From assembly GCF_014696435.1 (NCBI RefSeq), contig NZ_JACJQG010000057.1, positions 1 to 63,041 on the forward strand: DNA of 63,041 bases, read 5' to 3'. Every line of letters starts with the position of its first letter. Position 1 is the first letter of the stretch. Below are positions 1-63,041 of the stretch, one piece after another. This stretch comes from Calothrix anomala FACHB-343. GTDB lineage: Bacteria > Cyanobacteriota > Cyanobacteriia > Cyanobacteriales > Nostocaceae. The notes under the pieces were generated by a model. That model was not told the origin of the DNA, ran no database searches, and worked only from the letters and a program-made list of their open reading frames with translations. A program made the position numbers and the translations under genes.

Positions 1-22
1 TGGGATATGCTTTACTCATGTT

Positions 23-77
23 GCTCTCTCGGTGCTGTCTACTATCTATTCACAGCGTATACCGAGAGAGCTTTTTT
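23..77 (+). terminator. Strong rho-independent terminator reading rightward
   Basis: An 11-bp stem GCTCTCTCGGT (23-33) pairs with ACCGAGAGAGC (61-71) and is followed by six T (72-77). The loop holds a second small stem, GCTGT (34-38) with ACAGC (52-56). The T-run is on the plus strand only, so it should end a plus-strand transcript that starts left of the window. All neighbouring genes here run on the minus strand. Confidence 0.75.
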
Positions 78-231
78 ACAATCTGTCCGACTTTTCAAAC
101 ATCCTCTTAGGAGATATTGATAATCCTATTGGTACAGAAGAGTTATTACTAGTAGTCTCCTGTCCCTGATTTAAATAGGCAGAGGTAGTAGCCAAATGAA
201 GTTGATACTTATCTGTTGTTAAATTAAACAT
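76..231 (-). CDS. Small phage protein, 51 aa, unknown function
   Basis: A 51-codon frame with ATG at 231-229 and TAA at 78-76. It continues the minus-strand prophage gene series just downstream of the tail-fibre gene that ends at 312. The start has the same AT-rich, Shine-Dalgarno-less context as most phage genes here. The product is polar and rich in Ser, Thr and Asn, ends in FEKSDRL, and has no membrane segment. No family is recognised. Its stop codon lies in the A/T tract of the plus-strand terminator, which is odd for a real gene end but does not rule it out. Confidence 0.45.
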   Translation of the reverse strand: MFNLTTDKYQLHLATTSAYLNQGQETTSNNSSVPIGLSISPKRMFEKSDRL

Positions 232-257
232 AAATATAGTTATTAATATAAATAAAG

Positions 258-287
258 GCCCTTACTCAAACAAAGTAAGGGCTTTTT
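258..287. terminator. Bidirectional terminator after the tail-fibre gene
   Basis: Stem GCCCTTAC (258-265) with GTAAGGGC (275-282) and a 9-nt loop. Five T follow on the plus strand, and a T-rich tract follows on the minus strand. It lies 25 bp past the stop codon of the 378-aa tail-fibre gene and probably ends the late tail operon. Confidence 0.7.
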
Positions 288-311
288 AATTAAATTATTG
301 AAATTAATTTA

Positions 312-1448
312 TTATCCTTCTATATAAAGACGATTCCATCTAAGATTAGAACCATTAACTGCTGTAGCTCTAAGCTGAATTCCTCCACCTAAATACTCAT
401 TAGCAGTAGGTAGATTAGTAGAAGTACTTCCACTAAAAGAAGTACCATCAGTTACATTATCTAACCTGTAACTAATAGTGCTACCTGCTCTAGGACAATA
501 GATGTAGAAATCAAGCAACTTCTGTGCAGCAAATGTAGCCCCTGTGATTGCGGATACATTCTGAGTAGTACCGTCCTTAGTAGTAAATTGCCAGCTAGTA
601 TCTCCTCTTGAAGTGGAATATTGAAACCCTACAAAGTTACCATCTGGATTATCTACAGCAGTAACATAACCGTCCCAGAAGCCTTTGTTATCAGTAGAAG
701 GAGTTCTACTATACATTCCTATAAATATTCTGGTGTCTGGGTAGCTGGTATCTGGTAGATAAATTCTGGCAAAGAAGAAGAAACCCCCAAAGCCATTAGG
801 ATTAGTTCCTCGACAAAAGATTCTACTATTAGTACTAATATTACAGAATATGTTAGTTGTATTAGGGACTATCTGATTGTTTAGCTGACTAGCACTGGCT
901 AAATTAGCCATGTAGGGAATTGAATCATCAGAAGGAATAACGTGTGAGGTAGTACCAACTCTAGTTGAGTTTTGACCATAAGTACCTACAGCTACACCGT
1001 CTACTGGGAAGAATACCACCACCTGATTTCTAGCTAGCCCAGATTGAGCTATGTATTCTCTAGCGTCAGGGGTCTGCCAGATAGGAAATACTCTGCCTGA
1101 TATATCAGTTGAATACATCAGAACATTACCAGAACTCGGAGCAGAAGGTTTACTACCACTAGCAGCTATGCTTTGGGATGTAATTGTCTTAGTGCCAGTA
1201 ACAGTCTGATTAGTGTTGGTTGTTACTATAGTGCTTGCGTTAATGCTGTCAAGCTTAGTTTTATCAGCAGCACTCATCGATCCAGGAGCAGAACTAGTAG
1301 CGGGTACTCCCACCATTAGTTCATTTGGGGTCATTTTTCTATTTCCTGTAGTCCCCTCACTAACATCAACTATGGGAAATATGTCATTTGCTCTATCTAA
1401 CTGAGCGCCAGTTAGAGCAGTCTCTTGACTGATTTTTGTATTACTCAT
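312..1448 (-). CDS. Putative tail fibre protein, 378 aa
   Basis: This is the last large gene of the tail-fibre block. Residues 1-75 (ISQETALTGAQLDRANDIFP, then a segment ending MSAADKTKLDSI) match the generic N-terminal part seen in many phage fibre and structural proteins, which is thought to attach the protein to the tail. Residues from about 100 on are rich in Thr, Ser, Asn, Gly and aromatic residues, as in beta-rich receptor-binding or shaft domains. No catalytic motif is visible. The start at 1448 follows an AT-rich leader without Shine-Dalgarno. Its role as a host-contact protein is inferred from position and composition. Confidence 0.6.
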   Translation of the reverse strand: MSNTKISQETALTGAQLDRANDIFPIVDVSEGTTGNRKMTPNELMVGVPATSSAPGSMSAADKTKLDSINASTIVTTNTNQTVTGTKTITSQSIAASGSKPSAPSSGNVLMYSTDISGRVFPIWQTPDAREYIAQSGLARNQVVVFFPVDGVAVGTYGQNSTRVGTTSHVIPSDDSIPYMANLASASQLNNQIVPNTTNIFCNISTNSRIFCRGTNPNGFGGFFFFARIYLPDTSYPDTRIFIGMYSRTPSTDNKGFWDGYVTAVDNPDGNFVGFQYSTSRGDTSWQFTTKDGTTQNVSAITGATFAAQKLLDFYIYCPRAGSTISYRLDNVTDGTSFSGSTSTNLPTANEYLGGGIQLRATAVNGSNLRWNRLYIEG

Positions 1449-1464
1449 TTGAATAATTCTTTAA

Positions 1465-3018
1465 TTAATTAATAACTGTATCTTCCCGAAGGATAAAGGA
1501 ATTGTCTTCTCTTAGTAGGAAAGTATTATCTTCCCTAAGTATTCCTAAGTTTATAGTGTTGATATTATCTTCTCTCAGCAGATAAGTACCGTCTTCTCTT
1601 AAGATAAAGTCCCCATCTTCTCTGAGTAAACTGCCGTAGATAATTTCAGAATCTTCTGTCAGTAAATAAGTACCATCTTCCCTTAAGAGATAACCACCAT
1701 CTTCCCTAAGAACAAAGTATTCAGAGATAGGATAAGGTGAGGAATCTGAAGGAAGTTGTATCTTATAAATAAAGTCAGATAACTTTCTTATAGTCGTATC
1801 AGATAAAGCTTTACTTAATCCTAAGACTGTGTGAATCTTACCAAAGTAATTAACACCACCTATCTTTAAAGTACTCTTATATAAGGTATTATCCCAATAT
1901 CTAAGCCAATTCCAGAAGTCTTCTCCATTATGTCTACCACCATTACTAGGTCTTAAATTAGTGGGTTTAGTACCATCTAAAGGAGTGATTGTATAGCCGC
2001 CTTGGATGTTTTTATTATCAATAACGTAAGTTGGTGTAAGACCTCTACCAGCCCCAGTATCACCATGATAATCCCAATATAAAGCACCAATTCTTTTCTC
2101 CCTTGAAATCGCGTAGGAAGCTTGAGTAGCCTTCTCAGTTGGATTTAAATTATTATCTGAACCAAACTCTCCTAAGAAGATAGCTAAGTCTAATTCATGT
2201 ACCCTATTAATATAATTTCTAAGCTTCTCGGTGTATTGTTCTTGGGTATATGAATCGGTATCTAAGCCCCAAGTTTCATATACGTGAATACCAAATAAAA
2301 TATTGTTGTAATTAGCTATAGGAGCATAAGGATTATTAGGGTCTCTAAAAGATAGTAAACTTCTACCTCTACTCAGAATTGCTGATGAGCCTGTAGGAAC
2401 TGGATTAGCATTATAGCTAACACCTTCCTGCCCAAAGAATAAACCATTACAAACTATAGGGTTCGTCTTACCAGTATCTCTAATTGCCTTAATAAGTACT
2501 TGGTACATTCTTGCCCAAGAATCCAACTGACTGGCTGGATTCATATTACCAGGTTCATTTATTGGTTCTAGCCAGACATAAGGATTATCTTTGTATAACT
2601 CAGCATATTCCGCCCCTATATCAGCAACCTGTTGGAGGCTAGGATTAGTGGTTGAAGATAATATATAACCAGCAGCTTGACCGTTAACATGGTGGCAATA
2701 TTCGAGCATACATACAATACCCCTGCTAGTAATTTCTTCTACAGCATTGGCAATTGATTCTGCTCTTGTATCTCCACCTAGAGTAGTATTTAAAGGATTA
2801 CAGCATACTCTTATTGTATTGACTCCCCAAGCCTCAGCATAAACCATTGAGTCTTCAATATAAGGCCCAATAACTCTAGGCTGACCATTTATCCAAACTG
2901 TACCTGCTCTTTGATTAGTCTTGCCGTATCTATAGCCAAGAAAGTTAAAACCTCTAGGAATAAATTCAGAACCATCAGGGGCAAATATTCTTTTACCTAC
3001 TATATTAAATCCAGACAT
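1465..3018 (-). CDS. GH5-like glycoside hydrolase tail protein with LREDG repeat tail, 517 aa
   Basis: Residues ~1-370 look like a GH5 cellulase-type TIM barrel. They open with a segment holding PDGSEFIPRG, the region around 65-71 reads WGVNTIR, the acid/base Glu lies in LEPINEPG (E155), and the nucleophile Glu lies in FLGEFGS (E284). Such folds cut beta-glucans or mannans. In a phage tail this would fit digestion of the sheath or slime. Residues ~437-517 are nine or so copies of a short unit LREDG/LREDN with aromatic spacers (YLL, FIL, FLL), probably a trimerising or adhesive beta structure. The gene lies between an arabinofuranosidase-like gene and a fibre gene. Substrate is unknown. Confidence 0.75.
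   Translation of the reverse strand: MSGFNIVGKRIFAPDGSEFIPRGFNFLGYRYGKTNQRAGTVWINGQPRVIGPYIEDSMVYAEAWGVNTIRVCCNPLNTTLGGDTRAESIANAVEEITSRGIVCMLEYCHHVNGQAAGYILSSTTNPSLQQVADIGAEYAELYKDNPYVWLEPINEPGNMNPASQLDSWARMYQVLIKAIRDTGKTNPIVCNGLFFGQEGVSYNANPVPTGSSAILSRGRSLLSFRDPNNPYAPIANYNNILFGIHVYETWGLDTDSYTQEQYTEKLRNYINRVHELDLAIFLGEFGSDNNLNPTEKATQASYAISREKRIGALYWDYHGDTGAGRGLTPTYVIDNKNIQGGYTITPLDGTKPTNLRPSNGGRHNGEDFWNWLRYWDNTLYKSTLKIGGVNYFGKIHTVLGLSKALSDTTIRKLSDFIYKIQLPSDSSPYPISEYFVLREDGGYLLREDGTYLLTEDSEIIYGSLLREDGDFILREDGTYLLREDNINTINLGILREDNTFLLREDNSFILREDTVIN
1468..1713 (-). repeat. Coding tandem repeat for LREDG units
   Basis: The 3' end of the GH5-like gene consists of imperfect repeats coding for (L/I)LRED(G/N) followed by aromatic-aliphatic triplets. 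On the plus strand they appear as recurring TCTTCTCTTAG or TCTTCCCTAAG blocks. The copies differ in codons, so the repeat has been kept at the protein level. Confidence 0.8.
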
Positions 3019-3027
3019 ATTAATTTA

Positions 3028-3681
3028 TTAGTTGTTAGATACAACTACCCCATTTAAATATAATTTCTTATTATTACCATTAGAAGTAGCTGCCCAAACT
3101 CTAGTAGTATTTGTAGGAAAGTTAGATGATGGATTATCGTAAGTAATGGTAGTGCCAAATTGAGTAGCTGAGAGGGTATTTGAATCCGCATACCCTAAAT
3201 TAACATTCTCACTTGAAGTAGGTACATTAGTGCTTAAAAACCAGTTTGAGCTATTAATAGAAGATGCATTCTCTCTGATTATTAAGGTTGAAATGTGGTC
3301 TGCAAGCCAAGCACTATCTACTAATAAATAGTTGGAACTAATCACAACACCATCAGGATTGAATTGTCCATTTATTACTATCCTGGGTTGAAGTAATGGA
3401 TCATTCTGAAATGAATGTTTAGCCTTTCTACCTTGGTCATACCAGCCTACTAAATAACCAACACTAGAACCTACAAATTGAATTAAGCTTTCTAGGTTTA
3501 TTAAGTTCTTATTTGTGTAGGGAATATCTACTACAGTATTATCTCTACGTACCCTCATGCAAGGGCCTTTATAAGAGGATACAAGCCGAACTATAGAATA
3601 GACAAATTCTAGTTCTGGGTAATTGTCTAATGGTAAATAACTACTATTTAATTGGTTATTTAATCCAATTCCTAATTGCAT
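3028..3681 (-). CDS. Arabinofuranosidase-B-like tail protein, 217 aa
   Basis: The N-terminal half resembles the catalytic domain of fungal/bacterial alpha-L-arabinofuranosidase B as it occurs in phage fibre proteins: a segment with SSYKGPCMRVRRDN, then LIQFVGSSVGYLVGWYDQ, then QPRIVINGQ. The protein is far shorter than the full ~500-aa enzymes and ends in a region like a laminin G/concanavalin fold (LYLNGVVVSNN). It may therefore bind sugar rather than cut it. It sits directly upstream of the GH5-like gene, with a 9-bp gap. The start at 3681 has only an AT-rich leader. Confidence 0.6.
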   Translation of the reverse strand: MQLGIGLNNQLNSSYLPLDNYPELEFVYSIVRLVSSYKGPCMRVRRDNTVVDIPYTNKNLINLESLIQFVGSSVGYLVGWYDQGRKAKHSFQNDPLLQPRIVINGQFNPDGVVISSNYLLVDSAWLADHISTLIIRENASSINSSNWFLSTNVPTSSENVNLGYADSNTLSATQFGTTITYDNPSSNFPTNTTRVWAATSNGNNKKLYLNGVVVSNN

Positions 3682-3686
3682 AGCTT

Positions 3687-4094
3687 TTACCTCTTATAGG
3701 CAATTACTTTTCCATATTCCAAGGTAAATGCTGATATATTCCCATATAAAATGAATCCTGTTGGTAACTCTACTCCTACGGCTGGGGTAGAAGTATTAGC
3801 ACAGGTCATTGCAACAAAGGATGCAGCCTCAATTATTTGAATTGCCACCCAGGAACCTGATTGAGGAAGGGTACTAGTAACTAGAGTATGTCCTCTCTGC
3901 CCCAAAGACATTTCATTAAATGACCTAATATCGCTAGCTGTAGATTCAGTAGCAGCATTTAATGGTAAGGGTAGAGAGGTATTTATTATTGTATTGTCTT
4001 GCTGAGTTACATAAGGGTCATCAATAGTACCTGTCCCAGATGCCTTTAGATAAACATTCTTATTAAAAGCATCTTTAACTATAATATTAGCCAT
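3687..4094 (-). CDS. Small tail-associated protein, 135 aa
   Basis: It belongs to the fibre block, with 5 bp to the next gene. The N-terminus MANIIVKDAFNKNVYLKASG followed by GTIDDPYV resembles short baseplate or fibre-associated proteins found with cyanobacterial phages. The rest is rich in Thr, Ser and Ala with no catalytic motif. No function can be assigned beyond a likely virion component. Confidence 0.5.
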   Translation of the reverse strand: MANIIVKDAFNKNVYLKASGTGTIDDPYVTQQDNTIINTSLPLPLNAATESTASDIRSFNEMSLGQRGHTLVTSTLPQSGSWVAIQIIEAASFVAMTCANTSTPAVGVELPTGFILYGNISAFTLEYGKVIAYKR

Positions 4095-4120
4095 AATTTC
4101 TATTTAAATTATTTGATTTA

Positions 4121-4804
4121 TCATGAGGCTCTCAGCCAAACAACTGGAGCACCTGTTTGTAATGTGAAAGAACTTGTAGGTGCAGTACTAGGCAAAGATC
4201 CATAGCTCTGAGAAGCTCTGGAACAAGTATTAAAAGATGTTGATACTGAAGTAGTTCCTAATACAAAACCTCCTATTGCAGCAGAACTACCAATAGTAGA
4301 GATAACAGCCGAACCACCACTCTGAGCTACTGCTAAAGCATACCAACCAGGTGTCAGATTAATGTTAATTGTTGCTTCTTTAGCCCCTGTAGAATCTATA
4401 GCAACATCACCAGCATCTACTATTAAGGAACTAGGTGTTATTCCACCTGAAGTAACATTATATATACCCAATCTTGCAGTATTTCCTGCTGAAGCTTGTG
4501 TAGTAACGTTAATACAAATCCTATCAAAGCTAGCTGTTACTGGCGTGTAGAAATAAATGTAGTAAACAAATCCTGTAGCTAGACTACCAGTAGTAGGAGC
4601 ATTAAAGTAGTGTGGTGTGTAATATCTACCCGATACAAATCCGGGGTGATTAGGGCTAGCTATAGCAATATTCCCACTAGCATCAACAGGAATTACTGTT
4701 TGAGCATATTGTCCATTAGGTAGAGGAAACATACCTCCAATATTCTGACCAGCCGCAATGATTAAATCTGCATACTGCCCATTAGATAAAGCGATTCTTG
4801 TCAT
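4121..4804 (-). CDS. Putative tail fibre or receptor-binding protein, 227 aa
   Basis: The N-terminus holds two short repeats, LSNGQYADLII and LPNGQYAQTVI, spaced ~20 residues apart. The remainder is Ser/Thr/Gly rich with a jelly-roll-like alternation of hydrophobic residues and ends in a PVVWLRAS strand. It starts 2 bp downstream of the collar-domain gene stop, so the genes are probably co-translated. Function is inferred from location. Confidence 0.5.
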   Translation of the reverse strand: MTRIALSNGQYADLIIAAGQNIGGMFPLPNGQYAQTVIPVDASGNIAIASPNHPGFVSGRYYTPHYFNAPTTGSLATGFVYYIYFYTPVTASFDRICINVTTQASAGNTARLGIYNVTSGGITPSSLIVDAGDVAIDSTGAKEATININLTPGWYALAVAQSGGSAVISTIGSSAAIGGFVLGTTSVSTSFNTCSRASQSYGSLPSTAPTSSFTLQTGAPVVWLRAS

Positions 4805-4806
4805 AT

Positions 4807-5895
4807 TTAAGTTTTTATGATGTAGTGAACTACAAGAAATGGCGGCATATTCTCATGTGAACCGTTACCACCTTGGGTATTGGTAGTAATTCCTGTACTA
4901 GCCGCACTCAAATTAATCCCAGACCTTGCACCAAGAATACTAATATTAGTGCCTGAAGTTAAGGCTTCAAATTCATTAGTTACAAGAAACTGATGACCAC
5001 CATTACTATCAGCAATATAATTACCAGTACCGTCATTTCTATTAACTCTTACTTTATGGCTGTGGCCTGGATCATTAATGCCGTGGTTATGTCCTGGGTC
5101 GCTAATAGCGTGATTATGTCCTGGGTCATTAATTCCATGATTATGAGAAGGTATTTGAGAAACGTTTAAAGTAACTGTTTCTTGACCACCAGATTGACCT
5201 AATGTTCTATTAGTTAATCCGGCACCTTGTCCTGCACCAAGACCTACCCTTCCTCTACGATCAGGAACTCTAAAGGTAGTGGTTCCATTTCCACCATAAG
5301 TAGTACCTATAACAGCGTATAAGGCCGGATAACTATTAATTTGATATTCTGCCCCATTGCATAATAACCAGCCCGTAGGAGCCGTATTACCAGCAAATTC
5401 AGTCATCATTCCTGTCGGTACTATCTCAGTAGAAGGAATGGTTGAAGGAGAAATTCTGTCTACTAATTTATCTCTTAGGTCTATAATATTTCCACTTAAA
5501 CTTCCCTCAGCAGTCGTCAATTTTGCTAAAGGGAATGATTCATTAGGTAATACACTAGATTGTTGTACTAACCCATTACTATTGATGAATATATATACAG
5601 TGGTGTTATCGGGAATATTAATAGAACCTGTAGAGATAGTTACAATATTACCGTTACTAAGTAGTACAGAACCCCCTAAATAATTAAAGGTTAGCCCTGA
5701 TTGATGAGTAACCTTAAATCTGTCGTAAAAGCTATAGAATCTGGACTTTATTTGGTCATTACCATCATCTAAATAGCTGTCTATAATCTTCGGCCCATGT
5801 CCAATATAATCCTGCCCATCTGGGATAGGATATGCTATCTGATTTGCATCTTCGGCATAAAAGACATCACCATCAGAGAATATACGCCTTGTCAT
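4807..5895 (-). CDS. Phage tail-collar domain protein, 362 aa
   Basis: Residues ~165-235 match the tail-collar domain of short tail fibres and microcystin-dependent-like proteins: VPTGMMTEFAGNTAPTGWLL, then CNGAEY, YPALYAVIGTTYGG and FRVPDRRGRVGLGAG. A His-rich stretch follows (~255-283), with repeated HNHGINDPG units and ending GHSH. This resembles the metal-coordinating HxH motifs of fibre tips. The C-terminal NMPPFLVVHYIIKT is a typical family ending. The N-terminal 150 residues are probably the attachment part. Confidence 0.8.
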   Translation of the reverse strand: MTRRIFSDGDVFYAEDANQIAYPIPDGQDYIGHGPKIIDSYLDDGNDQIKSRFYSFYDRFKVTHQSGLTFNYLGGSVLLSNGNIVTISTGSINIPDNTTVYIFINSNGLVQQSSVLPNESFPLAKLTTAEGSLSGNIIDLRDKLVDRISPSTIPSTEIVPTGMMTEFAGNTAPTGWLLCNGAEYQINSYPALYAVIGTTYGGNGTTTFRVPDRRGRVGLGAGQGAGLTNRTLGQSGGQETVTLNVSQIPSHNHGINDPGHNHAISDPGHNHGINDPGHSHKVRVNRNDGTGNYIADSNGGHQFLVTNEFEALTSGTNISILGARSGINLSAASTGITTNTQGGNGSHENMPPFLVVHYIIKT

Positions 5896-5926
5896 ATTTC
5901 TTATTTACTAATTAATAAATATTTAG

Positions 5927-7630
5927 TTAAAAGGAACTGAGAGCCACTCTACGCCATAAATTTGTGGCCACACAAACGTGTATGAAATTTGGAGATATTC
6001 TAATGTCTCCTGGGTTGCCTGTAGCTGTTGAGCTACCTAAATCACTAGTTAAAGTATTATTTAAGCTTGTACAGCTTAATTGACCGTTAACAGTAGTATT
6101 GCTATTAAGGGTAATTCTGCCATTATTACGGTCTATGCTAAATGCAAATCCTAAATAATTCCCCGCATCGTCATATCTACTAATTGCCAGATTAGATCCA
6201 GTATTACTACCAGATTCTAAATCCTCGGTCTTAAATAGTTCCCATCTTGTTAATCCACTGCTGTTTGACAGTCTAATATTTGAACGAGAGCCGTTAGCAG
6301 ATTGAATATCAATCCCAGGAGTATATGTCCCTGAAGGTTTAATATTTAAGGTTGTGCTAAATACTGTACTGTTATTAAAAGTAGTTACTCCAGTAAAAGT
6401 AGAACTACCATAAAATACTGGGCTAGTGTTAGGAGCATAAAAATTAAGGATGTTCCTGACATGGGCTGTAGTAGCTATTCTCGTTGTATTGTCAAATGGG
6501 TCTGAAGGGGTAGTAGATTTAGGAGCCCCTGTAAATGTAGGGCTTGCTAAAGGAGCTAATGTCGATAACTTATTATTTACCCAAATAGAATTAACTACTC
6601 TACCTGTATTATCTGTACCAGGAGGTGTTGGTATATAAATCGACCTATCGAAACGGTTTATAGATATACAATAACCAATTAAATTACCCGAATCATCATA
6701 AGCATTGATAGTTAAATTACTACCTGCATTACCACCAGTTTCAGTCTGCTCACTCTTAAATATTTCCCATCTAGCTAAACCAGTATTATTACTAAACCTA
6801 ATTACTGACCTAGCTCCACTAGCTGACTGAATATCTAATCCGGGATTAAATAAACCTGGAGTTCCTGTACTAAGTGGTCTAGTTCTTAAGGTGTTATTAA
6901 AATTAGCTACCCCAGAGAAAGTAGGTGAATTAATATTAGCTTTTAAAGTAATGTCATTGAGGACGGATTCTATCTTCGTATAAACAGCATTCTGAGAAGT
7001 AGCTAAACCTGAATTACTCCATGAAGGCCCATAAGGAGTAGCATCACCTAATATTAAGCTCCCGTTTGGTTCAATAGGAAGTTGCATCCAATAGGCATTA
7101 TTAGTAGGTAATACTCCCGTAATAGGGGTAAAACTTCTAGAGATATAAGCTCTATTTAAATAAGTTACTAAATCTCTATACCTATAAGTTACTGCTTCAT
7201 TCCAATCTCCTCTAGGAAAGGGGCCCCCAATAGTTGAAGATAAGTTAGGATCAGCAGCAATTAATTGTGCTATTCTTAATGCCCCAGTGTCTAATACATC
7301 GTTCACCATTCCAGTAGGAACTAGATTGGCAAACTGTACTGGTGTACTATTAGGTACTAGTGCATAAAAGTCTAGAAGGGCAGGTTCAATTAAATTACCA
7401 TCACCATCTGTCTTAAAGAATTCAAACCTATATGTTATCTTCTTAGTTTCTGATTCATCTAGATTTATATCAACCACACCATTAGTGATGGTGAATACAC
7501 TTGGTTCTATAAGATATATAGAGTCTGGAGTAGCACTTACTTCTACAAGAGTTCCGCTAAGAGTTACTCTTAACTTACCCGTTATAGGATTGCCCCCAGA
7601 ATCTAGGAAAGTTCCTAAAATCTGACTCAT
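5927..7630 (-). CDS. Large tail fibre/appendage protein with an internal duplication, 567 aa
   Basis: The N-terminal ~100 residues resemble an immunoglobulin-like or carbohydrate-binding virion domain (TGKLRVTLSG, FEFFKTDGDGNLIEP). Residues ~150-185 hold a GDWNEAVTYRYRDLVTYLNR segment of the carbohydrate-binding module type common in phage fibres. Two homologous ~100-residue modules follow, one with PGLDIQSASGARS and RWEIFKSEQ, the other with PGIDIQSANGSRS and RWELFKTED. It is the first fibre gene after the gpI-like gene and could be the fibre body that carries the distal proteins. Confidence 0.6.
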   Translation of the reverse strand: MSQILGTFLDSGGNPITGKLRVTLSGTLVEVSATPDSIYLIEPSVFTITNGVVDINLDESETKKITYRFEFFKTDGDGNLIEPALLDFYALVPNSTPVQFANLVPTGMVNDVLDTGALRIAQLIAADPNLSSTIGGPFPRGDWNEAVTYRYRDLVTYLNRAYISRSFTPITGVLPTNNAYWMQLPIEPNGSLILGDATPYGPSWSNSGLATSQNAVYTKIESVLNDITLKANINSPTFSGVANFNNTLRTRPLSTGTPGLFNPGLDIQSASGARSVIRFSNNTGLARWEIFKSEQTETGGNAGSNLTINAYDDSGNLIGYCISINRFDRSIYIPTPPGTDNTGRVVNSIWVNNKLSTLAPLASPTFTGAPKSTTPSDPFDNTTRIATTAHVRNILNFYAPNTSPVFYGSSTFTGVTTFNNSTVFSTTLNIKPSGTYTPGIDIQSANGSRSNIRLSNSSGLTRWELFKTEDLESGSNTGSNLAISRYDDAGNYLGFAFSIDRNNGRITLNSNTTVNGQLSCTSLNNTLTSDLGSSTATGNPGDIRISPNFIHVCVATNLWRRVALSSF

Positions 7631-7654
7631 ATTTGAATATATTTAAATTAGTTT

Positions 7655-8263
7655 TTATAAAAGTGTGTAAACAATAAGTTGACTATCATCTAGTATTAAG
7701 TAGTCCTTAATTACAGAATCATCAAAATTAATGTTAGCTTTACACCAACAAGGCCCAAAGAGTTTAATTAACTTTTTAACTAGTTCAACCTGAGGAGTAT
7801 CCCTGTAAATTGTCTTTAGATATACTGTATATTCCCAACCAGATTTACCTAAAGGATCTTCTCCTAATTTAGATTGCCCAAAGATAAAATCTCCTCTACC
7901 TGCAATCTCATGTGGTATCTCAAAGCAGAATAAAACTGTACTCAGAGCTTCTCTACTACCCTTATTAGACCAGATTTTAGTATATGAATAATTTAATAGA
8001 CTTCTTTTATGCTTATCCTGCCAGTTCTTATCCCAGTAAACACCTGTAAACCCACATAAAGGAGCTAAGAAGTCTAACCAGTTAGCATCACAGGTAAGAG
8101 GATTTAATTGTCTAGGAATATCATCAACTTTAGTTTTAGTTGCTATTAATAATTCATCCCAGAAGGCGGTTAAATATCCAGTTACTAAATTATCTTTATA
8201 ACATTCAGGTAGGCGAGAGAATATTGGAGCTTTATCTACTATCCACGCCTGATAAGTTGTCAT
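7655..8263 (-). CDS. Baseplate/tail protein, P2 gpI-like, 202 aa
   Basis: The spread of residues fits the P2 gpI family: LPECYKDN, then DDIPRQLNPLTCDANWLDFLAPLCGF, WDKNW, and SNKGSREALSTVLFCF near residue 115. This family caps the baseplate wedge and connects fibres. The gene directly follows the gpJ-like gene (stop at 8264, start at 8263) exactly as in P2-like tail operons. Length is usual for the family. Confidence 0.8.
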   Translation of the reverse strand: MTTYQAWIVDKAPIFSRLPECYKDNLVTGYLTAFWDELLIATKTKVDDIPRQLNPLTCDANWLDFLAPLCGFTGVYWDKNWQDKHKRSLLNYSYTKIWSNKGSREALSTVLFCFEIPHEIAGRGDFIFGQSKLGEDPLGKSGWEYTVYLKTIYRDTPQVELVKKLIKLFGPCWCKANINFDDSVIKDYLILDDSQLIVYTLL

Positions 8264-9454
8264 TTACAATTCCCCAATGAATGTTTCAGATTCTCCAGCC
8301 CCTCTAAGAGATTCATATATTACTCTATCTTCAGATAGCAGTTGAACAAACAAACTATAGGGGTAAGGTAATGAGTATTGATTTGGTATAACTATGTTAG
8401 TTGGAGAACCATTAAGACTAAGTGTTTGTATATTCTTAATCCCCTCAGTTAGCCTTAGGTGATACTCTACTTCATTAAGGATGATATCTTGACCAACTGG
8501 GTAGGTAGATGGGTTTAAATAACTTTTATAAGCTTCCCATAAATCATTTATAACCTGTTCAACATTAGCTCCAATTGTTACTTTAGCTATCAATGATGCA
8601 CTGATATTTATAAGCTCCATTGGGCTTATATAAAGCTGTGTACCTAACTGAATTCTTCTGCTTAATGAATCACTAACTAGTTGCACTTGAGCGTCATTAG
8701 CGGGTTCCTGATTGGCATTTAGAAGAAATAAATGTACTGCCCCTAACTCTTCCTCATTCTTATTTCTAGATAATAATCCTATTGCCTTAGCTACAGAACC
8801 TTCACCTAATATTGTCTCGGCAGCAACTTCATAATCATCTTCCGATACTAGATTTCTAATTCTTAATTCAGTTAATCCTCTACTTATGGTTTGGTCTAAT
8901 GTTTCTGCATCAGTACCTCCTGAAGAAGATTCAACATTAGTTATCGAGGATAAGAAACTAAGGGGCTGGGTAGCTCTAGTTATTGTGTAAGCTGGTAGAT
9001 TATATTTGCTACCTACTTCCTCAGCAGTAGCAGTCACAGAACCAGCTATAAGTCCAGGAGGGATTTGAAGGGTAGCATCAGTGAAGAATGAATATTGCCC
9101 CGAAGAGTCTACTACCTCAAATCCCTCAGGAATTGTAAATGGTGTTGATTGCGGTGCGGTAAGGGTAAAAGTTAATGTAGTTACTGCCTTAGTACCTAGA
9201 GATTGCTCTACACCCGTGACCTTTAAGAAGTCCACTACTAAAGCTAATGGAAGTTTATTTACATGATAGAGAAACTCAGAAGCAGCAAAAGCTTGACCTT
9301 GAATTAAGGCAGCTACAGGTGAATTCTCAGAGAAATCGTTTAGCTGACCCCCTGAGGCGTTGTATACCCTAAGTTGAGCTTGGGAAACTATTGATTCTTC
9401 ATCTCTATCATCTAGAAGAATCGTATCTAATGGGATTGATGATATATCCGTCAT
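8264..9454 (-). CDS. Baseplate wedge protein, gpJ-like, 396 aa
   Basis: It belongs to the baseplate J family. The middle part carries the common pattern AxxVGSKYNLPAYTI, then TNVESSSGGTDAETLDQTISR, followed by EDDYEVAAETI and the GAVHLFLL strand near residue 240. With the gp25-like and gpI-like products it forms the wedge of contractile baseplates. The gene order gp25, gpJ, gpI is conserved and complete here. A 7-bp gap separates it from the gp25-like gene. Confidence 0.85.
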   Translation of the reverse strand: MTDISSIPLDTILLDDRDEESIVSQAQLRVYNASGGQLNDFSENSPVAALIQGQAFAASEFLYHVNKLPLALVVDFLKVTGVEQSLGTKAVTTLTFTLTAPQSTPFTIPEGFEVVDSSGQYSFFTDATLQIPPGLIAGSVTATAEEVGSKYNLPAYTITRATQPLSFLSSITNVESSSGGTDAETLDQTISRGLTELRIRNLVSEDDYEVAAETILGEGSVAKAIGLLSRNKNEEELGAVHLFLLNANQEPANDAQVQLVSDSLSRRIQLGTQLYISPMELINISASLIAKVTIGANVEQVINDLWEAYKSYLNPSTYPVGQDIILNEVEYHLRLTEGIKNIQTLSLNGSPTNIVIPNQYSLPYPYSLFVQLLSEDRVIYESLRGAGESETFIGEL

Positions 9455-9461
9455 ATTAAAT

Positions 9462-9806
9462 TTAAATTCTTACTGTAATTGATTCTTCTTCATCTTGATA
9501 CTGCCAATAAACCGTTATAAGGGCTTCCCCTCGGTCGTTGATATTGCCCGCTACTTGGAATTCAACATCGGGAATATATCTTATTAATCCTTCTCTAATC
9601 TCAGCAGAGAAAGTATTTATATCTTGAATGGATTCAAATAAAGGATCTCTCATCCCATAAAGCGGCCTCATGACCCTTTGTTTAGGTTCAGTTTGCAGCC
9701 AAGATAATATATGCCCCTTAAATAATTCCCCTTCACTGGCTACCTTTAAGTTGCCCCTGATTGGGTCAATTTGTAATGGGAATGCTATCCCTTTCTGTAT
9801 TGTCAT
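9462..9806 (-). CDS. Baseplate wedge protein, gpW/gp25-like, 114 aa
   Basis: It has the expected length and motifs of the gp25 family: IRGNLKVASEGELFKGHILS, then LQTEPKQRVMRPLYGMRDPL, then a C-terminal strand ending TVYWQYQDEEESITVRI. This protein joins the baseplate hub to the wedge. It starts a cluster of five genes and has a TCGGACA box 19 bp upstream of its ATG. Upstream lies a 626-bp repeat-filled gap that separates it from the spike gene. Confidence 0.85.
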   Translation of the reverse strand: MTIQKGIAFPLQIDPIRGNLKVASEGELFKGHILSWLQTEPKQRVMRPLYGMRDPLFESIQDINTFSAEIREGLIRYIPDVEFQVAGNINDRGEALITVYWQYQDEEESITVRI

Positions 9807-9824
9807 ATCTGTTTTCTATTAAAT

Positions 9825-9836
9825 ACTAATGTCCGA
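9825..9836 (-). promoter_or_regulatory. TCGGACATTAGT box
   Basis: A 12-mer on the minus strand, 19 bp before the gp25-like ATG. Near-identical copies occur at 23618-23629 (before the scaffold-like gene) and 27138-27149 (before small terminase). It is probably a late-gene control site; no standard -10/-35 pair is evident at this copy. Confidence 0.35.
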
Positions 9837-9888
9837 GTTTATTAAATTAGGGTAAGTGATACTTAGTAAAATAATTTGCATAGTAGGA

Positions 9889-10050
9889 GCAAAAGGGGTG
9901 TGTAAATTGGCTGAAAGTCTTATAGGGAAAGGGTTATACTTACTCAGTATAGAGTACTATGCTATCTTTCTCTCTCTCCTTCCCTCTCCTTTCCTTTCTT
10001 CCCTGGTCTCCTTCTCTCTGGTCTAGTTTGCGGCGATTTACTGTCTAGGT
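9889..10050 (+). repeat. Polypyrimidine element, copy A
   Basis: It runs from GCAAAAGGGGTG through a variable hairpin-like part, AGTACTATGCTATC and a ~55-nt C/T-only tract to GGCGATTTACTGTCTAGGT. Copies B (23760), C (30726) and D (32993) share the same order of blocks. Together with copy A-prime it fills the 626-bp gene-free gap between the gp25-like and spike genes; no open frame is credible here. Confidence 0.75.
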
Positions 10051-10106
10051 TTCTATCTGGTTTATTATTTAGGGATTTTAGGTGATTGATAATAGTTTAA
10101 TTAATC

Positions 10107-10390
10107 AACGGTAGAATCAGGCTTTCAGACGTTAAAACGAAGTAATTTTATAAGCTCAAAGCTATATGGGGTAAGGATTACAGCATATTACTATGGATAC
10201 TTATACTATGTATATCCTCAATCTACCCTTCTCCCCCTACTCACCTCATCTTCCCCTACTTCACTCCTCTCCTTTCCCCCTTATCCCACCCACCCTTCCT
10301 AAAACGCTCCGCTACGCTCCGCCCCTTACCTAGACCATTTAATAGACCATTTAATAGTACTAAATACCTAAACTAGGTAACTGTCTAGGT
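10107..10390 (+). repeat. Diverged copy of the polypyrimidine element and its flank (A-prime)
   Basis: The segment GGTAGAATCA, CGTTAAAACGAA, TAATTTTATA, GGATTACAGCAT and GGATACTTATAC matches, in the same order, the reverse complement of 33240-33350 beside copy D. It is followed by a second C-rich pyrimidine tract (10210-10300), a tandem GACCATTTAATA pair, and the end block CTGTCTAGGT (10381-10390). Confidence 0.6.
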
Positions 10391-10432
10391 TAGGCGGTTT
10401 ATTCTCTATTGAATCTAATTTCACCTATATTG

Positions 10433-11167
10433 TTACCAGCCCTTATTGACTATTACATCCCCGTCACTATCTACAGCCCCTAATGTTGTAATCTGCTTCC
10501 CGTTAACAGATAGAGTTGAGCAGTTAGTTAGCTCGATACCATAACCCCCGCAGTTAATTGTTAGCACCCCACCACCCATCTCTGATGTCCCATTACTGTA
10601 GAGCTTAATAAACCACTGACCAGCTTTTAACATTACATACTGGGCTGCTACCAAAGTAAGTGCTTGTAAAGCATCCATTAAGATATTTCTCTTAACTTCT
10701 ACTTTGAAGTCTTCTTCAGCAGTATGGGTTGCACTCTTGTCTGTAGTGGTAGAGAATTCTCCTTTGACGGTTAATGAATCATCACCACCAATTTCAACAA
10801 CCTTATTACCAGGAATACTTTCAGAATAATCATCTTGAACTGATTCCTTATCTCTAGGGGGATTAGTTGCATTCATTAGGGATATATAATATCCATTAGT
10901 CTCAACCCCTTCTGCATAAAGCACTAGAACTGTTTGCCCTACGATAGGTAAAGGCGGGTCAACAAAAGGAGATGGTAATAATCTCCTTAACCAGTCACTT
11001 TCTAACTGAGGAGCAGATGGTAGAGATACTTTTACCCTTCGTTTGTTCTCTGGATCTTGGTTATTTACTACTATCCCCATCACGGGGTAATTGTATCTTC
11101 CTACTGAATCTAATGCCACCTGTGAGGCTTTATTAGAATCTAATAATATCTTAAATATCTCTTCCAT
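10433..11167 (-). CDS. Baseplate spike protein, gpV-like, 244 aa
   Basis: It has the architecture of gpV/gp5 OB-fold spikes. Residues 25-105 form the OB fold (YPVMGIVVNNQDPENKRRVK, then LPSAPQLESDWLRRLLPSPF), with a beta-helical C-terminal part from ~130 (DSLTVKGEF, INCGGYGIELTNCSTLSVNG) ending KGW. It forms the tip under the hub that pierces the envelope. Its ATG follows the true stop of the spliced hub gene (11172) by 4 bp, the same short AT-rich spacing as elsewhere in this operon. Confidence 0.8.
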   Translation of the reverse strand: MEEIFKILLDSNKASQVALDSVGRYNYPVMGIVVNNQDPENKRRVKVSLPSAPQLESDWLRRLLPSPFVDPPLPIVGQTVLVLYAEGVETNGYYISLMNATNPPRDKESVQDDYSESIPGNKVVEIGGDDSLTVKGEFSTTTDKSATHTAEEDFKVEVKRNILMDALQALTLVAAQYVMLKAGQWFIKLYSNGTSEMGGGVLTINCGGYGIELTNCSTLSVNGKQITTLGAVDSDGDVIVNKGW

Positions 11168-11171
11168 AAAT

Positions 11172-14100
11172 TTAAAATATACTACTACCTACTGAAGGTA
11201 GTTTTACTCTTGTTGTAGGGTTAATAGGAGTACCATTAACCCTAATTTCCCAATGTAAATGTGGCATTTATATTCACTCAAGGTCGTTAATCTTGAGCCG
11301 CTACTTTAAGTAACTGCTTGTACTTTAATACAAGATTAGACTACATCTTAATCCTCTAAGGATTCTCCCCATTTCCACCTACTTAGGTGTACTCTTCTAA
11401 AGATAGTCGTTGAAGCTTTTCCTTGTCTAATTGATTTAGGAACTTGCCTGCTGATTACCCAATCTTTAACTTTTCTAACCTTCACACTTACCTTTTCAGA
11501 TTATGTTGTGGTGTTAAAGCTCTTAAGGCTTCCCAGCAATTAAGGGAGATTCAATATAAAGTTACCTCTATATTGGGCTACATTTAACCTGTACTATGCC
11601 CAGTGCTGCCCATTAATCCTATTAATTGACCTTGCTGAACTTGTTGTCCTACTTGAACTTTAATACCCCCATCCTCTAAGTGACCATATAAAGTCTTCTC
11701 ATTATTAGAATGGTCAATGATTATCTTGTTACCATAACCATCTGAAGCATTACCCGCAGTTGATACTGTTCCTGAAGCTGCTGCATATATAGGAGTACCT
11801 GAAGAATTAGCTATATCTACTCCATTGTGGTTTCTGCCACCTCTAGGCCCAAATGGAGAGGTGAATGTGCCTTTAGTTGGGATAATGTAGCCTGTAGGAT
11901 TACTACTTGTTGAATTTGAATTAGTATTAGGAGGAAGGTCTGCACTAGCGTTCTTATTCTTGAGTGGAGAATAGCAACTTACTTTAGTAATAAAGGTGCC
12001 CCTAGAGTAATCATGGGTAACCGTATCAACTACCCACATCCTATCTAGGAAGGTACTTACACCTTTAGTCAGGAATGGTGTATCTGGATCTAATGTCAGA
12101 GCTTCTGGGGTAGTAGGGAATTCAGCACTAGCTAGTATGCCCTTAATCCTGTCCTCATTAGCTTTCCTGTCAGCATCTTGCTTATCAGTAGTGCCAGTAG
12201 TCTTAGGGGCAGGTGCTTTGATTGGTGATCCAGTTGTTGCGATCGCAGAATCTCTACCAGTACCAATTACATTCTCCTTCCTCTTCTGCACCATTTGACC
12301 TGTATCTGGGTCAATCTCATATTTCCTTTCCCCTGTTGAGTTATTAGCTCCTGGTACAGATGACCTAGCACCACCTTCAGCATCCTTTTGGGCTTCATGT
12401 ACTACCTCAAAGCTAGTGCCCATATTATCCCCATACTCTAGGACAAATATCTCCTTATCTGTAATGACACCTGCTCTAGGTTTAATAAATAAGGTAGCCC
12501 CCTTGGTATACACCCTGTAACCAATCCTTCTAGCTTCAATTAGTAAAGCTTCATAGTCAGTTTGACCACGCTGAGGGAAATAATTATAAGTTGGGCCTTC
12601 CTCAGGCATATCTAGCTTCATGCCATAAGAGCTTGTTATTCTCTGACCTATCTTCTTGAAGCTAAGGTTAGTGTAAACAGTATTCTTAATTCTCTGAGTT
12701 AATACCCATGAAGCAGCTTGCCCAGTAAATTCAAGAGCATTTGGTTCAAATAAACTGAATCTTAAACCTGTATGGATAAAGGAATAAGCTGCTATTGTCT
12801 TGCCGCTATAACCCAACTCAACTGTAATCTGTGAGCCAGCTAAAGTAACTGGAGTAGGCACAGCTTCCTTAGTGGGAGTAGTAGACGTAGACTCGGCTGC
12901 TTTAGTAGCAGCACTAGCCGAGGCAACTGTACTGAGTGCTTTTACTACCCTTTCCATATAGGGGTATAAGGCATCCCTTAATGGTGCAAAGTTATCATTA
13001 TTAACTCCAGCGATAGTTAATCCAGTTAGGACATTATTAAGTGGAGCTATCTCTAGGATTGTGATTCCCCTGGTAGGTGCTCCTAAATTGTCTCTATGCT
13101 TGAAAGGAAAGTGTCCAAACTCCTTAGCTAAGGCAACATCCATAACACTAAGGAAGTTACCACTGGCATCATACTTAGCCCCTGCTATAACTCCAGCCCT
13201 ACCAGCAGGCTCATCAAAGTGTAATTCCAGAGCATAAGCACCAGTCTGTTCTTTAAGCTTCTGTACCTCATCTTGGTAAGACCTACGGGCAGCATCTCCT
13301 CTACTAGAGCCAATGGGAGGAGCAGTGATTACTGTATAGCCAGCTTTCATCAGCATTCCCCTAAGCAGTTGAGCAGCTATCTCAGTAGTTACCGATTCTA
13401 CTGTTCTAGTTTCACCAGCATAAGTAACACTGCTACCACTAGTACCATTTGTCCCACTACTGATATCTATTCTATGACCAGAAGTAATTATTATTGACTT
13501 AGTTGGCCCTACTTTAGGTAATGGCCAGTCACCTATCTTCTCTGCTTTAAATGGGTTATTACTAGCTTGCTGTTTCTTAGTCTTTTGAGCATCTTCCTGA
13601 ACTATTTCTTGTACAGTTTTATTTTTATTAGATGATGAAGCAGTAGTGGTTTCTTTCTCTAACCATTCAATCTTGACATTAATAATTCCAGGTGTAGCAT
13701 TATTAGTTAATTCTTTCCATGCTCCAGGAGTTAAATCAATCTTTCTTGTAGGATGAGGTCTAAGAGGTCTTAAGGCACTTTTGCCATCTGGTGTTGTTGC
13801 AAAAGGGCCTGTTGATACAACAGTAACTATTACTGATTTATTATTTGCAAGATTAGTAACCCTCATCTTGGCATACTTGTAATAATTACGCCAATATTCA
13901 GAATCAGAAGAAGAAGGATTATAGTTTGGGTGAATCATGGCAGCAAACATACCATTAAAGTTTATAGGATCACCCCAAGCACCCTTATCACCCCCTTGCG
14001 TTGATTCACCATAACCAAAGGTAGAAGCTTGAGTATTCTCATATAGAACTTTACCCGCCGTACTATTTGACTGGTCTGGTTCAGTAACAGGAGCAGTATT

Positions 14101-14373
14101 ACTATTAGTAGATTGATCTCCAGGATCAGGAATTGGATCTAATCCACCTACTGTTTCTATATAAGAGAAGTATTTATCTGCTAATTTTTTATCTGGGTCT
14201 AATACAGTAAAGCTACAGCTAGATTGAACTTTACCTTCTCCTAGAGTTACTGATGCGAATATTAGCTTTCCATCTCCTACAGTGAAAGTATCGCCACTTT
14301 GACTACCTAAGCTACCTAATGTAATACGTACAAAAGGATCTATTAATCTCTGAGATGGGTTTGGATTAACCAT
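11172..14373 (-). CDS. Tail hub with three wall-hydrolase domains, interrupted by a group I intron (959 aa after splicing)
   Basis: Coding parts are 14373-11587 and 11264-11172; joining them restores the frame at GHSTG/PHLHWEI and gives 959 aa. Domains: N-terminal hub strand region (1-90); RlpA-like double-psi barrel (~115-240, with MIHPN, YYKYAKMRVTNLANNKSV, STGPF, RKIDLTPGAW); amidase_3-like domain (~290-480, H300 in TSGHR, H385 in ELHFDE, E441 in ILEIAP); late-control D/gp27-like hub core (~505-680); M23 peptidase (~830-959, H849 and D853 in HNGVD, H898 in LYGH, H931 and H933 in PHLHW). Without splicing the frame ends at TAA and lacks HLH. It probably sits above the spike and digests peptidoglycan at injection. 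Confidence 0.85.
11265..11586 (-). ncRNA. Group I self-splicing intron, probably subgroup IA, 322 nt, no internal gene
   Basis: 5' to 3': the exon ends in U (GGU) and the intron ends in G, as required. P1 would pair GGU with GCC. P10: intron nucleotides 1-7 (UAAAUGU) pair perfectly with ACAUUUA in the 3' exon. P2 CAAUAUA/UAUAUUG; P3 UCUCCC/GGGAGA; P4 UUGCUG/CAGCAG; P6a UUCC/GGAA; P7 GACUA (in UUCAACGACUA) with UAGUC (in AAGAUGUAGUC); P7.2 CACCU/AGGUG; P8 AUCCU/AGGAU; P9 CUUGUA/UACAAG; P9.2 CUCAAG/CUUGAG. The extra hairpin between P7 and P3 suggests subgroup IA. Splicing restores the M23 motif exactly. The intron itself supplies the in-frame UAA. Confidence 0.93.
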
Positions 14374-14376
14374 AAT

Positions 14377-14904
14377 TTAAATAATATTAGGTAAATATAA
14401 TAATGAAATATTGATAATTAAAGCAAAGGTCAGCACCCAGTCAATAATCCTCCAGATAGGTACTTCGGGCTCATAACTGCTAGTTTTAAGTGCCTTCCTA
14501 ATTCTCTCTGCCTTAGTAGGAGCACTCAGACTCTTAGATATGGAAGATAAATCTAAATCTTTAAGTATTTTATCCTGGTCTATATTAATTCCTAATAGCT
14601 TAGTAATAGTTTTAACTTCTCTAGAGTTTAATATCTCTTTAACCCTAGATTGAACTTCCTTGTTAATACCATTAATCTCAATAGCAGCTTGGTCTTTAAA
14701 TCTCCTCTCTGCTTCTTCTTTAGTAGGTATTGTTAAGGTTTGCCCTATCTCTATTGCCTTGAAGATATCTATATCATTCATGACTGCTAGCTCTCTCCAA
14801 GAGGAATAATCCCCTAGTACTTCACTTGCTATATTCGCTAGAGAATCACCAGCACTTATCTTTATAGTTTTAGTTAAATTTAAAGGTAAAGGTTGTGTAC
14901 TCAT
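14377..14904 (-). CDS. LysM tail protein with C-terminal membrane segment, 175 aa
   Basis: Residues 10-60 are a LysM domain (KISAGDSLANIASEVLGDYS, then WRELAVMNDI, then IGQTLTIPT), which binds peptidoglycan or acts as a baseplate connector in gp53/gpX-like proteins. A helical middle part follows, and residues ~150-173 are hydrophobic (IIDWVLTFALIINISLLYLP). A membrane-like end is uncommon in LysM baseplate proteins and may insert in the host membrane during infection. It lies between the tube-initiator and hub genes, as LysM genes often do. Confidence 0.75.
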   Translation of the reverse strand: MSTQPLPLNLTKTIKISAGDSLANIASEVLGDYSSWRELAVMNDIDIFKAIEIGQTLTIPTKEEAERRFKDQAAIEINGINKEVQSRVKEILNSREVKTITKLLGINIDQDKILKDLDLSSISKSLSAPTKAERIRKALKTSSYEPEVPIWRIIDWVLTFALIINISLLYLPNII

Positions 14905-15693
14905 TTATTTATTAAAAGAATTTAAATTATTATTACTACCTGAAGTGTCAAGCTTACCATCCTTGTACCAACCTACTACTCCTAAAGGCTTGGAATTATT
15001 AGTATATAAAGCAACAATCCCATTATCCTGAACAACTATTTTATACTTATTAATCTTGACTAAAGAAGATACTTTCTCTGGTAGCTTCTTTATGTTCTGA
15101 TTTAGCCATATTTTAGCTTTAGAGGCGGCATCTTCCTTCTGCCTATCTGTTAGCTTGTTTGATGACTTTAAGGCAGCTTTAAGCTTATTCTGAGAAGTTT
15201 CTACCTGAGCTTTTCTAGGTAGCTGACTCTCCGGTATTTGTAATAAGGTAAAGCTAACTCTAGCTGATGCTACTTCACCATTAAGCCAGCTAGTTTCAGA
15301 CCAACTAAGGTCAGTAATGACGGCAGGGCCAAACTTATCACTACCCCATTTAAAGTAAACAGGAGTAGGGGCATACTTACCTTTAACTGGATCAGCTACC
15401 ATTAGGGCTTGAAGCTTATCTAATAGAATCTGACAGGTTTTACCTCTTGTATAACTTTCTAATATTAAGTTGGATAATCTAAGGGTTAATCCACTAGTAT
15501 AACTATAAAACTGAGAAGGAGTAGATGTTAGAGCAGTTGCCCCTTCATCATATTTAGCTTGCTTTGAGAAGGACTTCTCTTCGGGATTATAGAGAAAAGT
15601 GAAGGTTAAATTATCTAATTCATCTACAAGATAAGCGTAAATATTCTTTGTCTTTTTAGCTGGATTTAGACCTACAATGACAGTTTCATTCAT
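14905..15693 (-). CDS. Contractile-system tube-initiator protein (CIS tube family), 262 aa
   Basis: The N-terminal 155 residues match the family that starts tube assembly on the baseplate in contractile injection systems and cyanobacterial myophages: LTFTFLYNPEEKSFSKQAKY, then YSYTSGLTLRLSNLILESYT, PTPVYFKWGSDKFGPAVIT, then GEVASARVSFTLLQIPE. The C-terminal third is lysine rich and helical. It abuts the LysM gene (stop 14905, next start 14904). A terminator separates it from the tape-measure gene. Confidence 0.75.
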   Translation of the reverse strand: MNETVIVGLNPAKKTKNIYAYLVDELDNLTFTFLYNPEEKSFSKQAKYDEGATALTSTPSQFYSYTSGLTLRLSNLILESYTRGKTCQILLDKLQALMVADPVKGKYAPTPVYFKWGSDKFGPAVITDLSWSETSWLNGEVASARVSFTLLQIPESQLPRKAQVETSQNKLKAALKSSNKLTDRQKEDAASKAKIWLNQNIKKLPEKVSSLVKINKYKIVVQDNGIVALYTNNSKPLGVVGWYKDGKLDTSGSNNNLNSFNK

Positions 15694-15713
15694 ATATTTA
15701 AATAAAAGAAAAG

Positions 15714-15739
15714 TCCCCTACTATTGAGACAGTAGGGGA
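15714..15739 (-). terminator. Terminator between tape measure and tube-initiator genes
   Basis: A 9-bp perfect stem TCCCCTACT (15714-15722) with AGTAGGGGA (15731-15739) and an 8-nt loop, followed on the minus strand by CTTTTCTTTT. It lies inside the tail operon and would lower expression of the baseplate genes relative to the upstream structural genes. Confidence 0.85.
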
Positions 15740-15766
15740 AGTTTTAAAGTAGTGATTATTTTATAT

Positions 15767-17851
15767 TTAGGCTGCAATTGCTAGGTGGCTCTTTTGATAA
15801 TTACTCCACTCTCTAGCAATGTAACTAACTACAGTCTTAGCTATACCTTCTGCATCTTTAGCTTGAGTATTAATAGTGATTGAGCCTATATTTAAACTTC
15901 CACCTCTGGAAGATAATCCATTTAATAATACAGCTTGCTGTTGCCTATTCAAGATAGCTTCTGAGGTATTAGCTACCACTAATCCTGAGCCTTGAGGTGC
16001 TTGATTTAGTTCCCTAGCAGCAGCACCTAATAGTCCTTGGTAATTAAGCCCATTAGCCGAGTTAGGTGTCTTACCTGTTAGTTTATCCCACCAGTTTTGT
16101 AGTCCTGTTTTAGCTTGATTGGGTTGCTTAGATTCAGAATTAGATCCAGAAATCCAGTCTTTAAACTCATTAAATTTATTAGCTATACCACCAAAAAATC
16201 CTTTAATCGATGAGACCATATTATCCCATAGACTCACAACATCCTTCCAGAGATTACTGAACCCCTCCCCTATAAACCTAAAGAAGTTACCAATTGGTTC
16301 AGTTATAGATCTTCTCAGTTTAGGGTCTTTAAGAATACCTATAACTATTAAACCTACTGCTGCTATTGCTAAAGTTATCCAACCAGCAGGGCCAGACATA
16401 ATTCCCATTAGTACAGGAGCTAATTGGGCTAGGATTGTAGGTAATACTCTACCAGCAAACCAAGCTGCTCCTATAGTTAATAATCTGCTGGCTATAACTT
16501 TAAATAATGCAGTAACCCCCATCTTTAAGAGAATACCTGCACCAATAGCAGCATAAACACTACCATCTAAATTAGCTAGGAAGGAGCCAATACCTTTAAC
16601 AACTCCAATCAGCCCCTCACCTATGGCAGTAGCCAGAGTTGAGTAGAAGATTGGGGAATTAGACCCAGCTAGGAAGCTAAAAGCAGTACTAACAAATTCA
16701 GCTAACTTTTTACCTAATAATTCTAAATTAAGGAATCTTTTAAAGAAATATCTTATATCATTCTGAAGCTGACCTAAATCCTTTAAAGCATTAAAGTCAC
16801 TGAATATTAAATTTAAATATCTAACTCTAGCTGCAAAGGAATTAGCCGCATCTCTTAGGATTCTCATAGGGTCACTACCTGTGACTCCTAATATCTTTAG
16901 AGTTGCTCCTAACGTACTAAATAAACCATTGTCCCCAAATAGAGCTAAGAGAGCTTTATTAATTGCTTTAAAGGCTGATTGATTGCCATTAGTAAGAGGA
17001 TCTACATCCCTCATTAAGCCAAATAGACCAGTCTGTAGCCCAAATAGCTTATCATTAATGGTTCCAAATACCCCTTCTACTGAGTTAGAAAGTTCTTCTA
17101 ATACTCTTGGGTCTAATCTAGCAGCTTGAAGGAATATTCTCTGTCTTTCATCACTAGATAATCGCCTTAAATCTCTTCCGCCTAATAACCTTTCAAGCTC
17201 ATTTCTAAAAGTAGTGTTCTTTTCATAAAGGTCTAAGGTCTTTAACTCTTTAAGGGTTCTAGTACCTGATAGGAAATATGCAGCTTGGGAAGATGCTCTA
17301 GTAGAGTCTATACCAGCAGTCTGCCCTAATAATGTACCAAAGGTAGTTAAGTCTTTTAATCTACCTAATGCTGCTCTTCTTTCTAATGAGTCTAGTTTGC
17401 CATCTAAACCAGCAAAAGCAGGGATAACATCATCCATTATCCCCCTACCAAATGCAGTAAAATCAGATGCCATTCCAGGTAACTTAGCGGCTACCTCAGA
17501 CATTTGAGATTGGAAATCCTCTACAAATGAAGTAGCTTGGCTAAAGTTATAGCCAGTTAGCTTCATTAAGTTACCTGAAGTAGCAATAATACTAGTTTGA
17601 GTAGTAGCAGCTTCATTAAATAAATCGGTAGCTTTACCAGCTAATGAAATAATAGAGCCTAATCCCTTCTGAATAGCTGCCGACATGAGTTCAGCGCCTA
17701 AGACGGCCTTCCCAAAGCTATTTGTGGCCCTCTCATTATATTTCTGTATTTTAGTAAAGTGACCTTGTATAGCTTTAGTAGCGTCATTAAGAGAAGATAA
17801 TAATTCCCCTACAACGCTTAATACCTGATTGACGGGATTAGGGGTTGCCAT
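15767..17851 (-). CDS. Tail tape-measure protein, 694 aa
   Basis: Position after the chaperone frames, length, and long helical composition identify a tape measure. Residues ~400-505 hold several hydrophobic stretches (one VLMGIMSGPAGWITLAIAAV). The C-terminus carries TSEAILNRQQQAVLL, a motif common to tape measures of cyanobacterial and other phages, followed by a short beta end. The short size suggests a tail of roughly 100 nm if the usual ~1.5 Å per residue holds. It is the last gene before a strong terminator. Confidence 0.8.
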   Translation of the reverse strand: MATPNPVNQVLSVVGELLSSLNDATKAIQGHFTKIQKYNERATNSFGKAVLGAELMSAAIQKGLGSIISLAGKATDLFNEAATTQTSIIATSGNLMKLTGYNFSQATSFVEDFQSQMSEVAAKLPGMASDFTAFGRGIMDDVIPAFAGLDGKLDSLERRAALGRLKDLTTFGTLLGQTAGIDSTRASSQAAYFLSGTRTLKELKTLDLYEKNTTFRNELERLLGGRDLRRLSSDERQRIFLQAARLDPRVLEELSNSVEGVFGTINDKLFGLQTGLFGLMRDVDPLTNGNQSAFKAINKALLALFGDNGLFSTLGATLKILGVTGSDPMRILRDAANSFAARVRYLNLIFSDFNALKDLGQLQNDIRYFFKRFLNLELLGKKLAEFVSTAFSFLAGSNSPIFYSTLATAIGEGLIGVVKGIGSFLANLDGSVYAAIGAGILLKMGVTALFKVIASRLLTIGAAWFAGRVLPTILAQLAPVLMGIMSGPAGWITLAIAAVGLIVIGILKDPKLRRSITEPIGNFFRFIGEGFSNLWKDVVSLWDNMVSSIKGFFGGIANKFNEFKDWISGSNSESKQPNQAKTGLQNWWDKLTGKTPNSANGLNYQGLLGAAARELNQAPQGSGLVVANTSEAILNRQQQAVLLNGLSSRGGSLNIGSITINTQAKDAEGIAKTVVSYIAREWSNYQKSHLAIAA

Positions 17852-17864
17852 ATATAAAACTTAT

Positions 17865-18122
17865 TTATAATAATCCAAAATCATTTGTTGAGAAGCCCCA
17901 GTCTTTAAGCTTATTCTCAGGAGAAGGGCCTTCCTTCTGCTTTAAGTTAATAAATATATAAAGGTGATATAAACACTCAGATATATCCATATCTAAGAAC
18001 TGAAAGTAAGCTGGATTGAATTTCCCACCACAAGATAGGATAAGCAACTCCAGTAAATCATTAATTGTTAACGCATCTAGGGAATCAATACTAAAGTAGA
18101 GATTATCCTCTGAGAGCTTCAA
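17865..18122 (-). CDS. Putative second tail-assembly chaperone frame, 85 aa
   Basis: The frame overlaps the end of the upstream chaperone gene by 20 bp, and its first possible start there is TTG at 18122. Its sequence (INDLLELLILSCGGKFNPAY, then FQFLDMDISECLYHLYIF) fits the small T part of gpG/gpGT chaperones, which is normally reached by ribosomal frameshifting just upstream of the tape-measure gene. The two frames differ by +1 (equal to -2). No classic -1 slippery heptamer is visible. Independent initiation at TTG by translational coupling is the alternative. Confidence 0.6.
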   Translation of the reverse strand: MKLSEDNLYFSIDSLDALTINDLLELLILSCGGKFNPAYFQFLDMDISECLYHLYIFINLKQKEGPSPENKLKDWGFSTNDFGLL

Positions 18123-18507
18123 GTTTATCCTGAAAGCACATGATAGCTTCTGCTACCCTCTCTAAATCAGTGATCTCTAGTTCATCTAATAGCTCATCAA
18201 AGGTTACTTTATCTTTATTACCAAACTTGGTTATACACAGTGATGCTAATTTGACTGCTATAAAAGATTCAGTTTTATATTCAGCTTCAGTTGACTTCAT
18301 GAAGCTCTCTAGTAATAGAAACTGTCTAGTCTTAGGAGATTTCATTACTACAGGAGTACCATCTTCTAACTTAAAGCTGGCTATACCTTCTTCTGCATTG
18401 AAATCAATTTCGGACTTCTTTTCAACCTCTTGGATAGGTTGAGATTCATTATTAATTAAAGTAGGAGACTCGCTAGGAGTCCCCTCAATCACTACTCTTT
18501 TAGCCAT
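18103..18507 (-). CDS. Tail-assembly chaperone (gpG-like), 134 aa
   Basis: A small acidic helical protein located between the tube gene and the tape-measure gene, the invariant site of gpG-type chaperones. The N-terminal half is variable and Glu-rich. The second half (KTRQFLLLESFMKSTEAEYK, then AVKLASLCITKFGNK and ELLDELEITDLERVAEAIMC) resembles phage chaperone/E-type sequences. It should coat the tape measure during tail assembly. Confidence 0.65.
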   Translation of the reverse strand: MAKRVVIEGTPSESPTLINNESQPIQEVEKKSEIDFNAEEGIASFKLEDGTPVVMKSPKTRQFLLLESFMKSTEAEYKTESFIAVKLASLCITKFGNKDKVTFDELLDELEITDLERVAEAIMCFQDKLEALRG

Positions 18508-18525
18508 AATACTTAATTTAAATTA

Positions 18526-18999
18526 TTAGCTAGCTGTATCAGTCATATCTGAACCTTCGACAGTGAACTCTAATTCAAGTTCCACTGCTTGACTACCATC
18601 TGAGGTGTCAATATTGCCTCCCCAGGTTAAATTAGATACCCGGCATCCATATAAAGTAAGGGATTTAGCTCCTTGAGTGGAACTACCATTTACATATTTA
18701 ATTGGGGTTAATGTAAGAGTGAATTCTTCTCCACCTTTATATCTATTAAAGAAATCGAATACAGATTGGTCTCTATCTATATCGTAGGGTTTAGATAAAG
18801 TAACAGGTTGATACTCTTGAGTTCCACCTTCCCCAGTTAACATTTTATTAGAAAGCCCATCATTAAATTGAGGTCTTTTAAAGCTAACTTTAAGTCCAGA
18901 AAATTTAGTCCAGTAAATATTAGAACCTATCTCTGGACTAGCAATTAAATAATCTGAGTTAGCTACTGGTCTTAAATTACTTATTGGTAATACTGCCAT
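18526..18999 (-). CDS. Tail tube protein, 157 aa
   Basis: Located just after the sheath gene, with the size and pattern of contractile tail-tube subunits: GSNIYWTKFSGLKVSFKRPQ, then MLTGEGGTQEYQPVTLSKPY, then FFNRYKGGEEFTLTLTPI, and ending in a beta strand VELELEFTVEGSDM. Polymerises into the inner tube through which DNA passes. Confidence 0.8.
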   Translation of the reverse strand: MAVLPISNLRPVANSDYLIASPEIGSNIYWTKFSGLKVSFKRPQFNDGLSNKMLTGEGGTQEYQPVTLSKPYDIDRDQSVFDFFNRYKGGEEFTLTLTPIKYVNGSSTQGAKSLTLYGCRVSNLTWGGNIDTSDGSQAVELELEFTVEGSDMTDTAS

Positions 19000-19014
19000 T
19001 GTTTATTATTTCCC

Positions 19015-20508
19015 TTATGATTGAGTATTAGATTGAGTCTCAGGCTGGATTAATTGAGCTTCTACTTGGTCTTGATTTAAAGGTAAAGTACCAATTGAAA
19101 CTCTGATTGTATTAATCAACAGTTTCTCCATTGCTGGGGCAGGTACTACATAAACTTCCAATAGAACATTACCTTGCTCTAACTCATCAGGGGTATTATT
19201 CTCGAAGTCACATTTAACTTCAAATGCTTCAGCTTCAGTAGCGCCAAATAATGCTTTACCTCTCCATAAACGCGAGCAAACCGATTTAGCTGTAGCGGCA
19301 ATAGAGGCTAATAGAACACCTTGACCATCAACCACAGAGAACAGTTCATTATCAAATCCCTTACGAAGTGTTCCATTAAGGACATTCATAATAACTCTAG
19401 TATTTAGGAAGGTATAAAACTCATTACTAGAACGAGTTCTCATTGCCCACACAACTACACCTTTATTTCTCAGGTTGCGAATGATATTAATACCTAGTGG
19501 GTTTAGTATTTCTTGTTGCTGGGTGTTGACCTTGGTAACTACATCTTTAACCCCCAACACTGGGAATTTAGCACCAGCAGGAGGTTGTTGGAATCCTTCT
19601 TCCCTATATCTGCGAGTAGCCATACCAGCTACACCTGCTGATGGAGGAACTACACCATCTTCCAGGTCAGTTAGGTAAGGGTAATAAAATCCTGTATGCC
19701 CTTGCGGAGAGGTATATAAGATACCTTCTGCTTGAGCTTGAGCTACGGTTAATCCTGAACCCGCATCAATCAAAGCTACCCAATCAAAAGATTCATCAGA
19801 AGCTAATGCTTCCATTGCATTACCAACAGATAATCTGTCAGATTGTGTAGTTAGTAATTGGAAAGCTTGAGGGGCAATTAAAAACCCTTGAGTCCAGTCA
19901 TCCTGACTATCAAAGGAGTTCTCGATCGCATAAACGTAGTCTGTAGCAGCAGGGGTAGTGAGGTTTAAGGCCGCTACGGATAAATTTGAACCTACAGTAA
20001 CCGCTAAATTATCTAGTGGATTATCTGCTCTAATAACAACTTTATCAGTGCTGTCTCCAGAAATAGCGGTAACGGCACTGGCTACAGAAGAGTTATTAAC
20101 AGCATCAAGTAAACCAGAAGCAACACTAGCAAGAGTAGGCGTTGGACTAGCAGGTGCAGTGTAGGTAACCGTAGTTCCGTTGATTGTGGCTGTATAAGCA
20201 CCTGCTACAGCAGTGCTAACAGTAATTGTGAATCTCTTAGCAATAGGTGTTCTTACAAAGTAAAGTAACCCTCTTCTATTATTTCTGAAGAATAATTTAA
20301 CTGATGCTTCAGAAGGAGATGCACCAAATACATTGGTAAAATCAGTTAGTGAGGTAACCTGTGTTGGAGTTAGATAGTCTCCCGATGCTGAGGAGCCAAT
20401 CATATAAACTGTCTCAAATGAGGCAATTGATAATGACCTGTATCCTTGAGTAGATTCTTGGATACGAACTCCAGGCCCCTTGAAATTGGCAAATATGCTA
20501 GTTGTCAT
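19015..20508 (-). CDS. Tail sheath protein, 497 aa
   Basis: The N-terminus GPGVRIQESTQGYRSLSIAS, then a conserved strand VYMIGSSASGDYLTPTQVTS, identify a contractile sheath subunit. Residues ~95-190 are a Thr/Ala-rich variable domain exposed on the sheath. The C-terminal core has LGINIIRNLRNKGVVVWAMR, SNEFYTFLNTRVIMNVL and the family-typical last strand with RVSIGTLPL. Its presence shows the phage is a myovirus. Start at 20508 follows the upstream stop by 3 bp. Confidence 0.9.
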   Translation of the reverse strand: MTTSIFANFKGPGVRIQESTQGYRSLSIASFETVYMIGSSASGDYLTPTQVTSLTDFTNVFGASPSEASVKLFFRNNRRGLLYFVRTPIAKRFTITVSTAVAGAYTATINGTTVTYTAPASPTPTLASVASGLLDAVNNSSVASAVTAISGDSTDKVVIRADNPLDNLAVTVGSNLSVAALNLTTPAATDYVYAIENSFDSQDDWTQGFLIAPQAFQLLTTQSDRLSVGNAMEALASDESFDWVALIDAGSGLTVAQAQAEGILYTSPQGHTGFYYPYLTDLEDGVVPPSAGVAGMATRRYREEGFQQPPAGAKFPVLGVKDVVTKVNTQQQEILNPLGINIIRNLRNKGVVVWAMRTRSSNEFYTFLNTRVIMNVLNGTLRKGFDNELFSVVDGQGVLLASIAATAKSVCSRLWRGKALFGATEAEAFEVKCDFENNTPDELEQGNVLLEVYVVPAPAMEKLLINTIRVSIGTLPLNQDQVEAQLIQPETQSNTQS

Positions 20509-20511
20509 ATT

Positions 20512-21129
20512 TTATGGAATTATATTAATTTCTGAATCTAAATTATAGGTTGAGTTATTAGTAGTAATAAACTTCTCTTTAGCTCTGTAAATACGTATCT
20601 TCAATTCTTCTAAGGGTGGAGGATTATTAAAGTCATAATAATCAGGTGATTGAATATCATCCAATCCTGGAATTGAAGTGGTGTTAAACTTCACATCAAA
20701 AGCAAAGTTGAGGTAAATTAACCAATCAGAACCAGACCCGTCTGTATTAGAGACTGTAATAGAATCCTCTACTTTTACTGGAGTGAATGATTCTATATCT
20801 GGGTCTGGGGATTCAAGAAGGGATACTGTTTGAATATAAGAAATTATCCCTTCTAAACCTGTATGGGGAAGAGAATGATAATTTAGCTGACCTGGAAACC
20901 TGTATGCAAGCCTATAAGGGAATCTAGCTAATGTTTTAATTTGGTTAAAGCCTTCTTTATAGTGAAGTACATTCTGTACAGGCAGTAAAGTAAGCGAGTT
21001 AGCTGGATAAGTGCCCGTTAAAGTAGGAGCATATATTTCGCTAGGATATTCTAATTGCCAGTAATCTATCCTGACCCTAGCTATTAAGAAATCGTTTATA
21101 CTTTCCCTTATAGTCTGAATATTTGTCAT
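20512..21129 (-). CDS. Tail-completion-like protein, 205 aa
   Basis: The ATG at 21129 is preferred over an upstream in-frame start because its T overlaps the previous stop (TAATG) and AAGGAAGGAG lies just upstream, one of the few clear ribosome sites in the prophage. The protein lies between head-tail genes and the sheath gene, where tail terminators are found. Motifs such as LYRAKEKF-like C-terminal segments and IDYWQLEYPSEIYAPTLTG cannot be tied to a named family. Role inferred from position. Confidence 0.5.
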   Translation of the reverse strand: MTNIQTIRESINDFLIARVRIDYWQLEYPSEIYAPTLTGTYPANSLTLLPVQNVLHYKEGFNQIKTLARFPYRLAYRFPGQLNYHSLPHTGLEGIISYIQTVSLLESPDPDIESFTPVKVEDSITVSNTDGSGSDWLIYLNFAFDVKFNTTSIPGLDDIQSPDYYDFNNPPPLEELKIRIYRAKEKFITTNNSTYNLDSEINIIP

Positions 21130-21599
21130 TATTTCTTCTCCTTCCTTAGGATGAATTTCCATAGGGTAGGGTCATTATCCATTAGCATCATCATCTTGTA
21201 GAAGCCTGCTCCACTGATTTCCTTAGTAGTTGGATTGGTGTATACAACCTGATTATTAGATACTGGAGGTTCTAAGATGAATAATGGTCTAATGTTATTA
21301 GGAGGTTCAAATAATGACCTTGGGAAGGTTCTCGGTATCTCTACCTGGATGTCGGTTATATATAAACTGATCATCTTCTCAGCCCCTTCAATTGCTATTG
21401 GAATAGCAGCCAGCTTAGGAGAGACAAAAGTAATATAAGGTTTGGGTAATATTAAGGTATCAGTTATATCTAAGACCCTGGTTGATTGATTGAATATCTG
21501 ATGCCTTACTAATAAATGCTTACGCTGAGGATTCCCCAACTTAACCTCAACTTCAGCCATCTTACCCTCAACTTCAGCTAGCTTCTGATATAAAGTCAT
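21129..21599 (-). CDS. Head-tail connector region protein, 156 aa, unknown
   Basis: One of three unnamed genes between capsid and sheath. The N-terminal 25 residues form a short coiled coil (LAEVEGKMAEVEVKLG). The rest is beta rich (VLDITDTLILPKPYITFVSP, VEIPRTFPRSLF). The position suggests a neck or head-completion role. No family recognised. Confidence 0.5.
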   Translation of the reverse strand: MTLYQKLAEVEGKMAEVEVKLGNPQRKHLLVRHQIFNQSTRVLDITDTLILPKPYITFVSPKLAAIPIAIEGAEKMISLYITDIQVEIPRTFPRSLFEPPNNIRPLFILEPPVSNNQVVYTNPTTKEISGAGFYKMMMLMDNDPTLWKFILRKEKK

Positions 21600-21610
21600 G
21601 GGTTATATCC

Positions 21611-21958
21611 TTACCAGTAAGATTTAGGTTGGCAGGGAGAGTATTTATTAAAAGCTACTTCTACTGATAGAATATGGGCTAACTCCTTTAGTAACCTTGT
21701 AGCTTCAGATTTAAGGTGCCCTACGTGTTGACTGTAAGATAACTTAGAACCCCTAGATTCAGTGACATAGCTGGTATCAGTTGCCTCTTTTAACTTGGCA
21801 TTAATATCATCTAAATCAGTTAGTATTGCTACTGCTCTGTCATAAACTACTTGAGCGAAATTGGTAGATAATTGAGTGTGAACTACTGAAGATATGGGAC
21901 TGTTATATCCCAGCACCATCTCTATCTTTTCTATTTGAGTTGTTGTGAAGTTAGCCAT
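21611..21958 (-). CDS. Head-tail adaptor-like protein, 115 aa
   Basis: A small, mostly helical protein immediately downstream of the capsid gene, with 6 bp between them. Motifs such as AVAILTDLDDINAKLKEATD and a C-terminal helix SEATRLLKELAHILSVEVA are typical of head-tail adaptors that sit on the portal, but no specific family is recognised. It ends in a Pro/Lys-rich tail. Confidence 0.45.
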   Translation of the reverse strand: MANFTTTQIEKIEMVLGYNSPISSVVHTQLSTNFAQVVYDRAVAILTDLDDINAKLKEATDTSYVTESRGSKLSYSQHVGHLKSEATRLLKELAHILSVEVAFNKYSPCQPKSYW

Positions 21959-21964
21959 TATTCT

Positions 21965-22921
21965 TTACTGAGTGATTTTCTCTAGGCAAGCCACACCCTT
22001 AGCTCTGTTGTGAACCTTCAATTGAGGTTTTACATATACAGCATAATTCTCTGCATCAGGGTTACTAGAAGGTAATTGCTCAATGGCAAACTGCATACCT
22101 TGAGTAGAACCAGTGTTGTTCTGGCTGAAGGTGTATAGAGCTACTTCAGGTTCGTTGACAAAGTACAGAGTGTTGTTGGGGCAGTAGGGATCTTGAATGA
22201 TTGGGCGACCAGCATAAGATACACCAGTGTAACCAAGGTCAGCTTGACCAGCAGGTAGCACATTATTGATAGAAGTGTTAGCAGCGAATAATAGTTTATA
22301 TTTAGCTACAACTTCAGGAGTGGTGTAAATAGCTGTAAAGTTTCCACCCTTTCTTGCGATTGCAGTTTCCATTGCAAGTAGCAAATCAGCAGATAAGGCT
22401 CGGTTGCTTGCGTTGGTATTAAGAACGGCTGACCAAGCAGTGTAGGTAGCAGGGTCAATACCAGCATAAGCAGCATTAGCTACCACAGCACCTAGACCAA
22501 CAACACCACCAGCAGCAGCTAAACCAGTACCAGTGTATACATATCCGCTAAGGGATTCCATAATGACTCTTAAGCCACTATTAATCTCGAATCCGTACAA
22601 GTCTCGTAATGCACCTTTACCAGCACTAGCGGCTTCAGCACGGTCTTCCTTTTGGATTTGGAATGAGTGACGTAAGCGGTTAGTGCCAATAGGTAAGGAA
22701 GCACCAATAATACTATCTTCTGTATAAGCACTAATACTAGCTGTAGTAGCTTCACCAGTTGCTCCAGCACCACCAACATTAGTATTCCATTTAACTGTCT
22801 TCTGGGAAATAATCTTTTTATTTAGACGGCTCAACATAGGGTAATAACCCAACTGTAAAGCGGCGACTTCTTCTTCCACCAAAAGCATCAAACTTTTGGT
22901 TACATCATTAATAATTGCCAT
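21965..22921 (-). CDS. Major capsid protein, 318 aa
   Basis: Position after the scaffold-like gene and a Gly/Ala-rich HK97-type sequence identify the coat protein: MAIINDVTKSLMLLVEEEVA at the N-terminus, GGAGATGEATT, IQKEDRAEAASAGKGALRDL, a Gly/Ala run near residue 135, and IIQDPYCPNNTLYFVNEPEV toward the end. It forms the icosahedral head. Several GC-richer codons stand out from the AT-rich neighbours, as expected for a highly expressed gene. Confidence 0.8.
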   Translation of the reverse strand: MAIINDVTKSLMLLVEEEVAALQLGYYPMLSRLNKKIISQKTVKWNTNVGGAGATGEATTASISAYTEDSIIGASLPIGTNRLRHSFQIQKEDRAEAASAGKGALRDLYGFEINSGLRVIMESLSGYVYTGTGLAAAGGVVGLGAVVANAAYAGIDPATYTAWSAVLNTNASNRALSADLLLAMETAIARKGGNFTAIYTTPEVVAKYKLLFAANTSINNVLPAGQADLGYTGVSYAGRPIIQDPYCPNNTLYFVNEPEVALYTFSQNNTGSTQGMQFAIEQLPSSNPDAENYAVYVKPQLKVHNRAKGVACLEKITQ

Positions 22922-22953
22922 ATTAATTTATAATTCTTTCGTGTTTGTTTAGT

Positions 22954-23526
22954 TTATAGATTTGAAATTGAATCAAATAGAGCATCTGCGGCACTTACTT
23001 TAGTATTTGGATTAGCAGCAGTTACTTTAGTTTCTTGAGATGAGGAACCATTTACTCCAGAAGGAGGTAAGAATAACTTTCCATCATCTGAATTTAAATA
23101 ATTCTTTAGAGATTCCTCTAGGGAGAGTACCTGACCATTCCTCTCAACAAACCAATTACCATTTTCTTCTTTTAACTGAGAAGAATTCTCCATCATATAA
23201 AGCTTATGAAGAGTTGATTGGTTGAGAACATTAGACTTGGAGATTGCTTTAGAGACGGCTTCTGAACGTTTAGCGTTATATGCTTGTTCATCTTTCTCTC
23301 TAAGCTGAGTTTGGAGGTCTGAAATCTGTTGCTGTAAAGCTTTTAGGGATAAATTACCTTTAGGTTCTTCATCACTTTCTAGGGGCGAAGTAGTAGTTAA
23401 TTTCTTGATTTCTTTAGAAAGTGAACTAGCTAAACCTGCATTCTTCTTATCAACTTCAGATAATATTTCAGTCTTAAGTTCTCCTAATGTTTGTTTTAAG
23501 AGGTCTTGTATTTCTTCAGGGGTCAT
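22954..23526 (-). CDS. Scaffold-like protein, 190 aa
   Basis: A highly charged coiled-coil protein (LKQTLGELKTEILSEVDKKN, then LKALQQQISDLQTQLREKDE) directly upstream of the capsid gene, the normal place for a head scaffold or a DUF4355-type protein. The C-terminal Ser/Asn/Thr-rich tail ends with DALFDSISNL, which may bind coat subunits. A TCGGACA box lies 92 bp upstream of the ATG. Confidence 0.65.
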   Translation of the reverse strand: MTPEEIQDLLKQTLGELKTEILSEVDKKNAGLASSLSKEIKKLTTTSPLESDEEPKGNLSLKALQQQISDLQTQLREKDEQAYNAKRSEAVSKAISKSNVLNQSTLHKLYMMENSSQLKEENGNWFVERNGQVLSLEESLKNYLNSDDGKLFLPPSGVNGSSSQETKVTAANPNTKVSAADALFDSISNL

Positions 23527-23617
23527 TTGTTAAATTCCTTATTGGATATCTGTATTTAAACCTAACAGTATGGTTATCTGGTTTCTACCTTAACCAGTTG
23601 GTACTATCTAATAAAAA

Positions 23618-23629
23618 CTATTGTCCGAT
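23618..23629 (-). promoter_or_regulatory. TCGGACAATAGT box
   Basis: Second copy of the 12-mer also found before the gp25-like and small-terminase genes. It lies in the 327-bp gap between the portal and scaffold-like genes, which otherwise holds a palindromic repeat and the left half of polypyrimidine copy B. Confidence 0.35.
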
Positions 23630-23703
23630 TTCTACTAAGGGGTGGTCAATTAGTGATTAGGGTGTATCATACCTTTTCACTATTAAGTATGAAGATTAAG
23701 GAG

Positions 23704-23758
23704 CACGTTAGTTCTCCGCTTCAACTTGCGTCGAAGATGCAAGCGAACCAAGTGAGGA
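23704..23758 (+). repeat. Palindromic repeat GCACGTTAGTTCTC...GAACCAAGTGAG
   Basis: The flanks match 29429-29455 (GCACGTTAGTTCTC, then GAACTAAGTGAG), but this copy has ~28 extra bases in the middle with CTTGC/GCAAG arms. The middle resembles 33387-33413 on the opposite strand. It looks like a short palindromic unit inserted into, or lost from, one copy. Confidence 0.5.
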
Positions 23759-23759
23759 A

Positions 23760-23928
23760 GCAAAAGGGGTGCGTAAAATGGCTGTAACCTATATTAGATA
23801 AGGGTTGTAGCTACTCTACTAATAGTACTATGCTATCTTGTCTCTTTCTTTCTCTACTTTCCCTTCTCTTCTCTTCTTCCTCCTCCTATCTCCTCTTCTA
23901 TTTCCCTTTCCTGTTCTGGTGATAGGTT
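23760..23928 (+). repeat. Polypyrimidine element, copy B, overlapping the portal gene end
   Basis: Starts GCAAAAGGGGTGCGTAAA, continues through a GCTGTAACC/GGGTTGTAGC hairpin and AGTACTATGCTATCTTG, and then a ~75-nt C/T tract. The tract forms the last codons of the portal gene on the other strand. The right-hand block CTGTCTAGG is not recognisable in this copy. Confidence 0.7.
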
Positions 23929-25341
23929 TCCTAGTAGTAGTGTAATTAGTTTCTTGTAGAGAATTAAATATGCTGTTGGTGGTAATTGAGCCTGTAGAAT
24001 GCTTAAGTCTGTGTCTACTAACTCTTTAATATTTGTTAATAGGTTGTCTAAATTATCAAGTTCAAATTTATCTAGTCCACTCACCGTTACTAAATCGGTA
24101 ATTCCTTGAGATTTAGCTACTAATTGGAGCAGGTCTTGATAAGCGTCTACTAGTATTTGCCCATAGGACTTGAGGATGGTCTCTTGATTATAGAAATCTA
24201 GCTGCTTGGATACACCGGATTGCTGTACTGCCCCTAATGAAGAACTTACTCCCCCAAGGGAAACCAAATCTCTAACCTGATTCTCTATCTGGGATAGACT
24301 TTCTCTAAGGTGAGCTAAGATATGCCCCTGAGGTTCAGACCATTCAAACTTCTCTAGCTCTAGTACGTGCTGTAATCCAGTAGGAGGCGCTTCATCATCC
24401 CCCTCAAAGGTGGCATGAATATCTCCATCAGGTGTCTGTACTCGCTTATAGGTGCGTTGGAAGTAAGCCAGAGTTAGTAAATCATATTTAGAACAGTCAG
24501 TTCTTAGATGCTCTAATGCTTTAGATGCCGCCTGATCGCAGGCCCACAGGTCATCAGGAACTTCAACCTTTACTACGGGTATTGTCCCTAGATTATGAGG
24601 TACTCGACTATTTAAATAGACATCAACATCTCTATTACCTCTTTTATCCTCACCCTCAAGTACATTCTTGATATTTCCTGCTGAATCCAATTCCACATAA
24701 GCTTCATATCTAGCAACGTATTTAGCATCAATAAAAGTCCAGATAGCTTTAGTTTGTGGGGGAGATAAAGGATTAGTTGTATCTTGAACTATTTGGTAGA
24801 CTTTAACCCAATCAGGCCGCCCTTTGGTCTCTGACCAGTTAATTACCTGCATGGCAGAGTAAAGGGTTACATAAGGTCTAATACCTAAGGTTTCCTCTTG
24901 AGCTTTATTAAGTGGAGTAACCTCAGATTTAGGTTTGTCTACGTGAAGATATACTTTCTTAAACTTCAGTAATTCTCTAAATATATTAGATATTAAATTC
25001 TTCTCTGATCTGCCAGCTAAGTCAGTATCGTCTCTAAAGTCGTCCCAGAAGGTTTGATTCTTCTCTATACCTGAAACGGTAACAGTACTGTTATTAAATT
25101 TAGATAGCTGCTTACTGATAGCCTGCCCTAAGACATTAGAATAAGTAAACTTATGCAGTCTGGTTTCATAGATATCTAAATCCTCTCCTGGTCTTCTAGG
25201 GAGGAATTGTTTTATCTGTGCCTTGAGCTTATAACCACCTGAAGCTAGTAAATCAATCTCCCTATAAGCGGGCAGCATTAAAGTATATTCTGGGTGCGTT
25301 GATTGAAGTAGCTCCAGAGGTAATTTATTCGGATATTCCAT
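23854..25341 (-). CDS. Portal protein (DUF4055-type), 495 aa
   Basis: It follows large terminase by 3 bp and has the pattern of DUF4055 portal proteins: an N-terminal Tyr/Leu-rich helix, GYKLKAQIKQFLPRRPGEDL, then YSNVLGQAISKQLSKF. A central region holds RPYVTLYSAMQVINWSETKG, and VRDLVSLGGVSS lies in the C-terminal helices. It forms the dodecameric DNA gate. The last ~15 residues (EEEIGGGRREEKGK) are encoded by the purine strand of repeat copy B and may not belong to the fold. Confidence 0.8.
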   Translation of the reverse strand: MEYPNKLPLELLQSTHPEYTLMLPAYREIDLLASGGYKLKAQIKQFLPRRPGEDLDIYETRLHKFTYSNVLGQAISKQLSKFNNSTVTVSGIEKNQTFWDDFRDDTDLAGRSEKNLISNIFRELLKFKKVYLHVDKPKSEVTPLNKAQEETLGIRPYVTLYSAMQVINWSETKGRPDWVKVYQIVQDTTNPLSPPQTKAIWTFIDAKYVARYEAYVELDSAGNIKNVLEGEDKRGNRDVDVYLNSRVPHNLGTIPVVKVEVPDDLWACDQAASKALEHLRTDCSKYDLLTLAYFQRTYKRVQTPDGDIHATFEGDDEAPPTGLQHVLELEKFEWSEPQGHILAHLRESLSQIENQVRDLVSLGGVSSSLGAVQQSGVSKQLDFYNQETILKSYGQILVDAYQDLLQLVAKSQGITDLVTVSGLDKFELDNLDNLLTNIKELVDTDLSILQAQLPPTAYLILYKKLITLLLGNLSPEQEREIEEEIGGGRREEKGK

Positions 25342-25344
25342 AGA

Positions 25345-26595
25345 TTATTTTAAAAAGTTTTTATATTCTAGAGTTGCTATGACATACCTAGTAGCATCTA
25401 CTAAGTGAGCGCACTCCTGATTCTTAGCTGGTTTATCTATCACATTCCCTGAGGAATCAGTCTCCCTTACATATGACCTGAGACTATCTTCTAATTTAGT
25501 TTGGGTTGATTTAATTAGTAATCTATCTTGATAAAATAGGCTATTTACTATAGTGCATCCCTCAGAGATTCCAGGTTTATTTCTATCAACAGCTATAGCT
25601 TTCTTCAGCCCTTCTATATCCCGACTCTTACCAACCTTCCTTAACTCAAATATTGAGGCAGGTCTATCATCAGGTAGATAAGCCCTACGTACTTTATATT
25701 TATTACAGAACTCTATAGCTTTAGTTATTAAATCTGCTTGAGGTACAGCATTACCTGGGTGTGGATTAGACCATGAATCTATTAGATAATATTTCTTATC
25801 TTTGTATCCAACTACAACCAGAGCAGGATTTATATCTCCCCAATCACAACCTAGAAAGGTGTGGTCGAATTCACTAGGAATATCCGCAACTATGTGGCGG
25901 GAATCTATACAGTCAAATATAGCCCCTGTAAAGTCTTCAAAGCTGGCTTCAAACTCCTGCCTATATGTTCTAGGAGGTAGGATGATTTTAGCTCTGTTAA
26001 GGAACCTCTTAGGTACAAACGGATTATCTTTTGTTATGAAGTGATAATAAGCCCAATCACTATAAGTTTTAATCTGTAAATGAAATCTATGAAGGAAATG
26101 AGCTTTACCTTTAGGAGTACCAATTAAAAGAGCTTTAGAGTTAGCTGTATCGGCTAATGCAGGATAAACAACATCTTCCCAAGCTCTAATAGAGAAGTCT
26201 TGGAATTCATCTAAACCTGCCCAGTAGAGTTTTAGACCTCTTAATCCATCCCCATTATTATCCGCACCTCTTAATAAAATATCTGGCTTATTACCTTTAA
26301 GTTTTATTCTGAAATCAGTTCTAGAAATACTTTCTACAAATGGCTGATTCTCTAATAGATTTAATAAAGGTTGCCAGTGAATTTGTCTACATTGTTTGAG
26401 AGTAGGCATTACTATCAAGCAGACAGGAGGGCTAGCTGGGTCAATAGATTGATTAAATGAAAGAGCAGCATGGATAGCTGAAGTTAGTAGTAGTCTACTT
26501 TTCCCCCAACGTCTAGCCGCTATTAATAATTTGAATCTAGCTTTAGAGAGGAATACTTCAGCTTGCTTCTTATGGAGAGAGAGATTCATCATCAT
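25345..26595 (-). CDS. Large terminase subunit, 416 aa
   Basis: The ATPase domain has Walker A AARRWGKSR near residue 35 and Walker B LYWAGLDEF near 130, with a coupling motif LLIGTPKG after ~155. The nuclease domain has the first Asp in HTFLGCDWGDINPALVVV and a late Asp in CAHLVDATRYVIATLE. The start is set at ATG 26595 (one of three consecutive ATG codons), behind GAGGGGGAAG and overlapping the small-terminase end. It cuts and pumps DNA into the head. Confidence 0.85.
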   Translation of the reverse strand: MMMNLSLHKKQAEVFLSKARFKLLIAARRWGKSRLLLTSAIHAALSFNQSIDPASPPVCLIVMPTLKQCRQIHWQPLLNLLENQPFVESISRTDFRIKLKGNKPDILLRGADNNGDGLRGLKLYWAGLDEFQDFSIRAWEDVVYPALADTANSKALLIGTPKGKAHFLHRFHLQIKTYSDWAYYHFITKDNPFVPKRFLNRAKIILPPRTYRQEFEASFEDFTGAIFDCIDSRHIVADIPSEFDHTFLGCDWGDINPALVVVGYKDKKYYLIDSWSNPHPGNAVPQADLITKAIEFCNKYKVRRAYLPDDRPASIFELRKVGKSRDIEGLKKAIAVDRNKPGISEGCTIVNSLFYQDRLLIKSTQTKLEDSLRSYVRETDSSGNVIDKPAKNQECAHLVDATRYVIATLEYKNFLK

Positions 26596-27073
26596 CTTCC
26601 CCCTCAATTTCTATAGGGTCAGTTAGAGTTATGTTTATCTCATAGTTGGATTCATTATTTATATTCAATTCATCCATCTCTTCTTTAATACTCTTCACAG
26701 CTTGGACTACTACTGGAAGGTTAACTTTATGCAGGTCTACTACAGTTCCTTTTGATGTCTGAACCTGCTCTATATATCCGTTTAACCCTAAGTCAACTAC
26801 TCTCTCTAATACCTTTAATCTAGCTAGTTTATGAGAATATCTAAGTAATCCTATTTCTAAAGCTTTCTCTATAGCTAAGGTACTATTATCAGTGAAGAAT
26901 TTAAATGCTAATCCTTCTTTCTGCTTTAGATATATAATTTGCTTGTCAGTTAATGATTGACCTGGAAATCTTTCATTGAATTCTTTTTTAATTTGCCCAT
27001 TACTAAGAGTAGGGTTAGAGATTAGTAGAAGTATTAGGTAATCTTTATGTTGTTGGTTTAAATGAGCGGTCAT
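26570..27073 (-). CDS. Small terminase subunit, 167 aa
   Basis: Overlaps large terminase by 26 bp. It contains an N-terminal helix-turn-helix-like part (SNPTLSNGQIKKEFNERFPG, then SLTDKQIIYLKQ) and an acidic C-terminus (EIEGEDDDESLSP). This is the usual plan for a DNA-recognition subunit. The start at 27073 is preferred to an upstream in-frame ATG (27085) because that ATG lies inside a terminator hairpin. Confidence 0.65.
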   Translation of the reverse strand: MTAHLNQQHKDYLILLLISNPTLSNGQIKKEFNERFPGQSLTDKQIIYLKQKEGLAFKFFTDNSTLAIEKALEIGLLRYSHKLARLKVLERVVDLGLNGYIEQVQTSKGTVVDLHKVNLPVVVQAVKSIKEEMDELNINNESNYEINITLTDPIEIEGEDDDESLSP

Positions 27074-27098
27074 AAAAAATGGCATCTGATGAGATGCC
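27074..27098 (-). terminator. Hairpin with U-run abutting the small-terminase start codon
   Basis: Stem GGCATCT (27081-27087) with AGATGCC (27092-27098), a 4-nt loop, then ATTTTTT and the ATG. It has the form of a terminator for the upstream 143-aa gene, but it ends exactly at the next start codon, so it may also act as a leader structure or attenuator. Confidence 0.7.
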
Positions 27099-27137
27099 TT
27101 TAAATATATGAATTAACAATGTGTATTTATACTAATT

Positions 27138-27149
27138 ACTTATGTCCGA
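27138..27149 (-). promoter_or_regulatory. TCGGACATAAGT box
   Basis: Third copy of the 12-mer, 65 bp before the small-terminase ATG and right after the stop of the 143-aa gene. A TATAAAT stretch follows 11 nt downstream of the box on the same strand. Confidence 0.35.
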
Positions 27150-27151
27150 GA

Positions 27152-27583
27152 TTAAATAAGGTTTCTAATTTCTTCTGATAGAGAGATGAATGATTGGATA
27201 TATAAATCACTCACCCATTCAGTAAACTTCAGACATGTATTAGAGTTGATGTAGTAATGTTGAAGAGTTGAACTATCTTCATTATTAGGTACATTGTAAA
27301 GCTTAATAGCCGCCCTATAATGTTCTGGAAGCCTATTTAAAGCCTTAGTTAATGTTGGAGAATCTAATTGGCCATATAAGGAATTAGATGGGTTTAATTG
27401 GCTCTCTGGTAGGTATAGTCTAGACATAAACTCGTCTACATCATCTAGTTGATTAGCGTAATAAAGCTGAAGACAATGCAACAAGTCACCTGGGTTAATG
27501 TAACTAGTTTTAATGGTGAGCGGCTCCTGAGAATCAATGTAGTATTCTCTAGAACCTGGAACATATTTATAAGATATTTTCAT
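27152..27583 (-). CDS. Hypothetical phage protein, 143 aa
   Basis: Acidic, Tyr/Leu-rich protein with no recognised motif. It lies between a helix-turn-helix gene and the terminase genes. A weak ribosome site (CTAAAGGATGAT) precedes its ATG at 27583. Its site suggests a DNA-packaging or late-control role, but nothing in the sequence shows this. Confidence 0.5.
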   Translation of the reverse strand: MKISYKYVPGSREYYIDSQEPLTIKTSYINPGDLLHCLQLYYANQLDDVDEFMSRLYLPESQLNPSNSLYGQLDSPTLTKALNRLPEHYRAAIKLYNVPNNEDSSTLQHYYINSNTCLKFTEWVSDLYIQSFISLSEEIRNLI

Positions 27584-27594
27584 ATAATCATCCT

Positions 27595-27999
27595 TTAGGA
27601 AATAGGAATTAACAATTCAAATAACTCCTTAAAGTCTCTACTCTTGTGAAAGCATTCCTTTAAGGTTAATGAGCGTATCTGCTTATCTGTATAAAACTTA
27701 GTATTAGGAGATTTAACATTAAGTAATAGTTGAAATAGTTGCGGGCTATTTAGCCATTCTCTAATCTGTTCTTTGTCTTTAGTCGAGATTTTAGGGTCTG
27801 TTAAGTATTCCTTAATAATGTCAATGATTGACCTTAAGTTGGTATAACCTCGACCATAAATTCTCTCAAATCTGTCTCTAAGAGTTGATTTGGGTGTATT
27901 AAAGTGAGATTGTAATTTCCTTAATGACCATCCCTTCAGGTATAAGGAGAAAGCTCTTTGGGTAGCGGCTTCTTTATCAGATAATTTCTTATTGGGCAT
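27595..27999 (-). CDS. Helix-turn-helix protein, 134 aa
   Basis: Residues 8-50 (KEAATQRAFSLYLKGWSLRK, then LQSHFNTPKSTLRDRFER) form a helix-turn-helix of the transposase/small-terminase or regulator type. The rest is helical and basic. It could be a second DNA-recognition subunit or a late-gene activator. The ATG follows AAGGGGATGTA and lies ~36 bp from a CCCACTT box. Confidence 0.55.
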   Translation of the reverse strand: MPNKKLSDKEAATQRAFSLYLKGWSLRKLQSHFNTPKSTLRDRFERIYGRGYTNLRSIIDIIKEYLTDPKISTKDKEQIREWLNSPQLFQLLLNVKSPNTKFYTDKQIRSLTLKECFHKSRDFKELFELLIPIS

Positions 28000-28034
28000 T
28001 ACATCCCCTTAACTCTATGCTTTTAAGATAAGGT

Positions 28035-28046
28035 AACTATGTTAGT
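28035..28046 (-). promoter_or_regulatory. CCCACTTCTTAC box
   Basis: The weakest member of the CCCACTTTATAC family, 36 bp upstream of the helix-turn-helix gene ATG. It shares the CCCACTT core but lacks the TATAC half. Confidence 0.3.
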
Positions 28047-28069
28047 AAGAAGTGGGATTATTTAATATA

Positions 28070-28088
28070 AAAGGGGTCATAAGACCCC
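28070..28088 (-). terminator. Terminator after the 81-aa membrane protein gene
   Basis: Stem GGGGTC (28073-28078) with GACCCC (28083-28088), 4-nt loop, followed on the minus strand by TTTTATATT. It lies 26 bp past the stop codon of the 81-aa gene. Confidence 0.8.
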
Positions 28089-28113
28089 CGTGTTATCAAG
28101 TTAATTTAATTAA

Positions 28114-28359
28114 TTATTTAGTATTGGTTATAGTAGGAGAGTTAATATTTGGTTTTACTAGTTTCTCATACCCAATATATAAAAGTCCTGATAGAGCAAT
28201 TAATGTTGTTAAAGAGTAACCAATAATCATCATCTTTGCCGTATTCCTCTCATATTCTACTTGTTCTTCAAGAGCAGATATAGCCTTTTGCCCTTCGATA
28301 AATTCTTGGTGGGCTTCTAATTCTTCAGGGGTGAATTTAGGTTGTCCATGTTCAGACAT
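28114..28359 (-). CDS. Small membrane protein, 81 aa, holin/spanin-like
   Basis: Residues 12-43 form a charged amphipathic helix (ELEAHQEFIEGQKAISALEE) and residues ~44-64 one membrane segment (MMIIGYSLTTLIALSGLLYIG), followed by a short polar tail. Single-span proteins with a coiled helix are common among holins, spanins and exclusion proteins. It has its own upstream box and terminator, so it is a separate transcription unit. No lysis enzyme gene is nearby; lysis role is only a guess. Confidence 0.5.
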   Translation of the reverse strand: MSEHGQPKFTPEELEAHQEFIEGQKAISALEEQVEYERNTAKMMIIGYSLTTLIALSGLLYIGYEKLVKPNINSPTITNTK

Positions 28360-28416
28360 TTAGTTATTCCTTCGATTTATTTTATCTATGTAATTAATAT
28401 ATGTGAAAGATAATGA

Positions 28417-28427
28417 TATAAAGTGGG
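28417..28427 (-). promoter_or_regulatory. CCCACTTTATA box before the 81-aa gene
   Basis: Minus-strand CCCACTTTATATC, 58 bp upstream of the ATG. Five related copies precede other single-gene units in this block. TTTATA or TATACT could serve as a -10 element, with CCCAC as operator. Confidence 0.45.
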
Positions 28428-28480
28428 CTTCTATCTCATTCTTCGACAGAAGAGTGAGCACTTTAATTCTGACAATAATA

Positions 28481-28501
28481 AAGGGAGTGATTAACTCCCT
28501 T
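28481..28501 (-). terminator. Terminator after the antirepressor gene
   Basis: Stem AAGGGAGT (28481-28488) with ACTCCCTT (28494-28501), 5-nt loop, then TTATTATTG on the minus strand. It lies 39 bp past the antirepressor stop codon. Confidence 0.7.
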
Positions 28502-28539
28502 GGATTATTTATTTAGTTTTATCTATTGTAATAATAACG

Positions 28540-29361
28540 TTAGGCGACTTGAGGTAACTTATATCCGGCATATTCTAATAAACCAATTATGAACTCAATT
28601 CCTTTAGGTGATACTAGAGTAACTGTATTATTTACATTCATTCTATTAGGCTTGATTACAACTTTAAAGTACCCCTGATTAACGTAATTCTGGTAGGGAG
28701 TATTATTACCTCTTAGAATTCCCTCATTTCTTAAGAAGGAGAATAAATTGTTTCTACCCATATTCTTAATATTAATAATTTTAGCTACCTCAGCCATATC
28801 ATGAAAGGTATTATTGGCTATTACTTGGTCATAGACCTCTGCCTTAGGTTCTAATACTTTTATTGTCTGTTCCTGTTCGGCGGCTTTAAGGGCTAGTGCT
28901 TGTTTCTCTTCTTCGGCAGCTACAAGGGCTTTAAGGGCAGATAAATAATCTTGAGGTAGTTTAGGTTGATTAGATTCAGAAGGAGATTTCCACCCATTAA
29001 TCTGTTGAATATAAACTCTAATACCTACAGCAGCAAAGGCTCCTAGAGAAATAGCAGCTTCTACCTTACCTTGTTGAGCGTAGTGGGTTAATACTGCTGC
29101 ACATACTGTATCTTTTAGGATAGCAACATTATGATATTCTGAGTTGGTTGTAAGTGTTAAATCCTCCAAATTCTTACCAGTAAAGGGTTCTAGAATTTCA
29201 GAAGGTGATTTGGTTGTAAGTCCCAATATTAGTTTATTAATGGCTTGCTGAGATACACCGCAGGCTCTAGCTAAACCTGATTGAGACATTCCACTTTCAC
29301 CAGTAGCATTGATGGTGAAATATTGGATTCCGTTCTGAGTTGAAATAATTAAGTTCGACAT
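28540..29361 (-). CDS. KilAC-domain phage antirepressor, 273 aa
   Basis: The C-terminal ~110 residues match the KilAC domain: KAEVYDQVIANNTFHDMAEV, then IGRNN-type sequence here NMGRNNLFSFLRNEGILRGN, then NYVNQGYFKVV and SPKGIEFIIGLL. The N-terminal part has a short helix-turn-helix stretch (SGLARACGVSQQAINKLI). Such proteins inactivate a lytic repressor or bind DNA directly. The gene is isolated between its own operators and a terminator, which fits a lysis-lysogeny switch. No repressor gene is seen in the window. Confidence 0.75.
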   Translation of the reverse strand: MSNLIISTQNGIQYFTINATGESGMSQSGLARACGVSQQAINKLILGLTTKSPSEILEPFTGKNLEDLTLTTNSEYHNVAILKDTVCAAVLTHYAQQGKVEAAISLGAFAAVGIRVYIQQINGWKSPSESNQPKLPQDYLSALKALVAAEEEKQALALKAAEQEQTIKVLEPKAEVYDQVIANNTFHDMAEVAKIINIKNMGRNNLFSFLRNEGILRGNNTPYQNYVNQGYFKVVIKPNRMNVNNTVTLVSPKGIEFIIGLLEYAGYKLPQVA

Positions 29362-29416
29362 AGTTGTGTTTTATTTAATAATTAACTATGCCCTAACTAT
29401 ATAAATAATTAAATGG

Positions 29417-29427
29417 TATAAAGTGGG
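29417..29427 (-). promoter_or_regulatory. CCCACTTTATAC box before the antirepressor gene
   Basis: Minus-strand GTGCCCACTTTATACC, 56 bp from the antirepressor ATG. The upstream AACGTG is shared with the copy at 32732-32742. Confidence 0.5.
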
Positions 29428-29431
29428 CACG

Positions 29432-29449
29432 TTAGTTCTCACGAACTAA
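29432..29449. promoter_or_regulatory. Operator-like inverted repeat TTAGTTC-TCAC-GAACTAA
   Basis: Perfect 7-bp inverted repeat with a 4-nt spacer, next to the CCCACTTTATAC box upstream of the antirepressor gene. The size and symmetry suit a dimeric repressor. Confidence 0.4.
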
Positions 29450-29549
29450 GTGAGTGAGCGTTTATTAAATTTAATTTCAGCGTTTAAAACGTCACCCTTA
29501 CCACCAACCAACTCCGCACTTATGAGGATCTGGTAATACATCTTCTCGT

Positions 29550-29592
29550 TTATCAATAATGATAAGTGAGGATTTCCTCAATCATGAGGAAA
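29550..29592. promoter_or_regulatory. Two operator-like palindromes
   Basis: TTATCA-ATAA-TGATAA (29550-29565) and TTTCCTCA-ATCA-TGAGGAAA (29573-29592) are both perfect. They lie 190-230 bp upstream of the antirepressor ATG in a gene-free stretch (29362-29702) that holds only signals. Neither is followed by a T-run, so they look like protein sites rather than terminators. Confidence 0.45.
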
Positions 29593-29604
29593 ACTAACCA
29601 ATAG

Positions 29605-29632
29605 AAAAGGAGAGAGATATTACTCCCTCTCC
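29605..29632 (-). terminator. Terminator inside the 29362-29702 gap
   Basis: Stem CTCTCC (29632-29627 side) with GGAGAG (29614-29609), then TTTT on the minus strand. It lies ~60 bp downstream of a CCCACTTTATAC box (29690-29700), with no open frame between, so it may end a very short transcript. Confidence 0.65.
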
Positions 29633-29689
29633 TATATAGTTAATTAATAAATGAAACCTATGTTCCTTTAACATATCACTGAAATATAG

Positions 29690-29700
29690 TATAAAGTGGG
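29690..29700 (-). promoter_or_regulatory. CCCACTTTATAC box with no gene before the next terminator
   Basis: Minus-strand AATCCCACTTTATACTATA, immediately after the stop of the adenosyltransferase-like gene. The next signal downstream is a terminator only ~60 bp away. It may start a small RNA. Confidence 0.4.
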
Positions 29701-29702
29701 AT

Positions 29703-30353
29703 TTAATTAATAGGAGGATTCCATTCTTCTACTACAGCTTGCCAATATCTTTCTTCTATCAATTCCCCCCTGCCCTTCAGCATTCTACCTTCCTTTCTGA
29801 TAGCCCAGAACATATAACTGCTCAATCTATTAAGAATTGCTGAATGGTAATTAACATTATTAGTTAGGTCAGGCTTGAGTAATAGAAACCCTACTACCTC
29901 ATTGCTATACCGCCACCTAATAAAGTATCTTTCTAGTTCCCTGATATCGATTCTTAGCTTATCTAGACTAATTAATGTTGGGTGATTATGGTAAAGGAAA
30001 TCAGGACAGTGACCTAATTCTTCTTGAAGGAGCTTGATATTCTTATCCATCCATTCTATTAGAGAGAAAGGTAATAGATGCTTGTCTGTATTGGCTTTTA
30101 GGTAACAGAAACTAGCTAGAGAGAATATATTTCTATTTAGGTAATAAAGTAGATAATTTAGGTCAGGAGATAGGTCTGGATTGAGATATAAGGCGCTTTC
30201 AATAGAGTTCCTGACTGTTTCTATCTTCCCTTGAATAGTACAAGCTGGAGACGATTTTAGTAGGAGTGGAGCATCGTGCAATACTTGGGCAAAGCCGATA
30301 TCGCCGCTACCTGCGACATAATTAGCCGTGATTCTTTTATTAGACATATTCAT
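29703..30353 (-). CDS. PduO-type cobalamin adenosyltransferase-like protein, 216 aa
   Basis: The order of segments resembles PduO-type ATP:cob(I)alamin adenosyltransferases. An N-terminal glycine loop (GSGDIGFAQVL) stands where the family has TxxGDxGxTxL. Helices follow with GKIETVRNSIESALY (family: G.vDELns), then IDIRELERYFIRWRY (family: tv.RRAER) and ILNRLSSYMFWAIRKEG (family: YLNRLSDlLFvlAR). Several key positions differ, so activity is doubtful. It could be a five-helix structural relative. It is isolated, without other B12 genes in the window. Confidence 0.6.
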   Translation of the reverse strand: MNMSNKRITANYVAGSGDIGFAQVLHDAPLLLKSSPACTIQGKIETVRNSIESALYLNPDLSPDLNYLLYYLNRNIFSLASFCYLKANTDKHLLPFSLIEWMDKNIKLLQEELGHCPDFLYHNHPTLISLDKLRIDIRELERYFIRWRYSNEVVGFLLLKPDLTNNVNYHSAILNRLSSYMFWAIRKEGRMLKGRGELIEERYWQAVVEEWNPPIN

Positions 30354-30386
30354 TAATATATAAAAGTTACATAATTCTTGTAGTAG

Positions 30387-30617
30387 TTAATCATCTACTA
30401 CATCAGGCTTTTCTACATATACATAATAATGGTTACCATAAGGGCCCATTTCTTCTAGATAATAAGTTCTAATTTCTTCTCTGAGTTCACCAAGATAACC
30501 ACCATCAAAGTGGGGAATTATAACTGTTACTGGGTTGCCATAAAGCCTTAATGGGGTTCTACAATTCCTCCAAGCTATACCAATACCAGGGAAATATTTT
30601 GATATATCTTTCATCAT
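30387..30617 (-). CDS. Hypothetical phage protein, 76 aa
   Basis: A small protein rich in Gly, Tyr and Pro (YFPGIGIAWRNCRTPLRLYG, then IIPHFDGGYLGEL, then GNHYYVYVEKP). No family is recognised. It is probably co-transcribed with the adenosyltransferase-like gene 33 bp downstream. A CCCACC box lies 50 bp upstream. Either of two adjacent ATG codons could start it. Confidence 0.45.
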   Translation of the reverse strand: MMKDISKYFPGIGIAWRNCRTPLRLYGNPVTVIIPHFDGGYLGELREEIRTYYLEEMGPYGNHYYVYVEKPDVVDD

Positions 30618-30666
30618 TAGGAATATATATATTGATGACTAAATCATCTTTAACCTAGAAGTAGAC

Positions 30667-30678
30667 TATAAAGGTGGG
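30667..30678 (-). promoter_or_regulatory. CCCACCTTTATA box
   Basis: Minus-strand CGCCCACCTTTATAGTC, a variant with one extra base, 50 bp before the 76-aa gene. Confidence 0.35.
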
Positions 30679-30725
30679 CGACAAATATGCGATCACAAAT
30701 AAAGTAAATAGCTACCAAATAATCA

Positions 30726-30907
30726 CCTAGACATTAAAATGTTCACAAACTAGACTAGGGAAGGGAGGAAGAGAGAAGAGGAGGGAAGAAAGGTAGAAGG
30801 AGAAAGAAGAGAGAAATAGAGAAACAAAGATAGCATAGTACTACTATTACATAGTCTGTAATCCTTACTGTATATAGCTTTGAGCTTGATTTACACTCCC
30901 CTTTTGC
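30726..30907 (+). repeat. Polypurine element, copy C (opposite orientation to A and B)
   Basis: Begins CCTAGACATTAAAATG, then CAAACTAGACTAGGGA, a ~75-nt G/A tract, AGATAGCATAGTACT, a GGATTACAG-type part and CACTCCCCTTTTGC. It occupies most of the 471-bp gap between 30618 and 31088, which otherwise contains only the terminator at 31042-31065 and short repeats around 30980-31030. Confidence 0.75.
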
Positions 30908-31041
30908 CCCTAATTTACTGTCAATAAGTAACGTAATAATAGGAACTTCATAAACCTTATTGAGAATGAATAGATAGCTTCCATCTCCGATGAAAGAGGA
31001 GCTCCCATCTCTATCGAGATACGAGATAGAGCCACAATAAA

Positions 31042-31065
31042 AACTAGGAGATAACTCTCCTAGTT
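31042..31065 (-). terminator. Terminator after the polymerase-like gene
   Basis: Perfect 10-bp stem AACTAGGAGA (31042-31051) with TCTCCTAGTT (31056-31065), TAAC loop, then TTTTATTG on the minus strand. It lies 24 bp past the stop codon. Confidence 0.9.
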
Positions 31066-31088
31066 AATTATTTAGATATTTAGTTGGT

Positions 31089-32609
31089 TTATAGGAAAGG
31101 TTTTTCTTCTAGAATGGCATATTTAAGACCGCTTTGTTGTCGGGCATATTCAATAGCTTCTTCGGGAATCTCCCCTATAACTACAAACCCATCATGCTGA
31201 TTATTCATAACCTCAAACCCATAATGTTCACTAACGCAAGTAAGATGGTGGATAAATGCTGCCTCATTACCCTGTAAGTAGAAAGCCGCCAATCTTCTTT
31301 TTAGTTGGTTAAGGTTCTTCCACTTACCCTCCTTATCCCTGTAATCAGAAATACAAAAAGTTATGCCAGTCTTATTAGAAACATACTGCTTACCTTTGGG
31401 ATAAGAAGAACTAATGGGAACATAGGTATTGATTAACCAATCTTGCCACTTATCAATAGAAGCTTTTAGAGGAGCAGTTAATTTAGTAAATCTGGTATAT
31501 AGATTGATTGCTAGGGAATCATCACCCCCAGCCTCTTCCATTAAATAATTAATAATTGCTAAATCGGAATCTAAGAAATCTTTAGAAGTAACTTTCTTTG
31601 GTAAGTGACCGCCCATAATCAAGGCAAGGAAGCATTGTTTCCATCTATCTTTAGATATACCAACAGCATCAGCAAACTCTTGTTTATCCTTAGATAAGTA
31701 GACTCTAAGCCATTTGGTATCGATGTTAGCCGCCTCAAACCATTGAATCAGCCCCCAAACTTGACTGGATTTCAAGTCATAGTTCTTTAAGTTAGGAATA
31801 CCACTAAAAGCTATCTGTTTCATTTCTCTTGAGCAAGATTGAAAACCACCTTTCCTTTCAGTTAGTCTACCAGAAGGTTGAGATTCATAGCTAGGGTAGT
31901 ACTCTATCAGCCCATCCTCTAATAACTTGATTCCAGACTGTCTAATCCAGTCATAACAATTTCTATCATTTAAATATCTTGCTCTTTCTTTCTTTGAACC
32001 TCCAAAGGATGTATCAAAGTCCTTTTCATCTAAGTATTTCGTAACTGCTTTATCATTAACCAAACATCTTTTAATAGCTTTCATACTTTCTTTAATTAGT
32101 TCTGGGATAGAATTCTCATTCTCATCAGTAAATTTATGTCTCTTGAACTGATTCATCTTCTTGCCAGTCATCAGGTCGTAGTACTGGCAGGTAACAAACT
32201 CTGATGTTTCTTTAGGATATTTACCTAATATCTGCTCTACTACATCAAGGGGTACTCTAAACTCTCTGCTCTTACCATAATCTTTACTATAAGTAATCTT
32301 CTTACCGTCTTCAGTTTCATGAATAACTTTAACTTCTAATAATCCATCTTCAACTAGTAAGCCCCACTGTAATTCTTCAGGCTTGCCCCATTCCTTCTTC
32401 ATCAAGTTATAGCTAACTGGAACCCAACCTTCTTCTCTTTCATCTATAAGGCGGTGCCTATCTCTGCCAATATAATAAGTAGTTCCAAATAAAATATGTA
32501 CAAATAGTTGTCTAGTAGGCTTATTGTATGGATGTAGTAAGTGATCCAACACAAAAGTCTTTACACTCTCTGGTACTCGATAGGAGTTAATAATATAAGC
32601 TTCGGTCAT
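31089..32609 (-). CDS. Compact family-A DNA polymerase-like replication protein, 506 aa
   Basis: Palm-domain motifs of family A polymerases appear in order: SGRLT (246-250; family TGRLS), motif A NYDLKSSQ with D278, motif B R322-W-K324 followed by G at K+9 as in Pol I, LQGNEAAF (~445-452; family QGTAAD), and motif C QHDG with H472 D473. Both metal-binding Asp are kept, but the usual HDE is HDG and the Glu of SQIE is absent. There is no 3'-5' or 5'-3' nuclease domain; the N-terminal 230 residues are unlike known families. A GTG start at 32669 would add 20 residues but lies in a leader hairpin. Confidence 0.65.
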   Translation of the reverse strand: MTEAYIINSYRVPESVKTFVLDHLLHPYNKPTRQLFVHILFGTTYYIGRDRHRLIDEREEGWVPVSYNLMKKEWGKPEELQWGLLVEDGLLEVKVIHETEDGKKITYSKDYGKSREFRVPLDVVEQILGKYPKETSEFVTCQYYDLMTGKKMNQFKRHKFTDENENSIPELIKESMKAIKRCLVNDKAVTKYLDEKDFDTSFGGSKKERARYLNDRNCYDWIRQSGIKLLEDGLIEYYPSYESQPSGRLTERKGGFQSCSREMKQIAFSGIPNLKNYDLKSSQVWGLIQWFEAANIDTKWLRVYLSKDKQEFADAVGISKDRWKQCFLALIMGGHLPKKVTSKDFLDSDLAIINYLMEEAGGDDSLAINLYTRFTKLTAPLKASIDKWQDWLINTYVPISSSYPKGKQYVSNKTGITFCISDYRDKEGKWKNLNQLKRRLAAFYLQGNEAAFIHHLTCVSEHYGFEVMNNQHDGFVVIGEIPEEAIEYARQQSGLKYAILEEKPFL

Positions 32610-32657
32610 TTTAGTGTTAGGTTTAAAGTTTAAATATAGTAATTTAGGAAATGTGGA

Positions 32658-32681
32658 AAGGGAGTTCACTACACTCCCCTT
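32658..32681 (-). promoter_or_regulatory. Leader hairpin before the polymerase-like gene
   Basis: AAGGGAGT with ACTCCCCTT (one bulge) lies between the CCCACTTAATAC box and the ATG at 32609. It could be an attenuator, or it could expose the GTG start at 32669, which sits in its loop with GGGGAG just upstream. Confidence 0.35.
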
Positions 32682-32731
32682 ATCGGGTCTAGAATCCTAT
32701 CCACAATTAGATAGTAGGAGATTGTTCATAG

Positions 32732-32742
32732 TATTAAGTGGG
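32732..32742 (-). promoter_or_regulatory. CCCACTTAATAC box inside the end of the RHH gene
   Basis: Minus-strand GTGCCCACTTAATACTATG. The CCC ACT TAA part forms the last codons of the ribbon-helix-helix gene. TTACAA lies 16 bp before TAATAC, a plausible -35/-10 pair for the polymerase-like gene, whose ATG is 120 bp downstream. Confidence 0.45.
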
Positions 32743-32886
32743 CACGTTATCTTTGTAATATTGTTCAAGAATCCACCTGATCTGTCCTGATCCTGACCTT
32801 TGATTGATTGCGGCATCTTCCTGAATTTTTTCCCATAATTCTTTAGGTATCTTAATAGGAATAACGGCTACATCTTGCTTAACCAT
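32734..32886 (-). CDS. Ribbon-helix-helix regulator, 50 aa
   Basis: A 50-codon frame with ATG at 32886 preceded by AAAGAGT. The sequence is a classic small RHH repressor: a beta strand VAVIPIKIPKELWEKIQEDA, turn residues RSGSG, then helix QIRWILEQYYKDN. Such proteins bind short palindromic or tandem sites as dimers. It stands at the head of the early gene block, next to the integrase-side control region, and its last codons overlap the CCCACTTAATAC box, so it could regulate that box. Confidence 0.7.
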   Translation of the reverse strand: MVKQDVAVIPIKIPKELWEKIQEDAAINQRSGSGQIRWILEQYYKDNVPT

Positions 32887-32992
32887 ACTCTTTATGAATA
32901 ATTAAGTATAAGAATATTATACCTCTAGAAACTAGAGACAAACATAAGGAGAAATAAATTATTTATTAAATAGTTAAACAACCCACTAGTTA

Positions 32993-33184
32993 CCTAGACA
33001 GTAAATTGTTCGCAAACCAGGGAGGGAGAAAGAAAGGAGAGATAAGGAGAGAAAGGAGACCAGAGAAGAGAAGAAGGAAGGAGAAAGAGAAGAAACAGAG
33101 AAAGAGAAGGCATAGTACTACTAGTAATATAGCTACACTCCTTATGCAGTAAAGGTTTGAGGGCGATTTACGCACCCCTTTTGC
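32993..33184 (+). repeat. Polypurine element, copy D
   Basis: CCTAGACAGTAAATTG, GCAAACCAGG, a ~100-nt G/A tract with GGAGACCAGAGA (also in copy A), GGCATAGTACT, TGAGGGCGATTTACGCACCCCTTTTGC. GTAAATCGCC/GGCGATTTAC-type arms at the two ends of the element (compare copy A) give it imperfect terminal inverted repeats. The gap 32887-33526 holds only this element and its flank. Confidence 0.75.
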
Positions 33185-33239
33185 TCGTATTTATTGAGAA
33201 TAAATTACCTAATAATCAGGGTTCTATATTTCTTATTGA

Positions 33240-33350
33240 TAATGACGGTATAAGTATCCATATTAAAAGGCTGTAACCCTTATCCCATAAAGATTACAGC
33301 ATATAAAATTAATTCGTTTTAACGCTTGAAACCTTGATTCTACTGTTAAT
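33240..33350 (-). repeat. Flank module shared with 10107-10220
   Basis: Read on the minus strand: GGTTTCAAGCGTTAAAACGAA, TTAATTTTATA, a GCTGTAA...TTACAGC hairpin, and ATATGGATACTTATAC. The order and spacing match the segment next to copy A. The hairpin stem is ~14 bp with a GGG loop if G-U pairs are allowed. Confidence 0.6.
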
Positions 33351-33526
33351 AAATTAGGCACTCTACTCCCATACTCTAACGAGTCTTCGCTTGCATCTCA
33401 GACGCAAGACTGAGCGAGACAGAGATGGACGGCTGATTGAGCCGCCTTTCAATTCACAGTATTTACACTGTTATCATTAGCACAATATGTAAGTTATTAA
33501 AGAACTACTACTCTTTAACAACTTCT

Positions 33527-33703
33527 ATGAGTTCTCAACAAGGTAATGTACCTCCTGGAATGTATATAGCTCTTATTATTGTTATGTGGATAGGAGGTAT
33601 AGTTATTATGGATTATATTCCAGAGAGTAATATTGCTATGAGAAGGGCTATTGGAGGTATACTACTTGGAATGACAGCAGTTCTAGCTAAAGGAGCAAGT
33701 TAG
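33527..33703 (+). CDS. Two-span small membrane protein, 58 aa, holin-like
   Basis: The only clear plus-strand gene in the prophage. Two hydrophobic stretches (MYIALIIVMWIGGIVIM and RRAIGGILLGMTAVLA) flank a short polar loop, a plan shared by small holins and other phage membrane proteins. The ATG at 33527 is preferred to an upstream in-frame start (33437) because the extra 30 residues are unlike a signal or coding sequence. No enzyme gene for lysis is adjacent. Confidence 0.5.
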   Translation: MSSQQGNVPPGMYIALIIVMWIGGIVIMDYIPESNIAMRRAIGGILLGMTAVLAKGAS

Positions 33704-33795
33704 TCATATTCCAAAGCCTTAATTACTCCTCCCTCTAGATAACAGTCTTCTACTACTATCCTACCTACAGTATTACTACAAGTCCCTTCTGTCAT
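33700..33795 (-). CDS. Possible tiny protein, 31 aa
   Basis: A short frame (MTEGTCSNTVGRIVVEDCYL, then EGGVIKALEYD) between the membrane-protein gene and the 184-aa gene, overlapping the former's stop codon. The composition looks like a real beta-strand peptide, but length and lack of a ribosome site make this uncertain. Confidence 0.25.
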   Translation of the reverse strand: MTEGTCSNTVGRIVVEDCYLEGGVIKALEYD

Positions 33796-33819
33796 CTTAT
33801 AAAACACATATCTAAACTC

Positions 33820-34374
33820 TTATATCTCATTTGTATTGGGAGATTTATTGTTCTCTTCCTCAAGCTGTTTCTGTTTCTGAAGATATTTAGCCGTCTCTTC
33901 TATTATCCTATACATAATAGATTGCTGTATTTCTCGATATCTGTCAAAATGTAGCTGCTGACAGTATAACCATATCAATCTATCCCATATTTCTTTCTTC
34001 TTCTGAGGATTACCCTCATCTTTCAGACGAAGGATATTAACATATTCGATCTCCATATCAGATAGTTCATCAATTATATTTAGGTCGCTTAACTGCCAGT
34101 CATTTAGTGCGTAGAAGTCATTCTCTAACTTACCTTGACTTATCGTAAAGTCCTTGAGAACGTAAGCTTCAGTGGCCAATATATAAGTTGCATCATGCAT
34201 TTTTACTAGGGAATTGCTAGTCCTTATAATAATTGCACTACTCCTAGAGAAGATATTCTCCAATTTTCTGAGCCAGGTTTTTACTTTAATTTTCTTACCC
34301 TGTTTCATATGTTTCAGAAGGGGGATAAGGTAATCCTCTTCTAGGAGTGCATCATTAATGTCAATAAAATTCAT
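33820..34374 (-). CDS. Hypothetical phage protein, 184 aa
   Basis: A mostly helical, charged protein with a C-terminal coiled coil (AKYLQKQKQLEEENN). It lies between the integrase and the small membrane-protein gene, a site where excisionase, immunity or exclusion genes are common. No motif supports any of these. The ATG at 34374 has no clear ribosome site. Confidence 0.5.
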   Translation of the reverse strand: MNFIDINDALLEEDYLIPLLKHMKQGKKIKVKTWLRKLENIFSRSSAIIIRTSNSLVKMHDATYILATEAYVLKDFTISQGKLENDFYALNDWQLSDLNIIDELSDMEIEYVNILRLKDEGNPQKKKEIWDRLIWLYCQQLHFDRYREIQQSIMYRIIEETAKYLQKQKQLEEENNKSPNTNEI

Positions 34375-34416
34375 ATATTATGCCAACCTTGTTTCTAAAT
34401 TGATTAACGTTAATAG

Positions 34417-35556
34417 TTAATACTCAAATAAAACTGGAACTTGGGGCTTACTAATTACAGAACCAGCATAGTTTTCATATAAAACCTGTACATCATGCCC
34501 AACTAAATGGGCAACTGTTGTAGGAGAAAGTCCACTTTCTAGGCAATGTGAAATAAAACTATGCCGCACATTGTAGAAAGACCTGTACTGAACACCCGCA
34601 ATCTTAAGACAAGTATTCCAAGCTCTTTTACCAAATAGAGAATCATTAATAGCTTTGCCTTGTGGGGAGGGAAATACTAAATCCTCTGGATTAATTTGTT
34701 GAGGTTTTATTGACTTTAATAATTCTTGAAGTTGTTGATTACAGGGAAATATCCTAGCTTTATTAGTCTTAGTTGGTTTACGTACCCCTCTAGTAAGAGT
34801 AGAACCAATCCAAATCTGAGAAAAATCGTCAGCGACATCCTGCCACCTTAAACCAGTAGCCTCAGAAACTCTGGTTCCAGTCATAAATCTGAATTTGACA
34901 AAAGCCAAATAGAATTTATAATTCCTATGCTTCTCAAATGCATTAAGAATTGCTGTGATTTCTTCCTTAGTAAAAGGTCTAGGTAAAGGTTTAGGAGGGA
35001 CTTTAATTCTATTAGGTAAATCTAACCAGGGATTATCTTTGACTAAACCTTGTTTAATTCCCCACTGCCAGCAAGCTCTAATTATGCTTAATCTTTCTTT
35101 TAGAGTTATTGGTGATAGCTTTTGGGAGAGAACTTCAGTAAACTTTTCTACATCAGTAACCTTTATGCTAGAGGTCAATTTAGTACCGAAGAAATCCCTT
35201 AAGTTCTTAAGCGCAATGTTGTATTTCTCTTTACTTCTATCATAGAGAGATTTAGATTTATATTCTCTAAACCTCTCAAACAGATCGATAATTCTAATAT
35301 CCTTGATCTCAGGGATAACTTTCTGACTAGGGGGCTTGTATTTGCTCAGGGTAGCGTCAAAGTTGCCTGAGGCTATATCTAGTTCAATCTGAGTAGCTTT
35401 CTGTTGGGCAGCTTTCCAATTGAGTTTAGTATTGGGCAAGCCAAGATAAAGGCAATAACGCTTCCCAGCATAAGACCATCTTAGTCTAAGCCTAGTCTGA
35501 TATTCCTCAACGGCTACAACTCCCTTCTGGACTTGGTTTTGAGCTTTTATTTTCAT
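34417..35556 (-). CDS. Tyrosine recombinase (phage integrase), 379 aa
   Basis: The N-terminal half contains an SAM-like core-binding domain (residues ~95-185). The catalytic half carries the first Arg in RFMTGTRVSEATGLRWQDV, the Lys region after SQIWIGSTLTRG, the Arg box as FYNVRHSFISHCL, GH in VAHLVGHD and the nucleophile Tyr in YENYAG. The first His of the usual HxxR is replaced (NVRH), a change seen in several integrases. It lies 113 bp from tRNA-Pro, so the tRNA 3' end is the likely attachment site. Confidence 0.9.
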   Translation of the reverse strand: MKIKAQNQVQKGVVAVEEYQTRLRLRWSYAGKRYCLYLGLPNTKLNWKAAQQKATQIELDIASGNFDATLSKYKPPSQKVIPEIKDIRIIDLFERFREYKSKSLYDRSKEKYNIALKNLRDFFGTKLTSSIKVTDVEKFTEVLSQKLSPITLKERLSIIRACWQWGIKQGLVKDNPWLDLPNRIKVPPKPLPRPFTKEEITAILNAFEKHRNYKFYLAFVKFRFMTGTRVSEATGLRWQDVADDFSQIWIGSTLTRGVRKPTKTNKARIFPCNQQLQELLKSIKPQQINPEDLVFPSPQGKAINDSLFGKRAWNTCLKIAGVQYRSFYNVRHSFISHCLESGLSPTTVAHLVGHDVQVLYENYAGSVISKPQVPVLFEY

Positions 35557-35594
35557 ACCAGTTTCATACCAGTTATAGTTGAAATTGGTATGGA
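35552..35594. repeat. Tandem 11-mers and an inverted copy at the integrase start
   Basis: TTCATACCAGT is repeated exactly (35552-35562 and 35563-35573), and an inverted relative AATTGGTATGG lies at 35584-35594. The integrase ATG is inside the first copy. Arm-type integrase or excisionase sites, or autoregulation of int, would explain this. Confidence 0.5.
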
Positions 35595-35621
35595 ATTTAA
35601 ACTTAAGCCTACAAATGGGAA

Positions 35622-35654
35622 AGCCTGCCGAATCCTGTAAAAGGAAGGCAGGCT
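35622..35654 (-). terminator. Terminator downstream of tRNA-Pro
   Basis: Stem AGCCTGCC (35622-35629) with GGCAGGCT (35647-35654), 17-nt loop, then TTCCC on the minus strand. It would end the tRNA transcript. The T-run is weak. Confidence 0.5.
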
Positions 35655-35668
35655 AGGGATTTTAATAA

Positions 35669-35742
35669 TCGGAGCGGCGGGATTTGAACCCACGACCTCC
35701 ACTACCCCAAAGTGGCGCGCTACCAAGCTGCGCTACGCCCCG
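35669..35742 (-). tRNA. tRNA-Pro(GGG), prophage attachment gene
   Basis: A complete cloverleaf: acceptor CGGGGCG/CGCTCCG, D arm GCGCAGCTTGGTAGCGC, anticodon stem CCACT/AGTGG with loop TTGGGGT (anticodon GGG), T arm with GGTTCAAATCC, discriminator A. CCA is not encoded. The prophage begins directly at its 3' side and integrase is adjacent. The duplicated 3' part expected at the other prophage end is outside the window. Confidence 0.95.
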
Positions 35743-35792
35743 GTCAGAATTATCATAGTAGCAAGAAGTTTGAGGATAATCAAGAGGTTTAT

Positions 35793-36158
35793 TTAAAAAA
35801 CTTTGAGCATCTCAGCTGCTTGCAACAAACCAGGGACGGCAGAGTTATCCCATTGACCTTCTGCACAGCGTCCTGTATTCAGGATAAAGCGCAGACTGTA
35901 GCTGTGGGCATAGCCTTCTACCTCCATCCATAATAAATCGCTTTCGGCCTCGCAAGCAATTTTTTCTTCATCCATCAATTCGGTTGCTATTTGTTTGATG
36001 GTGTCGGCTAGCTGTGCCAATAAGCGGCAAAAGTCGTTCAACTCGGCTTCGGTTAATTCAACTGCCCAATCATCTGTACCCAATAAACCTTTAAACTCAG
36101 GTGCATGAGGGTTCCAACCAATACGCCAACCAGGGCCGCTTTTAACTAAACGTTCCAT
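35793..36158 (-). CDS. DUF1818 family protein, 121 aa
   Basis: A small acidic cyanobacterial protein whose length and sequence fit DUF1818: LVKSGPGWRIGWNPHAPEFK at the start, then LLGTDDWAVELTEAELNDFC, and a C-terminal RFILNTGRCAEGQWDNSAVP. The function is unknown; the family is found almost only in cyanobacteria. It is the first host gene past the tRNA and starts at 36158. Confidence 0.8.
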   Translation of the reverse strand: MERLVKSGPGWRIGWNPHAPEFKGLLGTDDWAVELTEAELNDFCRLLAQLADTIKQIATELMDEEKIACEAESDLLWMEVEGYAHSYSLRFILNTGRCAEGQWDNSAVPGLLQAAEMLKVF

Positions 36159-36201
36159 ATATTAATTATGGTTGGGGTGTTGCTGAATAACTTGAAGTGA
36201 A

Positions 36202-37461
36202 CTACCTACACTGACCTGAAGGTACAGTGTAGGCTTCCTGCCCAACAGAAAGCGTAGTAGTAGATTTCTTGCGTCCTCCCTTACTGCGACTTACATCTGG
36301 GCGACAGGCTTTATCCCCCGTTCCAGAGGTCAAGATTCGTAGTCCCTCATCTCTGAGATTAATAGCTGCATTCACATCTCTGTCATGTTTTGTATGGCAG
36401 TTTTTGCAAGTCCAGAATCTTACATCTAGCGGTAAACTACCAACTTGATTCAAACACACATGACAGGTTTTTGAACTAGGGAAAAATCTATCAACTTCCT
36501 GATAAATCTTCCCTGACATTTCTGCCTTGTATTTCAGCATTGTGCAAAACATTCCCCACCCTACGCTCTGGATGGATTTAGCCAAACAATGATTTTGCAT
36601 CATACCCTTAACATTAAGATTTTCTACAACAATAACTTGGTTCTCGTTAACTATCCTACGCGATAGCTTGTGCAGAAAATCTTCACGACAATTAGTGATT
36701 TTTCTATGGACTCTAGCAACTTTTATTCTAGATTTAATTCGATTCTGAGAACCTTCTTGGTGCAGTTGTTCATGGGGGAAACCCCCAAGACCACACTGCA
36801 CCGCTTTTTGCTTTCTAGATAATTGCTGTTGCTTAAGTTTTAAATTCTTCTCATGCTTGTTTAATATTCTAGGATTATCAAATTTTGAGCCATCGCTAGT
36901 AATAGCGAAGTGAGTTAATCCCAAATCAATACCTACTGCTTTACCTTCTGTACTTGATAATTGTTTATCTTTACCATCGTCAACAAGAATTGCTGCAAAG
37001 TATTGATTAGAGCAGTTTTTGGATATGGTGACAGTTTTAACTTTACCCTCAATGGATCTGTGAATTATTGCTGATACTTCACCTATTTTAGGTAGACTTA
37101 AACAATTATCAGCAACTTTCACATTTTGAGGATATTGAATCGACTGTTTACCATGCTTGGATTTGAATCTAGGGTATTTAGCTCGTCTTTCAAAAAAGTT
37201 GTTAAATGCTACTCCTAGATTTAAGCAGACTTGCTGCAAACACTGCGAATAAGTCGATGTTAACCATTCATACTCTTTCTTCAACTGCGGGATTATCTTT
37301 TTTACTGCGTATCCAGACAAACCCTTACCAGTTTCTTTGTATGTTTGGTTCATCAAGTTCAGACAATAATTCCACAGCCAACGACAACTGCCAAAAGCTT
37401 GTGCTAGAGACTGCTGTTGCTGGACATCTGGATATAATCTGACTTTGACGACTCTTAACAT
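36202..37461 (-). CDS. tnpB: TnpB, IS200/IS605-family RNA-guided nuclease, 419 aa
   Basis: RuvC-like catalytic residues are intact: D179 in VGIDLGLTH, E280 in VVENLN, D362 in DRDVNAAINL. A zinc ribbon CHVC...CKNC lies before the last Asp. The N-terminal OrfB domain has MLRVVKVRLYPDVQQQQSLA. The start at 37461 is preferred to 37500 because it opens on this conserved motif. About 17 residues (AVQCGLGGFPHEQLHQE) are inserted after RKQK, encoded by a palindromic repeat. No TnpA gene is present, so the element is a lone tnpB. Its 3' end overlaps the right-end hairpin. Confidence 0.85.
   Translation of the reverse strand: MLRVVKVRLYPDVQQQQSLAQAFGSCRWLWNYCLNLMNQTYKETGKGLSGYAVKKIIPQLKKEYEWLTSTYSQCLQQVCLNLGVAFNNFFERRAKYPRFKSKHGKQSIQYPQNVKVADNCLSLPKIGEVSAIIHRSIEGKVKTVTISKNCSNQYFAAILVDDGKDKQLSSTEGKAVGIDLGLTHFAITSDGSKFDNPRILNKHEKNLKLKQQQLSRKQKAVQCGLGGFPHEQLHQEGSQNRIKSRIKVARVHRKITNCREDFLHKLSRRIVNENQVIVVENLNVKGMMQNHCLAKSIQSVGWGMFCTMLKYKAEMSGKIYQEVDRFFPSSKTCHVCLNQVGSLPLDVRFWTCKNCHTKHDRDVNAAINLRDEGLRILTSGTGDKACRPDVSRSKGGRKKSTTTLSVGQEAYTVPSGQCR
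36205..36233 (-). mobile_element. Right-end hairpin of the tnpB element
   Basis: CCTACACTG (36205-36213) pairs with CAGTGTAGG (36225-36233). The position at the tnpB 3' end is where IS605-type right ends and the guide RNA scaffold lie. The exact element end cannot be set without comparing empty sites. Confidence 0.6.
36759..36802 (-). repeat. Palindromic repeat inserted in tnpB
   Basis: Outer arms GGTGCAGT and ACTGCACC (one with a mismatch) enclose GGGGG/CCCCC around AAA. On the coding strand it adds about 51 nt in frame. Such palindromes are scattered through Nostoc-type genomes. Confidence 0.7.
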
Positions 37462-37675
37462 ATTAGAGTAAACAACGTTTGCTATAAGAGAATATAACAT
37501 AAAAATTTCTCGTTTCCTCCATGTCCAACTCCGGGTTTCCCCTGCGGGAAAATTTGGTCAAAGGACTGTCGTCAACTCGCCTGCCATTCATGAGGACACT
37601 TGCGTGGGCGGGTTTCCCGACTTGAGCAAAGTGTCCGTCCCATGCTGCCCTATCGGGTCAGACGTGGGGCTTCTG

Positions 37676-38194
37676 TCAGTTCAAGCTAAAGATGTTAGTT
37701 AAGACTTGCGCTAGAGCATTTCGCTGGCTGCGGGTAAGCTTGGCAATCGCAGCGCGATCGCCTTCTATGGGATTTTCTCGTAATGTATCATGTCCTGGAT
37801 AGGTAATATCATACATAGTTTCATTGGCATTCAGGTAATCAGCCAATGTCAGCTTCCAGTCTAAGCGATAAGCTGGGGAACGCTCTTTGACATAAACGTG
37901 ATATCTAATTAAGCGACCAGCTAAGGTATTATTTTCGGCAACTTTACCAGTTTCTCTGCTAATATACTGATTTTCTTTCGGGAAATTTGGCAACTGTTGA
38001 TACACTTGCTGCCATACTTCACCAGGGCTGATCCTTTGAGCTAATGCAGGTTGGACAGTGAGAAAAGCTGTATATTTTGATTTATCTATCCCCAAACCTA
38101 AAATAACTCCAGCCCCTACGAGGAAAAGTATTGCTAACTGGAGAGTTTTCACTATAAAGTTCGACTGCAAAACGGGAGAAAATTTTTTATTCAT
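37676..38194 (-). CDS. Conserved cyanobacterial protein with N-terminal membrane segment, 172 aa
   Basis: The chosen start MNKKFSPVLQ at 38194 leaves one N-terminal hydrophobic stretch (TLQLAILFLVGAGVILGLGI) followed by a mostly soluble domain with PAYRLDWKLTLADYLN and DTLRENPIEGDRAAIAKLTR. It looks like a secreted or membrane-anchored thylakoid/periplasmic protein. No function is recognised. The gap to tnpB contains a repeat of the GGGTTTCCCGACTTGAGC type. Confidence 0.6.
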   Translation of the reverse strand: MNKKFSPVLQSNFIVKTLQLAILFLVGAGVILGLGIDKSKYTAFLTVQPALAQRISPGEVWQQVYQQLPNFPKENQYISRETGKVAENNTLAGRLIRYHVYVKERSPAYRLDWKLTLADYLNANETMYDITYPGHDTLRENPIEGDRAAIAKLTRSQRNALAQVLTNIFSLN

Positions 38195-38274
38195 AAGCAA
38201 ATATTCTGAGTTAAAAGTGCAACAAGAATACATACAGTACTCATAAATCAACACTTTCAACCCAGGACTATATT

Positions 38275-38511
38275 TTATACTTCGCCAATAATTTCTGGCT
38301 GAGTCAGTTCATCAGACATTTCGATAATTGCCCTGAGTACAGGTTTCATCATTGCATCTTCTGCACTTTCAAAGTCTTCATAACGGCGACGTTTGGCACG
38401 GTTTGCCACTTGAACTGTAATGCGGTAGCGATTTGAGGCTGCACTAATCAGATCCTCAGCACGGTGCATAATCTGAGACTGAGTTGTCTCGAACTTAGAA
38501 CGCTTTAGCAT
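38275..38511 (-). CDS. rpoZ: RNA polymerase omega subunit, 78 aa
   Basis: The cyanobacterial omega sequence is recognised along its full length: [20 protein letters not shown], then [20 protein letters not shown], then [20 protein letters not shown]. It helps fold and keep the beta-prime subunit in the core enzyme. Size is usual. The gene lies 80 bp upstream of the membrane-anchored protein gene on the same strand and may share its transcript. Confidence 0.95.
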
Positions 38512-38748
38512 AGTCAGTGGTTCTTATGGTGATCGGGAGGATGAAGCTTTAATTATGAAGTATGAAACACAACATTTTCATGCTTAATCTTTGATTCTTC
38601 ATCCGTTCTGTGTTATTCCCCAGTTTAGCAGCACTAACAAATCTACTGCTGTGTTATCGCTCCTAACCTTTCTCTTGATAGAGGTTGAGAAACTTTTGTC
38701 CTTTTATAAGTAGGTTGTAACAGCAAGTTAATAAAGTAACCTAAGCGC

Positions 38749-39186
38749 ATGGCTGATCTAGTGGAAACTGCGATTCAGGCAGGAAATTTTAATACCTTGG
38801 TGCAGGTTGTGGAAGCTGTGGGACTAACGGAAGTTCTTAAGCGTCCAGGCTCTTTGACAATTTTTGCACCTACTGACGATGCTTTTGCTCAGTTGCCAGC
38901 AGGAACTTTAGATAAGCTACTGCAAGATATTCCCAAATTGAAGAAAATTGTGGCATATCACGTAGCCTCTGGGGATGTTCGGTCTGATGATTTGGTGCAA
39001 ATTAATGAAGCAGAAACTCTTGAGGGGTCAATTTTAGCCATTGAATCTACTCATGGTGCAGTGAAGATTAATGATGCTAATGTCCTGCAAACTGATATTT
39101 TGGCTGATAATGGTGTGATTCATGTGATTGATGCAGTGTTAATACCTGCATTGATTGCTGGGGGAACGAGTTCGTCTGTAGCGTGA
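38749..39186 (+). CDS. Fasciclin (FAS1) domain protein, 145 aa
   Basis: A single FAS1 domain: FNTLVQVVEAVGLTEVLKRP, then GSLTIFAPTDDAFAQLPAGT (H1 box), then LKKIVAYHVASGDVRS and NGVIHVIDAVLIPA (H2 box). FAS1 proteins mediate adhesion or matrix binding. There is no signal peptide or membrane anchor, as in many cyanobacterial single-FAS1 proteins. The gene converges with gnd across a terminator. Confidence 0.9.
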   Translation: MADLVETAIQAGNFNTLVQVVEAVGLTEVLKRPGSLTIFAPTDDAFAQLPAGTLDKLLQDIPKLKKIVAYHVASGDVRSDDLVQINEAETLEGSILAIESTHGAVKINDANVLQTDILADNGVIHVIDAVLIPALIAGGTSSSVA

Positions 39187-39202
39187 TTTGTTGCTGATGA
39201 AC

Positions 39203-39232
39203 AAAAAAGTGGCTCTGAAAATCAGAACCACT
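39203..39232 (-). terminator. Terminator of gnd
   Basis: AGTGGCTCTGA (39208-39218) pairs with TCAGAACCACT (39222-39232) with one mismatch. A run of T follows on the minus strand, so it ends gnd and may also slow the opposing fasciclin transcript. Confidence 0.75.
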
Positions 39233-39280
39233 AGCTAAATAAGTATTTAACCTGGCTACCCCATTACAAGATGAAGTTGA

Positions 39281-40711
39281 TTATTTCTTAGCTTCAGTAA
39301 TGGGAACCCATTCAGTGTGGAAGCTTCCAGGCTTATCGGTACGCAGGTAGGTGTGTGCGCCGAAGTAGTCGCGTTGTGCTTGAGTCAGGTTTTGAGGCAA
39401 GCGCGCGCTGCGGTAGCTGTCAAAGTAATCTAAAGATGCGCTAAATGCTGGTACTGGAATTCCCAGTTTGGCAGCTGTGATAATTACTTCCCGCCAAGCT
39501 GCTTGTCTGTCAAGAATTGTTTGCTTAAATTCTGGAGCTAAAAGCAAGTTGGGCAATGCTGGATTTTCGTTAAAAGCCTTCTTAATCTTATTCAAGAAGC
39601 CAGCGCGAATAATACAGCCACCTTTCCAAATCCGCGCCATTTCGCTCAAATTTAAACCCCAATTATATGTTTTTGAGGCTGTGGATAACAATGCCATCCC
39701 TTGAGCGTAAGAACAGATTTTTGAGCAATACAGAGCATCACGCACTTTGTTAACAAAGTCTTTAACTTGGCCATCATACTTACCGCTAGGCCCTGTCAAA
39801 ACTTTTGATGCGGCTACCCGTTCATCTTTAATGGAAGAGATGATTCGCGCATTCACTGCGGCGGTAATTGTGGGGATGGAAACACCCAATTCTAATGCAG
39901 TTTGTACAGTCCAACGTCCAGTACCCTTTTGACCGGCTGCATCCACAATCAAATCTACGAGCGGTAAATTTGTTTCTGGGTCGATGTAGGGGAAAATATT
40001 CTTCGTAATCTCAATCAAAAATGAATCGAGTTCATCAGTGGTGTTCCATTGAGCGAAGACTTCGTGTAGCTGATTGTGATCGAGTCCACCGGCATTTTTC
40101 AGCAAATCGTAGGCTTCAGCAATTAGCTGCATATCACCATACTCAATGCCGTTGTGAACCATTTTTACGTAGTGACCAGAACCACCGGGGCCAATATATG
40201 TTACACAAGGGCCATCATCGACTTGCGCCGCAATTTTGTTAAAAATTGGTGACAAATACTCGTAAGAGCTTTTTGTCCCACCAGGCATGAGTGAAGGGCC
40301 ATTGAGTGCGCCTTCTTCACCACCACTCACGCCCATCCCAATGTAGCGCAGTCCAGTGGGTTCTAGTTCCTGGGTGCGGCGTTCTGTGTCTTCAAACCAA
40401 GAGTTGCCACCGTCAATAATGATATCGCCTTCGTCCAGCAAGGGTCTTAGTTGAGCAATCACCGCATCAACTGGCTTACCAGCTTGCACCATCACTAATA
40501 TTTTGCGGGGACGTTCTAGTGCAGCTACGAACTCTTCCAAGGTGAAGGCGGCTTTGACGTTCCGTCCTGGCGCACGTTGAGCCATGAAGGCGTCGGTTTT
40601 TTCTCTGGAGCGATTATAAACTGCAATTGGGAAGCCATTACGCTCGACGTTCAGAGCGATATTCTCGCCCATAACGGCTAAACCAATCACACCAAAGCTT
40701 TGTAGGGTCAT
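39281..40711 (-). CDS. gnd: 6-phosphogluconate dehydrogenase, decarboxylating, 476 aa
   Basis: Oxidises 6-phosphogluconate to ribulose 5-phosphate with NADP and CO2 release in the oxidative pentose-phosphate pathway, important for dark respiration and heterocyst reductant. Seen: nucleotide-binding GLAVMGENIALNVERNG, the NADP-favouring NRSREKTD, substrate signature GGNSWFEDTERR and YIGMGVSGGEEGALNGPSLM, HNGIEYGDMQ with the catalytic region, and the C-terminal GAHTYLRTDKPGSFH. The length is usual. Its upstream 313-bp gap contains short repeats and the start of the Ycf66 gene on the other strand. Confidence 0.97.
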   Translation of the reverse strand: MTLQSFGVIGLAVMGENIALNVERNGFPIAVYNRSREKTDAFMAQRAPGRNVKAAFTLEEFVAALERPRKILVMVQAGKPVDAVIAQLRPLLDEGDIIIDGGNSWFEDTERRTQELEPTGLRYIGMGVSGGEEGALNGPSLMPGGTKSSYEYLSPIFNKIAAQVDDGPCVTYIGPGGSGHYVKMVHNGIEYGDMQLIAEAYDLLKNAGGLDHNQLHEVFAQWNTTDELDSFLIEITKNIFPYIDPETNLPLVDLIVDAAGQKGTGRWTVQTALELGVSIPTITAAVNARIISSIKDERVAASKVLTGPSGKYDGQVKDFVNKVRDALYCSKICSYAQGMALLSTASKTYNWGLNLSEMARIWKGGCIIRAGFLNKIKKAFNENPALPNLLLAPEFKQTILDRQAAWREVIITAAKLGIPVPAFSASLDYFDSYRSARLPQNLTQAQRDYFGAHTYLRTDKPGSFHTEWVPITEAKK

Positions 40712-41024
40712 AAACTATGTTTGGCTAACTCTTGCAGATCCTTTTATCTTTAGGGTAGTCCGATATTTTCGCTTCTCTCCTAAAGAAGACATTAAGAAAG
40801 AATTTATTTTGGCGGCAGAAATACACAGCTAACATAGATATTTAGTTTTAATTTGTATCTAAATCAACAATTAACTTGTAAAATTTGCAAAATTAAAATA
40901 TCCAATTCCAGGGGCTAGGAGCTAGACATTAGGGACTAGGGACTTGAGTATTTTCTGACCTTGAACCCTTAACCTCTAACTCTTAATCCCTAGTCAAAAT
41001 GACACATTCAGGAGTTACCAAATA
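40712..41024. other. Gene-free region between divergent gnd and Ycf66 genes
   Basis: It contains the promoters of both divergent genes but no clear consensus. Around 40905-40998 there is a loose repeat of GGGACTAGGG / CCCTAGTC-type words with opposite orientation at the ends. I see no coding frame. Confidence 0.5.
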
Positions 41025-41819
41025 ATGCTGGCATATGTCCTAGCTTTAGCGGTGGGCCTTGGGAGCTTAACCATTTACTTAGCAGCTTTCTTTTTTCCAG
41101 AAATCCATCGCAAGAATGATTTTATTTGGAGTGGTGTAGGGCTGTTTTACGCACTGATATTATGGGTTTTTGCACAGCGTATTAATGGTGGCCTTTTGCT
41201 GGGTCATGTAGCTAGTGTTGCACTTTTGGGTTGGTTTGGTGGGCAAACTCTCTCTTTACGTCGCCAAGTCACGCCAAAGCTACAACAAACACCAGTACCC
41301 AGTTCAGATGCGGTAAAAACTTCAATTCAGCAACAGGTGACTAAGTTGTCTTTAACAGATAGATTAGGTCAGTTGCAAAAGGGTGTTAGTAACACCTTGA
41401 CGGGAGTGAAAGATAAATTTCAAAAGACTCCGAAAAAAGCACCGCCAAAACCAACTACTACAAAAACATCTACTGCTAGCACAGTTTTACCGACTGTAGA
41501 GATTATTGATAACACTACTGCTGTCACAGCAACGCCAGTAGAAGATGTAGCTACTACTACCGAGCCGGAAACTACCATAGCAGAAACGCCAACTGATGAG
41601 GTAGTTACTACTACAGAAGCAGCAGCGACAACTGAAACTTTACCAGAAGTGATTCCGCCAAATCCCCCATCGCCGGAATTAGTGGAAGCGGCACAAGCAA
41701 ATTCTGAAACTGAGAACAAAGAACCAATTCCTGTGGAAGAAATTGCACCGGATGCGGTACTTGCTCCCCCAGCAGAAGCACCGCCAGAACAATTACCACC
41801 CAATAATCCAGCTAGTTAA
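41025..41819 (+). CDS. ycf66: Ycf66 family protein, 264 aa
   Basis: The first ~85 residues hold the Ycf66 domain with two or three membrane spans (MLAYVLALAVGLGSLTIYLA, then IWSGVGLFYALILWVFAQRI, then LLGHVASVALLGWFGGQTLS). The remaining 180 residues are a low-complexity Thr/Ala/Pro/Glu tail, presumably disordered. The family is found in cyanobacteria and plastids and is of unknown function. The tail is variable in this family. Confidence 0.85.
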   Translation: MLAYVLALAVGLGSLTIYLAAFFFPEIHRKNDFIWSGVGLFYALILWVFAQRINGGLLLGHVASVALLGWFGGQTLSLRRQVTPKLQQTPVPSSDAVKTSIQQQVTKLSLTDRLGQLQKGVSNTLTGVKDKFQKTPKKAPPKPTTTKTSTASTVLPTVEIIDNTTAVTATPVEDVATTTEPETTIAETPTDEVVTTTEAAATTETLPEVIPPNPPSPELVEAAQANSETENKEPIPVEEIAPDAVLAPPAEAPPEQLPPNNPAS

Positions 41820-41845
41820 GTTGAGTGAAGCCCAGCATTTACAGA

Positions 41846-41903
41846 AAGTCGGCGGGAAAGCTTACTCCTTGATGGGGTGGGATGAACCTCCGCCCGCCGA
41901 CTT
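41846..41903. repeat. Inverted repeat and GGGCATG tandem run after the Ycf66 gene
   Basis: AAGTCGGCGGG (41846-41856) pairs with CCCGCCGACTT (41893-41903). It is followed at 41906-41941 by five tandem copies of GGGCATG. The 381-bp gap to the HNH gene otherwise holds one dispersed repeat. Confidence 0.7.
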
Positions 41904-42068
41904 AGGGCATGGGGCATGGGGCATGGGGCATGGGGCATGGAAAAGCCACAAATGCCTTATGCCAGCGAAATGCCATTGACTTGTAGGGGATGAGCTTAAC
42001 TCATATCATGTTGGGTTTTAATCAATTAGGACACAAGCGGCGGGTGAGATGGAAGCAGGAACAGAACA

Positions 42069-42112
42069 GTACGCGCTTCGGGGCATGGCAGTGCCAGTGC
42101 CCCTACAATCAA
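42069..42112 (-). repeat. Dispersed repeat with GCACTGGCACTGCCATGCC core
   Basis: The same ~42-bp sequence occurs inverted at 53570-53612, and partial copies lie near 59400 and 59610. It is self-complementary in part (GGCAGTGCC). Confidence 0.75.
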
Positions 42113-42200
42113 CGATAATCTGTATCTCACCATCTGGTAATTTGCTGTATATCCAAAGGGTAAGGTGGTATTTCCATGACTAACCCTTATTTTGAAAAGG

Positions 42201-42605
42201 CTATTTCTTTTTGTTTTCTTTGCGAGTTTTCTCTATGTGAGCTTTTCGGGTTAAAACTTGCAGATTATCTATAGTGGTTAAACCACCTTGAGACATAGGT
42301 TTAACGTGATCAATTTGGAAATCTCTTCGCATTTGGCTTTTGACTCCACTGATTGCACAAGTTATAAAACCTTTTGCATCTGTGTGCTTTTTGAATACAG
42401 CATTTTTAATTCTTCTGTATTCTATAACATCTCGTTCTTTAATTTCATATAAAGATAATTTTTCTATAGGTATATTGTCAAAAATTACATTTGGCGTTGA
42501 TACTACCGCATTAGTATATAACCCTTCAATTTTTAGAGTTTCAATGTCCAACTGCTTCCTAAAATACAGTTTTTCATAGCTAAATAAAACTTGCCAACCC
42601 AACAC
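42201..42605 (-). CDS. HNH endonuclease, 134 aa, possibly 5'-truncated
   Basis: Residues ~80-130 form an HNH domain: FITCAISG (where a Zn-finger Cys pair is partly missing), DFQIDHVKPMSQGGLTTIDN (H, N) and LQVLTRKAHIEKTRKENK (H). The N-terminal ~70 residues match no family. Upstream of the GTG start lies a dispersed repeat (TTGGGTTTCGTTCCTCAACC), so the original N-terminus may have been replaced. It is unlikely to be part of a restriction system since no methylase lies nearby. Confidence 0.6.
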   Translation of the reverse strand: MLGWQVLFSYEKLYFRKQLDIETLKIEGLYTNAVVSTPNVIFDNIPIEKLSLYEIKERDVIEYRRIKNAVFKKHTDAKGFITCAISGVKSQMRRDFQIDHVKPMSQGGLTTIDNLQVLTRKAHIEKTRKENKKK

Positions 42606-42657
42606 CCGGATAAATGTTGGGTTTCGTTCCTCAACCCAACCTACAATTTTTTTTGCA

Positions 42658-42789
42658 TCATTTGATCTGTGTCAATCCAGTAGGATGCATTACCACGAAT
42701 GTCCATTGTTCGGAATGGTTAATGACATCCCAAACTTGTGTAATAGGTGCTTCAATCTCCCAAGTTGTTAAAAATTTGTAATTAGCCAT
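42658..42789 (-). pseudogene. Remnant of an SRPBCC/START-like domain gene
   Basis: A 43-codon frame, MANYKFLTTWEIEAPITQVW, then DVINHSEQW, matches the N-terminus of SRPBCC (polyketide-cyclase-like) proteins. After QW the sequence becomes unrelated and stops. The frame starts inside the kinase stop (overlap of ATGGCTAA). The rest of the gene seems deleted and replaced by a dispersed repeat. Confidence 0.5.
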
Positions 42790-45700
42790 CTTGGATATCT
42801 ACTTTCTCTGTTAACTCCATGATTCTCTCAAATTGGAAGTTATTTGCTAAGTCACTAAGATAGTTTTTCAATTCATCGTTATCTGAGGTAATTTGATTGA
42901 GCAAATTTAAAATCATATCGTCACTACATTGAGCGGCGGCATGGTAAAGTTCTTTTAACCATGCAGTTGACATTTGCGACAATAAAGGAATTAAATCAGC
43001 AGGTGGTAGCATTTGCGCTGATGTTTGCCTTGCTGTTGTTAATTGATGGTTTTCTTGTTGATAAAGATATTTGACTCGTAAATATTGGCTAAGTTTTTCT
43101 AGGAGAATTTCTTCGCGGAATGGTTTGTTAATTAAGTCATCACAACCGGCTTGGATTATGGCGGCTCGTTGTTCTTCAAAAGCGTTGGCGGTTAAGGCAA
43201 TAATAATTGTCTGCTGTTCGGCTTGGGGATTTTGAGATTCAGTAGCTTTAATGACTCTTGTGGCTTCATAACCATCCATGACGGGCATTCGCATATCCAT
43301 TAAAATTAGCTGGGGTTGGTATTCTTGCCAAAGTGCGATCGCTTCTTCGCCATTTGTAGCTTCCCATACTCTAAAACCAATAGATGTAAGTAGTTGCACT
43401 AATACAAGACGGCTTTCGGCGGCATCGTCAACTACTAAAATGCGATATTCTTTGTGGGGCGGTTCTAAACCAATGACTAAAGATTTTGTTGGTTGAGGCT
43501 GAATTTCGCTGGCTGAGGCGGGATGAATTTCAATATCAAAGGTAAATTTACTACCTTCACCTAAAATACTGGTAACAGTAATATCTCCGCCCATCATTTC
43601 TACATATTTTCGGCTAATTGCTAACCCTAATCCGGTTCCTTGTTGGGATTTTCTCCCGGTTTCAGTTTGTCCAAAGGCTTCAAATAATAAGTTGATTTCT
43701 TGGGGTGCAATACCGAGTCCGGTATCTTCGACTTCAAAGAAGATATGGGAGGGGTGAGGGGGATTTTCTGCTGGTTCTAAAGATGTACTATAAACTCGTA
43801 AGATGACGCTGCCTTGATGAGTAAACTTGATAGCATTACCTAAGAGATTAAGGAGAACTTGCAGCAATTTACTTTCATCGGTTTGTACGTATTGGGGAAT
43901 ATTAGGGGCATATTCAAATATTAACTCTAGGTTTTTAGCAGCTGCACGCAAATGCAACATTTTTTCTAAGCTGTTTAACAGGTTGATTAAGTTGAAACTG
44001 CTAATATTTAAAGTGCTTCTCCCGGCTTCAATTTTTGACATTTCTAAAATGTCATTAATTAAGCTCAATAAATGTTCGCCTGCACGATTAATAATGGCTA
44101 AATGTTGCTGATGTTCGTGAGATAAAGAATTTTCACGGCTCATGATTTGCGTGAAACCTAAAATGGCGTTGAGGGGGGTGCGCAATTCATGACTCATGTT
44201 AGCGAGAAATTCGCTTTTAGCACGATTGGCTGCATCAGCAGCAACAACGGCTGCTTGTAATGCTTGTGATTGACTTTGGGTTTGGGCTAATAGTTGTACT
44301 TGCTGTAAAGCAACTCCTAATTGATTACCAATTTGCACAGCAATATTAATTTCTTCGGTTTTCCATTGGCGGGGGTGAGAATTTTGATAACTTGTTAATA
44401 ATCCCCAAAGTTGATCGCCGCATAATATGGGTACTGTAATATAAGCTTTGGCTTGAAAACGCTCTAATAAATTAATGATTTCTGGTGTAAATCCAGCATT
44501 ATGAATATCCTCTACACATTGATAAGTCAGGTTTTGTTCTGTGGATAAATCGGTATTGGGTAGGATATCTGCATTCATTAATAATGTCATCATCCCCCGA
44601 TCGCTCTCTAGTTTAAGATTGGGGTGGTTGGTTTGGAGTTCAATTAAGGAAATCCAACCATTTTCTACGGATTCAGAGACAAATTCCCCATTACCTTCTA
44701 AATCGCAACGGTAAACAGCGACGCGATCGCAATCTAACACTTGGCGCAATTCTTGGGTGGTAGCGGCAAATATTGTCTCTAAATCCAAGGTTTGACGCAT
44801 TCTTTGAATTACTTGGGCGATCGCTTTTTCGCGTTCTGCGCTTTCTTTTAAGGCTTCTTCTGCAAGTTTTCTTTCGGTAATATCTGTCACTGTACCGATA
44901 TAACCTTTAATTTCGCCATCATCGCCAATTTCTGGCAAACATTGGGATAATACCCAGACAATCGCCCCATTTGTGCGTAAAATTCGATATTCTAATTTAT
45001 ACCCAGTTTTAGCGGCTCTGGCTTGCTTCCATTTGCCGACAACGCGCCGCCGATCCTCAGGATGTATGGCTTTTGTCCAAGCTTTGCGCAGAGATTCGGC
45101 TAAGGAAAGTCCAGTAATTTCCGTCCAGCGTTGATTTAAATATAAAACATTGCCATCAACATCGGTGTGAAAAATACAAGCTGGTGAGGCTTCAGCTAAG
45201 AGTTGATAGCGTTGTTGGCTGGCTTGCAAGGCTAATTCTGCTAATTTTCGCGCATTTACATCTGCCCAGTAACCAACACATTCTATCGGCTTTCCGGCTT
45301 CATCGCGAATTAACCTGACTTGCTCGTATAACCAATGATATGTACCATCAGCATGTAAAAAGCGATATTCATAGGAACTGTATTCTTGCTCAAATAACAG
45401 AGAAAATTTGCTCAAGATATACTCAACATCTTCTGGATGAACGTGACGCAACCAAAAATTGGGATTTTCGAGAAATTCCCGCGCTTCATAGCCAAGCATG
45501 GTTTTCACGTTCTCACTCATAAATGTATGCCCAAAATCCCCGGAGATTTTGCTGCTATAGATAACTACAGGGCTAGAAGTCAGCAGATATTGTAAGCGTT
45601 CGTTGGCTAACCGCAGTTTTTGTTCTGCATATTTGCGATCGCTAATTTCTACCATTACCGTTCCCACACCCAAGGGGCGATCGTCTTCGCCGGGAATGGG

Positions 45701-48700
45701 AAAATAAGAAACCAAAAAGTGACGCACAATCTCTGGTTTTTTCGTTGAGGGAATACTGACTTCTAAATTGAGAATTGCTTGACCGGTGAGTAGTACTTGT
45801 TTGTAAAATGGGGCAACAAACGGAGCCATTTGGGGCACAACTTCATATATAGTTCTGCCAATGTGGTTTTTTTGCGGTTTTCCGTGAATTTCTGCCATTA
45901 ATTCATTAATTTGTACAAACCGCAGTTGTTTATCTAAAATATCCATCCCCACAGGCGCACCAGAGAAAAAGGCGTTGAGGCGTGCTTCTCTAAGGGCGAT
46001 TTCTCTTTCTAAGGTTTTGCGTTCGGTAATATCTTTGTGAGTACCTGTGATCCGCAGGGGTACGCCTTGTTCGTCGCGTTCAAAAATTTGGGCGCGAGTT
46101 TGAATCCACTTCCAAATCCCGGAGGAACAACGCATCCGAAATTCTGCTTCATAAACGGAAGTAGCACCTTGAAGATGGTTTTCTAAAGCTGATTGTACTG
46201 CGGCTAAATCTTCGGGATGAACTAATTCTTCAAAAGCTTGTTGATTTTCTTCAATTTCATCTTCTGTATAACCGAGCATTTTTTTCCAGCGCCAATCTCG
46301 GTAGATTCTCCCACTGGTAAAATCCCAATCCCACAAACCCAAATCGCTAGCTTCTAAGGCTAACTGTAAACGTTCTTCGCTTTTTCTATGGGCTGCTTCT
46401 ACTTGTTTGCGTTGAATTAATCCGCCTAATTGGGAAGCTACCGCACCGACTAACAATAACAACCGCTTATCCACTGACATGGCGCTGCTTTTAAAGAAGA
46501 CTAACACGGCTAAGACTTTGTTAGCGGCGATAATCGGTACGCCAAAGACAGCTTTTAATCCTATGTTAGTTGCTTGGGGCGATCGCAAAAAAATCGGTTG
46601 GGCAACACGAGAAATATCCTCAATCCATTCTGGCTGCTTGCTTTGCCAAACTCTCCCCGGTAAACCTTCGCCTAAAGCTAATTTTAGGCTTTTACTTTCT
46701 AAGCAAAATTCTTCTAAATTGTTGCGATCGCCATACCAGCCTAAACTATGTTCTAAAATCGCGCCATCATCGCTGGGTATCCAGGCTTCGCCAAAGTCCC
46801 AGTCGATATTTTGGCAAATTAGACGTAAAACCATAGATAAAGCGCTGTTAACATCAATGGCACGCGTCATAGCTTGAGTTGTCAACAGCAACAACCGACT
46901 TTCGTTTTCTGCTTGCTTGCGCTCAGTGATGTCTTTGGCTGTACCCAGGATGTACTTTTGTCCATCAATTTCACTCATTTCCGCACTTAACAGCGTTGTC
47001 TTAATTTCCCCACTGGCAGTGCGAATATCTACTTCATGGTTGCGGAGTACTTTTGTTTGTTCTAACATTTGGCGCAGAAAATTAGACTCTTCGGGATTCG
47101 CCCAAATTCCTAATTCTGCACTGGTATGTCCGATTACCTGAGAGCGAGAATAGCCAAAAAATGTACAGAAACTATCGTTAACTTCGATATAGCGCATCTC
47201 AGGAAATGTACTGAGGCTAATCGGATCGGGAGAGGAGCGCAAAGCCGAGCCTAATTTCTCTTCGGACATGCGCCTAGCTGCTTCTGCACGGCGGCGTTCC
47301 CTGGCTTCTAGAGCTAAAGAAACTAAATTACCTAAAGAACGGGCAAAATTTTGGTCTTCTAATGTCCAATGATGGGGAATTGCCACTGCTTCTAAGCATA
47401 AAACGCCAACAGTTTTACCTCCTAGTCTGATTGGTGTATTCAGCATGGAAGTGATGTTAAATGGCGTCAGGTAAGCATCTAAAAATTCTTTGGTGCGCGG
47501 ATCTGTAGCTGCTTCATGGGCAACAATAATCGGATCTGAGTGCAAAGCTTGAAAATAATGGGGATAATCTGTGGCGCACAGGGAATTTCCTTGACTATGT
47601 TGCTGTTGACTGTGGGTAAATAAATCTACACATTGCAAAATATTATCGTTTTCCCCATACAGCCAAACGCTAGCGCGTTCTACTTCCAGATTTCTCACAC
47701 CGACTTCGGTAATTTCTCTCACAGCCGCTTTCAAGTCTTCTTGATACAGCACTTGATTTTTAGCTAACTCTGTTAACACTAAGTTATGCTGCAAAAGTTT
47801 AAGGGCGCTGGTATGCAGTGCTTGTTCAGCACGTTTTCGATCAGTAATATTACTAGCTGTACCAGTGATGCCTACAACATCGTCATCATGATTTTGGACA
47901 GCGATCGCATTAATTGTTAAATATAAAATGCTCCCGTCTTGGGCAAAACAGCTAACTTCCTCGTGAAAAATAGACTCTCCGCGCAAGAGACTGGCGAACT
48001 TTTGTTGAATCAGTGCCACTTGCTCTGGCAAAATAAAATCCGTAAAGTTACGCCCAATCATCTGTTCCGGTTCGTAACCAAAAAACTGTTTAACAGCTGG
48101 ATTGACAAAATTAATCACACCATCCACATCCACAGACCAAATCATATCTTGGGATGTCTCAACTAGCTGACGATATTTACCTTCGCTAGATTTGAGAGCG
48201 ACGAGACGCGCTTTGCGGGAAGCTTCGCTGACGCTAATTTCTTGCTGAAGTTGGATGATTTGGGCTTTTAAGTTATCTTCGGCTTGTTTACGTTGGTGAG
48301 CAATGGCGATCGCATTGGCGATTGCTTGTAATATCGAGATTTCCCCAGTTTCCCAACCGCGAACTTCTACACAGTTATCAAAGCCAATCAAGCCAACAAA
48401 TTCACCGTTAACAATTATCGGTAACATCAAAATCGCGAAAACGCCTTGCAGTTCTAACTTTCCCCGTTCTAAGTCTGGACATTCAGTGACAATTTCCGCG
48501 ATCGCTTCTCCTTGAGTTAATAAAGTCGCCCAACGCAGCGAAAAATCCTCAGCAGACACAGTTTTGCGGGTTGGATGGAGAATTTTCGGCGGAATTCCGG
48601 GAGCGCACCATTCCCCACATTGGCTAATTGCAAACTTACTCGCAATTCCTGGACGCTGCTCATAAATATATACACGACTAGCTTTAGTGATTGGCCCGAG

Positions 48701-49627
48701 AATTTCTACGATTTTTGTGTAGTATTTATTGCTACCATCAAAACTTAATAACTGGTGTTGAATTTGTCCCAAGGCGGCTAAGTAACGTTCGCGAGACTTT
48801 TGTCTAGTTTGTGTTGCTTGATGGGTGCTAATATCAATCAGCGTTGTCACCACAAATTTGCCATAATCCTTTTGACAAATCGCCTGAATCATCTCGACAT
48901 TTAACCGCGAACCATCTTTACGGGTAATAGTGAATTCCCGTTTTTCTGGTTGGGTATTCAAAGCCAGAAAATTTTTATATTGCTGAATTAAATGGGCTTT
49001 TTCGCTAAATGTTAAATTGCCATAATGTACTGTAAATGGTTGTCCTATCAGTTCCTCACGTTCCCAGCCATACATCTGGCAATAATCCTGATTGACTTCA
49101 ACAAAATAGCCATTTTCATCGGTGAGGCATATCCCAACTTTCGTAGCATCTAAAATAGATTGATTATGCCGATTTTGTTTGATGGCTTGCTGTTTTCTTT
49201 GGATGAGTTGCTGATGATGTTCGTGAAATCTAGCTTTAACTTTTTGCAAATTTAATTGTTTGTGTAGCCGTAATAAAACTTCTTCACGCCGCAGTGGTTT
49301 GGCAATAAAATCAACTAAATCTATTTTATTCGGCTGGATTTTCTTCACTAAATCTGCATCAAACCCCAGAAAAATTACTGGTATATACTTAGTTGCTTTA
49401 TGAGATTGCAACTGTTGCCAGACTTCATAACTATGCATATCTGGCAAAACAACATCCAGCAAAATCATCTGAGGAGGAGAAGCAAGCGCTGCTGTAAGAG
49501 CTAAATTCCCAGAATTTACCTCTTGCAATTGATAATCTGGAGCAGCAAGAATATTTGCCAAAAAAATCCCGGTTTCGGGCTTGCTATCTACCAACAAGAT
49601 TGTAAATTGCTGATTATTATTCGCCAT
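42782..49627 (-). CDS. Giant hybrid sensor histidine kinase with repeated PAS and GAF domains, 2281 aa
   Basis: Order: receiver domain (8-122, phosphoacceptor D58 in ILLDVVLPD); PAS (~158-270); GAF (~285-450); PAS (~485-600); GAF (~615-790); PAS (~800-915); GAF (~925-1085); four PAS/PAC units (~1100-1590); GAF (~1600-1790); HisKA with H1813 in NMSHELRTPLNAILGFT; HATPase with DTGLGIAP and GTGLGLAIS; second receiver with D2111 in LILMDMRMP. All phosphorelay residues are present. None of the GAF domains shows an obvious bilin Cys, so light sensing is not supported. It is cytoplasmic, with no membrane span. No partner regulator gene adjoins it. Confidence 0.9.
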   Translation of the reverse strand: MANNNQQFTILLVDSKPETGIFLANILAAPDYQLQEVNSGNLALTAALASPPQMILLDVVLPDMHSYEVWQQLQSHKATKYIPVIFLGFDADLVKKIQPNKIDLVDFIAKPLRREEVLLRLHKQLNLQKVKARFHEHHQQLIQRKQQAIKQNRHNQSILDATKVGICLTDENGYFVEVNQDYCQMYGWEREELIGQPFTVHYGNLTFSEKAHLIQQYKNFLALNTQPEKREFTITRKDGSRLNVEMIQAICQKDYGKFVVTTLIDISTHQATQTRQKSRERYLAALGQIQHQLLSFDGSNKYYTKIVEILGPITKASRVYIYEQRPGIASKFAISQCGEWCAPGIPPKILHPTRKTVSAEDFSLRWATLLTQGEAIAEIVTECPDLERGKLELQGVFAILMLPIIVNGEFVGLIGFDNCVEVRGWETGEISILQAIANAIAIAHQRKQAEDNLKAQIIQLQQEISVSEASRKARLVALKSSEGKYRQLVETSQDMIWSVDVDGVINFVNPAVKQFFGYEPEQMIGRNFTDFILPEQVALIQQKFASLLRGESIFHEEVSCFAQDGSILYLTINAIAVQNHDDDVVGITGTASNITDRKRAEQALHTSALKLLQHNLVLTELAKNQVLYQEDLKAAVREITEVGVRNLEVERASVWLYGENDNILQCVDLFTHSQQQHSQGNSLCATDYPHYFQALHSDPIIVAHEAATDPRTKEFLDAYLTPFNITSMLNTPIRLGGKTVGVLCLEAVAIPHHWTLEDQNFARSLGNLVSLALEARERRRAEAARRMSEEKLGSALRSSPDPISLSTFPEMRYIEVNDSFCTFFGYSRSQVIGHTSAELGIWANPEESNFLRQMLEQTKVLRNHEVDIRTASGEIKTTLLSAEMSEIDGQKYILGTAKDITERKQAENESRLLLLTTQAMTRAIDVNSALSMVLRLICQNIDWDFGEAWIPSDDGAILEHSLGWYGDRNNLEEFCLESKSLKLALGEGLPGRVWQSKQPEWIEDISRVAQPIFLRSPQATNIGLKAVFGVPIIAANKVLAVLVFFKSSAMSVDKRLLLLVGAVASQLGGLIQRKQVEAAHRKSEERLQLALEASDLGLWDWDFTSGRIYRDWRWKKMLGYTEDEIEENQQAFEELVHPEDLAAVQSALENHLQGATSVYEAEFRMRCSSGIWKWIQTRAQIFERDEQGVPLRITGTHKDITERKTLEREIALREARLNAFFSGAPVGMDILDKQLRFVQINELMAEIHGKPQKNHIGRTIYEVVPQMAPFVAPFYKQVLLTGQAILNLEVSIPSTKKPEIVRHFLVSYFPIPGEDDRPLGVGTVMVEISDRKYAEQKLRLANERLQYLLTSSPVVIYSSKISGDFGHTFMSENVKTMLGYEAREFLENPNFWLRHVHPEDVEYILSKFSLLFEQEYSSYEYRFLHADGTYHWLYEQVRLIRDEAGKPIECVGYWADVNARKLAELALQASQQRYQLLAEASPACIFHTDVDGNVLYLNQRWTEITGLSLAESLRKAWTKAIHPEDRRRVVGKWKQARAAKTGYKLEYRILRTNGAIVWVLSQCLPEIGDDGEIKGYIGTVTDITERKLAEEALKESAEREKAIAQVIQRMRQTLDLETIFAATTQELRQVLDCDRVAVYRCDLEGNGEFVSESVENGWISLIELQTNHPNLKLESDRGMMTLLMNADILPNTDLSTEQNLTYQCVEDIHNAGFTPEIINLLERFQAKAYITVPILCGDQLWGLLTSYQNSHPRQWKTEEINIAVQIGNQLGVALQQVQLLAQTQSQSQALQAAVVAADAANRAKSEFLANMSHELRTPLNAILGFTQIMSRENSLSHEHQQHLAIINRAGEHLLSLINDILEMSKIEAGRSTLNISSFNLINLLNSLEKMLHLRAAAKNLELIFEYAPNIPQYVQTDESKLLQVLLNLLGNAIKFTHQGSVILRVYSTSLEPAENPPHPSHIFFEVEDTGLGIAPQEINLLFEAFGQTETGRKSQQGTGLGLAISRKYVEMMGGDITVTSILGEGSKFTFDIEIHPASASEIQPQPTKSLVIGLEPPHKEYRILVVDDAAESRLVLVQLLTSIGFRVWEATNGEEAIALWQEYQPQLILMDMRMPVMDGYEATRVIKATESQNPQAEQQTIIIALTANAFEEQRAAIIQAGCDDLINKPFREEILLEKLSQYLRVKYLYQQENHQLTTARQTSAQMLPPADLIPLLSQMSTAWLKELYHAAAQCSDDMILNLLNQITSDNDELKNYLSDLANNFQFERIMELTEKVDIQDG

Positions 49628-49734
49628 ACCAATTGTTTAGTGAATTTCCCATCATCGAGCCAGATTTGATAGCCATCACGAGTAGCTAATTAGCAGTACA
49701 GAAAACCCTGGGACAGCATCAAGATGGCAAAGCC

Positions 49735-49808
49735 AGAAAAGGCAGACAAATAATTCAAAATTCCCAATGCCCCATGCCCAATGCCCAATGCCCCATACCC
49801 CATGCCCA
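49735..49808 (+). repeat. GCCCCATGCCCAAT tandem words
   Basis: A run of CCCAATGCC and CCCCATGCC heptamer-like words between the kinase gene and the radical-SAM operon. The same words recur at 55998-56026 and 59712-59752. Confidence 0.7.
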
Positions 49809-49912
49809 TACCCTCACAAGTTCCTCAAATTCTGGAGATAAATTTGTAGTGAATCTAAATTTTAAATAGATTTTTGATACCAGTGTATGTTTGATTTTAG
49901 GAAGCGGCAAGT

Positions 49913-50725
49913 ATGAGTACAACTTTATCTAAACCACAACCCCATGATTCTACAGTTTACGGCCCGGTAAATTCTTGGCGATTTGGGCGATCGCTAGGGA
50001 TCGATCCCATTTGTTCGGTATCTACTTGTTCTTTTAACTGTGTTTATTGTCAGCTGGGAAAAATTCAAGCCAGTACTGCGGAACGCCAAGTTTTTGTGCC
50101 AACAATGCAAATTGTTGACGATCTCCGCACAAGATTACCTTTAGATCGGGTAGATGTAGTCACTTTAAGTGGTAGTGGCGAGCCTACCCTAGCATTAAAT
50201 TTAGAAAAAATTATTGGGGTTGTTAAGAAAATTACTAGACTACCGACAGTAGTTTTAACTAATAGTACGATGTTGCACGATCCAACAGTTCGGAATGCGT
50301 TAAAAGTAGCAGATATAGTAGCCGCAAAATTAGATGCAGTTTCGTCAAATCAATTGCAGCGAATTAATCGTCCTGTAGAGACAATTAATCTACCAGATAT
50401 ATTAGCGGGAATCGAGCAATTTCGGCAAGAATACTCAGGACATTTGGCTATTCAAACAATGGTTTTGTCTCGTTGGACACCCGACATGGTAGAGGATTAT
50501 ATCGAAATTATTCAGCGTCTAAAACCCGATGAAATTCAAATTAATCTGCCTTCCCGTCCGCGCGTTTTGGTCAGGAAATTAGAAGCACGTGGTAATAATA
50601 TTGCCCCATCTAGTCCTTACCTGGTGCAAAACCTCAAATGTGTCAGCAATGACATCCTGGCGGCTCTTGCTACTCAAATTCATGACGCCATCAATATCCC
50701 GGTAAGTTACCCGGCTATGGCTTAA
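49913..50725 (+). CDS. Radical SAM protein, 270 aa
   Basis: The iron-sulfur motif is CSFNCVYC (C-x3-C-x2-C) near residue 40, in the context of GPVNSWRFGRSLGIDPI, which marks the family of small radical-SAM proteins linked to molybdopterin- or B12-like radical chemistry. The glycine-rich SAM-binding strand is VVTLSGSGEPTLA, followed by VVLTNSTML. A substrate cannot be assigned. It heads a probable two-gene operon: the next gene begins 29 bp on, with a strong ribosome site. Confidence 0.8.
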   Translation: MSTTLSKPQPHDSTVYGPVNSWRFGRSLGIDPICSVSTCSFNCVYCQLGKIQASTAERQVFVPTMQIVDDLRTRLPLDRVDVVTLSGSGEPTLALNLEKIIGVVKKITRLPTVVLTNSTMLHDPTVRNALKVADIVAAKLDAVSSNQLQRINRPVETINLPDILAGIEQFRQEYSGHLAIQTMVLSRWTPDMVEDYIEIIQRLKPDEIQINLPSRPRVLVRKLEARGNNIAPSSPYLVQNLKCVSNDILAALATQIHDAINIPVSYPAMA

Positions 50726-50754
50726 CTTTATTAACGCTTTGAAGGAGGAAAGAG

Positions 50755-51381
50755 ATGGAAACAAAATCTAGCAGCCCATCGCTACCACTAATAGAAATTC
50801 CCCCTGAGCATTTAAACATCATGGGTTATGTTGATGAATCAGAAGTCAACGGGCCTGGTTGTCGTGCAGTGGTTTGGGTACAAGGTTGTCTCAGAGAATG
50901 TCCTGGTTGTTTTAATACGGCTTCTTGGCCATTTGAAATTAATCAATTAATTACTGTTGATACTCTGGCAGAAAATATTCTCAAAAACCCCAAAAATACA
51001 GGTGTAACTTTTTCTGGTGGCGAACCATTTTGGCAAGCACCTGCATTAGCAGCTTTAGCTAAAAAGCTCAAAGCTGCTGGGTTAAATGTCATGTCTTTTA
51101 CAGGATTTACTCTGAAGTTATTACAATCGGAATCGGCTCCACCAGGCGCGCAAGATTTATTAGAACAGCTAGATATTTTGATTGACGGGCCTTTTGTCGA
51201 GTCTTTAGCAATTCATTCGCCAACTTCTCCCGTTTCTTCTAGCAATCAACGAGTACATATTTTTAATCCTGAGTTCCAAGATAAAATTTCTTGGGCTAGC
51301 GATCAGATAGAAATCCATGTCCTCAAGGATGGTAGCCGGATTGTGACTGGCTATCAAAGTTTATGGGAGAAGTCAGAATAA
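50755..51381 (+). CDS. Radical SAM protein, NrdG-like activase, 208 aa
   Basis: CLRECPGC (C-x3-C-x2-C) near residue 43 follows GPGCRAVVWVQG, the layout of small activating enzymes such as NrdG. TGVTFSGGEPFWQAPALAAL is the glycine-rich SAM motif, and LDILIDGPFVESLA is another NrdG-like segment. It follows GAAGGAGGAAAGAG and the upstream radical-SAM gene. No anaerobic ribonucleotide reductase gene is adjacent, so another target enzyme is possible. Confidence 0.8.
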   Translation: METKSSSPSLPLIEIPPEHLNIMGYVDESEVNGPGCRAVVWVQGCLRECPGCFNTASWPFEINQLITVDTLAENILKNPKNTGVTFSGGEPFWQAPALAALAKKLKAAGLNVMSFTGFTLKLLQSESAPPGAQDLLEQLDILIDGPFVESLAIHSPTSPVSSSNQRVHIFNPEFQDKISWASDQIEIHVLKDGSRIVTGYQSLWEKSE

Positions 51382-51497
51382 TTCGTAATTCGTATTTGAG
51401 AACCATAGTTTTTCATGCGTAGTGGGAGCATCTTGCTCCCTGGTGGTAGTAGCGGGCAAGATGCCCGCACTACTCCAGTTTTGAAAATGGACGAAGT

Positions 51498-51992
51498 TTA
51501 TCTCTTAATTTTTTGCAAATTCTCGACTGTGAGATAGATTTCTTCATCAGCTATTTGACTGTTGTAGTCGATGTTAATTTGGGTGGGATAGCCCAATTTA
51601 GGATCGTACTGTACAGTCAGGTTAGATGCTTTTTTGGCGATCGCATCTTCAATGATCTTGAATAGCTTGGGCACTGTATCGTATTGTTGGAATAATTCTC
51701 GCTCTACAGGTTTACCTGTCGCATCAGTTAGATAACTTGTACGTCCTTTTCTTACCGTGACGCTAATCGGCCCGCTAGCTTTGGGTGCGCAGAAGCAACT
51801 GCGGCTAAATGTATACCGATAGTTACGAATGTTTTGCTTTTTCCATAACTGACGGTTCGCTGTTAATTGCTTTAGCTGTGAATTAGCAATTGTTGCTGAT
51901 TGCGGTGCTGGATTTGCAGGTAGAGAAAGCACAGGCGCATTTAAGCTCAGTGCAAGTAATAACCCTGCACTTATAAAAATAGGTAAACGCAT
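51498..51992 (-). CDS. DUF6174-like exported protein, 164 aa
   Basis: Starting at 51992, the N-terminus MRLPIFISAGLLLALSLNAP looks like a signal peptide. The mature part has WKKQNIRNYRYTFSRSCFCA (a conserved Tyr-Thr-Phe and Cys cluster), then ISVTVRKGRTSYLTDATGKP and KASNLTVQYDPKLGYPTQIN, all typical of the DUF6174 family. Function is unknown. The earlier start would add 38 unlikely residues. Confidence 0.75.
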   Translation of the reverse strand: MRLPIFISAGLLLALSLNAPVLSLPANPAPQSATIANSQLKQLTANRQLWKKQNIRNYRYTFSRSCFCAPKASGPISVTVRKGRTSYLTDATGKPVERELFQQYDTVPKLFKIIEDAIAKKASNLTVQYDPKLGYPTQINIDYNSQIADEEIYLTVENLQKIKR

Positions 51993-52255
51993 ATAAATAG
52001 ATAGATTGAATTTGTAAGTTATGAGAATTGGGTAAAGTTGTGAAAGTTCCTGCTTGAGTTTATTCCCGGCAAAATTTATTTTTATGTTAATTTGGACACT
52101 CAGCAATAAAATATTTGACTGTATTATAGATTACAAATAGCCAACAGTATTTGTGAGCGATCGCCAAATAACAGCAAGATTCAACTTAAAACAATTATAT
52201 TTTGCTGGTTCTTAATCCTGAAAGCTGGGAACTGCTATGAATTCTGATAAACCTT

Positions 52256-52294
52256 GCCCTGTAAGCATTTGTGGTTTTTAGCTAGGGCTTTTTT
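52256..52294 (+). terminator. Possible terminator upstream of the TPR gene
   Basis: GCCCT (52256-52260) with AGGGC (52284-52288) and six T. It lies in the 364-bp gap before the TPR gene. A 14-codon frame (MNSDKPCPVSICGF) precedes it, which would fit a leader peptide, but support is weak. Confidence 0.35.
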
Positions 52295-52470
52295 GAGGAA
52301 CCTAAAATAAGTATGTAATTATACCATATCACCTCTATTTACGTCTTATATCTAAAGATAGAGAATAATGGTTAACTTAAATTTGGGAATTATTACTTGA
52401 GAGGGGTTAATTCTCAAATCAATCCGCTCAATCAACACAGCCTATCTATCTTTAGTGCAACCGAGGTCAG

Positions 52471-53496
52471 ATGACGCAACCTTTAAATCCAGTTAGCGAA
52501 TGGGAACAACGTCGCAATCGGGCAAGCCGCTATTATAAGCGGGGGGAATTTCAAGAATATCTCGCACTAGCTACCGAAAATCTCAAGTTAGCTCGGATTA
52601 TTCCCGATCGAGCCAGAGAAGGTCATACATTAAATGACATAGGTTTAGGTCACCTCGGTTGCTGGCAAACTCAAAGAGCATTAGATTGTTTTACTGAGGC
52701 TTTGGAAGTGGCACGGGAATTTGGCAATTTGCGAGCTGAAGCCACAGCAATGAGCAATTTAGGTTCTACCTACAGCCGCTTAGGCATGTTTTCGCCCGCG
52801 CTAGAGTATTTTGAAGGTGCGCTGCAAATTTTCCGCAAATTAGAAGATCCTCAAGGTGAAATCTCCACACTCAATGATGTGGCGTTGATTTACACCAAAT
52901 TAGGAGAACCAAAGCGATCGCTATTACTGCAACACCAAATTTTAAGAATGCGGCGCTTGCTGGGAGATTTTTCTGGTGAAGCCACTACACTCAATGGAAT
53001 TGGCTTTGCCTACAGTACTTTAGGTGATTATAAGCAAGCTCTAGAATATTTTGAAGCTGCGTTACCAATTCAACGCGCCGTCAAAAATTTAGTTGGCGAA
53101 GCTACCACCATGAATAATATTGCTTCTATGTATAGCGATTTAGGGCAACCTAAACAAGCACTGTTGATTTACCATCAAGTGCTATTAACACGTAGAGCAT
53201 TAAAAGATAGAGCCGGAGAAGCTACAACCCTCAATAACCTTGGTTTCGCCTACAATAATGTCGCAAATCATTGGCAAGCACTGAAATGCTATAAACAAGC
53301 TGTAGCCATTTATCAAGAATTAGGCGATCGCTTAGGGGAAGGTTCTACTTTGTTAAATATGGGTAGCCTATACGCTAAAAGAAGACGTAAAAAATTGGCT
53401 CTCTCTTGCTACAACAACGCCCAGGAATTAGCTAAACAAATCGAATATCAACCATTGCTCGAAAAAGTAGAAAAGTTTATTCAGGCTTTATCTTAG
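52471..53496 (+). CDS. TPR-repeat protein, 341 aa
   Basis: Seven or so tetratricopeptide units from residue ~50 to 320. Each has the common GEATTLNNIGFAYxxLGxxxxALxYF-like pattern (for example GEATTLNGIGFAYSTLGDYK and GEATTMNNIASMYSDLGQPK). The whole protein is a superhelical scaffold for protein binding; no effector domain is fused. It is soluble, with no signal. An ATG after CCGAGGTCAG starts it. Confidence 0.85.
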   Translation: MTQPLNPVSEWEQRRNRASRYYKRGEFQEYLALATENLKLARIIPDRAREGHTLNDIGLGHLGCWQTQRALDCFTEALEVAREFGNLRAEATAMSNLGSTYSRLGMFSPALEYFEGALQIFRKLEDPQGEISTLNDVALIYTKLGEPKRSLLLQHQILRMRRLLGDFSGEATTLNGIGFAYSTLGDYKQALEYFEAALPIQRAVKNLVGEATTMNNIASMYSDLGQPKQALLIYHQVLLTRRALKDRAGEATTLNNLGFAYNNVANHWQALKCYKQAVAIYQELGDRLGEGSTLLNMGSLYAKRRRKKLALSCYNNAQELAKQIEYQPLLEKVEKFIQALS

Positions 53497-53569
53497 ATTT
53501 CTCGCCAGCCAAAAGGGATTTCCTAGTCATACAGTAGATTGCCAGTTGGTGAGGTACAGATAATCATTG

Positions 53570-53612
53570 ATTGTAGGGGCACTGGCACTGCCATGCCCCG
53601 AAGCGCGTACCT
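53570..53612 (+). repeat. Dispersed repeat, second full copy
   Basis: Same sequence as 42069-42112 in the opposite orientation. It lies in the 458-bp gene-free stretch 53497-53954, which otherwise contains only a non-credible frame and a heptamer run. Confidence 0.75.
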
Positions 53613-53897
53613 CATTTACCTGAAATATGTTGTAACTTTAGTCCTTCAATCAAAAACTAAAGTTCTGACTATGAATTCATATAAAAAATTGTCTAACAAT
53701 TTAAATATTGTTGGCGGCAAATCGATATATTCTAGAGGGCATGGCAGTGTTCAAATGAAGCAAAAAATAGCCTCTGTCTTAGCTTTGTCATCCGCCTGAG
53801 AATGAATTCTCAGGCTAATAGCCCAAGTCTACTAAAGTAGACTCAAGATTTTGAGGATGGCTAATGGGTAAAGAAATTTATTCCCCAAAAAATCTGT

Positions 53898-53958
53898 CTT
53901 TTCAGTCAACAGTCAACAGTCAACAGTCAACCGTCAACCGTCAACCGTCAACAGTTAC
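53898..53958 (+). repeat. (TCAACAG)n heptanucleotide tandem repeat
   Basis: Eight or so copies of GTCAACA or GTCAACC at the 3' edge of the CYTH gene. It resembles the STRR class of filamentous cyanobacteria. Confidence 0.85.
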
Positions 53959-54419
53959 CATTGTGAAAAAGGATGTTTGACTAAATTACTGTTGAAATAC
54001 TTGGGATTATCGGAAACCTCTTCACCAATCCAATCTGGTAGTTCAATTTGTTGTTTTTCATCAGTGAGTTCAACTTCTGCAATTATTAGCCCTTTATTCA
54101 CACCTTCAAATTCATCGATTTCCCAAATTAGATTACTGTATGCGATTTTGTAGCGCGTTTTCTCAATTAAAGGGCGATCGCATAAAGTATCGAGCATTTC
54201 TTGCGCATCTTCTACAGGGATAGGGTACTCAAACTCCGATCTGCTATATTGGACAGTCGCCCCTTTAATTGTCAAGTAACCTTGATTACCAACGATGCGA
54301 ACGCGAACAGTAGCTTGTTTAGCTGTCAAAATATATCCCTGAACATATCGACTACCTTCAGCTAGCTGTCTCCAGCGATCGCCTTTGATTAAAAATTTGC
54401 GCTCTATCTCTGCTGCCAT
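53955..54419 (-). CDS. CYTH domain protein (tripolyphosphatase/adenylate cyclase fold), 154 aa
   Basis: The N-terminal EIERKFLIKG holds the ExExK metal/phosphate signature. Further conserved residues are in QATVRVRIVGNQGYLTIKGA, IEKTRYKIAY, LIWEIDEFEG and LIIAEVELTD. Single-domain proteins of this size usually hydrolyse inorganic tri- or polyphosphate. It is transcribed alone. Its stop lies in a tandem repeat. Confidence 0.9.
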   Translation of the reverse strand: MAAEIERKFLIKGDRWRQLAEGSRYVQGYILTAKQATVRVRIVGNQGYLTIKGATVQYSRSEFEYPIPVEDAQEMLDTLCDRPLIEKTRYKIAYSNLIWEIDEFEGVNKGLIIAEVELTDEKQQIELPDWIGEEVSDNPKYFNSNLVKHPFSQW

Positions 54420-54758
54420 TGTATTTTAAAGGGACAAGGAGGACAAGGGAGACAAGGAGAGAAGTCTGAGCGCCGGCTTCCGGCGATCAGAACTTCGGAG
54501 GGACAAGGAAGATAAGTATTTGTGGCTAATAAACGGATTGTTATATATCGCAATCCTAATTTAATACTAATTTGCAAAAATAATGCGACAAGTATACTAC
54601 TAAAACCTGATGATATCTAGTAGTCTGGCAACCCAACTTTAAGGGGTAAAGAAACGAACCGCGAAGACGCGAAGTACTCAAAGAAAGAGGAAAAGAAGAG
54701 AACGAGAAAATTTGATGCCCCCAGCAAAGTTAACTTGTCAGAGTACTAGCTTTGTTAA

Positions 54759-54793
54759 TTTTGAATTTTGAATTTTGAATTTTGAATTTTGAA
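54759..54793 (+). repeat. (TTTTGAA)5 tandem repeat in the eda leader
   Basis: Five exact heptamers end 5 bp before the eda ATG, where a ribosome site would lie. The 379-bp gap from the CYTH gene also contains a GCCGG palindrome at ~54470-54485 and no coding frame. Confidence 0.85.
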
Positions 54794-54798
54794 TTGTA

Positions 54799-55461
54799 AT
54801 GTCTAATCTAGTTTGGTTATCACAATTGCAACAACACCGGGCGATCGCAGTTATCCGGGCGTCAAAGTTAGAATTGGCAAAGCAAATGGCTTTGACTGTC
54901 GCAGCTGGGGGAATGCAGCTAATTGAGATTACTTGGAATAGCGATCGCGCTGGGCAATTAATTAGCCAACTGCGTCAAGAATTACCACATTGTACAATTG
55001 GTACGGGTACTCTATTTAACGTCACTCAGTTAGAAGATGCGATCGCTTCTGGGGCGCAATTTCTCTTTACACCCCATGTAGATTTAGCGATGATTAAAGC
55101 CGCAGTAACCCAAGATGTACCGATTATTCCCGGTGCGCTGTCGCCTACAGAAATTGTTACCGCCTGGAATTATGGCGCTAGCTGTGTCAAAGTCTTTCCC
55201 GTGGAAGCAATGGGTGGCGCTAATTATATCAAAAGCCTCCAAGGGCCATTAGGCGAAATTCCTTTAATCCCCACGGGAGGAGTTAATATCGATAATGCCC
55301 CAGAATTTTTACAAGCAGGTGCGATCGCCATCGGTTTAAGTAGTCAATTATTTCCCAAGCATTTAGTTACCGAAGGCAATTGGTTAGCGATTGGCGAAAA
55401 AGTGCAAAAATTGATACAACAGTTAGGATACTTTAGGGTAAAAACAGAAACTTTATCCTAA
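54799..55461 (+). CDS. eda: KDPG/KHG aldolase, 220 aa
   Basis: Class I aldolase that cleaves 2-keto-3-deoxy-6-phosphogluconate to pyruvate and glyceraldehyde 3-phosphate. Seen: AIAVIRASKLELAKQMALTV, the catalytic Glu in MQLIEITWNS, GTGTLFNVTQLEDAIASGAQ, the Schiff-base Lys in CVKVFPVEAMGG, and PLIPTGGVNIDNAPEFLQAG. The length is usual. No edd (dehydratase) lies nearby, and most cyanobacteria are thought to lack it, so this enzyme may serve another keto-acid role. Confidence 0.9.
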   Translation: MSNLVWLSQLQQHRAIAVIRASKLELAKQMALTVAAGGMQLIEITWNSDRAGQLISQLRQELPHCTIGTGTLFNVTQLEDAIASGAQFLFTPHVDLAMIKAAVTQDVPIIPGALSPTEIVTAWNYGASCVKVFPVEAMGGANYIKSLQGPLGEIPLIPTGGVNIDNAPEFLQAGAIAIGLSSQLFPKHLVTEGNWLAIGEKVQKLIQQLGYFRVKTETLS

Positions 55462-55484
55462 GCTTCCTATTAAGTGTATTTACG

Positions 55485-55997
55485 ATGAAAAGCTTAATTG
55501 ATCGTCAATTGATGCGCCGTCTAGGTATAATGCTTGTCAGTATATCCCTCACATTAGGCGTAGCAAATGTAGGACTGGGCGGAGTTTCCGCCAATGCAAA
55601 AGATAATACCACTAGCCAAAGCATCGAGACACTCAAAAAATCTGAGAAACGTTGGATTCAAATAGATTTGACAAAGCAAAAGCTAATTGCTTGGGAAGGT
55701 AATACGCCTGTTTATGCAATTATTATTTCTACAGGTAAAAAATCTACTCCTACCCGTGTTGGTACTTTTAAAATTCAAACCAAACTGAAATCTACTAGAA
55801 TGCGTGGTAGAGACTACGATGTGCCTAACGTTCCCTATGCCATGTTTTATCAGGGTAATTACGGCATTCACGGTGCTTATTGGCATCGCAGATTTGGTAC
55901 TCCCGTCAGTCACGGTTGCGTAAATGTTGCCCCAAATCATGCAAAATGGTTATTTGATTGGGCATCAGTAGGCACAGCAGTATTTATTCATAAGTAA
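55485..55997 (+). CDS. L,D-transpeptidase (YkuD domain), 170 aa
   Basis: Residues 16-38 look like a signal sequence (MLVSISLTLGVANVGLGGVS). The catalytic part starts at RWIQIDLTKQKLIAWEGNTP and ends with the YkuD signature HGAYWHRRFGTPVSHGCVNV, in which Cys is the nucleophile. It cross-links peptidoglycan stems in the periplasm. It lies 23 bp downstream of eda on the same strand. Confidence 0.9.
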   Translation: MKSLIDRQLMRRLGIMLVSISLTLGVANVGLGGVSANAKDNTTSQSIETLKKSEKRWIQIDLTKQKLIAWEGNTPVYAIIISTGKKSTPTRVGTFKIQTKLKSTRMRGRDYDVPNVPYAMFYQGNYGIHGAYWHRRFGTPVSHGCVNVAPNHAKWLFDWASVGTAVFIHK

Positions 55998-56093
55998 TGG
56001 GCATTGGGCATGGGGCATTGGGCATGGGATATTAGATTTGAAAGCCTTTGTACAGACGCGATTAATCGCGTCTCTAACAACTGACAAATTATG

Positions 56094-57215
56094 ATGAATT
56101 TGGCTGACATTCCTTTAATCGATCAACACGCCCATAATGTGTTACGCCCGGAGGTAGCGGCGCGTTATCCTTTTGCGGCTGCTTTTACAGAAGGATATGA
56201 CGAGGAAATAGTTAATTATCATGCGCGTCATACTTTATTTTATCGGCGCAGTCTGAGGGAAATAGCGGCTTTATTGGAATGTGATGCTACAGAAAGTGCG
56301 ATCGCAGCGCGACGAGATAGTTTAGGCTTAGAAAAGCTTACCCAGCTTTATTTTCAAGCGGCAAATTTAGAAGCAATTTATCTCGATGATGGTTTAGAAA
56401 CTGAAAGTATTTTACCTATCTCCTGGCATGAAAAATTGATTAGTGTCCGCAGAATTCTGCGGTTGGAGGTGCTAGCAGAACAATTAATTCCCCAAAGCGA
56501 AGATTTTGCTTCTTTCCTCGCTAGATTTCACAGCGAAATCGATCCGCCACCATCGGGGGTTATTGGCTTTAAGAGTATTGTTTGTTATCGTACTGGCTTG
56601 AATGTGCAACCTGTAACTTTTGAAGTTGCTGCATCTCGCTTTGACGAAATTAAACGACAGCTAAATAATCAACCACTACGCTTAGTTGATAAACCTCTGA
56701 TTGATTTTTTGTTACAACAAGCTTTATTAATTGCAGCGAAATATCGCTTACCAGTACAGTTACATACAGGCTTTGGCGATCCGGATTTAGATTTACGTTT
56801 AGCTAATCCTCTGAATTTGCGATCGCTTTTAGAACAACCCCAGTATCGTCATGCACCATTGGTATTACTACACGCTTCTTATCCCTACATGCAAGAAGCT
56901 GGATATTTAGCTGCTGTCTATCCCCAAGTTTATTTAGATTTTGGTTTAGCAATACCTTCTTTAAGTGTATCGGGAATGCGAGCAGCCATCGGACAATTAC
57001 TGGAATTAACGCCAACTACTAAATTAATGTATTCTTCCGATGCTCATTCAATCCCCGAATTATATTATTTAGGCGCTAAATGGGGGCGTCAGTTATTAAA
57101 AGAAGTACTAGAACAAGCAATTCAAGATGGGGATTTAACAGGAGACGAAGCTTTTGCGATCGCTACAGCAATTTTACGCGAAAATGCTTTATCTCTGTAT
57201 AATCCTCAGTTGTGA
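56094..57215 (+). CDS. Amidohydrolase-superfamily metal-dependent hydrolase, 373 aa
   Basis: A TIM-barrel enzyme with the first metal site HAHN near residue 11 (PLIDQHAHNVLRPE), a Lys/His region around VIGFKSIVCYRTGLN, the second site LPVQLHTGFGD and LVLLHASYPYM, and the late Asp in LMYSSDAHSIPELY. This pattern is found in a glucuronate-isomerase/N-isopropylammelide-like branch that is often fused with glutamine-synthetase genes in other bacteria. The substrate is unknown. Confidence 0.8.
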   Translation: MNLADIPLIDQHAHNVLRPEVAARYPFAAAFTEGYDEEIVNYHARHTLFYRRSLREIAALLECDATESAIAARRDSLGLEKLTQLYFQAANLEAIYLDDGLETESILPISWHEKLISVRRILRLEVLAEQLIPQSEDFASFLARFHSEIDPPPSGVIGFKSIVCYRTGLNVQPVTFEVAASRFDEIKRQLNNQPLRLVDKPLIDFLLQQALLIAAKYRLPVQLHTGFGDPDLDLRLANPLNLRSLLEQPQYRHAPLVLLHASYPYMQEAGYLAAVYPQVYLDFGLAIPSLSVSGMRAAIGQLLELTPTTKLMYSSDAHSIPELYYLGAKWGRQLLKEVLEQAIQDGDLTGDEAFAIATAILRENALSLYNPQL

Positions 57216-57234
57216 AAAATATCAATTTTGGCTG

Positions 57235-57302
57235 TCAACAGTCAACAGTCAACCGTCAACAGTCAACAGTCAACAGTCAACAGTCAACCGTCAACAGCCA
57301 AT
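57235..57302 (+). repeat. (GTCAACA)n tandem repeat, second tract
   Basis: Nine or so copies of GTCAACAGTCAACCG-type heptamers, the same family as 53898-53958. It separates the amidohydrolase gene from the oppositely read hypothetical gene. Confidence 0.85.
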
Positions 57303-57324
57303 AGAATTTTCCTAAAGAGTATTG

Positions 57325-57786
57325 TTAATTTACTCTTGGTCTAATATACTGGCGGTCAACTCCTTTATATTGACCTTCTAGACCTTGTTTAATCCAATTG
57401 ATGCATTCAAATTCGGATTTGAATAATTTTGGTGCTGCAATATTATTCAGCAACTCTGGTGGGTAATGATCGTAAAAATATTTACCCTCCTGTTGAGAGA
57501 TAATTATCAAATTGTAGCGGTAAAGATAGCGAGATTGAAAACTATCCCCGCAATTGATGAAATCTGCATTTTTGTTAATATGCTCCTTGGCAGTCTCAAT
57601 AATATTACTGATGCTACTGCCGTAAATTCCTGCTGGATTCTCTGCTTTGTGAAATTGGCTCTTATCTCCAATTTCTGCCAATAATTTATAGGAATAGATT
57701 TCGTAATTATCGGCTTTACCAAAAACGAATGGAATGATGAGATATCCTTTATATGACACTGAGTTTTCATAAAGAAGACGACTCAT
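57325..57786 (-). CDS. Hypothetical protein, 153 aa
   Basis: A soluble, Tyr/Ile-rich protein without known motifs (SYKGYLIIPFVFGKADNYEI, then IIETAKEHINKN, then KSEFECINWIKQGLEGQYKG). The last part resembles short cyanobacterial proteins of unknown function. A ribosome site AGGAGGTTGAG precedes the ATG at 57786, which supports a real gene. Confidence 0.55.
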   Translation of the reverse strand: MSRLLYENSVSYKGYLIIPFVFGKADNYEIYSYKLLAEIGDKSQFHKAENPAGIYGSSISNIIETAKEHINKNADFINCGDSFQSRYLYRYNLIIISQQEGKYFYDHYPPELLNNIAAPKLFKSEFECINWIKQGLEGQYKGVDRQYIRPRVN

Positions 57787-57904
57787 CTCAACCTCCTTTG
57801 GTGTAACTGCTCCCTGAGTTTTGCTGGCATTCTTTCTATACTAACAGATGATATTTTTCTGCCAGTTACTGTTAGGATACATATAACTATGTCATCCTTT
57901 TGCA

Positions 57905-57928
57905 AAGGGGGTTATCACCCCTTTTTTT
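57905..57928 (+). terminator. Terminator in a 579-bp gene-free stretch
   Basis: AAGGGGGT with ACCCCTT and seven T on the plus strand. No plus-strand gene precedes it, so it may end a small RNA that starts around 57800. The rest of 57787-58365 holds only an AT-rich tract and a long inverted repeat. Confidence 0.6.
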
Positions 57929-58193
57929 GGAAAAATAGAAAGAATAGTGTTGGAACACAAAAATGTATAACTACCATTATCCATCTTATTGAAAATAAGC
58001 AAGCATGAGATATATTGCAAAAGTCAAAAAATCCTGAATTGAATTCCTTAATATTAATTAATAACTCTGAAAAGCCGATCTAATATAAGTTAATTGCTTT
58101 AAATTTGTTACTTTATTGTCAAATATTGGTATAATATCTCATCGCAATTTCTGACAGCAGTTTTCATCTATTGAAACCACATCTGTCGTAGTC

Positions 58194-58257
58194 GTAGGGG
58201 CACGGCACCGACAATCTTTTGGTACATGCAATAATTTTACTGGTGCCGTGCCCCTAC
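58194..58257. repeat. Perfect 16-bp inverted repeat
   Basis: GTAGGGGCACGGCACC (58194-58209) with GGTGCCGTGCCCCTAC (58242-58257) around a 32-nt loop. The ends share GTAGGGGCA with the 42069/53570 repeat family, so it is probably a related mobile palindrome. Confidence 0.8.
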
Positions 58258-58365
58258 AGCGTGGTCTGTTTACTGAAAATAGCTGTAATTAGCTAGGGGA
58301 AATGCTAATTTATTTTGCGCATCTCGATAGATTGCATAAAAAAACTTAATATTAAATCAGAAAAA

Positions 58366-59220
58366 TCACCATAAACTTAACTGGTTTGGTGGTTGTTCCA
58401 GGTGATTCCAAGGTAGAGGCGGAACTGCGACACCATGCTGTTCTAGTAGATTTTGAAAATGACGGGCAGTGTTAGGCGATCGCTCTTCTATCGGACAATG
58501 AACAAAGAAGTAAATTCGCACTCCCGCCTGCAACCATTGTTGAATCTGCGTTACCCACTCTTCCATAAAAGGTTGATTCACAGCTAAATTTGGATGAGAA
58601 ATAAACCTAATTAGGGTAAAAGGCGCAGTCACGCTAAATTGTACAGGTAATTTCGGCTTGCGTCGCTCCGATTGCAACTGCGGATCGTCATCTCCCGTAT
58701 AGATAGGGCGTGAATCTAACAACACTCTCCCCACATTTAACTTTTCTAACAAAGCTGTCAAATTACTGGCGTGGGGTTCTGTAAACCAGTCACGATGGCG
58801 CACTTCTAAAGCCAGAGGTGCTAAACTATGCGGCCAAGCTTCTAAAAAACTCACCAAATCTGTCATTAATGTAGGTGCATAACTTGGTGGTAATTGAGCA
58901 AATATCGGCCCTAAACGCTCACCTAAAACTTGCATTCCCTCAAGAAATTTTAAAGCCGCCGGAATTTGAGGTTGTAATAAACCCTCATGGGTAATAATTC
59001 GCGGTAATTTCAAACAAAATTCAAAACCTGCAGGCGTTTCTGTGCGCCAACGAGTGACAGTTTCCTGGTTAGGGATAGCGTAAAAAGTGGTGTTACCCTC
59101 AACAGTAGTAAACCGCCGACTGTAAAGAGAAAGAAACTCAGCAGTGCGAGTACCTTGGGGGTAAAGTTCCCCCACCCATCCTTTATAAGCCCAAACTGCA
59201 CACCCAATAAAAAAATTCAC
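58366..59220 (-). CDS. DUF72 family protein, 284 aa
   Basis: A TIM-barrel protein of unknown function found in all domains of life. Seen: NFFIGCAVWAYKGWVGELYP, FTTVEGNTTFYAIPNQETVT, FEFCLKLPRIITHE, LGPIFAQLPPSYAP and IYFFVHCPIEERSP. The GTG at 59220 starts directly at the family N-terminus; a TTG 15 bp earlier is the alternative. It is a single transcription unit. Confidence 0.9.
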   Translation of the reverse strand: MNFFIGCAVWAYKGWVGELYPQGTRTAEFLSLYSRRFTTVEGNTTFYAIPNQETVTRWRTETPAGFEFCLKLPRIITHEGLLQPQIPAALKFLEGMQVLGERLGPIFAQLPPSYAPTLMTDLVSFLEAWPHSLAPLALEVRHRDWFTEPHASNLTALLEKLNVGRVLLDSRPIYTGDDDPQLQSERRKPKLPVQFSVTAPFTLIRFISHPNLAVNQPFMEEWVTQIQQWLQAGVRIYFFVHCPIEERSPNTARHFQNLLEQHGVAVPPLPWNHLEQPPNQLSLW

Positions 59221-59422
59221 CAGCTTTACGCCCAAAGCATTGATGTATCACGATCAATTGTACAAGGGCATGGCGCATGGGGGAGCCACTGCGTTGGACG
59301 GGTCTCCCGGCTTGAAGCAAGTGGCGTCATGGGGCATAGGGAGTAAAGAAAAATCTCATTAAATAAATTGGGTAAGTTATTTTCTGGAAGTCCCTAATTG
59401 TAGGGGCATCACACTGCCCATA

Positions 59423-59607
59423 GGTGTCAACTTAAGGCGAAACCCTTGCCAAGACTCGATTTTTAATTCCATCGCCTACCATTAAGCTTCGCGTTACTCC
59501 ACCCCAGTTTTGTCTAAAGCCAAAACTTCCCCTCCCCTTGGCAAGGGGAGGGGTTAGGGGAGGGGTAAAAGGCTTGTGGGGTAAGCGTTTGAACTTAAGT
59601 TGACACC
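59423..59607. mobile_element. 185-bp MITE-like element with 14-bp terminal inverted repeats
   Basis: GGTGTCAACTTAAG (59423-59436) and CTTAAGTTGACACC (59594-59607) bound a non-coding body with CCCCTCCCCTTG/CAAGGGGAGGGG. Flanking sequence (ACTGCCC before, GCGCACTGCC after) is the dispersed repeat family seen at 42069, so the unit interrupts another repeat. Confidence 0.6.
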
Positions 59608-59711
59608 AATGCGCACTGCCATACCCCGAAGTGCGTACCTCATACCTCATTTACTACTTGCCTTATGAACCAAACTACCAACTAGCTTGCCACACAGTAG
59701 CAATTTTACCC

Positions 59712-59755
59712 CTGCCCCATGCCCCATGCCCAATGCCCAATGCCCCATGCCCATT
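59712..59755 (+). repeat. CCCCATGCCCAATG tandem words
   Basis: Heptamer-like words as at 49735-49808, directly upstream of the PadR gene. With the MITE they fill the gap 59236-59829. Confidence 0.7.
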
Positions 59756-59829
59756 TACCAACTTTTCTGAAAGTCTCTCAATATAGGGGAAAATGAAATC
59801 TTAACTGATTGTTACCAAAGCCTTGCGTG

Positions 59830-60135
59830 ATGGATGGTAGAGAGTTCTATTCAAGTTTGATTCGGCTGCATATTCTGCATCATGCAGTAAAGGAGCCAAT
59901 TTTTGGTCTAGGTATTATTGAAGAATTGGCGCGTCACGGTTACAAACTTAGTGCGGGAACACTCTACCCGATGTTACACGATATGGAGCGCAAGGGATAC
60001 CTGTATTCTGTTGAGGAGCGAATAGGGCGACAAAACCGAAGACTTTACCAAGCTACCGATTTAGGCAAAGTGACTCTAGAAACTGCTAAAGAAAAAGTAC
60101 GAGAATTATTTGGCGAATTATTCGAGGAGTCTTAA
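59830..60135 (+). CDS. PadR-family transcriptional regulator, 101 aa
   Basis: A short PadR protein: SSLIRLHILHHAVKEPIFGL, then IIEELARHGYKLSAGTLYPM (the winged-helix recognition part), and the wing RRLYQATDLGKVTLETAKEK. PadR proteins repress stress or efflux genes by binding a nearby operator. The ATG at 59830 is taken as the start; GTG 3 bp earlier is possible. The next plus-strand gene begins 305 bp on; the gap between them (60136-60439) shows no clear feature. Confidence 0.85.
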   Translation: MDGREFYSSLIRLHILHHAVKEPIFGLGIIEELARHGYKLSAGTLYPMLHDMERKGYLYSVEERIGRQNRRLYQATDLGKVTLETAKEKVRELFGELFEES

Positions 60136-60439
60136 CGCATTCGCCAGTCATAAATTGACTTGTTGTCCGAGACAATGGGCGGATTTTAGATTTTGGATAC
60201 TTCGACAAGCTCAGTAAAAGTTTTGCATTAAATCTAAATCTACAATCCAAAAAATGGTTTCAAGCCTCTGGGTTGACGGAGAAAAAAAACAAAAAAATCA
60301 ATATTGAAGCCTCTTGTTTATTTTGAATTGTTAATATGTCTTTAGGCGGAGTACGATCAATACATCAGTTAGATGTTGTGGCTGCTAACTTTGAGATACA
60401 TTCCTCAAAGATATCAGCATAATTACCGTAACTGATACT

Positions 60440-61456
60440 ATGATAGATAATATTAAAAATACAAGAGAAATACTTGAGCAATTTCAGCAATTAGAGTCTA
60501 AAGTTGGGCTGCAGAACGAAGCCTGTCGTTCTAAATTTTTTGTGCATCCTCATACTACTTCTAAAGTTTGTTTGTTCTTGCATGGTTTTACAGCCGGGCC
60601 ATACCAATTTGAACCGATTGGTAAAGCTTTCTTTAACAAAGGATACAATGTTTTAATTCCTTTACAACCAGGTCACGGACTTGCAGGTAATTGGCATCGT
60701 CAAAATCCACCGCCACTATCAACGGAGATTGAGACTTATCAAAATTTTGTGCTGGAGTGGTTGCAAATTGCGCAAACTTTAGGACAACAAGTGATAGTGG
60801 GTGGATTATCAACAGGGGGAACTTTAGCGGGTTGGTTAGCTTTAGAACATCCAGAGAAAATCAATCGGGCGCTATTATTTGCACCTTTTTTAGGCAGTCA
60901 TAATTTTTTATTTGATGGGTTGATTAAAACTTTGCCAATTTATTTTGAATGGTTTAATAAAGATGCACCAGGGAATTTTGGCTATAAAGGTTTTCGCATT
61001 CCTGCTTTGCGGATATTTCTGGAATTAGGACAGGATTTATTACAACAAGCTGCAAAGACTGTTTCTGCACCGATGTTAATAGTTGCTAGTGAAAGCGATC
61101 GCGCTGTGAGTTTATCTAAACAGCAGGACTTATTTAACATGGTACTCCAGCAACAACCAAAATCTTGGTATTACTGTTTTGATGATTCCCTGCAAATAGA
61201 ACATCGGATGATGACGAAAATCGAAGATAATGACTATGAAGAGTTGGTAATTACCCTGGCTAAAGCATTTGTTGACAGTGATTTAACTTGGTTGCAGTTC
61301 CAACAAATAGCAAAGCGAATTGTGCAGGGTGAAAGTTGCGATCGCATTCAGCAACAATTAAATTTAGATCTGCAAGCTTCGCAACAGCTATCAGCAATGG
61401 TAACTCAACGTTTAGGTTGCGAAGATTTCAAGTGTATTAATCCATCTGAAATGTAG
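60440..61456 (+). CDS. Alpha/beta hydrolase, 338 aa
   Basis: The catalytic triad can be placed: Ser in VGGLSTGGTLAGWLALEH, Asp in LIVASESDRAVSLS and His in LQIEHRMM. The oxyanion strand is VCLFLHGFTAGPYQFEPIG. Residues ~280-338 form an extra helical region after the hydrolase fold. It is probably a cytosolic esterase or lipase-like enzyme; the substrate is unknown. Confidence 0.85.
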   Translation: MIDNIKNTREILEQFQQLESKVGLQNEACRSKFFVHPHTTSKVCLFLHGFTAGPYQFEPIGKAFFNKGYNVLIPLQPGHGLAGNWHRQNPPPLSTEIETYQNFVLEWLQIAQTLGQQVIVGGLSTGGTLAGWLALEHPEKINRALLFAPFLGSHNFLFDGLIKTLPIYFEWFNKDAPGNFGYKGFRIPALRIFLELGQDLLQQAAKTVSAPMLIVASESDRAVSLSKQQDLFNMVLQQQPKSWYYCFDDSLQIEHRMMTKIEDNDYEELVITLAKAFVDSDLTWLQFQQIAKRIVQGESCDRIQQQLNLDLQASQQLSAMVTQRLGCEDFKCINPSEM

Positions 61457-61490
61457 GTGACGTAGGCGATTAAATGACAAATGAGAGCAA

Positions 61491-61569
61491 GTAGGTTGGG
61501 TTGAACGGAGTGAAACCCAACAATTACAGAAATTTGCAGTGTTGGGTTTCGTTCCTCAACCCAACCTAC
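61491..61569. repeat. Dispersed inverted repeat GTAGGTTGGGTTGA
   Basis: GTAGGTTGGGTTGA (61491-61504) pairs with TCAACCCAACCTAC (61556-61569). A half copy (TTGGGTTTCGTTCCTCAACC) lies at 42618-42653 beside the HNH gene. Confidence 0.8.
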
Positions 61570-61615
61570 ATCCTTTATTTTCTTTCCTTCTGCCATCTGC
61601 CCTCTGCCTTAACTC

Positions 61616-62863
61616 TTACAAATTGCCTTTCGATACTTTTTCAATTTGTTGCGTAAAGTAAGTTTCATCATACTTGAGTTGTTGCGCTATTTCTAAACCT
61701 TTTTGAAAGGCTGTAATTGCTTGGGGATATTGTTTTTGTTGTACATAAAGTTGTCCCATTTGGTCGTAAGCTTGCATAACGCCGTAATAGTTGCTAGCTT
61801 GAGTTTGGGCTGCAATTAAAATTTGACTGGTTTGCAAAGCATCTTCGATTTGTCCTTGAGAACGGTATAGGGCAATTAACTGTTGTAAAGCTTCCCCCGC
61901 ATCAAAATATTGTTGCTGTTCCCAAGCTGTGGTGTAAGCTGCTTGATAATTTTTAAAGGCTTCTGGTAATAAAGCTGGGTTTTCCTTGGCTAATGCTTGA
62001 TAATTTGCCGCGATCGCCATTTTTAATTTTGGTAATTGAGTTGTATTATTATCACTGGTGTAAATTTCTGCCAGTTTACTCAAAATATTGATAGATTCTT
62101 GGGGATTTTTCGCCTGTTCGTAAATATAAGCTAGCTGTTGCAAGTATGCTATCTCGTTTAATTTATCGCCTTGGGTAGTCGCCAGAGCTAATAATTCTTG
62201 ATAAGCGGCTGCGGCTTGGGGATAATCGAACCAACCGAGATGTACTTCCCCGATGCTTTTGAGGGTGTCGATAATGGCGGCGGTATTTTTTTGTTGCTTG
62301 ACTGCTGTTAATAGGTTATTGTAAGCTTCTAAAGCTTGTTTTGGCGATCGCACTTTTTCATAAGCCGCACCAAGCGATCGCAGTAATTCTAAATCAATCA
62401 ATGGCTGAGATAAAGTTTGCTGTTGAATCACTTGCAAGCGTTGGGTAACATATTGCACCTGTTCGCGATTATTTTGACTAAAAGCAATTCCTCCCACCCT
62501 TGATAATGCTTGCACTTCAGTTAAGGAACCATACAAACGACGTAAGCGTAATTCCCGGTTCCAAGTATCAAAAGCTGCTTTCGTATCTCCAGATTCCAGT
62601 TGCGCCGCAGCTTGTTGATTTAACTGTTCAAGTTGCGGTTCTAGCTGTTGGAGTTGTGCAGGAGTCAACTTTTTAGGATCGCCCAAAGGTGTTAGTAATG
62701 GATCGGGAAGAATATTTTCTATCGGACTAGGGGGAAACTTATCAGGCGGTTGTGGCTTTTTATTCTGCGCCAAAGTCAACGTACTGCTAAACTGCCAGAC
62801 TATCGCCGTAGTCAGCATAAAAAGTAAATAACGTAATTGCTGGCGATCGTTCCATTTTCTCAT
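61616..62863 (-). CDS. Exported TPR-repeat protein, 415 aa
   Basis: An N-terminal signal-like segment (LRYLLFMLTTAIVWQFSSTL) is followed by a proline-rich linker and then TPR-like helices to the end: LEPQLEQLNQQAAAQLESGD, then IDTLKSIGEVHLGWFDYPQA, and others with the A-x3-Y pattern. It is probably a periplasmic scaffold. It is the last complete gene; the remaining ~170 bp to the window edge hold only AT-rich sequence and a GGGGCAG-type repeat. Confidence 0.85.
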   Translation of the reverse strand: MRKWNDRQQLRYLLFMLTTAIVWQFSSTLTLAQNKKPQPPDKFPPSPIENILPDPLLTPLGDPKKLTPAQLQQLEPQLEQLNQQAAAQLESGDTKAAFDTWNRELRLRRLYGSLTEVQALSRVGGIAFSQNNREQVQYVTQRLQVIQQQTLSQPLIDLELLRSLGAAYEKVRSPKQALEAYNNLLTAVKQQKNTAAIIDTLKSIGEVHLGWFDYPQAAAAYQELLALATTQGDKLNEIAYLQQLAYIYEQAKNPQESINILSKLAEIYTSDNNTTQLPKLKMAIAANYQALAKENPALLPEAFKNYQAAYTTAWEQQQYFDAGEALQQLIALYRSQGQIEDALQTSQILIAAQTQASNYYGVMQAYDQMGQLYVQQKQYPQAITAFQKGLEIAQQLKYDETYFTQQIEKVSKGNL

Positions 62864-63041
62864 AAGCTAATCTCCCTACCCCATTACCTAAGTTACCAAT
62901 TTGCAGGACGCATAAAGCAATGGGAATTCTCCCGAAGTAGGGGAAGGGACTTCCAATTAAAAAAATAACCAATCGCTATGCAGGCAGAGGGGCAGGGGGC
63001 AGGGAGCAGGGGGAGTAAAGAAAAATCTGCTTAAATAAATT

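Follow-up and report, generated by a model that had tools for sequence, protein, structure and literature searches.

Group I introns are known from phage tail and lysis genes. Insertion at conserved sites has precedents, as does an intron that opens with a stop codon. A lysin gene of S. thermophilus is reportedly one of the hosts, in work by Foley et al. from 2000. The available part of a report on the Cluster J mycobacteriophages BAKA and Optimus (PMC3706429) describes a 265-bp intron without an endonuclease in minor tail genes, and mentions introns in staphylococcal lysis genes. Most of the group I introns examined in another study prefer conserved regions, according to its excerpted text (PMC2814812).

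The Pf-WMP3 intron is found in a cyanobacterial phage, at a conserved functional site of a replication gene. As described in the accessible sections of PMC3428280, it is 672 bp long, encodes an HNH nicking endonuclease, lacks P2 and begins with a UAA that stops the unspliced frame, and its splicing was established by RT-PCR. The same sections use the arrangement P7.1-GUA-P7.2 as a criterion for subgroup IA2. This subgroup is traditionally tied to phages, yet is heterogeneous, as stated in an excerpt of PMC11878797, whose authors also asked why the introns of their phages reside only in genes of nucleotide and DNA metabolism.

The window analysed here (the whole stretch of DNA under study, 63,041 nt) is one complete contig, C98, of the 9.24-Mb draft genome of Calothrix anomala FACHB-343, which comprises 144 contigs. 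It very probably contains an endonuclease-less IA2 intron, inserted in phase 0 in the baseplate hub gene of a contractile-tail prophage, whose splicing would yield a 959-aa hub with the HxH site of its M23 peptidase domain. Like the Pf-WMP3 intron in the part of its description cited above, the candidate is assigned to IA2 by P7.1-GUA-P7.2, resides in a cyanobacterial phage at a conserved functional site, and has a P10. In contrast to that intron, it interrupts a tail hub peptidase gene, is only 322 nt long, has a P2 and no endonuclease that could be found, and its splicing is predicted rather than observed. It also resembles the BAKA/Optimus intron, which its authors assign to group I, which occurs in temperate phages and which was recognized through intronless relatives (PMC3706429, available part). 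However, that intron belongs to other phages and hosts, and its splicing was confirmed by RT-PCR, whereas splicing of the Calothrix intron is deduced from the DNA.

The host gene also has a well-characterized homologue. The baseplate hub of cyanophage A-1(L), gp15 (PDB 8kea), carries at its C-terminus a peptidase domain able to lyse Anabaena. In the accessible text of PMC10966104, the peptidase and endoglucanase domains of this hub hydrolyse Anabaena cells, and changes to catalytic residues lower activity or expression. That text does not mention an intron in gp15, unlike the hub gene studied here. Among the matches listed in searches of open-licence literature, none describes an M23 domain or a baseplate hub interrupted by an intron, which agrees with the preliminary description of this locus, whose author knew of no described group I intron at this place in a cyanobacterial prophage. 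Within the literature and sequences searched, the insertion site is therefore apparently new, and a virion enzyme (a cell-wall peptidase of the tail hub) and a cyanobacterial prophage would join the known homes of phage-type group I introns. Introns in tail genes bear on the question about metabolism genes posed in the available part of PMC11878797. Because a homologue with a solved structure and an assayed peptidase exists, the dependence of this virion enzyme on splicing is directly testable.

An interrupted hub gene in a contractile-tail prophage

The hub gene lies on the minus strand. Its unspliced open reading frame (11584-14373) encodes 929 aa, terminating in ...GLMGSTGHSTG, and stops directly thereafter, as had been claimed. 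The stop codon is a UAA that constitutes nucleotides 1-3 of the intron. When the 322 bases from 11586 to 11265 are left out, the frame continues as PHLHWEIRVNGTPINPTTRVKLPSVGSSIF to a stop codon, beginning at 11264, and the joined product is predicted to have 959 aa. Exon 1 thus comprises 929 codons (11587-14373) and exon 2 comprises 30 codons and a stop (11172-11264, beginning PHLHWEIRVNG); the insertion is in phase 0 and separates codon 929 from codon 930. The earlier proposal that removal of exactly this segment restores both the frame and the PHLHWE motif holds in the joined translation.

Exon 1 matches Peptidase_M23 (PF01551) at residues 848-929 with an E-value of 8.1e-25, and covers profile positions 2-80 of 96. 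The final 16 positions of the profile, which include HxH, are absent from exon 1. They are supplied by exon 2, where H931-L932-H933 occurs within PHLHWE, so the domain is split before HxH, in accord with the preliminary description. H849 and D853 of exon 1 correspond to invariant columns of the M23 alignment; at the sequence level, the zinc sites of M23 peptidases, H...D and HxH, are both present once the exons are joined. Exon 1 also matches 8kea (E 5.2e-39), mainly at residues 502-814, while the M23 part aligns to this structure weakly (1.4 bits). These matches support the assignment of the gene as a baseplate hub homologous to that of A-1(L), and with it the earlier reading of a phage tail hub with an M23 domain. 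Exon 2 appears conserved to a similar degree as exon 1: 22 of 30 residues are identical to the hub at locus L062, compared with 62 of 90 for the M23 part of exon 1.

The second histidine of HxH is a zinc ligand that M23 enzymes require. The peptidase activity of this hub should therefore depend on removal of the intron. Automatic annotation will label such a hub as truncated and its peptidase as broken, and the intron explains why. At 11256-11274, the last three intron bases read ATG and begin a 31-aa frame whose first residues are MPHLHWE.

The genes around the hub fit a contractile-tail module of a prophage, judging by their predicted products. A Phage_base_V gene (10433-11167, a Pfam match) and a Baseplate_J gene (8264-9454) lie on one side, and LysM (14377-14904), sheath (19015-20508), portal (23854-25341) and terminase (25345-26607) genes lie on the other. 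An integrase gene (34417-35556) is located beside a tRNA-Pro (35669-35742). An exact direct repeat of 16 bases of the region at about 35501-35915, as might mark an attachment site, was not found within the window. Slightly past this tRNA-Pro is an IS605 OrfB/TnpB-type gene (36202-37500). A cobalamin adenosyltransferase-like gene (29703-30353, Pfam E 4.9e-9) occurs amid the prophage genes, and a glycosyl hydrolase family 5 gene (1465-3018, Pfam E 2.2e-31) occurs at the far end of the tail gene block.

Of the 69 window ORFs of at least 80 aa, 40 were scanned with Pfam, including every minus-strand ORF of that size from 312 to 38260, and none of these 40 matches an HNH, GIY-YIG or LAGLIDADG family at an E-value of 1e-3. 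The other ORFs that overlap the intron, listed from 25 aa upward, have at most 47 aa, and none is long enough for a homing endonuclease. Thus, the ORFs scanned provide no endonuclease in or beside the intron that would mark it as mobile by homing. A remote homing endonuclease is conceivable.

Boundaries, fold and covariation of the intron

The preliminary description proposed a group I intron at 11265-11586, and the covariance-model search confirms this assignment. The Rfam model RF00028 matches 11596-11317 on the minus strand over its full length (positions 1-253) with 84.9 bits, against a cut-off of 50 (E 3.4e-20), and the only other Rfam match above cut-off in the window is a tRNA. The last base of exon 1 is U11587 and the last intron base is G11265, as is usual for group I introns and as had been noted. 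Joint shifts of the two cut points by 1 to 6 bases in either direction never reproduce the joined sequence, so the boundaries are unambiguous. The in-frame exon junction, the empty site in relatives, and a P3-P8 core with a guanosine site in P7 (the latter placed by alignment) are all features of group I introns, and the RNA presumably self-splices in vivo.

P1 (11576-11589; this and all following elements are on the minus strand) pairs GGUUA with UAGCC across the 5' splice site, with a U.G wobble at U11587. P2 is a hairpin at 11552-11575. The strands of P3 are UCUCCC (11544-11549) and GGGAGA (11364-11369), and those of P4 are UGCUGG (11533-11538) and UCAGCA (11449-11454). P8 is a hairpin at 11351-11363. 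These helices are present in both the MFE fold and the alignment. The guanosine-binding helix P7 is formed by GACUA (11404-11408) and UAGUC (11339-11343); the latter strand, with the preceding J8/7 (UAAGAUG), occupies 11339-11350 and is largely invariant among the 14 aligned introns. Between P7 and P3, at 11376-11403, the sequence and the aligned pairs reveal P7.1 (UCUU/AAGA), a GUA linker and P7.2 (CACCU/AGGUG), which together read UCUUUAGAAGA-GUA-CACCUAAGUAGGUG. By the rule given in the available part of PMC3428280, this linker sequence marks the intron as a probable member of the phage-type subgroup IA2. P9 is a hairpin at 11317-11334 in the Rfam alignment.

When 332 nt are folded without constraints, the MFE structure contains P1, P2, P3, P4, P5, P6, P7.2, P8, P9.1 and P9.2. 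Its z-score is -3.27, and none of 100 shuffled sequences folds as well. The earlier claim that core helices P2 to P9 can be drawn is borne out by the Rfam alignment and by covariation, but not in full by the MFE fold, from which P7, P7.1 and P9 are absent; part of P9 appears in the centroid. P7 is pseudoknotted with P3 and hence cannot be drawn by such a fold, which instead places the J8/7-P7 3' strand into a different hairpin.

Covariation was assessed with an alignment of 14 introns chosen from the available matches. Introns that match RF00028 and lie outside this alignment are both of those at L028, those at L030 and L034, one copy each from L026 and L078, the intron at L060 (below the RF00028 cut-off) and the two tRNA introns of the same genome (L002 and L003). 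Several loci found by BLAST have no RF00028 match, either at an E-value of 0.01 (L055 and L074-L077) or at the gathering score (L032 and L058). Of the 48 pairs predicted by RNAalifold, 42 show a double compensatory change in one or more of the sequences. The hand-set structure, which includes P7, attains a covariation score of 0.485, compared with a mean of 0.165 for shuffled alignments; none of 500 shuffles scores as high, and controls with slid partners fall far below (0.085-0.154). In this structure, 85.0% of 869 cells are paired, versus 65.3% on shuffling and 37.6-50.3% with slid partners. However, because the window sequence served to define the hand-set pairs, the paired share is biased toward it, and covariation is the stronger evidence.

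P7, whose GACUA/UAGUC strands had been singled out previously, is paired in all 14 aligned introns, and 13 of the 14 retain the U.G at the 5' splice site. P4 is paired in 98.8% of cells. The weakest helices are the P5 extension (54.8%), P9 (62.3%) and P5 (66.7%), where the low values may reflect a poor MAFFT alignment.

A 7-bp P10 reported in the preliminary description is also recovered. Intron nucleotides 1-7 (UAAAUGU, 11580-11586) are perfectly complementary to nucleotides 3-9 of exon 2 (ACAUUUA, 11256-11262). An equally good match to the intron 5' end was found for 18 of 20,000 random 9-mers of the window, and in 114 of 20,000 shuffles of the two 9-mers. In this P10, nucleotides 1 and 2 of exon 2 have no partner, and a 2-bp extension of P1 is a competing pairing. 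Because TAAATG is present at both ends of the intron, the exon bases of P10 could alternatively pair with the end of the intron. The resulting hairpin (UAAAUG-CCA-CAUUUA) has a predicted energy of -2.0 kcal/mol, and is absent from the best fold of a longer stretch.

Uninterrupted relatives and alternative readings

Matches to the hub at an E-value of 1e-30 or better occur in 9 of 388 genomes of the order and in 23 of 218 genomes of the family, with the Calothrix anomala genome counted in both. Fifteen hub loci were examined for an empty site. Eleven distinct orthologues, 47-70% identical over the BLAST segment containing the M23 part, encode the M23 end in a single frame (L138, L062, L139, L063, L140, L141, L143, L144, L065, L066 and L064). 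L138, from a congeneric genome (G448), equals the hub of Calothrix brevissima NIES-22 (L071) in C-terminus and length, and the two look like one gene. On this ground, the host of the prophage is placed close to strain NIES-22. A distant hub (L145, 27%) is likewise uninterrupted. Eleven weaker loci align to about the final 110-130 residues of the query; four of these (L067-L070) are uninterrupted, and the others are L147-L153. Two relatives of the hub, L142 and L146, lack HxH and have C-termini other than M23, possibly through module exchange of the tail enzyme.

Among the hub loci examined, no second intron was found at the hub site, and the window holds the sole case. Since all 11 orthologues are uninterrupted, the intron is a lone and probably recent insertion in the hub gene, judging by these comparisons. 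A DNA search with the intron at an E-value of 0.01 matched 33 of 291 genomes of the order, with a full-length match in the Calothrix anomala genome alone; matches in the other 32 genomes are partial and extend over at most about 215 of the 322 bases. Within the genus, this genome is the only one of nine with a match.

Viral sequences gave a similar result. Twenty-one viral M23 loci were found, and a scan by M23 alignment recovered exactly this set of contigs. At the Rfam gathering score, 20 of these (L004-L023) include an intron in L004 alone, which is on an IMG/VR contig identical to the hub region, and the remaining locus (L024) has no RF00028 match at an E-value of 0.01. Three patterns for exon 2, applied to viral contigs, yielded 4, 21 and 13 stretches, which were judged by translation and by a J8/7-like motif within 400 bases; the only intron among these 38 is in L100, on the same contig. 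These patterns cover intron ends TG (before the Trp or Phe form of the motif) and AG (the Phe form), and other ends may escape them. A single scan of genome contigs gave one locus, L071.

The ribozyme would fold within the hub transcript and bind guanosine in P7, whereupon cleavage would occur after the U of the U.G pair in P1 and the exons would be joined with the help of P10. The spliced message would then direct synthesis of the 959-aa hub, with an M23 domain that includes HxH. In contrast, translation of the unspliced message would stop at the UAA and give the 929-aa form that lacks HxH. Transfer from another gene with an intron is the most likely route of arrival, and the intron might persist because only a precise loss would spare the active site. 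The time at which the hub gene is transcribed and the route by which the intron arrived are both points that we infer.

Alternatively, the intron may be degenerate and no longer able to splice; the hub would then in effect stop at residue 929, in a prophage that either is defective or no longer has a tail peptidase. That the intron is a lone copy in a lysogen is compatible with this reading, and L142 and L146 indicate that a hub without M23 can exist. However, all core helices are present, exon 2 is intact, conserved and closed by a proper stop, and the reading frames of both hub exon 1 and the adjacent tail genes are open, which makes decay of this kind improbable. If the intron is very recent, decay of exon 2 may not yet be visible even in a non-splicing copy. 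The possibility that the sequence is a chance resemblance or a misassembled intron-like segment is prompted by the draft state of the genome, with its 144 contigs, and is far less probable still. All 6,276 bases fetched of the IMG/VR contig are identical to the intron-bearing hub region, although that contig may derive from the same or a sister assembly, and exact in-frame boundaries with a covarying core are not products of misassembly. Because the intron is known from one genome and this identical contig, it amounts in effect to a single observation.

It is also conceivable, albeit quite unlikely, that the intron serves as a regulatory gate, in which unspliced mRNA gives a hub without peptidase and the enzyme stays off until a signal favours splicing. 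With a stop at intron nucleotides 1-3, each transcript encodes either an inactive or an active hub, and the hairpin at the 3' splice site could compete with P10. A related and similarly doubtful idea is a post-transcriptional safety catch, whereby this competition sets the share of active peptidase and two forms of the hub are built. However, an initial UAA is already described for Pf-WMP3 in the available text of PMC3428280, the hairpin is weak and disappears when a longer stretch is folded, and the intron is present in none of the 11 orthologues, which argues against an evolved switch. An ordinary splicing intron that restores the complete hub is thus strongly favoured.

Related introns in phages and cyanobacteria

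At an E-value of 1 or better, 357 phage records match part of the intron by DNA, and none matches more than 80% of it. The E-values that follow come from collections of unequal size and are not directly comparable. By E-value, the strongest phage matches among the matches listed are in Aeromonas phages (77.9% identity over 47% of the intron, E 3e-21). A phage-like plasmid of C. difficile (L055) matches with 68.8% identity over 88% of the intron (E 4e-18). The best match in a cyanobacterial nrdE intron, found in one genome, has 68% identity over 215 nt (E 1.9e-11).

The strongest DNA matches, in Aeromonas phage phiA009 (L056) and the C. difficile plasmid, reside in tape-measure genes and thus differ from the Calothrix intron in both gene and site. 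The host gene in L055 is annotated as a tape measure protein; that in L056 is annotated as hypothetical and reads as a tape measure protein from its sequence. In the strain CD161 plasmid, the tape-measure gene is apparently split by two tandem intron-like cores (L055:2675-3240), of which the second is the one that matches the Calothrix intron over 88%. The upstream core likewise follows CAGGU|UAA, where the bar marks a putative splice site. Unlike the Calothrix intron, neither core reaches an E-value of 0.01 with RF00028.

Cyanobacterial introns at L026, L027, L029, L030, L031, L034, L035 and L044 share the same core and lie in other genes, which we take to be nrdE or nrdF. In a tree of 16 rows, the intron falls in a fork with a support of 41/84 and has no resolved common branch with the nrd introns. 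The nearest rows by path are an nrdE intron (0.62) and the C. difficile intron (0.63). Because the tree does not place the intron, neither phage nor cyanobacterial descent is claimed.

The Calothrix anomala genome has three RF00028 matches, namely the hub intron and those at C52 and C134, which from their flanking sequence are presumably the tRNA-Leu and tRNA-fMet introns known from cyanobacteria. In the family, 136 of 145 genomes contain one or more RF00028 matches, so such counts are uninformative about phage introns.

Two group I introns whose starts are about 400 bp apart were observed at each of L026, L027 and L028, and the pairs in L026 and L027 lie inside what looks like an nrdE gene. 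Four consecutive RF00028 matches are found in Staphylococcus phage CF5 (L078:1462-2594), just downstream of a gene for a virion structural protein.
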